From a virus: DNA of 45,378 nucleotides. The position numbers and the translations under genes were made by a program. How positions within the stretch are numbered: the stretch's first letter is position 1; the number at the start of each line of letters is the position of its first letter. The notes under the pieces were generated by a model that was not told the DNA's origin, made no database searches, and worked only from the letters and a program-made list of their open reading frames with translations. The stretch is from positions 1 through 45,378 of IMG/VR virus record IMGVR_UViG_3300027573_000053. The stretch is one strand, 5' to 3'. This document shows positions 1 to 45,378 of this stretch, piece by piece.

Positions 1-420
1 CCCCGCCCCGCCAGTCGCCGTGACGGAGTTCGTGCCGCCGGTGCCGCCGGGGTTGTTAATGTCGGGCGTCCCACTCGATTCACCACCCAACCCACTCCCG
101 GCTCCACCCGTTCGGCCGGACGCATTTGCTCCGCCGTATGCCTTGGAAGACGGGGCACTTGATACTTCGTTTATGTAGTCCCACTGTGTTTCATCTGTGC
201 CTGTTGTTCCGCCAGCAGCAATTTCAACATCAATTACTTCATTAGCGGGAACAGTGACATTTAGAAATTGAATGTATCCGCCGCCACCACCACCACCACC
301 ACCTGCCGCATTCGAGCCACCATTGCCACCGTTACCCCATATTTCCAATTTATCGAGAACAGTAACGCCCGCTGGCACTTGCCACGTCGTAGTACCAGGA
401 GCTATATCAACAACTGTCAT
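1..420 (-). CDS. Glycine-rich tail fibre, N-terminal part (runs off the edge)
   Basis: Starts at ATG 418-420 behind a full GGAGGTGA ribosome site and stays open to base 1 (140 codons). After a short non-repetitive head (VDIAPGTTTWQVPAG), the protein becomes rich in glycine with a run of eight Gly, as in distal fibre or receptor-tip proteins. The codon frame closes exactly at base 1. The matching C-terminus is at 45224-45378, but simply joining the two edges would shift the frame, so sequence is missing. GC content is far higher than in neighbouring structural genes. The role in adsorption is inferred from composition and from its place in the tail gene cluster. Confidence 0.75.
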   Translation of the reverse strand, partial: MTVVDIAPGTTTWQVPAGVTVLDKLEIWGNGGNGGSNAAGGGGGGGGGYIQFLNVTVPANEVIDVEIAAGGTTGTDETQWDYINEVSSAPSSKAYGGANASGRTGGAGSGLGGESSGTPDINNPGGTGGTNSVTATGGAG

Positions 421-450
421 TCGTCACCTCCTAAAAACAAAACAGGGCCG

Positions 451-948
451 TCACTTCACTGTTATCACCGCACTCGGATACGTCACGCACGTCGCATACT
501 GCCATGTCTCATCGGCCACCGCCGACGAAACGTTGCCCGGCTGGTGCAGCGTGAACACTAGCGAACTCGACCCGGCCGCCACGCCTCGCACCGTCACCGT
601 CGCCAGCGTGCCGCTTACCGTAACTGGCGTTGTCGCACCCGCCGCGATGTCCAGTTCATCCCCATGAATCGCGTTGACCAGTTGCAAATCGAACGGCGAC
701 CCAGGCTCGAACGTCGCCGACTCAATCACCAGCACGCCCGGATCGCTCGGCACGATGAACGCCTGCCATGCGTACAAACTGCAATCGTGCCCGAGCACCA
801 GCTTCACCGTCGCTGTCTCATCGACTGCGATTCGTGTATCCCCCGCCTTGAGCGACATCTTCGCCGTGCAGTCCACGCCCATCGGCTCGGCACTCGCTGT
901 CAGCCACGACACCGCGAACGCCGTTAAAAAGACAAATAGCGATTTCAT
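451..948 (-). CDS. Secreted cohesin-like (Ig/beta-sandwich) protein, host-like composition
   Basis: 165 aa. It begins with a clear signal peptide: Met-Lys, a hydrophobic stretch, then an Ala-rich cleavage site near residue 20. The remainder looks like a cohesin-type beta-sandwich: a 'VDETATVKLVL' strand, a 'GVLVIESATFEPGSPF' strand, and a C-terminal 'TVTVRGVAAGSSSLVF' strand. Such domains are common in secreted proteins of planctomycetes and anaerobes. The start ATG overlaps the stop of the upstream gene (ATGA) and has a GAGGA site, so it is translationally coupled in the late operon. Bases 541-600 contain 41 G/C of 60, against 17 of 60 at 1201-1260, which suggests recent transfer. It could decorate the virion or bind host surface. 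The domain call is from sequence feel, not a search. Confidence 0.6.
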   Translation of the reverse strand: MKSLFVFLTAFAVSWLTASAEPMGVDCTAKMSLKAGDTRIAVDETATVKLVLGHDCSLYAWQAFIVPSDPGVLVIESATFEPGSPFDLQLVNAIHGDELDIAAGATTPVTVSGTLATVTVRGVAAGSSSLVFTLHQPGNVSSAVADETWQYATCVTYPSAVITVK

Positions 949-1952
949 CGAATCCTCACTTTCGTTGGATCAACACTAATTACACTATTCTCTGCTTTGT
1001 CCAAAATGTGCAACGTATGAGTAGCTGGACTTCCTGTTGGAGAACTTACATCGAATCGAGAATTATTCTGTTCAATAATTGCACCTTGTAATTCTCGAAC
1101 AGTAATGTGTGCTCGTACCATTTCCATAGGTTGGCCAGGGGTTGCAACATTGCGACCCCATTGACCGAAATTACCCTGAGAGATAAATAAATTATTGTTC
1201 ATCCTAAGATTATAGATAGGACCATACATAGCTTGAAAACAACTATTAGAAACCATAATAGAATTATTCTCAAGAATAAAACCTTCTGGTCGTGTTTGAT
1301 CCCCAATCTCCCAACCTAAAACTGCTTTTTCACATTCAAGTCTAATATCTTGGAATCGCCATTGACGATTTACCAATCCACTCATATAAAGACCAAATGC
1401 TGATCGGTAGGAACGAGCAAGATTCATCGTTACTCCGCCACCGATCCAAGAAATATCTCCCATTACAAATTTATCTGCAATGAAAATTACACCAGTAGCA
1501 TTACCGCCATCAGCAGTTACTTGTGCTCCTACAAATAATTGACTAAGAAGTCCACCGGGAGGAATATCACCGTAGGGCGAAATTAATTCCGCAGGCTTTC
1601 GAGTTCCCATCCACACAGTACAACTATTACCTGTACTACGATGAAAAGATGGATGAAAGAATGTATTGGCTTCGGAGCCGACATTTACCATTGCGGCTGA
1701 TTGGAAATTACCGCTAATATTTAAATTGTCAAATCGATGATTGCCGCCCGAATATTCAGATGCTGGTCGAGCAAGAAGTAATCCACATCCTGCTTGTTTT
1801 TCAGCATGAAGTCGTAAGTATGGGATACGACAACCTAATGCTCCAGTCATATCTACCATTGGAACATTAGGGGGTCCGTTCCATTGATACTCTCCTTTAA
1901 TTTCGATATCTCGGGCATTCCTCAAGTTTAAAGTATTATCGAGAAGTTCCAT
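945..1952 (-). CDS. Parallel beta-helix tail-spike-like protein
   Basis: 335 aa from ATG 1950-1952, chosen because AAAGGAG lies 6 nt upstream; an in-frame TTG/ATG further upstream lacks a good site. The repeated asparagine-rich short strands (NARDIEIKG, HRFDNLNISGN, NLRMNNNLFISQGNF, ILENNSIMVSNS) are typical of right-handed parallel beta-helices of the pectin-lyase-like fold used in phage tail spikes. No enzymatic residues can be assigned. It has no obvious virion-anchoring head domain, so it may attach through the small protein encoded just upstream (1963-2331). Confidence 0.6.
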   Translation of the reverse strand: MELLDNTLNLRNARDIEIKGEYQWNGPPNVPMVDMTGALGCRIPYLRLHAEKQAGCGLLLARPASEYSGGNHRFDNLNISGNFQSAAMVNVGSEANTFFHPSFHRSTGNSCTVWMGTRKPAELISPYGDIPPGGLLSQLFVGAQVTADGGNATGVIFIADKFVMGDISWIGGGVTMNLARSYRSAFGLYMSGLVNRQWRFQDIRLECEKAVLGWEIGDQTRPEGFILENNSIMVSNSCFQAMYGPIYNLRMNNNLFISQGNFGQWGRNVATPGQPMEMVRAHITVRELQGAIIEQNNSRFDVSSPTGSPATHTLHILDKAENSVISVDPTKVRIR

Positions 1953-1962
1953 GTCTGCTCCT

Positions 1963-2331
1963 TTATCGTAGTATATACTGAACAAACAACGACCAATTGG
2001 GAGTAGCCGAAGTTACAAGAGTAACAGCATAAGCCAATCGTGTAAACTCCAATAATGGGACATCAAAGCCATCACCAGAATCATAAGTATTAGGACCAGG
2101 AATATAAATAGGAGGAACTAATTCTGTAGATGTTGCCTGTATTAATTCTAATTTACCCTCGTCTACATCTGCATCGCACGAAAACAATACACGAAGAATA
2201 GTAATACCAGTATAACCAGTAGCTTGAGTAGACGTATTACCAGTAGGAGCAGCAATTAATTGGGTAGCAGTAGCGTTGGCTGTTCCGCTGGCTTTTGCTT
2301 TGAAAACTTGGTGACATCCGCCTGGAAGCAA
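1963..2331 (-). CDS. Small structural protein, likely tail/receptor-associated
   Basis: 122 aa from TTG 2329-2331, which has AAGGAG eight bases upstream; no ATG is available near the start. The reading frame overlaps the end of the upstream gene by about 75 nt. The sequence resembles small phage proteins of the 'ATQLIAAPTGNT...ITILRVLFSCDADVDEGKLEL' kind, which are predicted beta-sandwich and encoded beside tail fibres. Function is unknown. Its place before the beta-helix protein suggests a fibre or spike component. Confidence 0.55.
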   Translation of the reverse strand: MLPGGCHQVFKAKASGTANATATQLIAAPTGNTSTQATGYTGITILRVLFSCDADVDEGKLELIQATSTELVPPIYIPGPNTYDSGDGFDVPLLEFTRLAYAVTLVTSATPNWSLFVQYILR

Positions 2332-2939
2332 AGGTTATTCTCCTTGAACTGTTGCTCAGTTAATTTTTGTCCTGTTCGCATATTCATCCAATAACGTCGC
2401 CGTTTCTTATCATCAGCTATCCGCTTATTTTTCTTAGTGTCTGGATTTGACTGTCCTATAGTGCTCGATATTCGACCCGTTTTCCACCAATTGAAATATT
2501 TATTAATCTCACGATCAATCTGAATTGCTTGATCGAAGTAATTTAATTCAATTAGTGAAGGAGCAAAAAGAACATTAAGAACATTATTAACAACGTCTTT
2601 CGGTCTTTCCGATCCTCGTTTATATAAATCCCCTCTCATTAATTCCCAATAAACCCATTCACCCGGCTCTCTATACTCAAGAGTCTTTTCATTGTGAATG
2701 GTAAAAATATGCACCAGCAATCCATACCCGTCGCCAGTACAAAGATTCCGCTTATAAATCATATACCGATTAATCACTCGGTTGAATATAAGATAAAAGT
2801 CAGATTTAAAGCGACGAAGTAAAGTCAGAAGCGGATGGCTCTCAATGATCTGATAGTCTTGATGTTGACTAAGAAATGTCTTAATATAGTAATATTTATC
2901 GGAATTAGGCCGACAATAAAACAAAGAATGGTTTTTCAT
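2256..2939 (-). CDS. Uncharacterised protein in the virion gene cluster
   Basis: 227 aa, ATG 2937-2939 behind GGGAG. The protein is rich in Tyr, Asn, Lys and Arg, predicted mixed alpha/beta, with a basic C-terminal third (KKNKRIADDKKRRRYW). No family was recognised. It sits between the post-capsid structural gene and the spike genes and follows a strong hairpin. Its composition is less like a structural protein than its neighbours. Confidence 0.6.
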   Translation of the reverse strand: MKNHSLFYCRPNSDKYYYIKTFLSQHQDYQIIESHPLLTLLRRFKSDFYLIFNRVINRYMIYKRNLCTGDGYGLLVHIFTIHNEKTLEYREPGEWVYWELMRGDLYKRGSERPKDVVNNVLNVLFAPSLIELNYFDQAIQIDREINKYFNWWKTGRISSTIGQSNPDTKKNKRIADDKKRRRYWMNMRTGQKLTEQQFKENNLCFQADVTKFSKQKPAEQPTLLLPN

Positions 2940-2950
2940 AAAAATACTCC

Positions 2951-2998
2951 CTAGTCAGAGAGAGAGAGAGCCTCCCTGCTCTCCACTCTCTCGACTAG
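2951..2998 (-). terminator. GA/CT-rich hairpin in late mRNA (attenuator or processing site)
   Basis: Arms CTAGTCAGAGAGAG (2951-2964) and CTCTCTCGACTAG (2986-2998) pair over 13 bp with one bulge. On the minus strand it lies between the stop of the 3012-3611 gene and the ribosome site of the 2256-2939 gene. There is no clean U-run, so partial termination or RNase processing is more likely than full termination. Confidence 0.5.
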
Positions 2999-3011
2999 AT
3001 GGAGCAGATTG

Positions 3012-3611
3012 TTAAGCGAGTTGATCGTCCAACGGGGCGTCAAACTCGCGATGAGGATATACTGTACGGCATGGCATATAATCGAAGATCATGCCGTAAA
3101 CCCAAACCTTTTCACCGGCGTCGATGTCTGTTGCAGTCACATCTACACTAAATTGTAACATAGCACCAGTTGTAAGTTGGGCACGAGTGGCCCAACCAGC
3201 ATTGCGAATACCTCGACTTGTGACTTGCATTTGATTGGCAGTAGTAGTGCCGAGAATGCCAACAGCAATTGTGGTGTTCAAAGCTCCTGTAGCAGCAGCA
3301 ATTGCTGAACCAAGAGAAATTACATTTTGTAGCACTGTCCAAGTAATAGTATCAGCAGCAGTAGTTGATCCTGTTGACCAAATCAACCGCATGCCTAATG
3401 CAAAGTTGGGGTCCCAATGTGGCGGAAGCCACAACTTACCTTCAACTTTTGTAGCGATTGCAACACCAGAAGTGCCAAATTGCTGAACACCGTAATCTAA
3501 AGCACCAACTTCTGTAGGAATTAAGCTAGTAGTAGCAATTGAGCCTTGCCATTGAGCAGAAGCAAAGAAAAATTGTTCTCGCTTCCACCCCATCTCTTTA
3601 TCAACAATCAT
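3012..3611 (-). CDS. Probable capsid-associated structural protein (decoration/head)
   Basis: 199 aa, ATG 3609-3611 behind AAAGGAG. Located directly after the major capsid gene. It is Ala/Thr/Gly-rich with predicted beta strands and no charged coiled coil. No family was recognised. By position (portal, scaffold, capsid, this gene) a head decoration or head-completion protein is the natural guess. The final residues are polar and acidic (REFDAPLDDQLA). Confidence 0.55.
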   Translation of the reverse strand: MIVDKEMGWKREQFFFASAQWQGSIATTSLIPTEVGALDYGVQQFGTSGVAIATKVEGKLWLPPHWDPNFALGMRLIWSTGSTTAADTITWTVLQNVISLGSAIAAATGALNTTIAVGILGTTTANQMQVTSRGIRNAGWATRAQLTTGAMLQFSVDVTATDIDAGEKVWVYGMIFDYMPCRTVYPHREFDAPLDDQLA

Positions 3612-3630
3612 TCGATTTTCTCCTTTCTTT

Positions 3631-3649
3631 TAATCGGAGAAACCGATTA
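3631..3649 (-). terminator. Hairpin overlapping the capsid gene stop
   Basis: TAATCGG-agaaa-CCGATTA, a perfect 7-bp stem with 5-nt loop, covering the last codon (stop) of the capsid gene. On the minus strand it is followed by AAAAGAAAGG, not a U-run. It may protect the 3' end of capsid mRNA or modulate read-through. Confidence 0.4.
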
Positions 3650-4960
3650 GCTATGAGCAATATCATTAACAATAGTATTAGCTGACGGTTTAGAACACAT
3701 GAGGTTGCAATCTTTATTGAATACACCCTCATATTGATCTTGGCCCGGCAGCCGATTTAGAATACCGCCACCATCATCCTCAAGCCAAGCCCAATCTCCC
3801 AGCACACCAAGCATTAGAGTTGACTCATCAATAAAGAACATATGATAGTCAGGACATTCAACATCCTTAACCATCGGAATGCCATTTACTGACAGAGCAG
3901 TCCAACCACCATCAAGTTTCATGACGGCCCCGTCGTACTGCTTAGCTGCTGCGAGATTAGCCCCATGTACACGGAAGATGGCATGGTTGGATTGAATTAC
4001 ACTAATCTTACCATTGCCCTTAATCTCGGATTCATCAATTGCTTGCTCGCAGATAAACACAGAGAACGGACGATTAACGCCAGCATTGGAAAGTTTATTA
4101 CCTTTCCAAAGTTCATTACCAGCAGTACCGCGATCAATACCACCGAAGTTAGCAGTAATACGAGCAGTACCAGCAGCAAGAGCAACATCAGGATCGACAG
4201 AGTTAAGAGCGGCTAACAGGCCATAGATTTCTTTAATCTCATTAGTAGATGACCCATCAACAGCCGTCAAACCAACATTATCTTCACGATAAATTGCCGT
4301 AGTGCCAGTTGTAAATGCAGCAGTTGCAGAATAAGTGAATACAGTAGTAGAAGTCACAGCACCAATGGTTTGTGAATTTACCACAGTAGCACCACCACCA
4401 GCATCAGCACCAGTAGTAATAGTACGAATATCGAACTTCATCCGATTATAAAGAAACTTTGTCGGATTAGTAGGATAAAGAATATTCGATACTGTTACTG
4501 TATTTACTGTGCCACCAGCATTAGCATTAGAAACAACCTGAGCAAGCTCAGCATCACCTGCACCGAAGATTTGACGATTAACGTCTTTCTTCATATCGGC
4601 AACAGTTGCTTCCATATCTGCTGACATTGCCTTTTCAAATGCTAATGCAGAAGGCTTAGATGTACGCATTGAAAAACCAGAGATACGAATAGTTGCGTAC
4701 AATGATTTAACAGGAAAAGTAGCATTACCCCACGTCGGCCGATCACCAGTCGGTAATGTTTCGGAATCGCCGTCAGATCGAGCACCAATACTTGCTGTAC
4801 GACCAGTACGAATCGGGATATACATATGACGGCCGCCCGTTGGTTCTGTATATCTCTCTGCTCGACTAAGGAAATAAGTAGAATTTTCCAACAGATCAAC
4901 CATCGGACCATGATAGTCAATCTTTAACATATTCTCGAAGTCAGCTTTCTTTAGAGCCAA
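3647..4960 (-). CDS. Major capsid protein (HK97-like fold)
   Basis: 437 aa. Recognisable by position after portal and scaffold and by overall character: an N-terminal helix, an extended 'PIRTGRTASIGARSDGDSETLP' arm, a long spine-like helix (SALAFEKAMSADMEATVADMKKDVNRQIFG), a Gly/Ala/Thr-rich insertion in the middle, and a C-terminal 'GDWAWLEDDGGGILNR' region as in many phage coat proteins. It forms the icosahedral shell on the scaffold. Start ATG 4958-4960 follows the scaffold gene by two bases. Confidence 0.8.
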   Translation of the reverse strand: MALKKADFENMLKIDYHGPMVDLLENSTYFLSRAERYTEPTGGRHMYIPIRTGRTASIGARSDGDSETLPTGDRPTWGNATFPVKSLYATIRISGFSMRTSKPSALAFEKAMSADMEATVADMKKDVNRQIFGAGDAELAQVVSNANAGGTVNTVTVSNILYPTNPTKFLYNRMKFDIRTITTGADAGGGATVVNSQTIGAVTSTTVFTYSATAAFTTGTTAIYREDNVGLTAVDGSSTNEIKEIYGLLAALNSVDPDVALAAGTARITANFGGIDRGTAGNELWKGNKLSNAGVNRPFSVFICEQAIDESEIKGNGKISVIQSNHAIFRVHGANLAAAKQYDGAVMKLDGGWTALSVNGIPMVKDVECPDYHMFFIDESTLMLGVLGDWAWLEDDGGGILNRLPGQDQYEGVFNKDCNLMCSKPSANTIVNDIAHS

Positions 4961-4962
4961 GT

Positions 4963-5688
4963 CTATTCTCCCAATGCTTGTTTGAATCGATGTTGTATTC
5001 TCTTAGAAAGATCACCATTTCTAAAAGCATTTCTGCCAAGTTTAGGTAAATCTTCCTGAGACGTTCCTGCCTTACCACCGCCTTGAGTCTTTGTTTTATT
5101 TTTATCCTCTAACTTCTTTTCAACGTCAACTGTTGATCTAAACTTTTCAGTCTTTTTCTTATGCTGTTCAATAACAGTTTTAGCAATTTCACCAATATTC
5201 GTTCTTGGATTTTGTTGACGTAAAGTAACAAACCGAGTAAGGATGACAGTCTTTACATCTTCCTTAAAGTCCTCAAGGACATCACCATTATCAATCAACA
5301 AATCAAGACGAGCAATCATGGCATCATCTTGAGCAGCAGCTTGGTCAGATTCCAATCTTGCGATTCTGGCTTCATATGCCTTTAAAGTTTCATCAGGTTT
5401 CTTTTCTTCAACCTTATCAATTTTGTCTTTGTTCTTTACTGCTTCATCTTCAAGCCGCTTCTTCTCAGCTAACTGTTCCTTAGCTTTGACTACGCCAAGG
5501 TGCATTGCTCGTTTTGCTTGATCTGGAGTTAATTTAATTAACTCACCATCTACAACCAACTCAATCGCTTCCTCTTTTGGCGGATCAGATTCTTTCTTAT
5601 CTTCGACAGGAGGATCAACTACTTTAGTTCCGCCACCAGCATCATCGCCTTCAAGGTAAATTTTATTTCTTAGAACTTCCAGCTTCAT
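4963..5688 (-). CDS. Scaffolding-like protein
   Basis: 241 aa from ATG 5686-5688; an earlier in-frame TTG (5719-5721) lies inside the portal gene. Highly charged, Lys/Glu/Asp-rich with long predicted coiled coils (residues about 60-125), an acidic stretch in the middle and a basic C-terminus (KRIQHRFKQALGE), the usual plan of scaffolds whose C-terminus binds coat protein. It lies between portal and capsid, overlapping the portal end by 26 nt. Confidence 0.7.
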   Translation of the reverse strand: MKLEVLRNKIYLEGDDAGGGTKVVDPPVEDKKESDPPKEEAIELVVDGELIKLTPDQAKRAMHLGVVKAKEQLAEKKRLEDEAVKNKDKIDKVEEKKPDETLKAYEARIARLESDQAAAQDDAMIARLDLLIDNGDVLEDFKEDVKTVILTRFVTLRQQNPRTNIGEIAKTVIEQHKKKTEKFRSTVDVEKKLEDKNKTKTQGGGKAGTSQEDLPKLGRNAFRNGDLSKRIQHRFKQALGE

Positions 5689-7816
5689 TACTCTGTCCTT
5701 GTCCTTCTTGGGGAATACCAAGAATCAATGGTAAAAGATTGGTCATGCCTTCTTGTTCAGCTAAAATAATTGTCGCTTTAATGCCTAATACTTTTGGCTT
5801 TACAAGTTCCATCATTGTATAGAGTTCAGTCAATTTATAATGAATTTCAAACAGACGCTTAAAAGGAATCAGGAGTGTACGATAAGTATCACCTTTCATA
5901 TACTCCCGATGTTCCTCTAAATGCGTTGCATGATGATCTGCAATATTAATAGGCACAGGTTGACCTTGCGACATTATCAAGTTCTCTTGATAGGCATTAG
6001 ATCGATCAATCTTGTATTCATCCACTTCATCCTCGAAGTGACCCATCTGAATAAACTGGAGAATTTTTGCTCGGTCCTGTGCCGTATAAACTTGATATTG
6101 CAAAAGAAGTTCAAGGAATTTATGTTGACCAGTTCGAGTTAATCCAAATTGACTGAAAGTAGTAACTCGAACATTAAAGTAATCAGCACCTTGATTACCA
6201 CCCATCAACATACCCTGCTTCAATTGTATAACTTCATACCGATTCTTGTCACCTGTATAGTTATACAATCTATCTTCTCGAACAAATTGAGCATGATTAG
6301 CAAGAATCATTCGACCAGTAAGCGACATTCCTGTGTCAATGTTCAATGCACCAATACCCAATTGTCCTTCATCTTGGGATTGAAGATTTTCTAATGATGC
6401 AGCCGCTCTTACTCCTGCGGGATTGATTCCTTTTGTGGCATCTCGTTGAGCCACAATGTCATCAATATCGCGACGAAACGTGTGCATCAAATCAAACAAA
6501 TAACGAGGCGGACTTGGAGGCGTCCAAGGAATAGGAGCAGTCAAACCTGAAAACTCTACAATCTCACCCGGCTCAGAAGTCCATGCAGAAGATAACAACA
6601 TAGCCGTTCTTGGAGCAAGAATCTTCGGCTTTGCGGTCATATTCTTGATTTCAATAAGCTGAGAAACTGAATGCTGATATTGTTGAATTGGTCCTTGAGC
6701 TTGCTCAGCGTTACAAAAACACCAAATCTTGCCGGGAGTTTTCTCAGTACCAAAATGAATCAGAGGAATCTGACCATGGACGTAAGGATTATTTCCCTTA
6801 TCAATTACCTGGCCCCCAGCAATAGCCGCATAAAATCCTCGTGGGAATTGTCTCGACTTCGGAAGCCATAGTTTTAACCGGAGTACTTCCGAGTCATCGC
6901 CAGCCATTGGGTTATTCCCGTATTCAGCTTTACGGGTAAATAAATTCATATTATAAATGCGTCGCTGAAAATACAAATACTTATTATCCGAAAAAGTGGG
7001 CGGTTTAAATAAATCAGGATCAAAACCTTGATCCACTAAACTCGAAAGATCAACTACATCAGAATCAACTACCCAAGGAGCTTCTCTAAAATTACGAGCA
7101 AATGGACAAAGAACGTCAAAAGGCGATTTAGTCTTTACCTCTACATCGCCCATTGGCATGATATTTGAACCATTCGTTTCAATGAATGCTTGAAACTTAG
7201 TCTGAGCAGATTGTAAAAGTGGAACTAATTCTTCCTCCGATCGAACTGTTTGCAGCAGTTGAGGATTAATAAAATCCTTTACTTGTAATTCCTTTTCTGG
7301 TCCAATATCAGGATTCCATGTCACTGAAAGAAAAGCATTGCCAGTAAGACCAAGCCAAAGAAGTAAATCAATAAACTCATAGTTAATGTTATGTTTATAC
7401 CAATACCCTCGAAGAACCTTTTTTCCTAAGCTCGCGATATTAACATCTTTAGTGTCGCTTGTCGCAGGAAGTACATCCCAAATGGGGCGATTACGAAGAT
7501 GCTTACAAGCTGCTGTTCGCACTATGGGAAGGGTTAAGTTAATGATTAACCTAACTCGCCAAGGTGGGATATTCACATCTTGCTGGAATCTTCGTATCGC
7601 CTCATTATATTCTAAGTAAGAAAAACCTTCATACTTAGCAATTGTTTCAAGCCAACGCTCTTCGAGGCCAAGTTTATAATAAGATTTGTTAGCCCATCGT
7701 TGCTCAACAAACTTTAAGATAGAATCATCATCTTCCGGGTCTAACTGGAATCGTTGGAGGGAGCTTCCCTGATAACGAGTATTAATCGAATTTCGTGTAG
7801 CAAGTTCATTTGCCAT
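5663..7816 (-). CDS. Portal protein
   Basis: 717 aa. Large portal of the podovirus type. The N-terminal region (YYKLGLEERWLETIAKYEG, then NLTLPIVRTAACKHLRNRP) resembles P22/N4-like portals, and the gene is followed by scaffold and capsid. It forms the dodecameric vertex through which DNA is packaged and released. The C-terminal region (after about residue 560) is helical with a charged tail. Start ATG 7814-7816 lies 5 nt after the next upstream gene. No frame break was seen. Confidence 0.8.
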   Translation of the reverse strand: MANELATRNSINTRYQGSSLQRFQLDPEDDDSILKFVEQRWANKSYYKLGLEERWLETIAKYEGFSYLEYNEAIRRFQQDVNIPPWRVRLIINLTLPIVRTAACKHLRNRPIWDVLPATSDTKDVNIASLGKKVLRGYWYKHNINYEFIDLLLWLGLTGNAFLSVTWNPDIGPEKELQVKDFINPQLLQTVRSEEELVPLLQSAQTKFQAFIETNGSNIMPMGDVEVKTKSPFDVLCPFARNFREAPWVVDSDVVDLSSLVDQGFDPDLFKPPTFSDNKYLYFQRRIYNMNLFTRKAEYGNNPMAGDDSEVLRLKLWLPKSRQFPRGFYAAIAGGQVIDKGNNPYVHGQIPLIHFGTEKTPGKIWCFCNAEQAQGPIQQYQHSVSQLIEIKNMTAKPKILAPRTAMLLSSAWTSEPGEIVEFSGLTAPIPWTPPSPPRYLFDLMHTFRRDIDDIVAQRDATKGINPAGVRAAASLENLQSQDEGQLGIGALNIDTGMSLTGRMILANHAQFVREDRLYNYTGDKNRYEVIQLKQGMLMGGNQGADYFNVRVTTFSQFGLTRTGQHKFLELLLQYQVYTAQDRAKILQFIQMGHFEDEVDEYKIDRSNAYQENLIMSQGQPVPINIADHHATHLEEHREYMKGDTYRTLLIPFKRLFEIHYKLTELYTMMELVKPKVLGIKATIILAEQEGMTNLLPLILGIPQEGQGQSNEAGSSKK

Positions 7817-7821
7817 CAGAC

Positions 7822-8070
7822 TTACTTACCAGCGGGTCGTTTATCGAGATTCTTTTCCTTAAGAATTTCCACCACGTCATCAACATGTAAACAATCGCAC
7901 AGACAAGCACCGACGAAAGGTTTCGCCTGGTCATTGACAATAATGCCGTTACAGTAGTCGTTTCCAGGTACAGCCCGGATTAACACGCCAGCATTCATGA
8001 CATGGCCCTTGTCATTAAGCTGGACAACTTCATCTCCATTCTTCGCTTCGCGTCCGTTTCGATAGTGCAT
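7822..8070 (-). CDS. Small conserved-type phage protein
   Basis: 82 aa, ATG 8068-8070 behind AAGGAG. It begins MHYRNGREAKNGDEVV, a beta-rich SH3/KOW-like small domain seen in many phage hypothetical proteins, with a CxCDC motif at about residues 56-60. Function unknown. Confidence 0.6.
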   Translation of the reverse strand: MHYRNGREAKNGDEVVQLNDKGHVMNAGVLIRAVPGNDYCNGIIVNDQAKPFVGACLCDCLHVDDVVEILKEKNLDKRPAGK

Positions 8071-8071
8071 A

Positions 8072-8275
8072 TTACTTCTCCTTCTTTAAATCATAATCCT
8101 TACCGACCTTGTAAAGAGTACTCTCGTCTACTTCGCCCTTAACCTCAACTTTTGTTATTTCTGGTCCTGTTCTTTCCTTTCCATCTTTATCTTTAATCAT
8201 TGTATTGAATTGATAGGTACGAAGTCGATCTGGTCCGTTTTGTCCATTATCAGTAGCCATTGTGCATCTAGCCAT
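8072..8275 (-). CDS. Small hypothetical protein
   Basis: 67 aa from ATG 8273-8275, overlapping the stop of the upstream gene by 8 nt; a second in-frame ATG five codons later is possible. Charged, soluble, no recognised domain. Cotranscribed with the membrane-protein cluster. Confidence 0.5.
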   Translation of the reverse strand: MARCTMATDNGQNGPDRLRTYQFNTMIKDKDGKERTGPEITKVEVKGEVDESTLYKVGKDYDLKKEK

Positions 8276-8561
8276 TATTAGCTTGTTCCTTCATCTTAGC
8301 AATTTTAGCCTCGTCCTCATCTGAACGACCGCCGAATCGTCGAGAAGAATTATTAAGTGGTGAGGTTGTAGCTCCAAGTAATTGTTTTAAGTTTTGATCT
8401 GTTTGATTAGTTAGTTGCACCCGTTCAAACATTATTTGATTCTGCTGATGGAGTAGATGTAAATTCTCAACAAGTTGTTTCTGAACCCGATTATTATTAT
8501 ATGTCTCTTTAAGATCTTTCCAGACTATAAGAGCGATCAAACAAAGTGTTACCCAAGTCAT
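8268..8561 (-). CDS. Single-pass membrane protein with coiled coil (possible inner spanin)
   Basis: 97 aa. A short N-terminal hydrophobic segment (residues 3-14) is followed by a Gln/Asn/Leu-rich coiled coil (20-65) and a charged tail. Uncleaved anchor plus coiled coil is the plan of an inner-membrane spanin. The adjacent signal/lipobox genes make a lysis cassette plausible. This is inference from topology only. Confidence 0.45.
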   Translation of the reverse strand: MTWVTLCLIALIVWKDLKETYNNNRVQKQLVENLHLLHQQNQIMFERVQLTNQTDQNLKQLLGATTSPLNNSSRRFGGRSDEDEAKIAKMKEQANNG

Positions 8562-8869
8562 TTTCTTTGCTGCTCCTTGAATACTTGATATTTAGTGTGT
8601 TGTATTTTTGTTAAATATGCGAGTATTATTAAAGTGAGTATAGTCACTCCCGCAATAATATACTTTAATACCCTCAACACAATAGGATCACCATAGTTAA
8701 CTATTGCGTTAGTAACTTCTCTGAATTTATTATTCTGTTCTGTTTTAAGTACATCTATTTTCGCACTTGCCGAAGCCTCTACTAGAGGGGAATTATCTCT
8801 AGTGGCTATACAGTTAAGGGTTAGTAATAAACTCAGGATTAGTTGTAGGAATATTTGCCTTGGCTTCAT
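8558..8869 (-). CDS. Membrane protein with signal segment and second TM
   Basis: 103 aa from ATG 8867-8869. The N-terminal hydrophobic signal (QIFLQLILSLLLTLNC) is followed by a polar stretch and a strong second TM (IAGVTILTLIILAYL, about 74-88) with a basic tail. It overlaps the upstream lipoprotein gene by 56 nt and the downstream gene by 4 nt. Candidate holin or spanin partner; no family recognised. Confidence 0.45.
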   Translation of the reverse strand: MKPRQIFLQLILSLLLTLNCIATRDNSPLVEASASAKIDVLKTEQNNKFREVTNAIVNYGDPIVLRVLKYIIAGVTILTLIILAYLTKIQHTKYQVFKEQQRK

Positions 8870-9326
8870 CAACAATTTCTGGTCCTACTGCTCCCATAAC
8901 TTGAGAAAGGACATCAATCAAAGCTCGTCGATTATCAATTTTTGCTCGATCAATCTGTAATCGTTGGCCAATCAATCCACCAACTTGGCCAAGTGTCTGT
9001 CCACCACCAATAACCAACGGATTAGTGTTAAAATTTTCCCATTCTATTTGTCGATTAGTATTGAACTGCATCATCCACTGGACCAACTCTTTTTGATTAC
9101 GAGATTGAGTCGATTCAAAAGAAAGTCCTTTAAGCACAAACAACTTGTTATCTGGTTTGTATTCAGCAGACTCAATAGTCACATTTGTATCTGTTCGATT
9201 AGTAATCTGCAATTCTGTACCAAATGCTCCTTTATTTAATTTGACAGAATTAATAGGATCATTTGGATAGAAAAGAGAACCACAACCAGTTAACAAACTA
9301 AGGCTTAGGATTGACAGATTTTTCAT
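8814..9326 (-). CDS. Lipoprotein (possible outer spanin)
   Basis: 170 aa. The N-terminus ends in a lipobox, LLTGC, with the lipidated Cys near residue 15. A beta-rich middle and a helical C-terminal half follow. Outer-membrane anchoring by lipid is the expected role. Its overlap with membrane-protein genes on both sides resembles nested spanin genes of phages of Gram-negative hosts. Confidence 0.55.
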   Translation of the reverse strand: MKNLSILSLSLLTGCGSLFYPNDPINSVKLNKGAFGTELQITNRTDTNVTIESAEYKPDNKLFVLKGLSFESTQSRNQKELVQWMMQFNTNRQIEWENFNTNPLVIGGGQTLGQVGGLIGQRLQIDRAKIDNRRALIDVLSQVMGAVGPEIVDEAKANIPTTNPEFITNP

Positions 9327-9780
9327 TCAATTTCTCCAATATACTATTGTAGTGATTCATCTCACGATCTGAGAGAACCTGAACATCTTCATATCTTTTT
9401 TCAGTTAATACTTTGTCTTCTTTAATTTTAGAAAATAAAGCATTGATCCTCTCATCTATTTGACCACGATAGAATTCTGTAAGTAATCGATGAGTAGTAA
9501 GCTCCTTGACCTCAACCTTTGTTTCTCCATACATAACATATAAGAAACCAAACACTAGAGTTCCAAGTGTAGTAATAACTCCCCCGACAATACCTAATCC
9601 TGCAAAAATCGTGCCCCACTGAGGTTGAGCATAACGAGTTAACTTAGCATCAATGTTCCCGACGACATTGTACACATTACGCACATCGTCTTTGACGCCA
9701 GCTACATCTGATTTTAGACCAGCGACTTCAGCCTCAACCTTTGCTAATCGGGATGGATTAGTTCCATCTTGCACACTCAA
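9298..9780 (-). CDS. Coiled-coil membrane protein (holin-like candidate)
   Basis: 160 aa from TTG 9778-9780, whose TTGA overlaps the stop of the preceding 31-aa gene. Order: a heptad-rich coiled coil (10-47), one long hydrophobic segment (about 60-85), then a charged helical tail. The topology fits a class of phage membrane proteins near lysis genes; it could also be a superinfection-exclusion protein. Confidence 0.5.
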   Translation of the reverse strand: MSVQDGTNPSRLAKVEAEVAGLKSDVAGVKDDVRNVYNVVGNIDAKLTRYAQPQWGTIFAGLGIVGGVITTLGTLVFGFLYVMYGETKVEVKELTTHRLLTEFYRGQIDERINALFSKIKEDKVLTEKRYEDVQVLSDREMNHYNSILEKLNEKSVNPKP

Positions 9781-9872
9781 TACTCTCGTTTTGGTCGGGA
9801 CTTAGGGATCGGTCCTCCTTTAGGTTTAGGTCTTGGTTTAGGCACAGGACCACTTGTTTTCTTTTTAGCCAT
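9777..9872 (-). CDS. 31-aa Lys/Pro-rich basic peptide
   Basis: ATG 9870-9872 with GGAG six bases upstream. The product is almost only Lys, Pro, Arg and Gly (KPRPKPKGGPIPKSRPK). It is translationally coupled to the next gene by TTGA. Function unknown; a nucleic-acid or membrane-surface binder is possible. Confidence 0.5.
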   Translation of the reverse strand: MAKKKTSGPVPKPRPKPKGGPIPKSRPKREY

Positions 9873-9888
9873 ATTAATCTCCAAAAGG

Positions 9889-9929
9889 GCTAGATAAAAC
9901 CAACCCAATGGGGGTTGGTTTTATCTAGC
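9889..9929 (-). terminator. Perfect 18-bp hairpin, bidirectional intrinsic terminator
   Basis: GCTAGATAAAACCAACCC (9889-9906), loop of 5, then its exact complement (9912-9929). On either strand the GC core CCAACCC/GGGTTGG is followed by TTTTATC. It lies inside the late operon between the 10033-10407 gene block and the membrane-protein cluster, so it probably tunes how much of the upstream transcript continues. Confidence 0.75.
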
Positions 9930-9932
9930 AAA

Positions 9933-10040
9933 TTAATCCAACCACTTAAAAAGTTTACGAAGTAAATTTAAAAGCCACCATTCCCATTTAGGTCGTTTAC
10001 GAGTTGATTTAACTATTACTGAAAAGTTTGAATTAGACAC
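9933..10040 (-). CDS. 35-aa cationic, Trp-rich amphipathic peptide
   Basis: GTG 10038-10040 overlaps the stop of the upstream gene. The C-terminal two thirds read RKRPKWEWWLLNLLRKLFKW, an amphipathic helix with Trp and Leu on one face and Arg/Lys on the other. No strong ribosome site, so translation would depend on coupling. Such peptides disrupt or bind membranes, but no family is recognised. Confidence 0.45.
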   Translation of the reverse strand: MSNSNFSVIVKSTRKRPKWEWWLLNLLRKLFKWLD

Positions 10041-10407
10041 GAGGATGATCCGCACAACGGAGGAACAAAGCATGGTCACGACCAATTGCGAGAGCAGCAA
10101 TATTAAACTCGCCGTTCACAGTTTGGCCTTCTGTAATGTCCACTTCCTGAATTTGAATGCCGGGTACAGCAAGCAAACCTTCTGGATCATTACGAAAAAC
10201 TTCTGCTTCTTCTGCTGTCATCTGTGCAAAAATTGCTTGCACAAATGTAAGTCCTGTCAATGGACTATTATCAGCATCTACAGAAGGACCAGTCGCCTGC
10301 CACGCAGCCTTCGTATTAGAAACTTGCTGCCAGTCACCAGCAGGTACACCCGGTGCAGTTGTATCATTCGTTGCTTTTGGAATGATATTCATCGGTCCAA
10401 AACCCAT
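10033..10407 (-). CDS. Hypothetical protein
   Basis: 124 aa, ATG 10405-10407 behind AAAGGAA. Begins MGFGPMNIIPKATND; acidic and soluble, with beta-rich C-terminal half. No recognised family. Possibly structural, as it lies in the late operon after the glycosyltransferase gene. Confidence 0.55.
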   Translation of the reverse strand: MGFGPMNIIPKATNDTTAPGVPAGDWQQVSNTKAAWQATGPSVDADNSPLTGLTFVQAIFAQMTAEEAEVFRNDPEGLLAVPGIQIQEVDITEGQTVNGEFNIAALAIGRDHALFLRCADHPRV

Positions 10408-10421
10408 TTGAATTTCCTTTG

Positions 10422-11309
10422 TTAGAGTTTTTCTGTTTCACTAGACACCATACCGTCCGACTCCTCCTTTCGCCAAAGCCAACTACCCTTTAACAATCTA
10501 CTCGTCATTTTATCTATGTCATTGCCTTCGGCTTTTAGCACTGCTGTCCAATCTCTAATGTCATATTCTACTCGGCCTACATGACCGACTTGCACATTAG
10601 GGTGAACCCATGTCTCAAACCCAAAACGATGTGCTCGTTCACAGAAATTGTAATCTTCGCCGACTGGATCAGTGTGATGATGAGCACATAATCCCGCCTG
10701 AACTCCTGCTCCGAAAATCTTTTCAGGCGAATCTCCTCGTTCTATTACCTTTTCAAAAAGTTCATTAACTTCCCGCTCAAAACTTTTTCTGGGTCGTCGA
10801 TCAAGATTAAACCAAATATACCCTGATTCTGTTTTTTCAGCTATTGCATCAAGAACCTTCTTTTTAATTAATGTAATTCCAAAACCTAATCCTAACACTT
10901 GAAAAGGAATTCGTTCTTCCGCCGGCAAAGACATTTGACGACAGAATTCTTCATCATTCTCAGGTCGGATTACTGGTCGAAATGGTGGTTCTCGTTGCGA
11001 GTATACGCCACCAATTATATCTTTGTCAGCTTCGAGGAGTAATTCCAATGAACTATGGTCAAAGCGAATTATATCCCCGTCAATAAAAAGAACATGAGTA
11101 AAGTCCTCTTTATTCTGTAAAGTATTACGATAGATACCTCTAAGAGAATCGTTTCTAGCATGAGGCAATAATGCTCCTCGACCAACCTGACAACTGAGTA
11201 TTGCCGGATGCTTGGCAGTTGCTAAGAGACTGACCATTGTGTGAACATCAATGTCAGTCCAAGCAACTATTGCCATTATTACTTTATTGTTCTTCTGCTC
11301 CAGAATCAT
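10422..11309 (-). CDS. GT-A fold glycosyltransferase
   Basis: 295 aa. A FIDGDI motif (residues 75-80) supplies the DxD metal/nucleotide-sugar site of GT-A (family 2-like) transferases. Upstream 'PHARNDSL' and downstream 'GEDYNFCERAHRFGFETWV' fit the acceptor and catalytic-base region of this fold. It would transfer a sugar from a nucleotide-sugar to DNA, a virion protein or a host glycan; the acceptor cannot be told. The late-operon location between terminase and lysis genes favours virion or surface modification. Confidence 0.75.
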   Translation of the reverse strand: MILEQKNNKVIMAIVAWTDIDVHTMVSLLATAKHPAILSCQVGRGALLPHARNDSLRGIYRNTLQNKEDFTHVLFIDGDIIRFDHSSLELLLEADKDIIGGVYSQREPPFRPVIRPENDEEFCRQMSLPAEERIPFQVLGLGFGITLIKKKVLDAIAEKTESGYIWFNLDRRPRKSFEREVNELFEKVIERGDSPEKIFGAGVQAGLCAHHHTDPVGEDYNFCERAHRFGFETWVHPNVQVGHVGRVEYDIRDWTAVLKAEGNDIDKMTSRLLKGSWLWRKEESDGMVSSETEKL

Positions 11310-11323
11310 GCACTTATCTGCTC

Positions 11324-11812
11324 CTATTCATGGGTAATTCGGAAGTGGAGATTATGATCCCATGTCCAATCGTTAAAGATTAATTTAGCTGTTGCAATTG
11401 CCAGTTCTTTAGAATTAGAGGTAACTGACGGGATCAAAAATTGAGGAGTTGGGGCATTTATTGTAATTACTCGGTTATTAAATTTCTGCAAGAGCATTGG
11501 GTCTAGGTCATGCTCAATAATTAATTGCCACGACCACCAGTACTCTCGATAAGACACATATGGACATTTAGTCGGATGGATTCCAATTGCTGGGACTTCA
11601 AAGTACTTACAAATATAAGGCCAATACTCTACCCACTTTCCGTAAAGAGCAATAGCCGGAAACTCTTGAGTATATTGAATGGCTACTGCTTTTGGAGTAA
11701 CAAAATCTGGCGGGAGCTTTACATCTTTAGCTTTTGTTTGTCTTAATACGCTTTCATCTATCCCAGCCTCTTTAGCCAAAGAACGTATTGTAGGTTCTTT
11801 AACTCTTGGCAC
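11324..11812 (-). CDS. Hypothetical protein
   Basis: 162 aa from GTG 11810-11812, seven bases after the preceding 53-aa gene. Aromatic-rich (WVEYWPYICKYF, YREYWWSW). Begins with a short helix-turn-helix-like stretch (IRSLAKEAGIDESVLRQ). Adjacent to the glycosyltransferase and of similar size to small sugar-handling proteins, but no family is recognised. Confidence 0.5.
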   Translation of the reverse strand: MPRVKEPTIRSLAKEAGIDESVLRQTKAKDVKLPPDFVTPKAVAIQYTQEFPAIALYGKWVEYWPYICKYFEVPAIGIHPTKCPYVSYREYWWSWQLIIEHDLDPMLLQKFNNRVITINAPTPQFLIPSVTSNSKELAIATAKLIFNDWTWDHNLHFRITHE

Positions 11813-11818
11813 AAGGGA

Positions 11819-11980
11819 CTACCTATATAAATATCTTGCTCGAAAGGTTGGAGCTAACTCTTTTGTATACTGCTCGAACCAATCGGCTTGTTTTCTCAGC
11901 CACTTTGAAATATTTTTAACGCCTTTTCTGGTCATTTTCTGCCCATCTTTAATTGTTAGAACTGCTGCTGATCTGGACAT
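11819..11980 (-). CDS. 53-aa basic protein
   Basis: ATG 11978-11980 with GAGGAG eight bases upstream, immediately after the terminase stop. Composition is basic and helical (KWLRKQADWFEQYTKEL). Ends two codons after a YLY segment. Function unknown; it fills the gap between terminase and the 11324-11812 gene. Confidence 0.6.
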   Translation of the reverse strand: MSRSAAVLTIKDGQKMTRKGVKNISKWLRKQADWFEQYTKELAPTFRARYLYR

Positions 11981-11982
11981 AC

Positions 11983-13527
11983 TTACAACTCTCCTCGCAG
12001 GAAAGCTTCCTGCCTGATTTTATTCTTTTCCTTGAACATTCTAACTCGGTGCATTCCAGTTAAAGGAGCAATATTTTCTAATGCATCCTTTCGGAGGCGT
12101 TGATCGCGGGTCAATCCTGGTATGTGATGGATTCCCGCCGTTGCCCCATACTCCCAACAATTCATTAAGTGATCATGCCGCTTTAATGGTCTTGGTGTTG
12201 GGTCATCCTTAGTCTGGTCCTTGTTAGGATCACGAAGTCTATATTTTCTCCTTTCCATTAGAAAGTTTTCGCATGTATCAAACACTTGGAATTGAGGTTC
12301 TCCTCGCGGTGTCAATTGTAACCAACGTCGGACAGCCTCAATGTTAGTACGTTTATCGTTTTCAGCAGGAGAATAGTATAAATCCCAATCATTGGCTAAT
12401 TGAAGTCCTACTCCCGCATTGCCATCTTCTAATTTACGGAAAGCTGAGGGGTCGATCAATCGAATAAAAATATTTTCGATTTGATCGGTTGGATGATATT
12501 TGCCATCTTCGCTATTATAAACAAACCCCTCAGCTGTCCGTATAAAGTGAACGACTGAAATCAAATCAGTTTGACGTAAGTACATTTCTCGGTAAAGGAA
12601 ACGCTTAGTTACCCCCCATTGATCGACAGGAGCAATTGCAAACCAAGCTGCTGCTGCCACCCGATATCCCGGATCAAGTACCTGTACTTTCGTCCAACCA
12701 TCTGGGATATTAAATGGTTTGCAAACATGTTGTTCTAGGAAAGTATTGTAAATGATGCCAGAGAGCCTTCTCCTGTTTCCTAAAATACGTACTTCTTTTT
12801 CCTCATCTGAGAGATTTCTTAGTACTGTTTGCAATCTTTCTTGATTATTATACGGGTTAAATTTAGTATTTAACCTTGCAAGATAAACATGCCTGTCTGC
12901 TAAATCGGTTGTAGAATCATCTTCAAGGTCAAGTAGCCACTGAACTGATTCTACAAGGGTGGCAGAAATGATTACCCGGCCGCCTCTCGTTACTAGACGC
13001 ATCTGTAGTTCATCCCAAAAATCATCTGAGATTTCCTCGTCAATAGCTAACAAGTCAATCTCAGCTGCTTGGAATTTTTGTCTAGCATCACCCTTTGCAG
13101 ACAGAAAATCTATTCTTGCTCCTGACTTAAATTCGATAAAAGTCGGGATATCATGGTCGGGAACTTTGGGTCCAGTGCGAGAGATTTGCCAATCAGGGAG
13201 AATATTCTTTAAATGTGAATATACTCCCTCAAAGATTGTCCGATACTCAGTAGAAATCACCCAAATTCTCGGCCCTTTAGGAGTTGGTTGGTGAGGATGA
13301 GACTCTGTTGCCCACCAGAAAATCTCTTGAGCTGCTGATCTTGATTTTCCTGATCGATTACCTCCAAATGCCAACCTTGCCCAAGCTATGCTCTTATGAA
13401 ACCCTAATTGATTTCTTTCTGGTCTGTCATCTGGTATATAAGTCTTAGATGGGTGGGTTTCCCGTCGCTTTAACTCATTAAGAAGAGTATTAAGTTGTTG
13501 GAGTTGAGGGTTCTGGTCTAATTGCAT
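11983..13527 (-). CDS. terL: Terminase large subunit
   Basis: 514 aa. ATPase: Walker A FGGNRSGKS (residues 54-62), Walker B LLAIDEE (159-165) with the catalytic Glu, and coupling motif SAT (188-190). The nuclease half starts with VQVLDPGYR (catalytic Asp near 285) and a second acidic site RLIDPSAF (Asp 359). It packages DNA into the prohead through the portal and cuts the concatemer. Overlaps the preceding gene by 38 nt. The motif spacing is that of a complete headful- or site-specific terminase; it is not a phi29-type ATPase. Confidence 0.92.
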   Translation of the reverse strand: MQLDQNPQLQQLNTLLNELKRRETHPSKTYIPDDRPERNQLGFHKSIAWARLAFGGNRSGKSRSAAQEIFWWATESHPHQPTPKGPRIWVISTEYRTIFEGVYSHLKNILPDWQISRTGPKVPDHDIPTFIEFKSGARIDFLSAKGDARQKFQAAEIDLLAIDEEISDDFWDELQMRLVTRGGRVIISATLVESVQWLLDLEDDSTTDLADRHVYLARLNTKFNPYNNQERLQTVLRNLSDEEKEVRILGNRRRLSGIIYNTFLEQHVCKPFNIPDGWTKVQVLDPGYRVAAAAWFAIAPVDQWGVTKRFLYREMYLRQTDLISVVHFIRTAEGFVYNSEDGKYHPTDQIENIFIRLIDPSAFRKLEDGNAGVGLQLANDWDLYYSPAENDKRTNIEAVRRWLQLTPRGEPQFQVFDTCENFLMERRKYRLRDPNKDQTKDDPTPRPLKRHDHLMNCWEYGATAGIHHIPGLTRDQRLRKDALENIAPLTGMHRVRMFKEKNKIRQEAFLRGEL

Positions 13528-13921
13528 TTTCCTCTAACTCCTTTGTTTCAATGAATTTAGCTTCGCCTTCGAGAAGTAATTGAGGATCAGCTTCTTCAGC
13601 AGTAAGGTTTAATTCAGCTAACAATCCGCCGATACTTTTCATTAAATCTTCCGTACTCATATTAGTATGGATTATATGTTTAGGTTGAGCTTTTACTTTA
13701 ATCTCTTGCTCTTTTAAGTTAAGAGCGTCGATTTGGATAATTCTGTGAACTGCTGTTAGTCGGGTAGTAGCCTCAATCTTTGTATCATTGATGATATCTT
13801 CAGTATGTTTTAGAATGGCCAGTCTAGTTTCTGCCGATACTGGCCATCTTTCTTTAACTGCTCTTTTTAGCAGCTGCCTATCTTTATAACTTTTTATGTT
13901 AATTGGGCTGGTTTTAAACAT
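13490..13921 (-). CDS. Candidate terminase small subunit
   Basis: 143 aa, ATG 13919-13921. Directly upstream of, and overlapping, terL. Helical, basic N-terminus (SYKDRQLLKRAVKERW) with possible DNA-binding helices, and an acidic, Leu-rich C-terminus that could bind the large subunit. The call rests mainly on synteny, not on a recognised motif. Confidence 0.5.
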   Translation of the reverse strand: MFKTSPINIKSYKDRQLLKRAVKERWPVSAETRLAILKHTEDIINDTKIEATTRLTAVHRIIQIDALNLKEQEIKVKAQPKHIIHTNMSTEDLMKSIGGLLAELNLTAEEADPQLLLEGEAKFIETKELEENAIRPEPSTPTT

Positions 13922-14147
13922 GACCCTGACTTCCGCCTTTCTTTAGCCCTCCTTTTCTTTTTAGATTGTTTATTAACTTTACCAGTTCATGGTAAGGAAT
14001 TTGAATGTGGAGTTCCTTGAAGATGTCATCTGTTAGGAGGCTTGGCAAAGAATTGATTCTTTCCTCAATTTTTAGATACATTTCAATTAAGTCTTTATGC
14101 TGATACAGATTGTAACTCTCTATTCGACTGACTATTTTCTCTGTCAT
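13914..14147 (-). CDS. Small helical protein, terminase-cluster
   Basis: 77 aa, ATG 14145-14147, overlapping both neighbours by 8 and 53 nt. The last residues are basic and Gly-rich (KRKGGLKKGGSQGHV). The fold looks like a small winged-helix (FKELHIQIPYHELVKLINNL). Might cooperate with the terminase. No family recognised. Confidence 0.5.
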   Translation of the reverse strand: MTEKIVSRIESYNLYQHKDLIEMYLKIEERINSLPSLLTDDIFKELHIQIPYHELVKLINNLKRKGGLKKGGSQGHV

Positions 14148-14319
14148 GTTGCTTATCCTGCTCGGTTTTTTTAATTAATCGGCCGATCACATCGGCAATA
14201 TCTGAGAATCCGAGGATTAATAAGAATTTTCCGATTACATAAAGCATTTGCTTATAGCGATCTTCTTGGGGTAAAAAGAATAATCTTTCTAAGTCTGTAA
14301 TTAATTTCTTTTTGTTCAT
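14095..14319 (-). CDS. Small helical protein
   Basis: 74 aa, ATG 14317-14319 overlapping the GroES-like stop (ATG overlapping TGA). A weakly hydrophobic helix in the middle (MLYVIGKFLLILGFSDIADVIG) could be membrane-associated; the C-terminus is polar. Overlap of 53 nt with the next gene. Function unknown. Confidence 0.5.
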   Translation of the reverse strand: MNKKKLITDLERLFFLPQEDRYKQMLYVIGKFLLILGFSDIADVIGRLIKKTEQDKQHDRENSQSNRELQSVSA

Positions 14320-14615
14320 GGTGTTCCTTCGACAAAAAGTATATCTTCACATTTAATTATATAAAATTCTTCTTCTTTCTCTGTTAATTTCAAATTAATT
14401 ATTAGTGGACAAAAACTAGGGAAGTGAACTCGACTTCCTTCTTTAAAGAAATATTCTGCACCGTCTTTGTCTTTGTAACTATAATCTGAACTAATTACTA
14501 TTCCACTTTTTGGCACATCTTTCGATATGTCCGGTAATTCTATTCCTCCTTCTGTTACTTTCTTAGGAGAGTCGGGTTTAACTAGCACTCGTCCATTAAT
14601 CATTAACGGAATCAT
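14316..14615 (-). CDS. GroES-like co-chaperonin
   Basis: 99 aa. The N-terminal pattern PLMINGRVLVKPDSPKKVTEGGIELP is the first strand and mobile-loop start of the Hsp10/GroES family; the middle has VISS and the C-terminal 'YIIKCEDILFV' matches the family's final strands. Phage versions (as in T4 gp31) replace the host co-chaperonin to fold capsid protein in GroEL. First gene of the late block, behind an AAGGAG site. A chaperonin partner is not in the window. Confidence 0.85.
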   Translation of the reverse strand: MIPLMINGRVLVKPDSPKKVTEGGIELPDISKDVPKSGIVISSDYSYKDKDGAEYFFKEGSRVHFPSFCPLIINLKLTEKEEEFYIIKCEDILFVEGTP

Positions 14616-14780
14616 CTTACTTCTGCTCCTTTTTATTTTTAGATGACTCTTTTCACCTGTACGGAGCCATCTTTATGGATTATTTTTATTTTATTTTTAT
14701 AAGAATTAGCCGATCGGTGGGCTGTGCTACTCATTTACGAGCCGCCCCGTATGGGACCGTCACCAGCACCCCCCACCTAA

Positions 14781-14923
14781 CGAAAACCAAACATAGACAA
14801 ATGTAACAATCAGCCGAACGAAAACCAAACATAGACAAGCGTATGAATGCGGCCGGCGGCCGAAAATAGACAAGTGTAGAACCTAACACTTACCTAACTA
14901 ACAAAAACCAAACATAGAGCGTG
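14781..14923 (+). repeat. Iteron-like direct repeats, four copies
   Basis: The motif CGAAAACCAAACATAGACAA recurs at about 14781-14800 and 14819-14838. A shortened copy lies at 14861-14877 and a variant lacking GACA at 14903-14923. The starts are 38-42 nt apart, close to four helical turns. Same-orientation spaced repeats in a non-coding, divergent region are typical of iterons or multi-site regulator binding. Confidence 0.6.
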
Positions 14924-15570
14924 CGACTGGCGTTCGATAATTCCTCTTGCCCGACGGTGAACAGGAATGAGGCGCTTGAAATGATATAAACCCTTATGAC
15001 GGCTAGACTTACAACTCTCCATGCATAAATATGCGTATAAAGCACGAATAAAACACGTTTATGCAAGCCCAAAAACGGGGCACTAGAAAAATCTTCGACC
15101 GTAAACCCTTGTCAAACAACGACTTATGAAAATCTTGAAAAATGGGGCGTTAACTAAAACAATCGTTTCCGTTTGCTAGTACGGATTCGGAGAGAAACCC
15201 GGATCGCGGATCGACACGCCTCGGTTCTCATGCCCGAATCAGCCGATCCAGCCGAGCTTGTCTTGGCAGTTAATCAGGGAAGCCGCAAGGCGGACAGCCG
15301 ATCTTCTATCCTCTGTCCAATGCCCTAGAGCAATCGCCCTGTAAAGAGCGGAAAATGGCCGTAGGTCGAATCCTCTGTCTCTAGTGTGCCGATTGGTTGG
15401 GCCGATCAAACGGTGGACACCGACACGATACTAGAGCACGATTCGAGCATCCAGCCAGCCTAACAGACTCCCGCAATATAGTGAGACATTCCCTACCCTG
15501 AGCGGAATGCGATGCGTTAGCGTAACGTGAAGCAATGTGAGCGACGCATATCGGATATCGGTTAGTCCCG

Positions 15571-15605
15571 ATTAACTTGATTAGTCTAACAAGCAATTAG
15601 ACTAT
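15571..15605 (+). promoter_or_regulatory. Weak sigma-70-like promoter with ATTAACTTGA operator
   Basis: -35 TTGATT (15577-15582), 17-nt spacer, -10 GACTAT (15600-15605). The 10-mer ATTAACTTGA (15571-15580) overlaps the -35; the same 10-mer overlaps both strong promoters at 17.0 kb. A hairpin TAGTCTAA-caagcaa-TTAGACTA (15582-15604) covers the spacer. It would drive the 15787-16179 gene. Confidence 0.4.
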
Positions 15606-15720
15606 TGCAAGGGAAATCCAACAACAAATCACATACCCTCTAGGCATTGACCTTGCCGATGGCAGGGTTAAATGACCGATTAGCGTCTGCCGAATACCTA
15701 ACGGTCTGCTAGGTCAATCG

Positions 15721-15747
15721 CCTATCTTTCGACAATGGCACGGTTAA
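15721..15747 (+). repeat. 27-bp inverted repeat, left arm
   Basis: Matches the reverse complement of 16196-16222 at 26 of 27 positions (key core CTTTCGACAATGGCACGG). The two arms bracket one gene of different base composition. It may be a transposon-type terminal repeat, a paired binding site, or arms of a long-range RNA stem. Confidence 0.85.
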
Positions 15748-15755
15748 TTTATTCT

Positions 15756-15771
15756 TGAACTGGCCAGTTCA
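15756..15771. promoter_or_regulatory. 16-bp perfect palindrome, probable operator
   Basis: TGAACTGGCCAGTTCA lies 15 nt before the ATG of the 15787 gene and next to its AAAGGAAA ribosome site. A perfect palindrome of this length is typical of a dimeric repressor site and may autoregulate the gene. Confidence 0.6.
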
Positions 15772-15786
15772 GAAAGGAAATTAACC

Positions 15787-16179
15787 ATGTCACAGTCAGT
15801 AGCAACCGCAACAATCGAAAAGCCCATTGTCAAGCCTGAGGAAAAGGCACACGAATACACGCGGCAAGATTCTGTCGCATTTCGGCAAGCCTATGCCAAG
15901 CTGAAAAGTCAGATTGGCAAGCTCGCCAAGGGTTCGACAATCAAGTTTGCCTCACAGTTGATCGGCACTTGCCAAGTCAACGGCATCGACTGCCGCAAAC
16001 TCGGCGAAGCATTGCAAGAAATCGTGGATCAAGTCAACTTGACCTACACTTCAAACAATGTTGAGTCGATCCGATTTGGCAACGAAGATGGCGAAATGCT
16101 GTCCACCAGAACTGTTGTCCACGTCCGCGAAGCCATGATGGACCCATCCATCGGCCGCAAAATCTGCGAAGCCCTGTAA
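15787..16179 (+). CDS. Uncharacterised protein framed by inverted repeats
   Basis: 130 aa. The N-terminal 35 residues are polar and low complexity (rich in Ala, Thr, Glu, Lys), then a helical domain (SVAFRQAYAKLKSQIGKLAKG) and a mixed region with Cys at about 62 and 69. No family recognised. It uses more GC-rich codons than the neighbouring early genes. It is the first gene of the plus-strand block, has an operator-like palindrome at its ribosome site and lies between two inverted-repeat arms, so a regulatory or mobile-cassette gene is possible. Confidence 0.65.
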   Translation: MSQSVATATIEKPIVKPEEKAHEYTRQDSVAFRQAYAKLKSQIGKLAKGSTIKFASQLIGTCQVNGIDCRKLGEALQEIVDQVNLTYTSNNVESIRFGNEDGEMLSTRTVVHVREAMMDPSIGRKICEAL

Positions 16180-16195
16180 GCAACGTCCGTTTTGT

Positions 16196-16222
16196 TTAAC
16201 CGTGCCATTGTCGAAAGGTAGG
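16196..16222 (-). repeat. 27-bp inverted repeat, right arm
   Basis: Mirror copy of 15721-15747, 17 nt after the stop of the enclosed gene and just before the ribosome site of the next small gene. No target-site duplication is visible outside the two arms. Confidence 0.85.
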
Positions 16223-16232
16223 TGAAGCTGCT

Positions 16233-16382
16233 ATGAAATTCAGACACCGAGAAACCGGACAAATCTGGACATTAATCTTAGTTTGGGAAGATTGCGTTGC
16301 AATCCTCAAGCGAAAGAATGCACAAGCAAGAGTAGGATTAAATGTGTTAGAGACAGACTTTGAGAAAATCACAGAAGAGTAA
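16233..16382 (+). CDS. 49-aa small protein
   Basis: ATG 16233-16235 behind AAAGGTAGG. Begins MKFRHRETGQIWTLILVWED, with basic middle (ILKRKNAQARVG) and acidic tail. Function unknown. It lies between the inverted-repeat arm and the structured RNA. Confidence 0.5.
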   Translation: MKFRHRETGQIWTLILVWEDCVAILKRKNAQARVGLNVLETDFEKITEE

Positions 16383-16395
16383 ACTAGTCTCTTTC

Positions 16396-16495
16396 TTGAT
16401 TGAGAGGATAGGAGACTTAGCCAAAAGAATTGACCCTTTTGTGTGCTAAGCACTATCAGAGAAAGTTCAGGTCAATCTTTCTCACTCTCAATCAA
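16396..16495 (+). ncRNA. Three-way-junction RNA with complementary loops
   Basis: P1 TTGATTGAGAG (16396-16406) pairs with 16485-16495 over 11 bp. GATAG (16407-16411) pairs with CTATC (16453-16457) and encloses P2: CTTAGC/GCTAAG and CAAAAG/CTTTTG, with a 3-nt bulge. P3 is GAGAAAG (16459-16465) with CTTTCTC (16477-16483). Single A linkers (16458, 16484) join the helices. The P2 loop contains TTGACC (16430-16435) and the P3 loop GGTCAA (16470-16475), perfectly complementary. The AAAAAGGAG ribosome site of the next gene begins as P1 ends. It could be a cis-regulatory leader or an independent RNA. Confidence 0.75.
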
Positions 16496-16511
16496 AAAGG
16501 AGATTAGAGCA

Positions 16512-16727
16512 ATGACAAAATTCGAGATATTAATGAAAATCGAAGGATACGACGACGAAATGGAATTCCTTCAAGATTGCACCTTTGATTCAATAAATCC
16601 CGGTATCTGCTGCAATAAAGATTGCGACTATACGACTTCAATTGAACCGGATCAAGATAAGGGTTGGTGCGAAGAATGCAAGACTAATAGTGTCAAGTCG
16701 GCCTTAATCCTTTACGGAATAATTTAA
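16512..16727 (+). CDS. Small Cys-rich zinc-ribbon-like protein
   Basis: 71 aa from ATG 16512-16514, chosen for its AAAAAGGAG site; an upstream in-frame TTG lies inside the structured RNA. An N-terminal helical acidic part is followed by ICCNKDC and WCEEC, four well-placed cysteines for one zinc. Probable nucleic-acid or protein-binding regulator. Spaced one base from the next gene, so cotranslated. Confidence 0.65.
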   Translation: MTKFEILMKIEGYDDEMEFLQDCTFDSINPGICCNKDCDYTTSIEPDQDKGWCEECKTNSVKSALILYGII

Positions 16728-16728
16728 C

Positions 16729-16935
16729 ATGAACCCAACCGATCAAAAGAAAGTCGTTACAATCTGTCCAAAATGCCGCAAAGAGCAAACAATTACAGTA
16801 ATCGAATCAGATTACTATAATTGGATGGAAGGAATGTTGATTCAGCGAGCAATGCCATATCTCACAGCCGACCAACGAGAGGCTCTAATCACTGGCTATT
16901 GCAATTCTTGCTGGGAGGAAATATTCAAAGAATAG
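16729..16935 (+). CDS. Small zinc-ribbon protein
   Basis: 68 aa, ATG 16729-16731. CPKC (residues 14-17) and CNSC (58-61) form a classic zinc-ribbon pair, with a helical insert between. Begins directly after the preceding stop. Likely a nucleic-acid-binding regulator; partner unknown. The minus-strand promoter at 16974-17002 fires antisense to this gene. Confidence 0.65.
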   Translation: MNPTDQKKVVTICPKCRKEQTITVIESDYYNWMEGMLIQRAMPYLTADQREALITGYCNSCWEEIFKE

Positions 16936-16973
16936 ATTAAGTCAACCAAGTTAACAACTCTGTTAACTACTCA

Positions 16974-17002
16974 AGTATAACATAGATTCCCCTATCTGTC
17001 AA
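16974..17002 (-). promoter_or_regulatory. Near-consensus sigma-70 promoter, minus strand
   Basis: Reading leftward: TTGACA (17002-16997), 17-nt spacer, TATACT (16979-16974). It fires into the 15.8-16.9 kb genes in antisense and toward the late block. TTAACA-actc-TGTTAA (16951-16966), a small dyad, lies at the expected start site. Confidence 0.75.
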
Positions 17003-17065
17003 GTTAATTCTTTTTAGGTAGCCAAACCACTATCTTTAAAAAAACGACAATTAACTTGACAGATA
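16993..17065. promoter_or_regulatory. 16-bp inverted repeat spanning divergent -35 boxes (operator)
   Basis: TATCTGTCAAGTTAAT (16993-17008) and its exact reverse complement ATTAACTTGACAGATA (17050-17065) each contain a promoter -35. CAAGTTAA also occurs at 16947-16954. A repressor or activator binding ATTAACTTGA could control both promoters and the third one at 15.57 kb together. Confidence 0.65.
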
Positions 17066-17084
17066 AGGTTTCCTATGGTATAAT
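17056..17084 (+). promoter_or_regulatory. Perfect consensus sigma-70 promoter, plus strand (early)
   Basis: TTGACA (17056-17061), 17-nt spacer, TATAAT (17079-17084). All twelve consensus bases match at ideal spacing. Transcription would start near 17091 and read through the structured leader into the early block. Confidence 0.9.
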
Positions 17085-17114
17085 TGGTTGCCATAGCGAG
17101 TACATCAACAAGGT

Positions 17115-17220
17115 ATCCTTAGTGTTATCGTTAAAAGAAATTTGACCCGGCTCAATACACGTCCAAGCCTAGCCAATTCAGTGACGGGCAAATGTTAACG
17201 ATAGGATCAGCGATTAGGCT
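17115..17220 (+). ncRNA. Structured early leader with crossing helices (pseudoknot)
   Basis: Stem A: TATCGTTAA (17126-17134) with TTAACGATA (17195-17203), extended by ATCC (17115-17118) with GGAT (17204-17207). Stem B inside: TTTGACCCG (17141-17149) with CGGGCAAA (17185-17192), one bulge. Stem C: AGCCTA (17166-17171) in the loop pairs with TAGGCT (17215-17220) outside stem A, giving a pseudoknot. It begins about 25 nt after the predicted transcription start. Confidence 0.5.
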
Positions 17221-17480
17221 ACCAGCATAAGCTCGGCCAAGAAAGATAGATGAATCCCTAGCGGCCCACTTAGGAATACGTATGTGATTCTCTATAGGTA
17301 TTTTTTACTCTCTCTCTCTCTCTCTCTATCTATCTTTCATCTTGTATGGTTTTTACTACCGCTAATCGTCCCATTTTCGAGACACAAGAAACTACCCTCC
17401 ATTTTTATACCAAATGCCAATTGGTAACCATTAAAAATAAAAGATAAAAGAGCACTCTAACAGATTAAAGGAGTAATCTG
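17221..17480 (+). other. Rest of the early untranslated leader
   Basis: Non-coding. Contains a possible weak hairpin AATAC...GTATT followed by T6 (17275-17306), a run of ten CT dinucleotides (17308-17327), and an AT-rich tract before the AAAGGAG ribosome site at 17467-17473. No ORF of note. Total distance from promoter to first gene is about 390 nt, unusually long for a phage early leader. Confidence 0.5.
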
Positions 17481-17717
17481 ATTCCTATCATTGCAATTCA
17501 CGCACCATGTAAAACAGGCGGAACAGCTCGAATTAAATTAATTCAAATTCGAGAACGCCCCAAAGACCTTTATTATCTCAATCGTTGCCATTACGATGAA
17601 GGTAATAGAGAGTTCTTTATTTATGAATACGAACTAAAATATGTCACAGTAGTAAAAAGCGATCTAAATAGAAAAAAGCCAATATTCATAGATTTATTGG
17701 CTAAGTTAAAAGACTAA
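17481..17717 (+). CDS. 78-aa protein with apparent ATT start
   Basis: In-frame stop TAA at 17466-17468; no ATG, GTG or TTG follows before the conserved-looking body. ATT 17481 lies seven bases after AAAGGAG; CTG 17478 is the alternative. The product begins (M)PIIAIHAPCKTGGTARIKLIQ, basic and beta-rich, with FFIYEYELKYVTVVKS near the middle. Function unknown; first gene of the main early transcript. Confidence 0.6.
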   Translation: MPIIAIHAPCKTGGTARIKLIQIRERPKDLYYLNRCHYDEGNREFFIYEYELKYVTVVKSDLNRKKPIFIDLLAKLKD

Positions 17718-17734
17718 TCAAAGGAGTAAGCTAA

Positions 17735-18193
17735 ATGAAAATACCTGAAAATCTCAAGAATGCTCCAATTGGTACACTATGCTGGCATATCCACCACGAT
17801 ACTCTGTATGAGTTATTAGAGGAACCAGCGGAAAATAGATGGTATTATATATTAGCCAACAAACCACAAGGTGAAATAGAGACTCGTTTAAAATTATTCA
17901 GACCAATGACGAGCATGCCATCAGTTTTATCTAAGGCCCACTCAGATTACTGTAAGGCCCACTCAGATTACTGTGAGGCTTGCTCAGATTACGGTAAGGC
18001 TTGCTCAGATTACGGTAAGGCCCACTCAAATTACGGTAAGGCCTACTCAGATTACGGTAAGGCTTGCTCAAATTACGGTAAGGCCCGCTCAGATTGGAAT
18101 AACGCTCTAGAAGATAATCGAAAAGAGTTAGAGACCCTTCATAAAATCGAATGTCCTAATTGTCCTTGGAATGGCAAGACAATTTTTCCATAA
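17735..18193 (+). CDS. Protein with eight tandem heptads and a C-terminal CxxC
   Basis: 152 aa, behind AAAGGAG. The first 65 residues form a compact domain (PIGTLCWHIHHDTLYELLEEPAENRWYYI... type, likely small binding domain). Eight tandem 7-residue repeats (K/E-A-x-S-D/N-Y-C/G) at residues 67-122 follow, then a short acidic helix and CPNCPWNG. Ala and Tyr recur every seven residues, so a coiled-coil or helical stalk is likely. Function unknown; CPNC and repeat cysteines might bind metal or form disulfides. Confidence 0.6.
   Translation: MKIPENLKNAPIGTLCWHIHHDTLYELLEEPAENRWYYILANKPQGEIETRLKLFRPMTSMPSVLSKAHSDYCKAHSDYCEACSDYGKACSDYGKAHSNYGKAYSDYGKACSNYGKARSDWNNALEDNRKELETLHKIECPNCPWNGKTIFP
17933..18100 (+). 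repeat. Eight tandem 21-bp repeats (coding)
   Basis: Each unit is a variant of AAG GCC CAC TCA GAT TAC GGT. The third codon varies (CAC, TGC, TAC, CGC), others change rarely, so the array expanded recently and can change length by slippage. Confidence 0.85.
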
Positions 18194-18217
18194 AAAGAAC
18201 CAATAAGGAAACATTAC

Positions 18218-18688
18218 ATGATACTAATTGATGGCTCCGCTCTTTACCAAGCAACCAGTTACCTGCGAAAGTACCGAGTAAATTACCCCAAACTCATTGA
18301 ATTGGCAGGCAATCCACCAGATCGCTGGTTCATTGGTCCTGGCAGTCCTAAAAATAAACAATTTCTCGAAACTTTGGCTGATCACCAAATTGAATTCATT
18401 AAAACTTCTGAATTCTTTGGAGAAATCAATTTAAGGGCGAGAAATACAGGTGTAATCAGTTATCATCTTGGCAAGCTAAGCGAAAGTAACGCTAAAGAGC
18501 CAATTTTTATCGTTAGTGACGACTTTAACCTTTGGCCAACATTCAGAGCAGGTAAGTGTACTGATAACCTTGACATTACCCTTATCTTTTGGAGTAAACT
18601 ATTAGAGGGTACGGGCTGGATCGGCCCTATACTCCGTAAAGAAATCGAGTTCATTGACTTAAACGGACAAGATAAAATCGTTTGGTAA
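18218..18688 (+). CDS. NYN/PIN-like RNase domain protein
   Basis: 156 aa. MILIDGSALYQA puts the first acidic residue at Asp5 and FIVSDDFNLWPTF (about 98-109) provides the SDD acidic cluster, the two ends of the NYN (LabA-like) active site. The middle lacks a clear third acidic motif, so activity is uncertain. NYN enzymes cut structured RNA or tRNA. In a phage early operon it may process transcripts, perhaps the structured leaders here. Confidence 0.55.
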   Translation: MILIDGSALYQATSYLRKYRVNYPKLIELAGNPPDRWFIGPGSPKNKQFLETLADHQIEFIKTSEFFGEINLRARNTGVISYHLGKLSESNAKEPIFIVSDDFNLWPTFRAGKCTDNLDITLIFWSKLLEGTGWIGPILRKEIEFIDLNGQDKIVW

Positions 18689-18701
18689 AAGGAAGTAAAA
18701 C

Positions 18702-18911
18702 ATGGTAAATGATATAGCGATTCTAAGCCAGCTTCCAAAAGCTAAACTAGCTCTCAGTCTTTTATATGATGTCTTTTGGAAGATAAAGGCAGAAAAACCG
18801 AATGCAGGAGAATTTCTACTCAATAGACTAAGAATGCTCCGCAACCATTTAGCTGAGCATTTACCAGAAGTGTCGAAGATTGACCTAGAAGAACCCAAGA
18901 AAGGAGTGTAG
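18702..18911 (+). CDS. Small helical protein
   Basis: 69 aa, ATG 18702-18704 behind AAGGA. All-helical with Leu-rich amphipathic segments and an acidic/basic tail. The stop lies 7 nt before the Gly-repeat gene. Function unknown. Confidence 0.5.
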   Translation: MVNDIAILSQLPKAKLALSLLYDVFWKIKAEKPNAGEFLLNRLRMLRNHLAEHLPEVSKIDLEEPKKGV

Positions 18912-18918
18912 AAATGGA

Positions 18919-19191
18919 ATGACTACTTTAGTTCCTATTGACGAGCAAACACATTCAATAATCAACAGCAATGGCTATGGTAATGGTAATGGCTATGGCG
19001 ATGGCAATGGCTATGGCGACGGCAATGGCTATGGCTATGGCGACGGCAATGGCTATGGCGATGGCTATGGCTATGGCAATGGCAATGGCTATGGCTATGG
19101 CGATGGCGATGGCGATGGCGATGGCTATGGCTATGGCTATGGCTATGGCGATGGCAATGGCTATGGCAATGGCAATGGCTATGGCTACTAA
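18919..19191 (+). CDS. Gly-x repeat protein, copy 1
   Basis: 90 aa. A unique 17-residue head (MTTLVPIDEQTHSIINS) precedes an unbroken alternation of Gly with Tyr, Asn or Asp (GYGDGNGYG style) to the end. The pattern comes from a GGC-TAT/AAT/GAT array. Related Gly-Asp-Tyr strings are known in phage and bacterial genomes beside DUF6948-like genes (from memory). Could be a flexible, polar, phase-separating or metal-binding peptide. Near twin of 19449-19739. Confidence 0.6.
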   Translation: MTTLVPIDEQTHSIINSNGYGNGNGYGDGNGYGDGNGYGYGDGNGYGDGYGYGNGNGYGYGDGDGDGDGYGYGYGYGDGNGYGNGNGYGY

Positions 19192-19210
19192 TCAAAAAAG
19201 GAGAAAATGA

Positions 19211-19471
19211 ATGAGCTGTATTTTTGTGCTTCAACGCGGCTGGGTAGTAGTAGGCCAAGTCGAATCAGAACAAGAGAATCTTATCACACTAACACACACG
19301 TCTTGTATTCGTCGGTGGGGAACAACTAAAGGACTTGGCGAATTGGCCGAAAAAGGTCCATTTAAAAACACCGTTTTAGACAAGAAACCCAAAACAAGAT
19401 TTCATCCACTAACCGTAGTGCAATCCATTGAATGCTCGGAGAAATGGAATGACTACTTTAGTTCCTATTGA
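19211..19471 (+). CDS. DUF6948-like small protein
   Basis: 86 aa. The core 'CIRRWGTTKGLGELAEKGPFKNTVLD' region matches, from memory, a small phage/bacterial family (DUF6948-like) with conserved RRWGTT and NTVLD motifs; function unknown. ATG 19211 preferred over 19207, which opens a shorter frame. The C-terminus (EKWNDYFSSY) is encoded by the duplicated segment and overlaps the second Gly-repeat gene by 23 nt in another frame. Confidence 0.6.
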   Translation: MSCIFVLQRGWVVVGQVESEQENLITLTHTSCIRRWGTTKGLGELAEKGPFKNTVLDKKPKTRFHPLTVVQSIECSEKWNDYFSSY

Positions 19472-19739
19472 CGAGCAAACACATTCAATAATCAACAGCA
19501 ATGGTAATGGTAATGGTAATGGCTATGGCGATGGCTATGGCTATGGCTATGGCGATGGCAATGGCTATGGCGACGGCAATGGCTATGGCTATGGCGACGG
19601 CAATGGCTATGGCTATGGCAATGGCTATGGCGATGGTGATGGCGATGGCAATGGCTATGGCTATGGCTATGGCTATGGCGATGGCAATGGCTATGGCGAT
19701 GGCAATGGCAATGGCAATGGCAATGGCTATGGCTTCTAA
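19449..19739 (+). CDS. Gly-x repeat protein, copy 2
   Basis: 96 aa from ATG 19449 with GGAG seven bases before it. Head identical to copy 1; the Gly-Tyr/Asn/Asp array is six residues longer and ends in Phe rather than Tyr. Long antisense and shifted frames through the array are artefacts of the trinucleotide pattern. Confidence 0.6.
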   Translation: MTTLVPIDEQTHSIINSNGNGNGNGYGDGYGYGYGDGNGYGDGNGYGYGDGNGYGYGNGYGDGDGDGNGYGYGYGYGDGNGYGDGNGNGNGNGYGF

Positions 19740-19765
19740 TCAAGAAAGGAGAAAATGAATGACAA

Positions 19766-19999
19766 ATGCAAGTCCTTAAAGTTCCAGAAAGGATTAAGAA
19801 CGACAGGCGGATTAATCAAGCACGATTTAGATTAAGAAAAAAGTTTAACTGGTATCGTCAATGGGAACGACATGTTAAACGAATGTACGAGGCAATAGAT
19901 GCTGGCCTCATTAACGATCAAGATTTAAAGTTACTCTGCGACAGCATGGAAAAAGACGACCAGCACCAGTTTGTACGACTAATGAAGGCGTTCAATTAA
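19766..19999 (+). CDS. Basic helical protein
   Basis: 77 aa. ATG 19766 lies 14 nt after AAAGGAG; an earlier ATG opens a frame of 26 codons only. Lys/Arg-rich first half (KNDRRINQARFRLRKKFNW) suggests nucleic-acid binding. Ends in an acidic helix. Function unknown. Confidence 0.55.
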   Translation: MQVLKVPERIKNDRRINQARFRLRKKFNWYRQWERHVKRMYEAIDAGLINDQDLKLLCDSMEKDDQHQFVRLMKAFN

Positions 20000-20040
20000 C
20001 AATTTTATTAATTATTCAACGCAAGCGAAAAGGAAATAAA

Positions 20041-20103
20041 ATGAAAGAATCGATAATCAATGTTCCAAACCAATGTTCAGACCATTCCAATCCTAGACAT
20101 TAA
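20041..20103 (+). CDS. 20-codon leader ORF overlapping the ParB-like gene
   Basis: ATG 20041 sits 7 nt from AAAAGGAAA, the best-placed start here. It opens a 20-aa frame running out of frame into the ParB-like gene (start 20060, 19 nt later). A second gene at 21.3 kb has the same arrangement. It may couple or attenuate translation. Confidence 0.4.
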   Translation: MKESIINVPNQCSDHSNPRH

Positions 20104-21058
20104 AGATGATCCGCGAGAGGGTGGATTAAGGAAGTACGATAATACAAATCCTGAGGTCGTTGATCTTAAGGAAAACATTAAAGCCTTGGGCATTCTCAAT
20201 CCGCCTAGTGTTCGGTGGAGTAACGACGGAAAGTGCTTCTTTATTGTTGACGGTCATCAGCGAATTGGTTGTGCTAGGGATTTATTCAATGAAGGCGGCC
20301 GTAACTTTGAAAAGATTCCGGTTAATGTAATTGATATCCCTGCCGATGATGTACCATTAGCTCAGATTGCTGCTAACTTAATCAAGGTTGAGACTAAGCC
20401 AGTCCAATATGCTAAGCAATTGCAGAGAATCTTGGCGATGGAACGGTATCGGTTTATGAGCCGTGAGGAAATCATGGCTTCAATGGGCATTGCAAAGGTA
20501 GGAAAGTCTGCTACTTGGTTTAATAATCAATTAAAGCTAAATGACCTAGCTCCTGAAATTGCCCAAATGGTAGATGAGAACATCATTGGAATTAGTAATG
20601 CGTATTACTTGGCTAAGCTTCCTCCTGGTGAACAGTTCCAATGGATGGAAGCAGCTAAGACAATGGACACGAACGACTTTCAAGCGAAAGTTGCTAATCA
20701 CTTACAAGAAATCCGAGCGACTAAGAAGGGTCAAAGTGAAGAATCCATTAATCCTTTGGATCAAGCAAGAGGTCGAAAGCTTGGCGATCATAAGGAAAAA
20801 CTGTCCGGACTCAATGCCGATCTGAATAAGACCACAGATGCAGTAAAGCAGAGTTTCATTAAAGGTGCAATTTGGCACGCCCTTTGGTCTCTCCAAATTG
20901 ACCAAGAAACCCTCGATGCTAAGAAGGCCGAGAAGGACGCTGCTAAGAGAGCTCGCGAAGATGCTGCCTCAGCCCAAAAGGAGCAGATTAAGAAGCTCCA
21001 AGAGGAAGCAAAGGCAATGTTGGCCAAGGGACAGACCCCGCAACTGATAGGAGCATAA
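20060..21058 (+). CDS. ParB/Srx-fold nuclease-like protein
   Basis: 332 aa. The N-terminal 90 residues carry the ParB/sulfiredoxin fold: the 'ENIKALGILNPPSVRW' helix-strand and FIVDGHQRIG (62-70), equivalent of the GxRR/GHRR phosphate-binding box. A helical middle (residues 120-200) may bind DNA, and the C-terminal 110 residues are a Lys/Ala/Glu-rich coiled coil. In phages such proteins act as CTP-linked DNA-binding or nicking proteins; the exact role is not assignable. In-frame stops forbid an earlier start. Confidence 0.7.
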   Translation: MFQTNVQTIPILDIKDDPREGGLRKYDNTNPEVVDLKENIKALGILNPPSVRWSNDGKCFFIVDGHQRIGCARDLFNEGGRNFEKIPVNVIDIPADDVPLAQIAANLIKVETKPVQYAKQLQRILAMERYRFMSREEIMASMGIAKVGKSATWFNNQLKLNDLAPEIAQMVDENIIGISNAYYLAKLPPGEQFQWMEAAKTMDTNDFQAKVANHLQEIRATKKGQSEESINPLDQARGRKLGDHKEKLSGLNADLNKTTDAVKQSFIKGAIWHALWSLQIDQETLDAKKAEKDAAKRAREDAASAQKEQIKKLQEEAKAMLAKGQTPQLIGA

Positions 21059-21071
21059 GTTAGATTATCTT

Positions 21072-21155
21072 TTCTCCTAGCTGGTCGAACCACGCTTGGT
21101 AAAGGTAAGAGTGGGCGACTCGCTTTCCTAGTCCACCTTTTACCAGCTAGGAGAA
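21072..21155 (+). ncRNA. Three-way-junction RNA candidate with 14-bp closing stem
   Basis: TTCTCCTAGCTGGT (21072-21085) is exactly complementary to 21142-21155. Inside, ACCA-cgct-TGGT (21089-21100) forms a small hairpin directly followed by AAAGGT (21101-21106) pairing with ACCTTT (21135-21140). The branches stack as a compact junction. It starts 13 nt after the ParB-like stop. Confidence 0.65.
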
Positions 21156-21161
21156 ATATTA

Positions 21162-21302
21162 AGGGCTTAGTGTAAAGGGAACTTCGCTGAAAATACTATG
21201 TTAAGTAAGCAAGAACTAACTGAAACACTATGCAAATAAGCCAAGGGAGAAAAAGCCCTCTCGGCAACCGCGGTGAATAATCCGGGTAAGCCCTCCTTTT
21301 TT
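21162..21302 (+). ncRNA. Second structured element ending in a U-run
   Basis: AGGGCTTA (21162-21169) can pair with TAAGCCCT (21287-21294), which is followed by CCTTTTTT, terminator-like. The same left arm can alternatively pair GGCTTA with TAAGCC (21237-21242). Contains CTGAAAATAC (21187-21196) and GCAAATAAGCCA (21232-21243), also found in the 22.1 kb element. Exclusive pairings suggest a regulated terminator. Confidence 0.4.
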
Positions 21303-21335
21303 CTTACTTCTCAACGCAAGCGAATAAGGAAAACA

Positions 21336-21419
21336 ATGAAAAACAGCCAAAATAATGACAGACTTAGCAAACACAGAACAGAATCAACAAACAGCATTAG
21401 CAAATCCAATCAGCCCTGA
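21336..21419 (+). CDS. 27-codon leader ORF overlapping the next gene
   Basis: ATG 21336 is 6-7 nt after AAGGAAAA, preceded by CAACGCAAGCGAA exactly as at 20.02 kb. The frame (27 aa) overlaps the 21355 gene, whose start lies 19 nt downstream in the +1 frame. Confidence 0.4.
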   Translation: MKNSQNNDRLSKHRTESTNSISKSNQP

Positions 21420-22068
21420 GCAAGAGCTTATCAACAGCCAATCAGCGGGAGGGTTTATTCCTGGAATTAGAATAATCCAAGGAATGTCAGAAATTCTTAA
21501 GGAAAACAGAGACGCAAGACAGGGGCAGTGGAGTTTAATGTCAGACCTCTTGCCAGAGGAACTACATGTTATAATTGGGCCATATCGGTTCCACGCTTTA
21601 AGAATGAAGAATAACAAAGTAGACTTAGAGGACTTTAATTTCACAAAAGATGTCTCTAAATATAACCCTCGAGAAAATAGATGGACTCATGGTCCTGACA
21701 CACCAGATTTTAAGATAATTAAGACTAAAGTAATTCCAGATAGCAACACCACTACAGTTAAAAATTTAACAGGGTTTGATGTACTCTTGTTCCTGCAAGA
21801 TACGCAAAAGTATGCACATTACTTTATTGCCTCTACTGCTTTAACAATGACCCCAACATTTGTACAAATGCTAAGTAATCCTGGCCGTCAAGGAGTTCTT
21901 GGCAGCTATCTTCATAAGGGTGGAAAGCACTCATGGTGGCTCCCTAAGCTTATTCTTAAGACAGAGACAATCGAGCATAAATGGGACGAGGAAGTATTAA
22001 AGGATTTTCTCGAACCGAGTAAGATTTATGATCCAGCTGGGCCGAACGAGAATGCTCGGCCTAGGTAG
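21355..22068 (+). CDS. Uncharacterised early protein (possible ssDNA-binding role)
   Basis: 237 aa. A polar N-terminal tail (about 35 residues) is followed by a beta-rich domain (residues 40-200) with many aromatic and basic positions (PYRFHALRMKNNKVDLEDFNF, KHSWWLPKLILKTETI), and an acidic/proline-rich tail. This layout resembles phage single-strand-binding proteins, and its place upstream of helicase, polymerase and primase fits, but no motif proves it. An in-frame TGA at 21337 prevents a longer form. Confidence 0.45.
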   Translation: MTDLANTEQNQQTALANPISPEQELINSQSAGGFIPGIRIIQGMSEILKENRDARQGQWSLMSDLLPEELHVIIGPYRFHALRMKNNKVDLEDFNFTKDVSKYNPRENRWTHGPDTPDFKIIKTKVIPDSNTTTVKNLTGFDVLLFLQDTQKYAHYFIASTALTMTPTFVQMLSNPGRQGVLGSYLHKGGKHSWWLPKLILKTETIEHKWDEEVLKDFLEPSKIYDPAGPNENARPR

Positions 22069-22073
22069 CGATT

Positions 22074-22244
22074 GAAGGGTATGTCCTCTGAGTCGAGAAG
22101 CCTCATAGCCTGAAAATACGGCAATGGTTTATTATCGTTAGTTTGGAGAAAAGTAGGACTGTTTAATGTAGGCAAGTAAGCCACTTACTCAGGAGTATCT
22201 TTACAAATCTAGACTAATTGAGATTAAACTAGGGGCATACCTTC
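22074..22244 (+). ncRNA. Structured RNA upstream of the tRNA
   Basis: GAAGGGTATG (22074-22083) pairs with CATACCTTC (22236-22244) with one bulge. Interior features: CTGAGT (about 22088) with ACTCAG (about 22187), GCC-tgaaaatac-GGC (22108-22122), AGTAAG-cca-CTTACT. Shares CTGAAAATAC (22110-22119) and GCAAGTAAGCCA (22172-22183) with the 21.2 kb element. Fills the 180 nt between gene and tRNA. Confidence 0.35.
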
Positions 22245-22246
22245 TT

Positions 22247-22320
22247 CTCACCGTAGCCTAATTGGAAAAGGCAAGAGGTTTAAGCCCTCTCAATTGCAGG
22301 TTCGAATCCTGCCGGTGAGA
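22247..22320 (+). tRNA. tRNA with UAA anticodon (reads UUA, nominal Leu), short variable loop
   Basis: Acceptor CTCACCG/CGGTGAG (7 bp), D stem GCCT/AGGC with GG in the loop, anticodon stem AGAGG/CCTCT with loop TTTAAGC (anticodon TAA at 22281-22283), variable loop CAATT (5 nt), T stem GCAGG/CCTGC with loop TTCGAAT, discriminator A. All stems are perfect. CCA is not encoded. Normal leucine tRNAs are class II with a long variable arm, so amino-acid identity is uncertain. UUA is common in this AT-rich phage, so it may supplement decoding. Confidence 0.9.
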
Positions 22321-22336
22321 TTAACCGGGAGAATCA

Positions 22337-22756
22337 GTGAATCAGCAACAGTATAAATACCGTAGAAGTAAAGGACTTTGTACTAAATGTGAAGCTTATG
22401 CTGGTCGTTACTCACTTTGTATTCCGTGCAAAGCTAAGTTTATTGAAACTCGTAAACAACGAAGAAATGCTTATTACCGTAAACTTAAAGAAAAAGGAGT
22501 TTGTCCTGGGTGTCAAGGGCCACGAGATTCTAATAAGATTTATTGTACTGAGTGTTTGGTAGATCAATGTCGGCAATTAAAAGAACTAAGAAATCGTCGT
22601 AGAAAAGAAGGACTTTGTGTGCGATGTAAAAGAGATAGTCCTAATGAGCATCTTTGTAAGTATTGTTGGGCAATCGAATCAATGCGACTCAAAAAGGTTA
22701 GACGTAAAAAGGCTAATGAAAACCTTTGCATTGATCGAGAGCAGCAACAACCCTAA
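22337..22756 (+). CDS. Triple zinc-finger (CxxC) protein
   Basis: 139 aa from GTG 22337 behind GGGAG. Three similar units: GLCTKC...CIPC, GVCPGC...CTEC and GLCVRC...CKYC, each with two CxxC pairs, separated by Arg/Lys-rich helices. Basic throughout. It resembles zinc-binding parts of phage HNH nucleases but lacks an HNH core, so it is probably an RNA/DNA-binding protein. The end overlaps the lysozyme-like gene by 41 nt. Confidence 0.7.
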   Translation: MNQQQYKYRRSKGLCTKCEAYAGRYSLCIPCKAKFIETRKQRRNAYYRKLKEKGVCPGCQGPRDSNKIYCTECLVDQCRQLKELRNRRRKEGLCVRCKRDSPNEHLCKYCWAIESMRLKKVRRKKANENLCIDREQQQP

Positions 22757-23018
22757 TGCAATAGGTGATGGAGGAAAGGCTTATGGCCTTTATCAGTTTC
22801 ACTTAGCCCGCTGGTTAGAATGTGGAGGGACAAAAGAGAATTGGCGAAGGGCCACCCGAACTGAGCAAGATAAAATCATGAGGACAGCCCTAACCCGTTA
22901 CCTTGCCCGTACTTCTGACCTCACAAAGATTGCCAATTACCATAACATGGGCAATCCTTCGAGTAAAGTAACCCTGTATACTAGGAAATTTAGGAGAATC
23001 TATAATGAAAAGGACTAA
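22716..23018 (+). CDS. Lysozyme/transglycosylase-like enzyme (SLT fold)
   Basis: 100 aa from ATG 22716, chosen for its AAAAGG site; further in-frame upstream codons lie in the zinc-finger gene. MKTFALIESSNNPNAIGDGGKAYGLYQF carries the lytic-transglycosylase signature: catalytic Glu8, the ESSNNPNA turn, and GxxYGLxQ. It would cut peptidoglycan. Placement in the early block, far from the membrane-protein cluster, is unusual for an endolysin; a virion or entry role is possible. Confidence 0.75.
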   Translation: MKTFALIESSNNPNAIGDGGKAYGLYQFHLARWLECGGTKENWRRATRTEQDKIMRTALTRYLARTSDLTKIANYHNMGNPSSKVTLYTRKFRRIYNEKD

Positions 23019-23020
23019 AA

Positions 23021-23443
23021 ATGTCGAGTAAACTAAACACTGTTCAGAAGTTTTGTCCTAAAGTAACGTCAGTGATCGACGCTAAGCGATCATTGATAAT
23101 TGATGTTATTCACAAAGATGCTCTTTCTAGTGCAAGAAAGAAGCATGGTGAATGTGCAATGGCTGAAGCTTGTAAACGAAAGTATAAATTAGATGGAGTA
23201 GTGATTGCCCGCTCAACAGCTTACTTGATTAAAGGCAATGTGGCAACACGTTATCGAGTTCCGCCAAGTGTATCGAGGGAAATCACTAGCTTTGATAGAG
23301 GTGGCGGATTCGAGATAGGAACATACAAACTAACAAAGATTCGTGCTATTAAAATTAGAAAAAAACTACCATCTAAGACGGTGAAACCATCTCCAAGTAA
23401 GTTTAAGCATATCACCACAAATATTCGATCAACGCTCAACTAA
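23021..23443 (+). CDS. Conserved-type phage protein, function unknown
   Basis: 140 aa. Contains the pattern 'FCPKVTSVIDA...ECAMAEACKRKYKLDGVVI...KGNVATRYRVP...REITSFDRG', familiar (from memory) from hypothetical proteins of phages and planctomycete-like bacteria. Basic C-terminal tail. Three cysteines in the N-terminal half. Two bases after the lysozyme-like gene. Confidence 0.6.
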   Translation: MSSKLNTVQKFCPKVTSVIDAKRSLIIDVIHKDALSSARKKHGECAMAEACKRKYKLDGVVIARSTAYLIKGNVATRYRVPPSVSREITSFDRGGGFEIGTYKLTKIRAIKIRKKLPSKTVKPSPSKFKHITTNIRSTLN

Positions 23444-23463
23444 TAAGAATTAAGGAAAGCCAG

Positions 23464-23670
23464 ATGAAATCCAAGGCAATGCCGGAAACTAAGCGAGCAA
23501 AACTCCAAGCTGAACTCGCTGGCGAACATCTCCGTGAAAAGTTAATTGAATTCATTAACAGTAGAAAGTTCACCGATCTACCGGAAGTTTACTTAAAGTT
23601 CTTTCCTGAAAACATACACATAAGGACGATAAAAGAATGGCAAGGGCAAAGCCAACTATTACAGACTTAA
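23464..23670 (+). CDS. Small helical protein
   Basis: 68 aa, ATG 23464 behind AAGGAAAG. Charged helical protein, acidic-basic mixture, no recognised domain. Its end overlaps the next gene by 34 nt. The next small gene has a similar size and composition, so they may act as a pair. Confidence 0.5.
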   Translation: MKSKAMPETKRAKLQAELAGEHLREKLIEFINSRKFTDLPEVYLKFFPENIHIRTIKEWQGQSQLLQT

Positions 23671-23843
23671 AGATCGAATTACTTTTCTTTCTTCAATCTG
23701 CCGGAATTAAAGAAACTCTTGAAGTATATGATACAATAGCTTTTAGCCATCCTGAACTAAAGTATTCTGCTTGGGCTGATGAAGAATTGCAAAAAATAGA
23801 GGACGAGATAGATTGTGGTCCTGAACCTTGGGAGAAGCTTTGA
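23637..23843 (+). CDS. Small helical protein
   Basis: 68 aa, ATG 23637. Helical with acidic C-terminal half. Overlaps both neighbours (34 nt, and TTGA at the end). Function unknown. Confidence 0.5.
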   Translation: MARAKPTITDLKIELLFFLQSAGIKETLEVYDTIAFSHPELKYSAWADEELQKIEDEIDCGPEPWEKL

Positions 23844-24142
23844 GTCAACGAATAATCGGAATCCCGCACAAATTACTCCAAATAACTAAGGGTTTGAGCC
23901 CTAAATTACGCCGAATAAAGATAGATATGCAAGTCGAAGAAGCCGAAATGGTAAAAGCTTCTGATTTCCAACGCTATATTAAAGAGATAGAACCAGAAGA
24001 ACGCATCTGGTTCTTAAAAGGTTATGTAGCCCGCGAATTAGAAACCAAACAGTTAATAGAAAAAGTTGAGGAGTTAAGGGCAAAGTTAGAGAAAAAACTT
24101 AAGGAATTAAATGAACCGAATCTATGCCAAGGTGGGCAGTAA
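23840..24142 (+). CDS. Coiled-coil protein
   Basis: 100 aa from TTG 23840, whose TTGA overlaps the previous stop and which has GGGAG upstream; a longer frame from TTG 23828 is possible. The last third is a regular coiled coil (LIEKVEELRAKLEKKLKEL). Function unknown; 32-nt overlap with the helicase gene. Confidence 0.5.
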   Translation: MSQRIIGIPHKLLQITKGLSPKLRRIKIDMQVEEAEMVKASDFQRYIKEIEPEERIWFLKGYVARELETKQLIEKVEELRAKLEKKLKELNEPNLCQGGQ

Positions 24143-25724
24143 TCTAATACCGATCCATCTATCTTATCCATCAGATAAAACAATTACCTTAAAATTTAAG
24201 TACCATCCAAAGCTGATTGAGGAAGTCAAAGCAATGGAGTCTGCTAGTTGGGATGCCGACCTAAAGCAATGGAGTGTCAGCAATTCTCTCCGAAATCTTT
24301 ATGTCCTTGACCAATTAGAACGCCATTACGATGCTAGATATGATAGTCCTCTTGAAATGACATTTGAAGATGGGCAGTTGAAAGCACATCAAGTTGAGGG
24401 CGTCAATCATGTCCTTCAACGACAACGAGTAATTCTTGCTTTCCGTATGGGCCTAGGTAAGACACTCCTCGCTCTTAAAGTAATTGAGCGAGTACGCGGA
24501 AAGCATTTGATCGTTTGTCCTAAAAATGTAAAGAATGTTTGGAGGGACGAAATAAAGAAGTGGAAAGTAAGAGTACTAGAAGAAGGGCAAACAGTTAGAC
24601 CTGGACGAGGCAACGCTTCCGAGTCTATTGCCGAAGTAAAGATTATCTCTTACGAGTACCTTCAACAAGCTAGTCTCCTCGACCCTTTCCCTTATGACCA
24701 TGTTTGGTTCGATGAGGGTCATCGATTAAAGAACTCTGAAACTCAGCGATTTAAAGGGGCATACTTAGTCGCTGAGAAGCTCAAGTTAAAGTCGAATCAC
24801 TCTATTATTGCAATCCTTACGGGAACTCCCAGCCCAAGAGACCCAACTGATTGGTGGGCACTCGCAGAGATTTGCCAGCCCGGTTTCCTCAGAGAGTCCA
24901 CCAAAAAGAAATTCGAGTACCGATTGGCCGAACATGAAACAATGACAGGCAGAGGCGGAGTAGAATTCCAAAAGGTATCGAGTTGGAAAGAAGAAGAATT
25001 ACTTCTTCTTCCCTCTCGCCTTAAGGGCATGGTACTTTTCAAGGACAAAAAGGATTGTCTTGACCTTCCGCCTAAAACCTATCAACAAATCCAACTAGAT
25101 TTCGATCAAACAATAATCAAACAGCTTAAGAGTATGATTGAAATAATGAATCCTGGGAGTTCAGGATTTAATGCTCTCCGTCAACTCAGTGACGGTTTTA
25201 ATTACTCTCTCAATCAAGACTTCGAGTGCCCTAAGTATGAAGCACTCTTGGACTTGATTGAAGAGAGAGATAGGATTGTAATTTATGCAGGATTTCAGAG
25301 AACTGTGGATAAAATCACTGACTGCATCCTTACTGATAAAGAATGGGGAGTAATTCAATTAGATGGCAGAGGATTAAAAACATGGAATATTCCTCCACAG
25401 GATTGGCAAGAATGGTTTAATACTAAGAAAGACCAACGAATTGCCTTTGTCGGTCATCCGCAGAGCGGAGGAATTGGCCTCAACTTGCAGGCAAGTGATT
25501 CAATTATTTTCGTCTCAAATTCCTCCAACCCAGTAGACCGACCTCAAGCAGAAGATCGAATCCACCGATTAGGGATGGGAGCATCGGCTCTTATCACTGA
25601 TCTTTTCTGGTTGCCCATAGACAAGTACTGTTGGCAGTTAATTCAGAATAGTAGAAACTTAGAGTCCGTATCGTTAGGTGAAATAAAGGAATGGATCAAT
25701 CAGGAGTTAGATCAATGGAAATAG
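24111..25724 (+). CDS. SNF2-family helicase/translocase
   Basis: 537 aa. An N-terminal HARP-like lead (residues 1-85) is followed by the Q-like/Walker region with RMGLGKT (112-118), DEGHRLKN (201-208, DExH class) and TGTP (237-240). The C-terminal RecA-like lobe has QAEDRIHRLGM (about 489), motif VI. ATP-driven movement on DNA in replication or recombination. Situated directly before polymerase and nuclease genes. Confidence 0.88.
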   Translation: MNRIYAKVGSNLIPIHLSYPSDKTITLKFKYHPKLIEEVKAMESASWDADLKQWSVSNSLRNLYVLDQLERHYDARYDSPLEMTFEDGQLKAHQVEGVNHVLQRQRVILAFRMGLGKTLLALKVIERVRGKHLIVCPKNVKNVWRDEIKKWKVRVLEEGQTVRPGRGNASESIAEVKIISYEYLQQASLLDPFPYDHVWFDEGHRLKNSETQRFKGAYLVAEKLKLKSNHSIIAILTGTPSPRDPTDWWALAEICQPGFLRESTKKKFEYRLAEHETMTGRGGVEFQKVSSWKEEELLLLPSRLKGMVLFKDKKDCLDLPPKTYQQIQLDFDQTIIKQLKSMIEIMNPGSSGFNALRQLSDGFNYSLNQDFECPKYEALLDLIEERDRIVIYAGFQRTVDKITDCILTDKEWGVIQLDGRGLKTWNIPPQDWQEWFNTKKDQRIAFVGHPQSGGIGLNLQASDSIIFVSNSSNPVDRPQAEDRIHRLGMGASALITDLFWLPIDKYCWQLIQNSRNLESVSLGEIKEWINQELDQWK

Positions 25725-25855
25725 GGTTTTGGTTTATCTTTACATTAGTTGTTACTATTTTATGGAATATAACTCAAGAAATTCGTATTAATAAGTTAAC
25801 TTTTCGTTTTGATTGTTTTCTTAAATCTCTTGATGATGACTATAGTGACTCATGA
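25715..25855 (+). CDS. 46-aa membrane peptide
   Basis: ATG 25715 with AGGAG eight bases upstream; too short to be picked up easily. A single N-terminal hydrophobic helix (residues 4-18), then a polar tail ending in DDDYSDS. ATGA overlap with the next gene. Role unknown; membrane anchor or inhibitor. Confidence 0.55.
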   Translation: MEIGFWFIFTLVVTILWNITQEIRINKLTFRFDCFLKSLDDDYSDS

Positions 25856-26154
25856 GATTAACTAAACAACGTACCCTTAACGTTCTTTCCCGACTTGCCG
25901 AGTATGCTGGCGAAGTTACTGATCAAACCAATAAGATAATCAATCAGATTATAGAGTTGTCTGAGCAGATTAATCGACCAGACAATTTGCAAGAGTCAGA
26001 GGAAATCGAACGCTTATTCTTACACTTGTTTGATAACATTCGGCAGTTGAGTAGTAAGGCGAATCATGTTGAATATGCTTATTGGGAAGAAATGATCAGA
26101 GGACTAGTGACGAAGAAAGTAGAATTAAGCGGAGAATTAATTGGCAACAATTAA
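25852..26154 (+). CDS. Helical protein
   Basis: 100 aa, ATG 25852 overlapping the previous stop. Long helices with regular Leu/Ile (VTDQTNKIINQIIELSEQI) suggest a coiled-coil or four-helix bundle. No family recognised. Confidence 0.5.
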   Translation: MRLTKQRTLNVLSRLAEYAGEVTDQTNKIINQIIELSEQINRPDNLQESEEIERLFLHLFDNIRQLSSKANHVEYAYWEEMIRGLVTKKVELSGELIGNN

Positions 26155-26356
26155 CAATCTTAAAGATATTAGACAAACAGTTAAAGGAATTATAGCTTCT
26201 AAACACAGCGATGCTAATACTAAATCCTACCTTCTCCAAGCACTAATCGAATATGTTGGTGATAAAGATATAGCTAAAAGAATTGCTCCATTTTGTCAGA
26301 TAGTTGATGAACCAGAAGTGGATATCGAAGAAGTCCTTGAGAAAGGAAGCTCATGA
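26141..26356 (+). CDS. Small protein
   Basis: 71 aa from TTG 26141 behind GGAG. N-terminal basic/helical part and acidic C-terminus (EVDIEEVLEKGSS). Overlaps the next gene by 4 nt (ATGA). Unknown function. Confidence 0.5.
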   Translation: MATINNLKDIRQTVKGIIASKHSDANTKSYLLQALIEYVGDKDIAKRIAPFCQIVDEPEVDIEEVLEKGSS

Positions 26357-26685
26357 ACTACGAAATTTACGATACTAACGACGGACATCCTCTTCCCTTT
26401 GTATGGGCTTGGATTAAGGATATTCCTAAGCATCCTCAACGCGAAACTTCACCAGATTGGATTTATATTTCGGTAGATAATGGACGAGTTTGTTCTTTTA
26501 CCTTTGGTCCTGATCCTCTCCACACATATGTAATGGAAATGTGTCAGGTTACATCTGACACCGCACTAAAGATCGTACACTTTATCCGACGTAAGTTCGA
26601 TGTGCAAAAGTTTGAGAAGGAGGAAGCTCGTAAAATGGAATCTGAAAGGTTAAGGACCGAGAAATTAGGAGTAACGAGTGCTTGA
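26353..26685 (+). CDS. Hypothetical protein
   Basis: 110 aa. An aromatic/proline-rich beta N-terminal half (PFVWAWIKDIP, PDWIYISV) and a charged helical C-terminus. Cysteines at about 47 and 64. No family. Overlaps the next gene by 8 nt. Confidence 0.5.
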   Translation: MNYEIYDTNDGHPLPFVWAWIKDIPKHPQRETSPDWIYISVDNGRVCSFTFGPDPLHTYVMEMCQVTSDTALKIVHFIRRKFDVQKFEKEEARKMESERLRTEKLGVTSA

Positions 26686-26995
26686 ACTAGCTGAAATCGA
26701 AAAGAAAACTAAGGAACAACTCGTTATTCTCTTTTACGAATTGCAAAAGCCAGATAATCTATTCAAAGAACTAAAGGAATATATCTTACAGGCTAATAAA
26801 CTTCCGGTTATTATGGTCTATCCCGATCAATCGGAGGCATTTATTCAAGGTAAAACTGAGGACTTAGTACAGTATTCGGTCGGAGTAATTAAACAGGCGT
26901 GCATTGCAGTTGGCCTTAAACCTCACACAATATTGACCGCAGTATTAGCCGATTTAGCTGAAGAGGAAGGAGGATTAAACTTATCCGTTACCTAG
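26678..26995 (+). CDS. Hypothetical protein
   Basis: 105 aa from GTG 26678. Helical N-terminal 45 residues, then a mixed region. Ends EEEGGLNLSVT; its last 22 nt overlap the polymerase start and provide its ribosome site. No recognised domain. Confidence 0.5.
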   Translation: MLELAEIEKKTKEQLVILFYELQKPDNLFKELKEYILQANKLPVIMVYPDQSEAFIQGKTEDLVQYSVGVIKQACIAVGLKPHTILTAVLADLAEEEGGLNLSVT

Positions 26996-29190
26996 ACACA
27001 GAAACACTGGGTTACACCGGCCCTGTTATCTTAATCCAAACAGGCAAAGCCGAAGAAGACCCTGAACTTTTTGATATTTGGAACATGCCTGTCAGAGATA
27101 TTCTATTTTTAATAGAGTCAATAGTAAATGATCCATTTGGCGTGTGTATTTTCAATGCCACATTCGATTCATTCCATTTGGTTAAGTTATACAATACTCT
27201 GAGGTTACTTGGTGATAAAAATAAACGACCAGACCCCGAAGAATTCTTCCTTATGGAGAAGATTTCTTGGGAAAATGCTGTTTGTCTTAAGCCTTATCGG
27301 TGCTTTGACCCCTATTTACTCCTCAAAAAAACGGTATTTCAAGAGGTATTTAATAAGAAACCGATACTCATACGATCAGTACCGTGTCAAGCCGCCCATC
27401 CGCTAATTAAAGAACTAGAAAAGGTTAAATTACACCCGCTTTTGTTCGCTAAAGGTGGTGGGTGGAAGATTAAAGATGCAAAAGACAGGAAAACTAGTAA
27501 AGTTTCTCCTGATTTTGTTGATATTGAACTCAAATTTCACGCTAGTTTAGGTCTTAAGCCTATTATTAAGTTTCTCTTTAACATGGACGTGAAGCAGATC
27601 AATGTGCCCGATCATCTCATGCCTAAAAAGGGTGAAGAAGATGAGTGGAATCCATTTGGTTTTGATTGGCGACCATATTTAAAGGGCCATATTGAGCATT
27701 GGAGGTATAATTCATATGCTCGGCAGTATGCTGCTGACGACATTACTTATTTGGATATGCTTGTCACTTATATTCGCAATCATCCTGGGATCAATATTCA
27801 AGAAAAACAACCCACCCTAGATGACAAGACTAAAGACATTGACTCAGAATTAGCATGGGCTGTTGGTGCCGCTAGGCATCGAGGCTTTGCTATAGATAAC
27901 CATCTTACAGAGAGGATGATATATGAAACTGTCCGAGGACGAGACAAAGTTCCTACTGCACCTGCTCAATCGAGACAATACATTAGTGCAGTCATACCAG
28001 AGATGCTTCGCCCATTTTTCACAAGTACAGGTGATAAAGTTCTTGAGCGACTTGTCAGAGAAAATCCAGAAACAGAGTATGCGAACCGAGCTAAAGAAGT
28101 CATTGACGCCCGATCCGCAGAAAAGCAACTTGATATCCTCCGTAAGCTCAATGAAGTAGGCCGCTTCCATCCTGACTTTTCCATTACAGGAACATTAACT
28201 AATCGCATGTCTGGCTCTGGCGGATTTAATGCTCAGGGTATTCCTAAAGAGTCACAGTTTAGGGCACTCTTTATTTTTGCTAGTAATGAGGACTCGCTCT
28301 GCGGTGGCGATTTCGAGGGTCAAGAAGTAACGATCTTCGATGCGTTAGTGGGAGATAAGGAATTACATAAAGAATTACTGGCAAAGAAAAAGTTTCATGC
28401 TTTGCTCGCAGCAATTTACTATGAACTTTCTTATGAGGATGTTCTCAAACCAGAGAATAGAAGCAAGTATGACCGTACTAAGAACTCTGTATTTGCTTCA
28501 TTCTATGGTGCCGAAATTCCCCGTCTCGCAGAGACTCTTAATCTCTCTCATCAAGTAGTTGAAGAACGACTTAAAAAGATTTATTCTAAATATCCAGGCA
28601 TTGGAGAATATAGAAAAAGTAACTACGATCAGTTTTGTTCAATGCGACAACCAGCAGGAATAGGAACAAAGGTGGTGTGGCATGAGCCAGCGGGATTTGT
28701 TGGGTCTATATTTGGCTTTAGAAGATTTTTTACGACAGAAAATATCTTGGCCAAATTTCTGTTTGATCTTTCCAATAATCTTTCAAGAAAATTATCTACT
28801 TTTCCTCGATTTGAGGGCATTAGAGTTAGACGTAAAGCAAAAGATCAATCGGTTGTTGGGGCAACTCAATCGGCCTTGTATGGTGCAGCCTTCGGAATAC
28901 AGGCAAAGAATCTCCGAATAGCAAATAATCACCAGATACAGGCAAGCGGAGCTTATTGCACTAAATTATTACAGTGGCGTATATGGGATCAGGCACAACC
29001 TCAAGGAGTACATGAATGGCTCACTCAAGTATTTAATGTGCATGATGAAGTAATTAGTGTCACTCATCCTGAAATGTGTGAGACTGTAGAGGAAATCGTG
29101 AATGAGGTAATTACCGAGTTAAGGGAAAAAGTGCCACTGATTAGTATTAAGTGGAAAAGTGGGGTGACAAACTGGAACGAACTAAAGTAA
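26974..29190 (+). CDS. Family A DNA polymerase with 3'-5' exonuclease domain
   Basis: 738 aa. Exonuclease: DTE (Asp8, Glu10), Exo II FNATFD, Exo III YAADD. Polymerase: motif A GGDFEGQEV (Asp446), motif B RTKNSVFASFYG (Lys503), motif C HDE (690-692). No 5' nuclease domain. It replicates the genome with the adjacent primase-helicase. An in-frame TGA at 26959 and the need to include the exonuclease Asp leave only ATT 26974 (or ATC 26983) as start; (M)KLIRYLDTET is the expected N-terminus. GAGGAAGG lies upstream. Confidence 0.9.
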   Translation: MKLIRYLDTETLGYTGPVILIQTGKAEEDPELFDIWNMPVRDILFLIESIVNDPFGVCIFNATFDSFHLVKLYNTLRLLGDKNKRPDPEEFFLMEKISWENAVCLKPYRCFDPYLLLKKTVFQEVFNKKPILIRSVPCQAAHPLIKELEKVKLHPLLFAKGGGWKIKDAKDRKTSKVSPDFVDIELKFHASLGLKPIIKFLFNMDVKQINVPDHLMPKKGEEDEWNPFGFDWRPYLKGHIEHWRYNSYARQYAADDITYLDMLVTYIRNHPGINIQEKQPTLDDKTKDIDSELAWAVGAARHRGFAIDNHLTERMIYETVRGRDKVPTAPAQSRQYISAVIPEMLRPFFTSTGDKVLERLVRENPETEYANRAKEVIDARSAEKQLDILRKLNEVGRFHPDFSITGTLTNRMSGSGGFNAQGIPKESQFRALFIFASNEDSLCGGDFEGQEVTIFDALVGDKELHKELLAKKKFHALLAAIYYELSYEDVLKPENRSKYDRTKNSVFASFYGAEIPRLAETLNLSHQVVEERLKKIYSKYPGIGEYRKSNYDQFCSMRQPAGIGTKVVWHEPAGFVGSIFGFRRFFTTENILAKFLFDLSNNLSRKLSTFPRFEGIRVRRKAKDQSVVGATQSALYGAAFGIQAKNLRIANNHQIQASGAYCTKLLQWRIWDQAQPQGVHEWLTQVFNVHDEVISVTHPEMCETVEEIVNEVITELREKVPLISIKWKSGVTNWNELK

Positions 29191-29205
29191 AGGAGTAACT
29201 GAATC

Positions 29206-29322
29206 ATGGAAGATAACACAGACCCTTTTCTCGATGATGATGAGGCCGATGACTATGACAGTGAATTGACCGATGACGATTTAGATTTGGAGGATGACGA
29301 GGAAGATAAAGAAACTGAGTAA
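29206..29322 (+). CDS. 38-aa highly acidic peptide
   Basis: ATG 29206 behind AAAGGAGT. More than half the residues are Asp or Glu. Could mimic DNA or bind a positively charged protein; no evidence for either. Sits right after the polymerase. Confidence 0.5.
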   Translation: MEDNTDPFLDDDEADDYDSELTDDDLDLEDDEEDKETE

Positions 29323-29349
29323 ATTACTTTTTAAAAGAAAGGCAAGCCA

Positions 29350-29718
29350 ATGACTGAACGACGAATTCAAGTCCTTGAACGGTTCGCCGCACTGATGCGA
29401 GCTGGTCCGTTCGATATGTTAGTACTTAGTGGGGTAACTGAGGATAGCATACATTATGTATTGAATCAATTTGATGAGGATTGTCCGTGGGAAATTGATT
29501 TAATTGAGGACTTTATCAAGACTATTATCCCTCCTGCCCAAGAATTAAAGAAACTTCTTAGCTGGTGGGATGAAATGACTTGGGCAAACCTTGAACGCGA
29601 CCCTGATCCGGTTGATGAGGTTAAGCGAAAGAGAAAATTGAAGCGAGGGTTAAGGGCAATGTGGAAGCAAGCCCCGAAGATTAAGACGGAGCGGATGAGG
29701 CGAAAGGTTAAGGAATGA
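29350..29718 (+). CDS. Helical protein, basic C-terminus
   Basis: 122 aa. Acidic/helical first 80 residues and strongly basic last 30 (KRKRKLKRGLRAMWKQ, TERMRRKVKE). Suggests nucleic-acid binding. Overlaps the next gene by 4 nt. No family recognised. Confidence 0.5.
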   Translation: MTERRIQVLERFAALMRAGPFDMLVLSGVTEDSIHYVLNQFDEDCPWEIDLIEDFIKTIIPPAQELKKLLSWWDEMTWANLERDPDPVDEVKRKRKLKRGLRAMWKQAPKIKTERMRRKVKE

Positions 29719-29930
29719 ACACTCGAAAGCAATACATTGGTGATTCTGTTTACGCCCAATTCGATGGTTGGAATATTATTTTAACTACGGAAGATGGTAG
29801 AGATGTGTCTAATACAATTGTATTAGAGCCAGAGATTTATCATGCTCTACTCAAATATGTAGAGGCAATCAAAAAGTCTAATCGAGAGGAAGCATTAAGA
29901 TTGGAGAAGGAAAATCCTCTACCAAAATAA
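29715..29930 (+). CDS. Conserved-type small phage protein
   Basis: 71 aa. The pattern YIGDSVYAQFDGWNIILTT...NTIVLEPEIYHALLKYV is familiar from many phage and prophage hypothetical proteins. Beta-rich, small. Function unknown. Its last codons overlap the start of the VRR-NUC gene. Confidence 0.65.
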   Translation: MNTRKQYIGDSVYAQFDGWNIILTTEDGRDVSNTIVLEPEIYHALLKYVEAIKKSNREEALRLEKENPLPK

Positions 29931-30243
29931 ACGTGGCCCTGGCAGTGAATGGGAAATACAAGAGAGCATCCGTAAAGAATTACATAACCAAGGATGGAAA
30001 ACTATAAAGATGCACGGTAATGCCTACCAAAAAGGTTTACCAGATTTACTTTGTCTCCACAAGATTTACGGACAAAGATGGGCAGAAATTAAGAAACCGG
30101 GACAGTATCTTTCAGCAGAACAAGTCAAGACTTTCGGGGAGTTTCACTCATGCGGCATTCCCATTTATGTTTTAACTCGCGTCAATAATATTTCAATGAT
30201 ACTTAAAGAGCCAGCGAACTGGCAGAAATATATAAGGTGGTAA
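29914..30243 (+). CDS. VRR-NUC domain nuclease with apparent ATC start
   Basis: 109 aa. Conserved residues: SEWEIQ (first acidic residue), KGLPDLLCL (PD), and WAEIKK (ExK), a compact PD-(D/E)XK fold. The next in-frame ATG (30010) would remove the first conserved helix. Upstream, the frame is blocked by TAA 29896. ATC 29914, near GAGAAGG, is the only plausible start codon of the usual near-cognate set. VRR-NUC proteins cut branched DNA and may resolve replication intermediates. Confidence 0.75.
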   Translation: MLYQNKRGPGSEWEIQESIRKELHNQGWKTIKMHGNAYQKGLPDLLCLHKIYGQRWAEIKKPGQYLSAEQVKTFGEFHSCGIPIYVLTRVNNISMILKEPANWQKYIRW

Positions 30244-30244
30244 A

Positions 30245-30421
30245 GTGAGAATACTAATTGAAAGCGGTCATCTTCCAAAAGATTTTGATTATGATTTTTT
30301 AACATCTCCAATAGAAGCTTGTGTAATAACTGAACAAATTCAAAATATAATAATTGATTTTTTAAAAAGTAAACTTAAGGAGGAACAAATTGCTTCAACT
30401 CCCGCTTCTCAAATCGATTAA
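30245..30421 (+). CDS. 58-aa hypothetical protein
   Basis: GTG 30245 one base after the previous stop. Polar, Asp/Phe/Ile-rich (KDFDYDFLTSPIEACVITEQI). Overlaps the nuclease gene by 32 nt. Function unknown. Confidence 0.45.
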   Translation: MRILIESGHLPKDFDYDFLTSPIEACVITEQIQNIIIDFLKSKLKEEQIASTPASQID

Positions 30422-31334
30422 CTATTTCAGTCCCACCAGTTACCAGCAGGCGTGTGCTTGTGAGTACTCATTTTACCGTGAACGTCACTCAGAAACTCCT
30501 TATATTAGACTACCACAAACTAAACCAATGGCAGTAGGGTATGCCTTTGAGAGTTTTGTTAAAGCCGAACTTGCATTCGTACTCGGTAAAAGTAATGATC
30601 GCAAGAATACTTTGGCTAAACTTCTAGAAAACGTTGAAGAACACAATCTAGAGTGCATTGCTATTGGCCATGACCTATTTGATAAGTATCAGTTTTGGGG
30701 TTGTTTCGACCGCTTAGTAAAGGACGGCCTTCACGATATTGAGTTAAGTATTCACCAAACTGTGCAAGGTGAACTAGTTGCAGGTAAGGAAGGAGAAGTA
30801 AGCGGAGTACCGATCTTTGGCAAACCTGATGCCACGATGCTTAATCGTGGAGATAATAGTTTAATCCCTACTGATTGGAAGGTAAATGGACATGGAAGTG
30901 CAACAGGACAAAGCCCCAAGCCTGGATATATTAGGTGCTTTGTGGACGGACAGGATAAGGGCCAGCATATTACTTACGGAATTGCAACTCTTGAGCAAAT
31001 CAATCGAGAGTGGGCTATACAATTACTTTTCTACAATTGGATGCTTGGAAATAAGTCACCATTTTTCGGAGCTATTGAACAAGTTGCGATCCGCGGAAAC
31101 ACTGTTGCGTTCGCTTCCTATCGAGCTAGAATCAGCGATGGCTTCATACAGGAACACCTTTCAAGACTCATCGATCTATGGGGCCGATTTAATAAAGGAC
31201 AGTTTGCTGAACCAGAACCCGGTCAGTGGAAATGTGAACCTTACGGTTTCCCCCGCGTCTGTACTGTAACCTGTGAAGCGTATGCAAGGACACTAGGCGA
31301 TCCGGGGATTCGAGGAGTGATGAAAGGAGTCTAG
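30390..31334 (+). CDS. RecB/Cas4-type PD-(D/E)XK nuclease
   Basis: 314 aa from TTG 30390, six bases after AAGGAGG. GYAFESFVKAE (50-60), GKPDATM (144-150), IPTDWKVNG (159-167: Asp162, Lys164) and EWAIQLLFYNW (Q/Y motif) are the RecB-family nuclease signatures. The Cys residues near residues 22-24 and 284-295 may hold an iron-sulfur cluster, as in Cas4. Likely exonuclease in recombination or end processing. Confidence 0.8.
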   Translation: MLQLPLLKSINYFSPTSYQQACACEYSFYRERHSETPYIRLPQTKPMAVGYAFESFVKAELAFVLGKSNDRKNTLAKLLENVEEHNLECIAIGHDLFDKYQFWGCFDRLVKDGLHDIELSIHQTVQGELVAGKEGEVSGVPIFGKPDATMLNRGDNSLIPTDWKVNGHGSATGQSPKPGYIRCFVDGQDKGQHITYGIATLEQINREWAIQLLFYNWMLGNKSPFFGAIEQVAIRGNTVAFASYRARISDGFIQEHLSRLIDLWGRFNKGQFAEPEPGQWKCEPYGFPRVCTVTCEAYARTLGDPGIRGVMKGV

Positions 31335-33925
31335 TGAGCTTACAATTACTTCAGTCATTTCTTGAACATCACGCCGAACCTGATTTAGCTGAACGATATT
31401 CTTACAATCGTGAAACACAAATCTTAGTAGCTGCTGATGGCGGCGAAAAGATTAAAAATGGATATAGAAATTCAGAAGGCGATGAGTGGTTTAATATACG
31501 CATTGCTTCCCGCTCTGCCCCCGTACAACGAATAGACAGAGAGTACTTAAAACATATTGAAGCAATAGGAATGTCTGGTTGGGATTTCGTCGAACATAAA
31601 TCTTATTGGGTTGGCTTTGACTTTGATTCTATTCTCGGGCATAAGCAAGGACTAGCTGATGTTGAAATCGAAAAGATTGTTGGAGAAGCGAAGAAAGTCG
31701 AATGGGTGGAGCTTAGATATTCTACCTCTGGGAAAGGGATTCACATATATGTCCCGATCCACAATTGCCCAAGCATCCCCACTAGAAAGGAACATATCGG
31801 GCTTGCTAAGTGCATTCTCTCGAATCTTTCCGGGTTACTCTCTTTTGATTTTAAATCAAAGGTTGATACCTGTGGAACTATTCTATGGTGTTGGCATAGA
31901 CGAGGGAATAGCGAGAATTCTTTTAAACAAATCAAACCGGCCACTACCTATTTCGATGCAAGTGTCATTAAGCAATCTCTCACAGAAGCGTGGCGAGAGG
32001 CAAAGAGTAAAACAAAAGACCTAGTATCTAACCTTAAGTTTATTAATCTTTCTGAGGAACACAAGAAAGTTCTTGAGTGGTTTAGTAAACAGCAGGCTAC
32101 TTGGTGGTGGGACGCCGAGTACAATATGTTGGTGTGTCATACCTTTGACTTGCTTAAGTGTCATGCTATTCTTAAATTAAAGGGACTTTACTTTACAGAA
32201 AGTAAAGGTGAGAATTGCCCAAATGATCAAAATTGTTTTATGTTTCCTCTACGTGGTGGTAGTTGGATTATTCGTAGGCATAGCCTCGGATGTAAAGAAC
32301 ATGAACTCTGGAAGCAGGACAAGTCTGGCTGGACTTTTTGTTATTATAATCGTGTTCCTACTATTGATGATCTTGCTAGTATATTTGGCGGAGAAATTTC
32401 AGCAAATGGTCAGTATGTTTTTCCTAATGCAGATGCAATAGAAAAAGTACTGAGTCACCTTGCTCCTAGCTTCCAACTTAAACTTCCGCAGTTCGCTCGT
32501 GATCGGCAAGTTCGTATTAAGCTTCTCAAGAATAGTAGAGTGGCGTTATTACTTGAAAAGCTAGAAGGTGAATCAATTCCCGGTTGGATTAATAACCGAA
32601 AGACTTGGGAAAAGGTGGTCCAGATAATTGAGGAAGATATAGAGTTAACAACACCTGACGATTTAATCCGACATGTCGTCAGCAACAGTCAAGATGCCGG
32701 ATGGTTCGTTAAAAGTAAGGAGTGGGTCGATGAACCCAAGGGCAATATTATCTCTGTACTTGCATCTATCGGCTATCAGCGAGGACTCATCGACGAAGTT
32801 ATTGGGAAATGCATTCTTAATCCTTGGCGGTTGGTCAATCGTCCTTTCTCGCCAGAGTATCTCGGAAATCGTGAATGGAATAAGTATGCTGCACAGCTTA
32901 TGTACGACCCAAAACCAGGAGACTACTCAGAATGGATGAAAGTATTAAATCACTTAGGGAAGAACCTGGCAGATTCTGTGAAGTTAAATTCTTGGTGCGT
33001 GGCAAACAGCATAGAGAATGGTCTAAACTACTTAATGATGTGGATGGCATCCATATTACAATTTCCTCAAGAACCACTTCCCTATCTTTTTCTTTACGGC
33101 CCACAACTCTGCGGAAAGTCCACATTTCACGAGGCTTTCTCACTTCTTGTAACGAACAAAGACCCACAACTAAAGGCAGTACAAAACGCAGGAAACGCAC
33201 TAACAAATCCAAACAAATTTAACGGTGAACTTGCTGGTGCTCTCCTTTGTTATGTTGAAGAAATTAATTTAACGCAAAGTAAAGGGGCATATGACAAAAT
33301 TAAAGAGTGGGTAACAGGGAGAATGCTCTCGATTCATGACAAGAAACAGAGAGTATATGACATCGAAAATACAACACATTGGGTTCACTGTGCTAATAAT
33401 TCTGATGCTTGTCCGATTGTTATGGGGGATACTCGAATCGTTATGGTTGCAGTAGATAAACTCCCGTTTATCGAACCAAAGGAAAAGCAACTGCAACGAT
33501 TAAAGGAACAAGCATCAGCATTCACTCATGCTCTATTGTCATTAGAAATTCCTCCCGCTATTGATCGATTAAGAATACCAGTAATTGATACAGAGTCTAA
33601 GCGAGAAGAAGCTGAGGCAACAGCTAATTTAGTTGAGCAGTTCATTATGGCAGAGATTAGATATGTCCTCGGCCATTCAATGAAAGTATCTGTATTCGCT
33701 GAACGATTTCATCAATGGCTCGCAGTTAAAGGATTAGATAACAGAGAATGGACAACGATTAAGATTGGCAGATCGATTCCTCAAGCTGACGGATTCCCCA
33801 TTAAAGGAAAGTTTGGTTCAGACATTATCCTTGGTAATTGCTCTTTCGATAAGGATGCGAGAGACGCTGATGAAATGTTTGAGAAAAATGGTGAACGATT
33901 AATAAGAAAGAGAGTAGTGTATTGA
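31334..33925 (+). CDS. Primase-helicase (AEP primase + SF3-type helicase)
   Basis: 863 aa from GTG 31334, overlapping the previous stop by one base. Primase: FDFDS (Asp96, Asp98) and SGKGIHIYV (His137) give the archaeo-eukaryotic primase/primpol DxD and sxH sites. Helicase: Walker A GPQLCGKST (589-597), Walker B ALLCYVEEINL, sensor WVHCANNSDACPI. A D5-like linker lies between. It would unwind the genome and prime synthesis for the family A polymerase. Confidence 0.85.
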   Translation: MSLQLLQSFLEHHAEPDLAERYSYNRETQILVAADGGEKIKNGYRNSEGDEWFNIRIASRSAPVQRIDREYLKHIEAIGMSGWDFVEHKSYWVGFDFDSILGHKQGLADVEIEKIVGEAKKVEWVELRYSTSGKGIHIYVPIHNCPSIPTRKEHIGLAKCILSNLSGLLSFDFKSKVDTCGTILWCWHRRGNSENSFKQIKPATTYFDASVIKQSLTEAWREAKSKTKDLVSNLKFINLSEEHKKVLEWFSKQQATWWWDAEYNMLVCHTFDLLKCHAILKLKGLYFTESKGENCPNDQNCFMFPLRGGSWIIRRHSLGCKEHELWKQDKSGWTFCYYNRVPTIDDLASIFGGEISANGQYVFPNADAIEKVLSHLAPSFQLKLPQFARDRQVRIKLLKNSRVALLLEKLEGESIPGWINNRKTWEKVVQIIEEDIELTTPDDLIRHVVSNSQDAGWFVKSKEWVDEPKGNIISVLASIGYQRGLIDEVIGKCILNPWRLVNRPFSPEYLGNREWNKYAAQLMYDPKPGDYSEWMKVLNHLGKNLADSVKLNSWCVANSIENGLNYLMMWMASILQFPQEPLPYLFLYGPQLCGKSTFHEAFSLLVTNKDPQLKAVQNAGNALTNPNKFNGELAGALLCYVEEINLTQSKGAYDKIKEWVTGRMLSIHDKKQRVYDIENTTHWVHCANNSDACPIVMGDTRIVMVAVDKLPFIEPKEKQLQRLKEQASAFTHALLSLEIPPAIDRLRIPVIDTESKREEAEATANLVEQFIMAEIRYVLGHSMKVSVFAERFHQWLAVKGLDNREWTTIKIGRSIPQADGFPIKGKFGSDIILGNCSFDKDARDADEMFEKNGERLIRKRVVY

Positions 33926-34185
33926 CAATCATTGATATCATTCATTCTGGTGAGTGTTCCCTTCCACAGTTTATAGAGCTATATCAGAATATGGGCAAGG
34001 TAATCCAAGCCTTTGCCATTCGACATGATCTAGGAATGACAAAGATTGATTTGCCAGACATACCAGGTACCGACATAAAACTCGTTGGTTCTTGCCGAAC
34101 AGTTGTAGTAGCGAGAGTTGAAGCAATCGAAGCAATGAAGAAGGGGATTGAGCAGGCGAACAAGAAAGGAAAGATAATTCATTAA
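33922..34185 (+). CDS. Small protein
   Basis: 87 aa from TTG 33922, whose TTGA overlaps the primase-helicase stop. Mixed alpha/beta with a basic end (KKGIEQANKKGKIIH). No family recognised. Last stop overlaps the next gene's start. Confidence 0.5.
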   Translation: MTIIDIIHSGECSLPQFIELYQNMGKVIQAFAIRHDLGMTKIDLPDIPGTDIKLVGSCRTVVVARVEAIEAMKKGIEQANKKGKIIH

Positions 34186-34432
34186 CCATTTTTATAAATG
34201 TAGAATATGCTATAAACAATTTGAACAGTTTAATACTCTCGAAGTTAATCGTCCTTGCTGTCCAGCTTGCAAATCACACGACATAGAAACTATCAAGAAA
34301 GAACTTATAGGAGAATTGCTTTGGCAACTAAGAGGAAAATATTTTCCCCAACAACCCTGGGTAAAAGTAGGAAGTGACGTGCAAAAAGAATACAATACCT
34401 TGGCTCAAATAGTAAAGGAATGGTTCTCTTGA
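34181..34432 (+). CDS. Zinc-ribbon protein with apparent ATT start
   Basis: 83 aa. An in-frame stop TAA at 34175 is followed by TTC and ATT 34181; no ATG, GTG or TTG exists before the first cysteines. AAAGGAAAG lies 8-10 nt upstream. CRIC (7-10) and CPAC (28-31, preceded by PC) form a zinc ribbon, then a helical, basic-acidic tail. Regulator or nucleic-acid binding. Confidence 0.6.
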   Translation: MNHFYKCRICYKQFEQFNTLEVNRPCCPACKSHDIETIKKELIGELLWQLRGKYFPQQPWVKVGSDVQKEYNTLAQIVKEWFS

Positions 34433-34758
34433 CTCTAACCCTTCACCAAATGCAGTTACGACTTAAAGAATGGTTTGAATATAATTTTCCTAAAGGAACA
34501 GCTTCCCAGCAACTTATAGGAATGACTGAGGAATTAGGAGAATTAGCCCACGCTCATCTAAAGTTTGAGCAAGGCATACGAGGAAATTCAGTAGAATTAC
34601 TCGAACAAGGTAAAGATGCTATTGCTGATTTATTCATCTTCGCTATGAACTACTGCACACTTAAAGGTTGGAAGATCGAGGAACTACTTGAGAGCACATT
34701 TAATAAAATAATTAAACGGGATTGGAGAACATATCCAAAAGATGGATTGACACACTAG
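34429..34758 (+). CDS. MazG-like nucleotide pyrophosphohydrolase
   Basis: 109 aa from TTG 34429 (TTGA overlap, AAAGGA upstream); ATG 34420 is too close to the site. EELGELAHAH and KDAIADLFIFAMN give the EExxE and D...D metal ligands of the all-alpha MazG superfamily. It hydrolyses non-canonical or alarmone nucleotides; phage versions are thought to alter host stress signalling. Last gene of the early block. Confidence 0.85.
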   Translation: MTLTLHQMQLRLKEWFEYNFPKGTASQQLIGMTEELGELAHAHLKFEQGIRGNSVELLEQGKDAIADLFIFAMNYCTLKGWKIEELLESTFNKIIKRDWRTYPKDGLTH

Positions 34759-34792
34759 TCACTCTCCGTTGGCTGTCGAGTACTCAGCCAAC

Positions 34793-34841
34793 AAAAAAAC
34801 CCCGTCCGATTGAGGGCGTTCCTCAGTCGGCGGGGCTTTTT
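34793..34841. terminator. Bidirectional intrinsic terminator between converging blocks
   Basis: A7 tract (34793-34799), then CCCCGTCCGATTGAG and its near-complement CTCAGTCGGCGGGG around a short loop, then CTTTTT. Strong GC stem with T-run on both strands. A second hairpin, TTGGCTG-N9-CAGCCAA, lies just upstream (34769-34791). Confidence 0.9.
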
Positions 34842-34859
34842 ACGAGTATGATATACAGT

Positions 34860-37800
34860 CTATCTCTTAAACAACTCTCGATACGATTGATTAACTGCTC
34901 GATACGAATCTAACGCCGCCTTAATCTCTTCGTTCGGTTCTTTATTACGGCTATAGTAATCTAAGAATATGCCTACTTCAGGATTGCCTTCAAGTTCCAT
35001 TTGTAATTTTTGCTTAAGCTTAAACAAATAAGCTTTCTGAGGATCGATGTTAGAGACGGTGGCTCCTGTCAGAGCACCGAGAGCAGCTTGAGGCACAGTC
35101 TTAGTATCACTAAAGAACTGAGCAATCGTATTCTGATAGCGGCTAGTAGGTAGATTGCGAAGTGCTAGGTCGCCCGTACTTTGTACAGGAATTCCTCGAA
35201 AAGTTTCCCGTCCAGTGTACGCTTCAATAGGCGTCCGAACTATTGGAGTAAGAGCATTTAGTAACTTATCCGTTACTCGTTGCGGTCCGCCACCTTGTGG
35301 AGAAAAGAGATTAGCTTGGTAAATAGGATTTTGAAGGTTAAGATAAGCGTCACCCCCAATTCCTATTTGCCCGGCATTGATGACATAATCAGGGACGAAC
35401 TCACGATCGTCCACCGTCCAATCTATAATCTTACTGACAGCATATGCTCGACGGTTAAAAAGCATCTCTTGGATTGCCAAAGGGATGTTCTTTCGCATGA
35501 AAGTGTAAAAGAGAACGGCCCTTTTGGCGTATTGCTTCTCGAAATCAGTGAGATCGAAATAGTCAAATAAATATCTTACAGCCCTTCGACCTGATTGTAG
35601 CGGAGAAAGTCCTTTAACTATACCATCATTATACATGGCAAGCTTAAAAGCGCCTTCCACAAATTTATTTACATCTCTAAATCCTTGTGTTACTTGCTTA
35701 ACGCCAATTTTCCCTGCTACTTTTTCTCCTACTCGTATTGCTTCCGGTATGATTGTTTCGGAAGTCGGACGGACAATACTTGTTTGCTCTGGATTGAACA
35801 ATCTTCCAGTCGCTTCATTAGTGAGATTCTTTTCGATTTTACCAAATGCTTCTGCTGCTTCCAATGCCGCTTCATCTAATGTGGTATTTCCTGCTATTTT
35901 CTTAAAGATAGACTGAACAACAGCAGGAGCATCAGGATTGTACTTTGCGAGGTATGCAGCATACTGTCTAGCTGCTGGGAGTATTTGTCTAAAATCGCTC
36001 CCATTAATCAAAAACGACCACATTGAAGAAAGTACATTCTGCCCAGTGTGGGCAGGGGTACTCGTTAATGCGGTCTTAAAGACGGCATTAATTGGGTCGA
36101 ACACTTCTCTAAAAAGCGTCTCAAATGGTCCAGTTACAAGACGTTCAGTACGAAGTATTGTTTCAGCAACGTCCTTAGGAATAGATCGTTGCTCCAAATT
36201 TAACTTTTTAAGTCCGCTTCTAATGGTTTTAAGATGAGCTTGCTCTACTCCAGCCAAATCTAAACCTTTAATAGTATCAGGCAGTATTCCCCAATTAACT
36301 ACTTCCTTAGTTGCGGGATTACGAAAGCCAGTAAGTTTTAATTGGCGAAGAAATTGAGCGAGTTCAACTGTTCCTTCTGGTACTTTACCTTTTGCATATG
36401 GTTCAGCAAATAAACTAATTGCCATATTAGCGGAGTGAACCTTTTGGATAGCAAGTTCACTAGCAAGTTTTCGTGGGGCTAAATACCGAACAGGGTTAGT
36501 TTCATATACATCGAAGTCTATGCTAAGGTGTTTTTTAAAAAAGTCATTATCTTCTTTAAGGGTAGAGTTGCGTAAAGTTTTTCGTCTAGAATAGATTAAT
36601 TCATTGTTTATCTGGTCGAATTTCTTAGCAAATTTAGGGTCAACAGTGTGAAGTTTATTCCCTCTCTCAGACATTACACGAGGAAGATATTCACCACGAT
36701 AACTTTCTTCCTCAGCAATCGTAATGAAAGCATTCTTCTCTGCTACGACACGATCAAGCATTCCTGCCGCTTTCGCTTCATTAATAAATTTGTCTGGTAA
36801 TTCTCCAAATTTATTAATGAATCCCGCCGCCTTACTCACATCTGCCCGGATCAATTCCACTTTTTCTAGAATATCTAAATCTTCCTTATCGGCCTTTGTA
36901 ATTGCAGTTTGTGCTCGGCTTACCCATTTAGCTTGAATCGCATTCTTAGCATCTGGTAACAAGTCTGGTTCAGCTAAGGATTTAATTCGTTTAGCCTCAA
37001 GTTTAATAAGTGTAGTCTCTAACTTAGTTTGGTTAAGGGCACGACTCTCCGTCATCCACTTAGCTGTTCGCTTCGGAATCATTAAATCAGGATCAATTTC
37101 TCCATCTATGATTCGATTAGCAACAGTTTCGTCGAATTGCTCAGGAGACATTCCTTTAGGAATGTCCTTTATAATATCATCATAAACCTTCTTCAATTCT
37201 ACTCTAGCCTTAAGACCCTCATGACCAACAGCATCAATAGTAGCAGAATTAATATCAATCAAATCCTTTAACTCTGCATTGGCAACTTTCTTACCAAACA
37301 TAGTTTCGATTGCTCGTTGAGCAGCACCAGTAGTTGCTTTAATAGGACCGAGAGTATTAAGATACTCAAAAGGTTTTTTAATTAAACTACTAGTTGCATC
37401 TAGTACTGGTTGAAGAACTTCATTAAGAGCGGTTGGAACGAATCCTTCACCCTTAGTAAATGGAATAGAGAATTCTATTCCACGAAGTCCTTTCGACACT
37501 TCCTCTACTTTACTTAATTCTTGCAGAGCATCAGGGATAATCCTAGAAGGATTATTAAGAATAGACTGTGCTGCAAAAGCAGGAGATTTCATCAATGATT
37601 CGTAAAGAATCTCTGCACCCTTTACCCCTTCCTGTACACCTTTACGAGCAATATTCATCTGACTAAGGAGTTCTTTTTGTGCCGCTACTGCCTTACCTGC
37701 TCTTGTCAATCCTGTAAGAGACGACATAAACAAAAGTGGATCAGTGACTATTTCTGCTCCTATTCCTGCTACTGTACTGAGAAATCCCTTTTGATCCTTT

Positions 37801-38030
37801 AATCCTAGTAACTCTTTACCGCCTACTCTTTCCTCTGGATTAAAAATGCCAGAGAATGCCCGCTCAGTTTCTCCCGCTAATAGACCACGAATAACAGAAC
37901 CGGGAGTATCTAGTATATCAAAAATAGTCGTGATTGGAGTGAATATAGCGTCGGCTAAATTAAAGGAGGGCTCGATTTCGTCTAACACAGACGGATCGAA
38001 CCCTCCTCTTGAAGAAGTCTTAAATGGCAT
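34860..38030 (-). CDS. Large internal virion (ejection-type) protein
   Basis: 1056 aa, last gene of the late operon. Begins with an amphipathic/hydrophobic region (PITTIFDILDTPGSVIRGLLAG), then long helical domains with many Ala, Lys and Glu, and hydrophobic helices around residues 775-870 (KRAVLFYTFMRKNIPLAIQEML). Large helical proteins at the end of podovirus tail clusters are ejected with DNA to form a conduit. No catalytic motif seen. Two more candidates lie just upstream. Confidence 0.6.
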   Translation of the reverse strand: MPFKTSSRGGFDPSVLDEIEPSFNLADAIFTPITTIFDILDTPGSVIRGLLAGETERAFSGIFNPEERVGGKELLGLKDQKGFLSTVAGIGAEIVTDPLLFMSSLTGLTRAGKAVAAQKELLSQMNIARKGVQEGVKGAEILYESLMKSPAFAAQSILNNPSRIIPDALQELSKVEEVSKGLRGIEFSIPFTKGEGFVPTALNEVLQPVLDATSSLIKKPFEYLNTLGPIKATTGAAQRAIETMFGKKVANAELKDLIDINSATIDAVGHEGLKARVELKKVYDDIIKDIPKGMSPEQFDETVANRIIDGEIDPDLMIPKRTAKWMTESRALNQTKLETTLIKLEAKRIKSLAEPDLLPDAKNAIQAKWVSRAQTAITKADKEDLDILEKVELIRADVSKAAGFINKFGELPDKFINEAKAAGMLDRVVAEKNAFITIAEEESYRGEYLPRVMSERGNKLHTVDPKFAKKFDQINNELIYSRRKTLRNSTLKEDNDFFKKHLSIDFDVYETNPVRYLAPRKLASELAIQKVHSANMAISLFAEPYAKGKVPEGTVELAQFLRQLKLTGFRNPATKEVVNWGILPDTIKGLDLAGVEQAHLKTIRSGLKKLNLEQRSIPKDVAETILRTERLVTGPFETLFREVFDPINAVFKTALTSTPAHTGQNVLSSMWSFLINGSDFRQILPAARQYAAYLAKYNPDAPAVVQSIFKKIAGNTTLDEAALEAAEAFGKIEKNLTNEATGRLFNPEQTSIVRPTSETIIPEAIRVGEKVAGKIGVKQVTQGFRDVNKFVEGAFKLAMYNDGIVKGLSPLQSGRRAVRYLFDYFDLTDFEKQYAKRAVLFYTFMRKNIPLAIQEMLFNRRAYAVSKIIDWTVDDREFVPDYVINAGQIGIGGDAYLNLQNPIYQANLFSPQGGGPQRVTDKLLNALTPIVRTPIEAYTGRETFRGIPVQSTGDLALRNLPTSRYQNTIAQFFSDTKTVPQAALGALTGATVSNIDPQKAYLFKLKQKLQMELEGNPEVGIFLDYYSRNKEPNEEIKAALDSYRAVNQSYRELFKR

Positions 38031-39517
38031 TACTTACTTAATTCCTTAATTAACGTTTCTGCTTCTTTCTTAGTCCCTACCTTACCTCGATTAGTAAAAT
38101 CTCCCAATCGATTAAGAGTAGGAACATAGGGTTTCACACCAAAATCTATTTGAAGCTTTACAAGATCAGCATAAGCCTGAGCAAATTTCTTTTGATCAGG
38201 AGCAACCCAAGCTCCCGGCACAACTGCTACGGTGTAATCATCATATAGTTTATTCTTTAACTTCTCAAAGATTACATCGGAAGCTTGATACTTCCGGTCA
38301 TCTTCTACTTCTTTAAGCTTAGCAATTTCACCCGCCGCAGTTGTAAAATCGAACCCTTCACTATTTACTAATTTCTTAGCGTCTTCGATAATCGCCGTAT
38401 TGAGGAATGCCACTTCATTGGCTCGATCCTTTCGCTCGGCTGTTGGCAATCGTTTAATTGCTCGAAGTCTATCTTCATTAGCAACTTTGCCAGTTAAATC
38501 AGAATGTTTAAGAATGTCTCTTGCTGTATCAGTTAACTCCATTGAATCTTTTTCACGCAAATACTTATTGCGAATTAACGCATCATATCGTTCGAAATCA
38601 TCTTTACTAAGAGGAGAAGGATCGCCAGTTTCTAATGCTTTCTTAACAGCAGGAGAAGCACCAGATAATTCTGACTTATACTTTTGCTCAGCAATATCTA
38701 ATCGTCTATTATCTAATTCTAACTGTTTAGTACCAAGAGCAATGTTTGCTTCCTGAGATTTAATACCCAATTCTCGCAACCGTTTCTCATCAGGAATTGC
38801 TTCTGCTCTTGCCTTAGTGAGAGTTTCTGTAGCTCTTAAATTACTTTCGCGGAGTGGTCGTAGAGTATTCTCATAGTTTGCTTCTTCTACTGCTCTCGCT
38901 TCCTGAGCTTGCTGAATCTTAGATGATTGTTCTGCTCGCTCATTGGTTGCTTTTCTCATTTCTTGTTCGGAAATATTAGTAAGATGTGCAGTTAATCGAG
39001 ATAAACTCTTATTAGAAATTCCTAATTTAGCGGCTTCTTCTAATGCCCCTTCCATTCCTTTTTCTTTGAAAGCGGGCATTAGTTTAGTAATATCATCGGC
39101 ATCAGACTTTTGAATTAATTTAACAGCAGCATCGGGGCTTGTTGCTTCCTCATTATCTAAAAAACTAAGAATAGCAGTAGGGGACAAACCTTCTTGTAAT
39201 CCAGTCTGAACTGCAAATTGTTTATTCTGTAATTTTCTACCTTCCTCAGCAAGACGAACTCGATCCTTTTCTGATTGCTCAAGTGTAGCAGTTCGTCTTT
39301 CTTCTAGATCAAGTGCTCGTTCTTTATTACCAGTAAGATCAACTCCTATCTTAACTTTATCGCCAAGATCAGGATAACGTTTTACACCTTGGCGTTGAGC
39401 ATTTAATTGAGCAATCATATTTAGAGTGTTTATAGTTTTACTATTATCAGGAACTCGGATTGGCCGAGACTGAGATATAAGAGCAGCAACCGCAGGTGAA
39501 ATATTTATTCTACTCAA
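38030..39517 (-). CDS. Coiled-coil virion protein (internal/ejection candidate)
   Basis: 495 aa, one base overlap with the next gene. Almost entirely charged helix (residues 70-250 a continuous coiled coil), with a short N-terminal unstructured part. Fits a second ejection protein or a portal-associated internal protein. No family recognised. Confidence 0.55.
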   Translation of the reverse strand: MSRINISPAVAALISQSRPIRVPDNSKTINTLNMIAQLNAQRQGVKRYPDLGDKVKIGVDLTGNKERALDLEERRTATLEQSEKDRVRLAEEGRKLQNKQFAVQTGLQEGLSPTAILSFLDNEEATSPDAAVKLIQKSDADDITKLMPAFKEKGMEGALEEAAKLGISNKSLSRLTAHLTNISEQEMRKATNERAEQSSKIQQAQEARAVEEANYENTLRPLRESNLRATETLTKARAEAIPDEKRLRELGIKSQEANIALGTKQLELDNRRLDIAEQKYKSELSGASPAVKKALETGDPSPLSKDDFERYDALIRNKYLREKDSMELTDTARDILKHSDLTGKVANEDRLRAIKRLPTAERKDRANEVAFLNTAIIEDAKKLVNSEGFDFTTAAGEIAKLKEVEDDRKYQASDVIFEKLKNKLYDDYTVAVVPGAWVAPDQKKFAQAYADLVKLQIDFGVKPYVPTLNRLGDFTNRGKVGTKKEAETLIKELSK

Positions 39518-39520
39518 GAA

Positions 39521-40582
39521 TTACAATCCTAATGAAAGTCCTGGTACGAAAGACGAAGCTAAAGCCCAAGGATCAGATTGTGGTTCTGAAGTTTTTCCAC
39601 CTTTCTGAATTCCCCAAGCTGAAAGCAAAGTATCTATTCCATTCTGGCCTAAACCAAAAATAGTCGAAACTAAATCTTTGAAGTTTTGCTGAGTAGTCAA
39701 CGAACTTAAATCTGACCTATTCAATTCAGCTTCGGTAAACCCACTAGCAATATCTTGACCCTTTGTAAAGTCAGTGAAATCGACAGGTTTACCTGCTCGA
39801 TATTGACTCACTAATGACTCAATAGGTGCGGCGGTATCCGTGTAAATCTTAGAGAAATCTGTTTGGGTTTTAGCAAGAGTATCTGCTAAATTAGTAGAGT
39901 AAATTCCCCTAGTCTCTGCCTCAAGAAAGGGAGCAATTGAAGTTGCTAGGTCAGGGTTAATTGAACCTTTCATTGCTCGGATTGCCCCTTCTCTTTCCCT
40001 AGCATTCTTATCCGTTAACTGTGAATATACCCCACCCTTTCCTTGAGCGGCGTCGCTGAGTGATTTGATCATATCTGAACCAAGGAATGCTTCAAGTCCT
40101 GCAATTCCTTGATCGATCTGTTGACCTTGTTTTCCTACCGCTCCCTTTTTACTTAATTCTGATGCAAGAAAATCATACTGAGTAGGATCAGATGATAGAA
40201 TCTTTTGCTGGAATAAACCAATATCAGTATCAGACAAACCGGGAATGCTAGCTAATTGGTCAAGTAAAGCATTCATCTGATCGGGACCAGCACCAGTTTG
40301 CTGTCCGACATCACCTGAAATATCTGCTGGTGGGAGTCCACCAAATGGTGACTTAATCCCCTTACCAAAACCTAATGCCTCATTGAGAGCTTGGATAGGA
40401 GCAATATTACTCCAAGTAGAAGGATTAAATAATTTTACATTACCAAGCTGCTCAGAAAAGGGATTTGATCCACTAATAGTATCTCGTAAAGATTTAGTTG
40501 TTTTTCCTATACCATCTGTTATTCCACGAAGAAGGTTTGATACGCCTCCTCCGCCAAGATTAAAATAGTTCTCACGTGCCAC
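39521..40582 (-). CDS. Gly-rich N-terminus, helical virion protein
   Basis: 353 aa, ATG adjacent to the preceding stop. An N-terminal Gly/Leu-rich segment (FNLGGGGVSNLLRGITDGIG) that may be membrane-active, followed by helical domains with Gln/Asp/Ser. Probably the third internal virion protein; composition resembles small ejection proteins. Inference from position. Confidence 0.5.
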   Translation of the reverse strand: MARENYFNLGGGGVSNLLRGITDGIGKTTKSLRDTISGSNPFSEQLGNVKLFNPSTWSNIAPIQALNEALGFGKGIKSPFGGLPPADISGDVGQQTGAGPDQMNALLDQLASIPGLSDTDIGLFQQKILSSDPTQYDFLASELSKKGAVGKQGQQIDQGIAGLEAFLGSDMIKSLSDAAQGKGGVYSQLTDKNAREREGAIRAMKGSINPDLATSIAPFLEAETRGIYSTNLADTLAKTQTDFSKIYTDTAAPIESLVSQYRAGKPVDFTDFTKGQDIASGFTEAELNRSDLSSLTTQQNFKDLVSTIFGLGQNGIDTLLSAWGIQKGGKTSEPQSDPWALASSFVPGLSLGL

Positions 40583-40867
40583 TTAAATCCTCACAATTAC
40601 TTTGACTACAAACGAATCAATTGTTTGATCAAGATCGGGAAGTTCAAAATAACGATCATCGTAGTCTAACTGATTATTACGAAATAGAGAGTCGTAAAGA
40701 GCACGATAAGCTTGTACTGGATAACGTGATCCATCTGCAAAAATATAACCTTCTGGGGGGTTTAATGGATCGCCCATCCAAAGAAAAGCTGCCCCCACTG
40801 GAATATTTATTCTACTAAGAATATCCTCTCGTTCCTCTTGAAATGGTAAATTTAATTGATTATCCAT
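40583..40867 (-). CDS. Small tail-collar domain protein
   Basis: 94 aa. The central pattern PPEGYIFADGSRYPVQAYRALYDSLF...YFELPDL is the phage tail collar domain found at fibre bases, here nearly alone. It would sit on the tail or fibre attachment point. Start ATG overlaps the nozzle stop by one base. Confidence 0.75.
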   Translation of the reverse strand: MDNQLNLPFQEEREDILSRINIPVGAAFLWMGDPLNPPEGYIFADGSRYPVQAYRALYDSLFRNNQLDYDDRYFELPDLDQTIDSFVVKVIVRI

Positions 40868-42681
40868 TAGTGACTCCCCACTAATTCATATTCTAACTCA
40901 AGCCCGGTCAAAGACCAAATTTTACTAACAGAGGAATTAGTCGAATAAATTCCAAAGCCTTCTGCTCGTTCATGATGATCTACTGCTTTAAGAAATTGAG
41001 TATTGGCATTAAGTAAGTAATCTCCTACAACAGTACCATAAAGAGATTCTTGTGGTTTTAATGCTCGAACAGAAATAGTTTCTGTTGCAGTTGAAGTATC
41101 GCCGAGTCTATCAAAATCTGATAACTTAATGTGCCGAACTTGCTTTTTTACTAGTGGCTGTCTTTGCTCAACTGCCATTCCAAAGAAACCAGCAATCTGC
41201 ATTGTTGATTCACTAGTCTGTTCAGAAGCTCCTGTTTGTTGGTAATAAGCAGAAAATCCTGTATTGCCTTGTAGACATAAACGAGGGTTATTGCTATATT
41301 TACCAGTAATCCCCATCCCTTGACCGCCACCTAAAGCAAATGCCCCAAGAAATTCATTTAATTCAGGATCATAAATCCAAGCATAAGCTGAACTACGATT
41401 AGTAAACCAAATATGACCATGAGTAGGATCAACTTCTGCGATCCAATTAGTTACATTTCCACCAACAATTTCAGCTACAAAATCCTTCCAAATTAATCGG
41501 CCAATATTGATCGGCTCTCCGCCCAATTGCCAACGCCAAATCCCCGCACAATTCTGGTAATATAAACTTCCCTTATATTCGATTGTGCAAGCTGGCGATA
41601 ATGAACCATGTCTACTCTGTCTTTTCTGTAATCGAAAATTATTTACATTGTCCCCATCAATTGACCAGATACTATTTTGCTTAAAAATAACAAGAGAGTT
41701 AGTTAAAGCGATAAGCCGGGAAAAAAGATCAACTGCATTACCGACTATGAACCGAAGATCAGCGGGGAAATATTCATACTGATCTAATTCAGAAAAAGCA
41801 AGTTGAGCACTATCGCCATCAGCGATCCAAAGTCGTCTCTTAAAAAGTGCCCCATACCATGCCTTTAAACCATTTTGAGTATTTCGAGTAGGCACAGGAT
41901 TCTGAGTATCAAGAGCTGTCGTATCATTATTATTATAAGCAGAAGTAGCAGCAATTACTTGAGTAAGATAATACCACTCAGAGGAACCCGCATCTTTACG
42001 ATAAATATTCCAATGAGTAATATTATAACCAGAAGGAATTGATGGTCGAGTAATTGTAATTTGCTCTGTTCCTGCTGATGTATCAGAAGCTTCTACACTT
42101 CCGTTACTTTCGATATCTATACTTACACCAGCAACAGTTTCTACCCATGTAATCTTATATGAATATGTGCCATTTGGAAGCGTGTGTCCAGCACCATTAT
42201 TATTTACAACAGGAGCAGAAGGCGGCGGAAGCCCTATTGGTTCGACATGATAATCTGCGGCACTTACATCTATATAAGCTTTTTGACCCTGTGTAGAATC
42301 GTCAAATAAATAAAGAATTTTTCCTGCTTCAACAAAATCTATAAAGCGATCTGTGTCAGCAGTTACTGCTGTAGTAAACTTACTCGACTCAGAATCTAAT
42401 GGTGGATTACCACCATCTGTGCGAAAAAAATAACCAAATGATCCACTAGATGATCGCTTATAAAAATGATAACGAGTAGCAGAACGAACGTACTCCCAAA
42501 AATTAGGAGCCATTGTACTTGCTGTTGCTGTAGAAATATCACTATTCTTTTTACGCTTTTGGATATCACCATTTACACATAATAAATTTTCTGCATAGAT
42601 TAAATATTCAGGTGTAATCCCTTGAGGAGAAGAAGCTGTTCTATAACCTTTAAATTGACTTAATAATGATATTTTTGCCAT
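40867..42681 (-). CDS. Tail nozzle/stabilisation-like protein
   Basis: 604 aa. N-terminal 'FKGYRTASSPQGITPEYLIYAENLLCVNGDIQKRK' is like the start of tail-tube-B/P22 gp10-type nozzle proteins. Many beta strands with a fibronectin-like insert (residues about 155-245, THWNIYRKDAGSSEWYYL) and repeated aromatic strands to the end. Forms the tail nozzle that closes the portal channel and binds fibres. Call based on position after the adaptor and on fold character. Confidence 0.65.
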   Translation of the reverse strand: MAKISLLSQFKGYRTASSPQGITPEYLIYAENLLCVNGDIQKRKKNSDISTATASTMAPNFWEYVRSATRYHFYKRSSSGSFGYFFRTDGGNPPLDSESSKFTTAVTADTDRFIDFVEAGKILYLFDDSTQGQKAYIDVSAADYHVEPIGLPPPSAPVVNNNGAGHTLPNGTYSYKITWVETVAGVSIDIESNGSVEASDTSAGTEQITITRPSIPSGYNITHWNIYRKDAGSSEWYYLTQVIAATSAYNNNDTTALDTQNPVPTRNTQNGLKAWYGALFKRRLWIADGDSAQLAFSELDQYEYFPADLRFIVGNAVDLFSRLIALTNSLVIFKQNSIWSIDGDNVNNFRLQKRQSRHGSLSPACTIEYKGSLYYQNCAGIWRWQLGGEPINIGRLIWKDFVAEIVGGNVTNWIAEVDPTHGHIWFTNRSSAYAWIYDPELNEFLGAFALGGGQGMGITGKYSNNPRLCLQGNTGFSAYYQQTGASEQTSESTMQIAGFFGMAVEQRQPLVKKQVRHIKLSDFDRLGDTSTATETISVRALKPQESLYGTVVGDYLLNANTQFLKAVDHHERAEGFGIYSTNSSVSKIWSLTGLELEYELVGSH

Positions 42682-42890
42682 TAAGCAACTTCATACTCAT
42701 AAGCATCTCTAGTGTGGTTATACTTATCTTTACCAAAAATTAAATCTCCAACTACTTGAGCATCAGCTGCCCGTTCAAAAAGAACAGCCTCGGTAGCCTC
42801 ATAAGTCCAATCATCTTTATGACGGCCCCTCCAATATCTAGTTGGAGTTGCTCCAGCCTTTTGAATTGTATAGCCTGTTGCAATTGCCAT
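42681..42890 (-). CDS. Small tail-cluster protein
   Basis: 69 aa from ATG 42888-42890 with AGGAG five bases upstream. Beta-rich (YTIQKAGATPTRYWRGRHKDDWTYEATE), acidic end. No family recognised. One-base overlap with the nozzle gene, so translation is coupled. Likely virion accessory. Confidence 0.5.
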   Translation of the reverse strand: MAIATGYTIQKAGATPTRYWRGRHKDDWTYEATEAVLFERAADAQVVGDLIFGKDKYNHTRDAYEYEVA

Positions 42891-42898
42891 AAATTCTC

Positions 42899-43546
42899 CT
42901 AACAATCTGGTATGTAGTTAACATACCGTGGTGTCGCTTTATTATACATTCGACTAAGATTCTCTTGAAGTTGAGCCTGAACTTTATCCTCTCGATTTGC
43001 CCACATAACCATTTGTTCTCGCTTTTTTCGTTGAGAAAGAAGAAGAACTGTAGCTTTAATGACAATCAGGTTATTTGTAGGAGCAGGTCCAAAAGAAAAT
43101 GAAGTTGTTGTAGTAGTCGTAATTGTTAAATCAGAAACATTAGGAACATAATATAATGTTGCCGAAAAAGCCGAATCAGTGTTTGCTCGACGAAGGTAAG
43201 CGGTTGCTTCATCTACTCGACGAATACTAAATGCACCATCTTCTGAGTCATCTAATCGTCGGAAATCTACAAACCGTCGCTTCTCAGCAACAGAAGAACC
43301 TGTCGGTGTATATTCTAATTTAAGTGGTTCAAGAAAATCAGAAGGTAAAGCAACCTCTGATGTGCCCACAGAAAAAGTCACAGCAGTAGTCGATTGTGGG
43401 AATTGGTCTGTAAAAATTCTCACTAAAGATAATACTTCGTCTTTAGATTCATTGATTGCCTGTTCTACTGCCGCTACTGAATATAAGTCTGCATTAGGGT
43501 CTTCAACGTTATTTCTAACTCGTAAAGCCATCGCACCAGATGTCAT
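42899..43546 (-). CDS. Head-tail adaptor (portal-bound, gp4/TubA-like)
   Basis: 215 aa. 'ALRVRNNVEDPNADLYSVAAVEQAINESKDEVLSLVRIF' is the N-terminal helical hairpin seen in podovirus adaptors, followed by a beta insertion and a C-terminal helical stretch (LSQRKKREQMVMWANREDKVQAQL) that can insert at the portal. Connects portal to nozzle. 4-nt overlap with the preceding adhesin-like gene. Confidence 0.65.
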   Translation of the reverse strand: MTSGAMALRVRNNVEDPNADLYSVAAVEQAINESKDEVLSLVRIFTDQFPQSTTAVTFSVGTSEVALPSDFLEPLKLEYTPTGSSVAEKRRFVDFRRLDDSEDGAFSIRRVDEATAYLRRANTDSAFSATLYYVPNVSDLTITTTTTTSFSFGPAPTNNLIVIKATVLLLSQRKKREQMVMWANREDKVQAQLQENLSRMYNKATPRYVNYIPDC

Positions 43547-44640
43547 CGTGACCTCACCATTCTAGAAATACGTGAAACTGGAATTCGTATCGAAGTCACT
43601 GCTGGAGAAGTCGATGCTTCTTCATAATCTATTTCAAGAATTGGAGCTATAACACTAGTTCTTGAACTGTATCGCTTATCAGAAACGTTAACAGGCCAAG
43701 GAGTTGATGGGGTTATAACAAGTGTAATATTGCCGAGTTGGGCAATATTATGATTTTTATTAATTTTATCTACAAGTGCTGCACCACTAATAACATCATT
43801 TGTGCCTATTATTTGATTCTGTCCAATATCATAAGTGATAGGAAGAACTACGCTATCCGCTGGAACAAAGTCACCACCTCCAGTTGCCCACGCTGATCCT
43901 GTTTTATAGATGTTCCAAGTTACTTGATTCTCAACCCATTCTGGTATTAACTCTGGAAATATTCTTAATATTGCTGCCATAGTACCGGGAGGAGGAAAAA
44001 GACCAGAACCTACTATTCTTAATTTTAATCTAGCACTAATAATATTTACATTATTTGGTAATGTGGCAAGACTAAAATTAAATATAGAATGCATTGATTG
44101 AACACCAGCTTGTCCCCTAACAAAAAGTAAAGTTCCATCAAAATTACTAGTTGGTGATGAAGCTATATAAGAAGCATCTTTGTTAGCCGCAATCGATATG
44201 GTAGTAAATCCTTCTGGTAATGCAGGTGTTTCAAATGCAGTAAATATACCTTGATTACCACCAACTGTAAGATCAGTTAAATAACTTTCAAAACCAGCAT
44301 TACCATTATAACCAAAAGCTATTACATCATAAGTTGCACTGGGAGTAAGTCCAGTAATGACAACTAATGTTCCTGTACTGTTATATACGCAATAGTATCC
44401 TGTTCCTAACTGAGTACCACTACCAAATATAGTATTGGCCGTATAAGTAGTATTGTCTGTCGGAACAGTAGTACCATTAGTAGATGTAGCTTTAAAAAAA
44501 ACTACTGTCTTTTCATTATCTCCCAAGTCCCATTCAAACGTAATAGTACCATCTGCTTCGGCAGTAGCTTCAAGTCCAGACACTTGAGTGAATGGTGCTG
44601 CTAAACTAGAATATATTGCAGGGGGAGCAAGTCGTAACAT
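43543..44640 (-). CDS. Fibronectin-III + DNRLRE-type virion/adhesin protein
   Basis: 365 aa, AAGGAG before ATG 44638-44640. Residues 20-135 resemble an FN3/Ig domain (ATAEADGTITFEW...LTPSATYDVIAFGYNG). Residues 180-345 carry DNRLRE-like features: 'ASYIASSPTSNFDG', 'FNFSLATLPNNVNIISARLKLRI', 'EWVENQVTWNIYKTGSAW'. Such domains occur in secreted and surface proteins of bacteria and may bind polysaccharide. In this phage a fibre-associated virion component is likely. Confidence 0.6.
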   Translation of the reverse strand: MLRLAPPAIYSSLAAPFTQVSGLEATAEADGTITFEWDLGDNEKTVVFFKATSTNGTTVPTDNTTYTANTIFGSGTQLGTGYYCVYNSTGTLVVITGLTPSATYDVIAFGYNGNAGFESYLTDLTVGGNQGIFTAFETPALPEGFTTISIAANKDASYIASSPTSNFDGTLLFVRGQAGVQSMHSIFNFSLATLPNNVNIISARLKLRIVGSGLFPPPGTMAAILRIFPELIPEWVENQVTWNIYKTGSAWATGGGDFVPADSVVLPITYDIGQNQIIGTNDVISGAALVDKINKNHNIAQLGNITLVITPSTPWPVNVSDKRYSSRTSVIAPILEIDYEEASTSPAVTSIRIPVSRISRMVRSR

Positions 44641-44650
44641 TACTTACTCC

Positions 44651-45223
44651 TTAAGTAAGGATAAATTTATCATTTTCTGCTGGAGTATCAGTAAGTGTTG
44701 TAACAGCTAATGCTTTAGTAGTGCCATTATAAGCAGTAACTTTAGCAGATTGTCCTATTAATATCCCTTTAGTAAATGTAATAATTTTATTTTTATAATG
44801 ATCATTAGTAACTTCTGTTAAATCAGCAGTAGTTACAGAAGTAGTAGTAGAACCAGCACCTACAGTACCAAAGACTGTTCCACTAAATACACCAAAATCT
44901 TCAAATAATGAATCATAAACAACTGCTGGCACCACCATATAGTTTTCCCATACTGGTAATGCCCCCGATTCGTTTACATGTAGTCTTAATCGACCCAATG
45001 ATGCGGTATCTGTAGTATCAAGTAAACACCTATAATTACCATTTTCCTCATGAGCGGCAGCTGTTGATTCATTCTTTTGTCCCCAATCACCAGCTTGTTT
45101 TTTTAATCTAACATCTGCTTGAGAAATGGTTAAAGCTGTTTCTGGAGTTTTACCGTCTGTTTCATCTAAAAATGGACCTATTGCTACTTCTACTGCTGTA
45201 GATTGTCTAAGCCAAATTGACAT
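44651..45223 (-). CDS. Fibre-associated structural protein
   Basis: 190 aa. The first half, 'STAVEVAIGPFLDETDGKTPETALTISQADVRLKKQAGDW', matches a common phage structural pattern (VDSTDGxTPETGLT...VRLSK). The second half is a Gly/Thr/Val beta region. ATG 45221-45223 directly abuts the stop of the glycine-rich fibre (45224-45226). Probably fibre or baseplate component. Confidence 0.65.
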   Translation of the reverse strand: MSIWLRQSTAVEVAIGPFLDETDGKTPETALTISQADVRLKKQAGDWGQKNESTAAAHEENGNYRCLLDTTDTASLGRLRLHVNESGALPVWENYMVVPAVVYDSLFEDFGVFSGTVFGTVGAGSTTTSVTTADLTEVTNDHYKNKIITFTKGILIGQSAKVTAYNGTTKALAVTTLTDTPAENDKFILT

Positions 45224-45378
45224 TTATTTATTCCTTTGTCGTGCGTAATTCATCATGTGCGTCGGCTTGCCCGTCGCCGCCGGTGTGTAAGTAATCCGTA
45301 TATGCCCCGCACCGCCGGTGCCACCAGCTTGACTGACTGCACCACCGCCTCCCCCGCCCCCACCCCAGGTAAGGCCGA
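45224..45378 (-). CDS. Glycine-rich tail fibre, C-terminal part (enters from the edge)
   Basis: 51 codons ending at TAA 45224-45226, preceded by two leftover bases at the edge. Reads ...GGGGGGGGAVSQAGGTGGAG, then HIRITYTPAATGKPTHMMNYARQ, a typical fibre-tip end. It continues the gene that starts at 420. High GC as in 1-420. Confidence 0.75.
   Translation of the reverse strand, partial: GLTWGGGGGGGGAVSQAGGTGGAGHIRITYTPAATGKPTHMMNYARQRNK

Follow-up and report, generated by a model that had tools for sequence, protein, structure and literature searches.

The element lies in the genome of an uncultured virus (record IMGVR_UViG_3300027573_000053), which we analyzed over its whole length of 45,378 bases, hereafter the window. 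The phage encodes a large terminase (phrog_2 type), a portal and a major head protein, and the window carries a plus-strand replication block with a family A DNA polymerase. A gap of 129 nt separates the stop of a 49-aa ORF, whose relatives were found in the same virus only, from the start of a 71-aa zinc-ribbon-like ORF. Since a second zinc-ribbon-like ORF of 68 aa starts 1 nt past the stop of the 71-aa ORF, the two are probably under common control. The features of the locus, all on the plus strand, are as follows:

16233–16382, plus: upstream 49-aa ORF (MKFRHRETGQIWTLIL...), with Shine-Dalgarno sequence (SD) AAAGGTAGGTGA and TAA stop at 16380–16382, read from the sequence
16384–16394, plus: outer 5' arm of P1 (CTAGTCTCTTT), the anti-SD strand, pair probabilities 0.88–1.0
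16396–16406, plus: inner 5' arm of P1 (TTGATTGAGAG), fold prediction
16407–16457, plus: P2, branched 18-bp arm interrupted by an internal loop and by a bulge of 3 nt (TGT, 16442–16444), fold prediction
16429–16435, plus: ATTGACC in the P2 loop, complement of the P3 loop, read from the sequence
16459–16483, plus: P3, 7-bp hairpin GAGAAAG...CTTTCTC, fold prediction
16470–16476, plus: GGTCAAT in the P3 loop, read from the sequence
16485–16495, plus: inner 3' arm of P1 (CTCTCAATCAA), fold prediction
16496–16507, plus: A16496 and the outer 3' arm of P1 (16497–16507, pair probabilities 0.88–1.0), holding the SD AAAGGAG (16496–16502)
16512–16727, plus: 71-aa zinc-ribbon-like ORF (CxxxxC...CxxC), ATG 9 nt past the SD AAAGGAG
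16729–16935, plus: 68-aa second zinc-ribbon-like ORF, phrog_20898, of unknown function

The surroundings are rich in repeats. Upstream, a 30-nt inverted repeat (93% complementary, 15718–15747/16196–16225) flanks a 130-aa ORF, and the SD belonging to the 49-aa ORF falls within its 3' arm. Downstream, a 38-nt inverted repeat (82%, 16972–17009/17049–17086) carries two diverging, near-perfect sigma70-like promoters, one on the plus strand at 17056–17084 (12/12) and one on the minus strand at 17002–16974 (11/12); judged by its sequence, the latter could run antisense into the zinc-ribbon genes. Iteron-like direct repeats (AACGAAAACCAAACATAGACAA) at 14772–14918, in a 1.2-kb stretch without coding sequence that separates divergent gene blocks, are a possible replication origin. 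Two related ORFs (18919–19191 and 19501–19758) consist of 6-nt-based repeats (GGCTAT/GGCAAT) encoding an NGYGDG-type peptide, and a further ORF (17921–18109) contains 21-nt tandem repeats. The very stable folds at 18982–19700 were discarded as simple repeats inside ORFs.

A predicted three-way junction between two ORFs

Folding of the plus strand predicts 47 pairs in the 124 nt at 16384–16507, arranged as a three-way junction, with pair probabilities of 0.82–1.0 across the whole element in a 300-nt context. The strands of P2 (16407–16427 with 16436–16457) enclose the loop AAUUGACC (16428–16435) and those of P3 (16459–16465 with 16477–16483) the loop UUCAGGUCAAU (16466–16476). Single adenines, A16458 and A16484, form the junction linkers, and P1 and P2 adjoin without a linker. 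The initial annotation had placed such a junction at 16395–16496, and its inner P1, branched P2, P3 and single-A linkers were all recovered; within these limits the fold itself was confirmed, with 36 pairs in place of the 35 claimed. It had also described P1 as an 11-bp helix with the ribosome site beginning at its end. This part needs revision: P1 runs 11 pairs further and covers the SD. The complete P1 is a 22-bp helix composed of the inner 11 bp, a C16395·A16496 mismatch and 11 outer pairs (16384–16394/16497–16507). The TAA that closes the 49-aa ORF ends at 16382 and, after a gap of one nucleotide, P1 begins at 16384; at the other end, outer P1 takes in most of the SD belonging to the 71-aa ORF.

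The two loops are exactly complementary, as had been proposed, over 7 nt (AUUGACC/GGUCAAU) instead of a hexamer. The loop duplex amounts to -9.1 kcal/mol, and by simple counting we estimate a probability of about 6e-4 that loops of these sizes (8 and 11 nt) would share a 7-nt complement by chance. In the modelled fold a loop-loop contact within the RNA is possible.

The predicted structure at 16384–16507 has an energy of -51.4 kcal/mol (z -6.5), and the shorter segment 16395–16496 a z-score of -4.9. None of 500 shuffles was as stable in either case, which bears out the earlier view that chance formation is implausible; as a prediction the structure is real and well formed. The minus strand of the element folds nearly as well (-47.6 kcal/mol, z -6.1) because the element is a near-perfect inverted repeat, and the strand is therefore not decided by energy alone. 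We infer that the plus strand is the functional one because it carries the ORFs on either side, the SD and the pair of 71- and 68-aa genes. An intrinsic terminator was considered and rejected, as no terminator-like site was detected on the plus strand and the helix is followed by AGCAATG and not by a T run.

Other copies of the element were found only in two near-identical contigs of the same virus, IMGVR_UViG_3300012231_000073 and IMGVR_UViG_3300012143_000084. One copy (L002) showed no difference across the 1,700 bases that were compared, and copy L013 differed by six substitutions and a single 21-nt deletion over 1,107 bases. The sole difference of L013 within the element, G16441A, loses the C16422-G16441 pair at the foot of the P2 tip. 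Outside the element, one change in L013 turns an A-U pair of the 15718–15747/16196–16225 helix into G-U. Nothing else related was retrieved by a DNA search of phages and plasmids, by a covariance model (R1) applied to 11 virus records and later loci, or by four exact-pattern scans of viral and bacterial collections. Seven other pattern matches were dismissed, being located in unrelated sequence and unmatched by R1. Since no homologous RNA was found, nothing shows the pairs to be under selection. A comparison with Rfam gave no match at the gathering score or at E-values up to 5, and the sub-threshold hits in the region were microRNA models matching long hairpins, in agreement with the initial annotation, which had recognized no known class.

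Accessibility of the ribosome site and candidate functions

In the modelled transcript the SD of the 71-aa ORF has an unpaired probability of 0.16. When considering 36 candidate starts of the phage this is tied for the lowest access among plausible genes; the two starts below 0.16 are both antisense to long genes. We then modelled the effect of opening the nucleotides past the upstream stop codon. If the opening extends to 16391, 16393 or 16394, the expected edge of a ribosome terminating at 16380–16382, SD access rises to 0.50, 0.76 and 0.81, respectively, and inner P1 remains closed; access of about 0.8 thus corresponds to coverage of 11–12 nt past the stop. As in coupling elements, the downstream SD is thus paired in the predicted mRNA and an upstream ribosome is able to reach the structure. 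Burial does not extend to all three leading SDs of the cluster: the SD of the 130-aa ORF was 0.64 open in a local test.

Cis control had been listed as one option among several, and the location of the SD inside P1 favors it. We consider the chances about even that the element acts in cis between the two cistrons, locking the SD until translation of the upstream ORF opens it (translational coupling). Assuming co-transcription, the mRNA would carry the 49-aa ORF, the element, the 71-aa ORF and the 68-aa ORF in this order. The bases just past the first stop codon would pair with the SD region that precedes the 71-aa ORF, at a distance of about 100 nt, and the inner three-way junction would serve as a compact clamp that joins both strands and stabilizes the lock; the complementarity of the loops would at most stiffen this clamp. 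Ribosomes reaching or terminating at 16380–16382 would cover or melt the outer P1 arm (16384–16394), exposing AAAGGAG for initiation at the 71-aa ORF, and the 68-aa ORF would follow by stop-start coupling. The zinc-ribbon pair would accordingly be made only upon translation of the 49-aa ORF.

The RNA-unfolding model, according to which a ribosome on the upstream gene uncovers a masked site further downstream, is covered in the sections of a review on coupling drawn on here (PMC12548453), with phage f1 VII/IX, MS2 coat/lysis and E. coli rpmI-rplT (at +52 nt) as examples. The action of a small intergenic ORF on a masked ribosome binding site has also been demonstrated (PMC8092293). Besides the lack of homologous RNAs in the searches above, two observations count against the proposed lock. 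The gap of 129 nt exceeds the coupling spacings quoted in these sections of the review, which further state that coupling usually becomes weaker as distance grows and that weaker coupling correlated with structure just past the stop codon (PMC12548453). Furthermore, phage relatives of the 71-aa gene have ordinary upstream regions without a comparable lock, with SD unpaired probabilities of 0.90 (L003), 0.79 (L004) and 0.32 (L021).

RNase III sites between cistrons are a classical feature of early operons in phages, and a helix of two turns is long enough for the enzyme. P1 comprises two helical turns with one C·A mismatch and so attains the duplex length of about 20 bp or more. Cleavage of the predicted 22-bp P1 between the ORFs would separate the messages and free the SD of the 71-aa ORF. 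We hold this to be unlikely; it is compatible with an SD lock and might be part of it.

The junction with its two complementary loops, an SD under control and the recurrence of SD locks on the zinc-ribbon gene family elsewhere would also suit a sensing element, in which the junction, together with the loop contact, would recognize a metabolite or some phage protein, such as one of the zinc-ribbon proteins in feedback, and set SD access. An alternative fold in which the loop 7-mers form a 7-bp helix is 8.6 kcal/mol worse, therefore a simple two-state switch is not favored and a bistable arrangement was rejected. The element moreover was found in a single virus only, matches no Rfam family and offers no conserved core for comparison, so that we regard sensing as quite improbable. 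Only a very slim chance is given to the narrower version, a junction-clamped switch whose loop-loop contact would sense a ligand or phage protein and set access to a ribosome binding site more than 100 nt from the upstream stop.

It is very improbable that the feature works at the level of DNA, with ATTGACC...GGTCAAT as a repeated protein-binding site and the inverted repeat as an operator or cruciform. A second convergent ATTGACC/GGTCAAT pair does exist 0.8 kb upstream (15646–15652/15712–15718), within a strong predicted fold, and the 7-mer is enriched at 15.6–18.9 kb, where 5 of the window's 12 GGTCAAT sites are located. However, the paired bases are mostly outside the 7-mers, and a 22-bp helix exactly between stop codon and SD would be left unexplained.

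The dimer, ring or packaging RNA suggested initially, a trans-acting molecule similar to the phi29 packaging RNA, finds an argument in the exact 7-nt complementarity of the loops and their duplex of -9.1 kcal/mol, yet it is scarcely credible for an element that is located between coding genes of a cluster with its 3' arm in the ribosome site of the next gene, shows no promoter or terminator of its own, matches no packaging RNA in Rfam and belongs to a phage with an ordinary-type large terminase and portal.

A Shine-Dalgarno-burying hairpin in alphaproteobacterial relatives

Relatives of the 71-aa protein are encoded by phages (L003, L004 and Roseobacter phage CRP-6), alphaproteobacterial genomes and Rhodobacterales plasmids. 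Nine alphaproteobacterial leaders have in common a 60-nt hairpin that buries the SD (model R2). It consists of a P1 containing the SD, a small asymmetric internal loop and a P2 of the CGGCAYC...GRUGYCG type. Changes on both sides were observed in 12 of the 17 consensus pairs, and 89.5% of cells were paired. These values were reached by none of 500 shuffles, and the signal was lost on sliding the partner. The R2 hairpin was located at the following sites, four of which include copies outside the set used to build the model:

L033: 2884–2943, 3788–3848 and 5770–5830 (the last outside the set, before a DUF3768 gene, Pfam)
L030: 2943–3003
L049: 1411–1470
L059: 1286–1353 (outside the set, in tandem) and 1411–1470
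L064: 1723–1780, minus
L036: 2917–2979
L037: 2915–2973
L038: 2920–2979
L035: 305–366 (outside the set, before a 53-aa ORF)
L101: 1501–1556, minus (outside the set, before a 65-aa ORF followed by a DUF3768-like ORF)

In a sample of 385 genomes from across the class, hits above 35 bits were confined to two, and the zinc-ribbon gene is encoded in both. No Rfam family matched the R2 hairpin, and no R2 copy was detected before the DUF3768 genes of six sampled plasmids. The Rhodobacterales plasmid relatives have a terminator-like leader in its place, with no R2 match. The SD-burying hairpins before the alphaproteobacterial relatives indicate that translational control of the gene family recurs, and they support the view that the zinc-ribbon genes are often under such control. 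Of the two structures, the bacterial hairpin with its covariation may lend itself better to publication.

Comparison with known systems

Judged from the modelled fold, the role of the phage element is most likely of an ordinary kind, control by a hidden ribosome site, in the unusual form of a three-way junction; the exotic readings have no support. Should the proposed lock operate, it would show that translational coupling is able to bridge about 130 nt with the help of a folded junction that brings the region of the stop codon to the ribosome site of the following gene, a point relevant to the possible distance between coupled genes. It would also provide a compact, naturally occurring module through which one small phage gene is made to depend on another. 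The bacterial hairpin in turn suggests that the zinc-ribbon gene family has repeatedly been placed under translational locks.

With the phi29 packaging RNA the element shares complementary loops; it differs in that it has no Rfam match and in that its position and the packaging genes do not fit. The purine riboswitch is likewise a three-way junction with complementary loops. Here the arms have 18 and 7 bp, Rfam gives no match and the known conserved core was not recognized. The alphaproteobacterial R2 hairpin likewise hides the SD in the zinc-ribbon gene family. In contrast to the phage element it is a 60-nt structure of two helices that covaries strongly and has conserved bases of its own, and coupling to an upstream gene is not evident. 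Membership of the phage element in R2 was rejected at a score of 3.9 bits (16481–16514, filters off), and the two are therefore parallel in function and not related by kinship. Closest in function are the SD-sequestering coupling structures of f1 VII/IX, MS2 coat/lysis and rpmI-rplT, as described in the sections of the review drawn on here (PMC12548453), in which a hidden downstream SD could likewise be opened by upstream translation within one gene cluster. The phage element, known here as a prediction, differs from these in spanning 129 nt from stop to start by means of a three-way junction and in pairing the bases after the stop codon directly with the SD.
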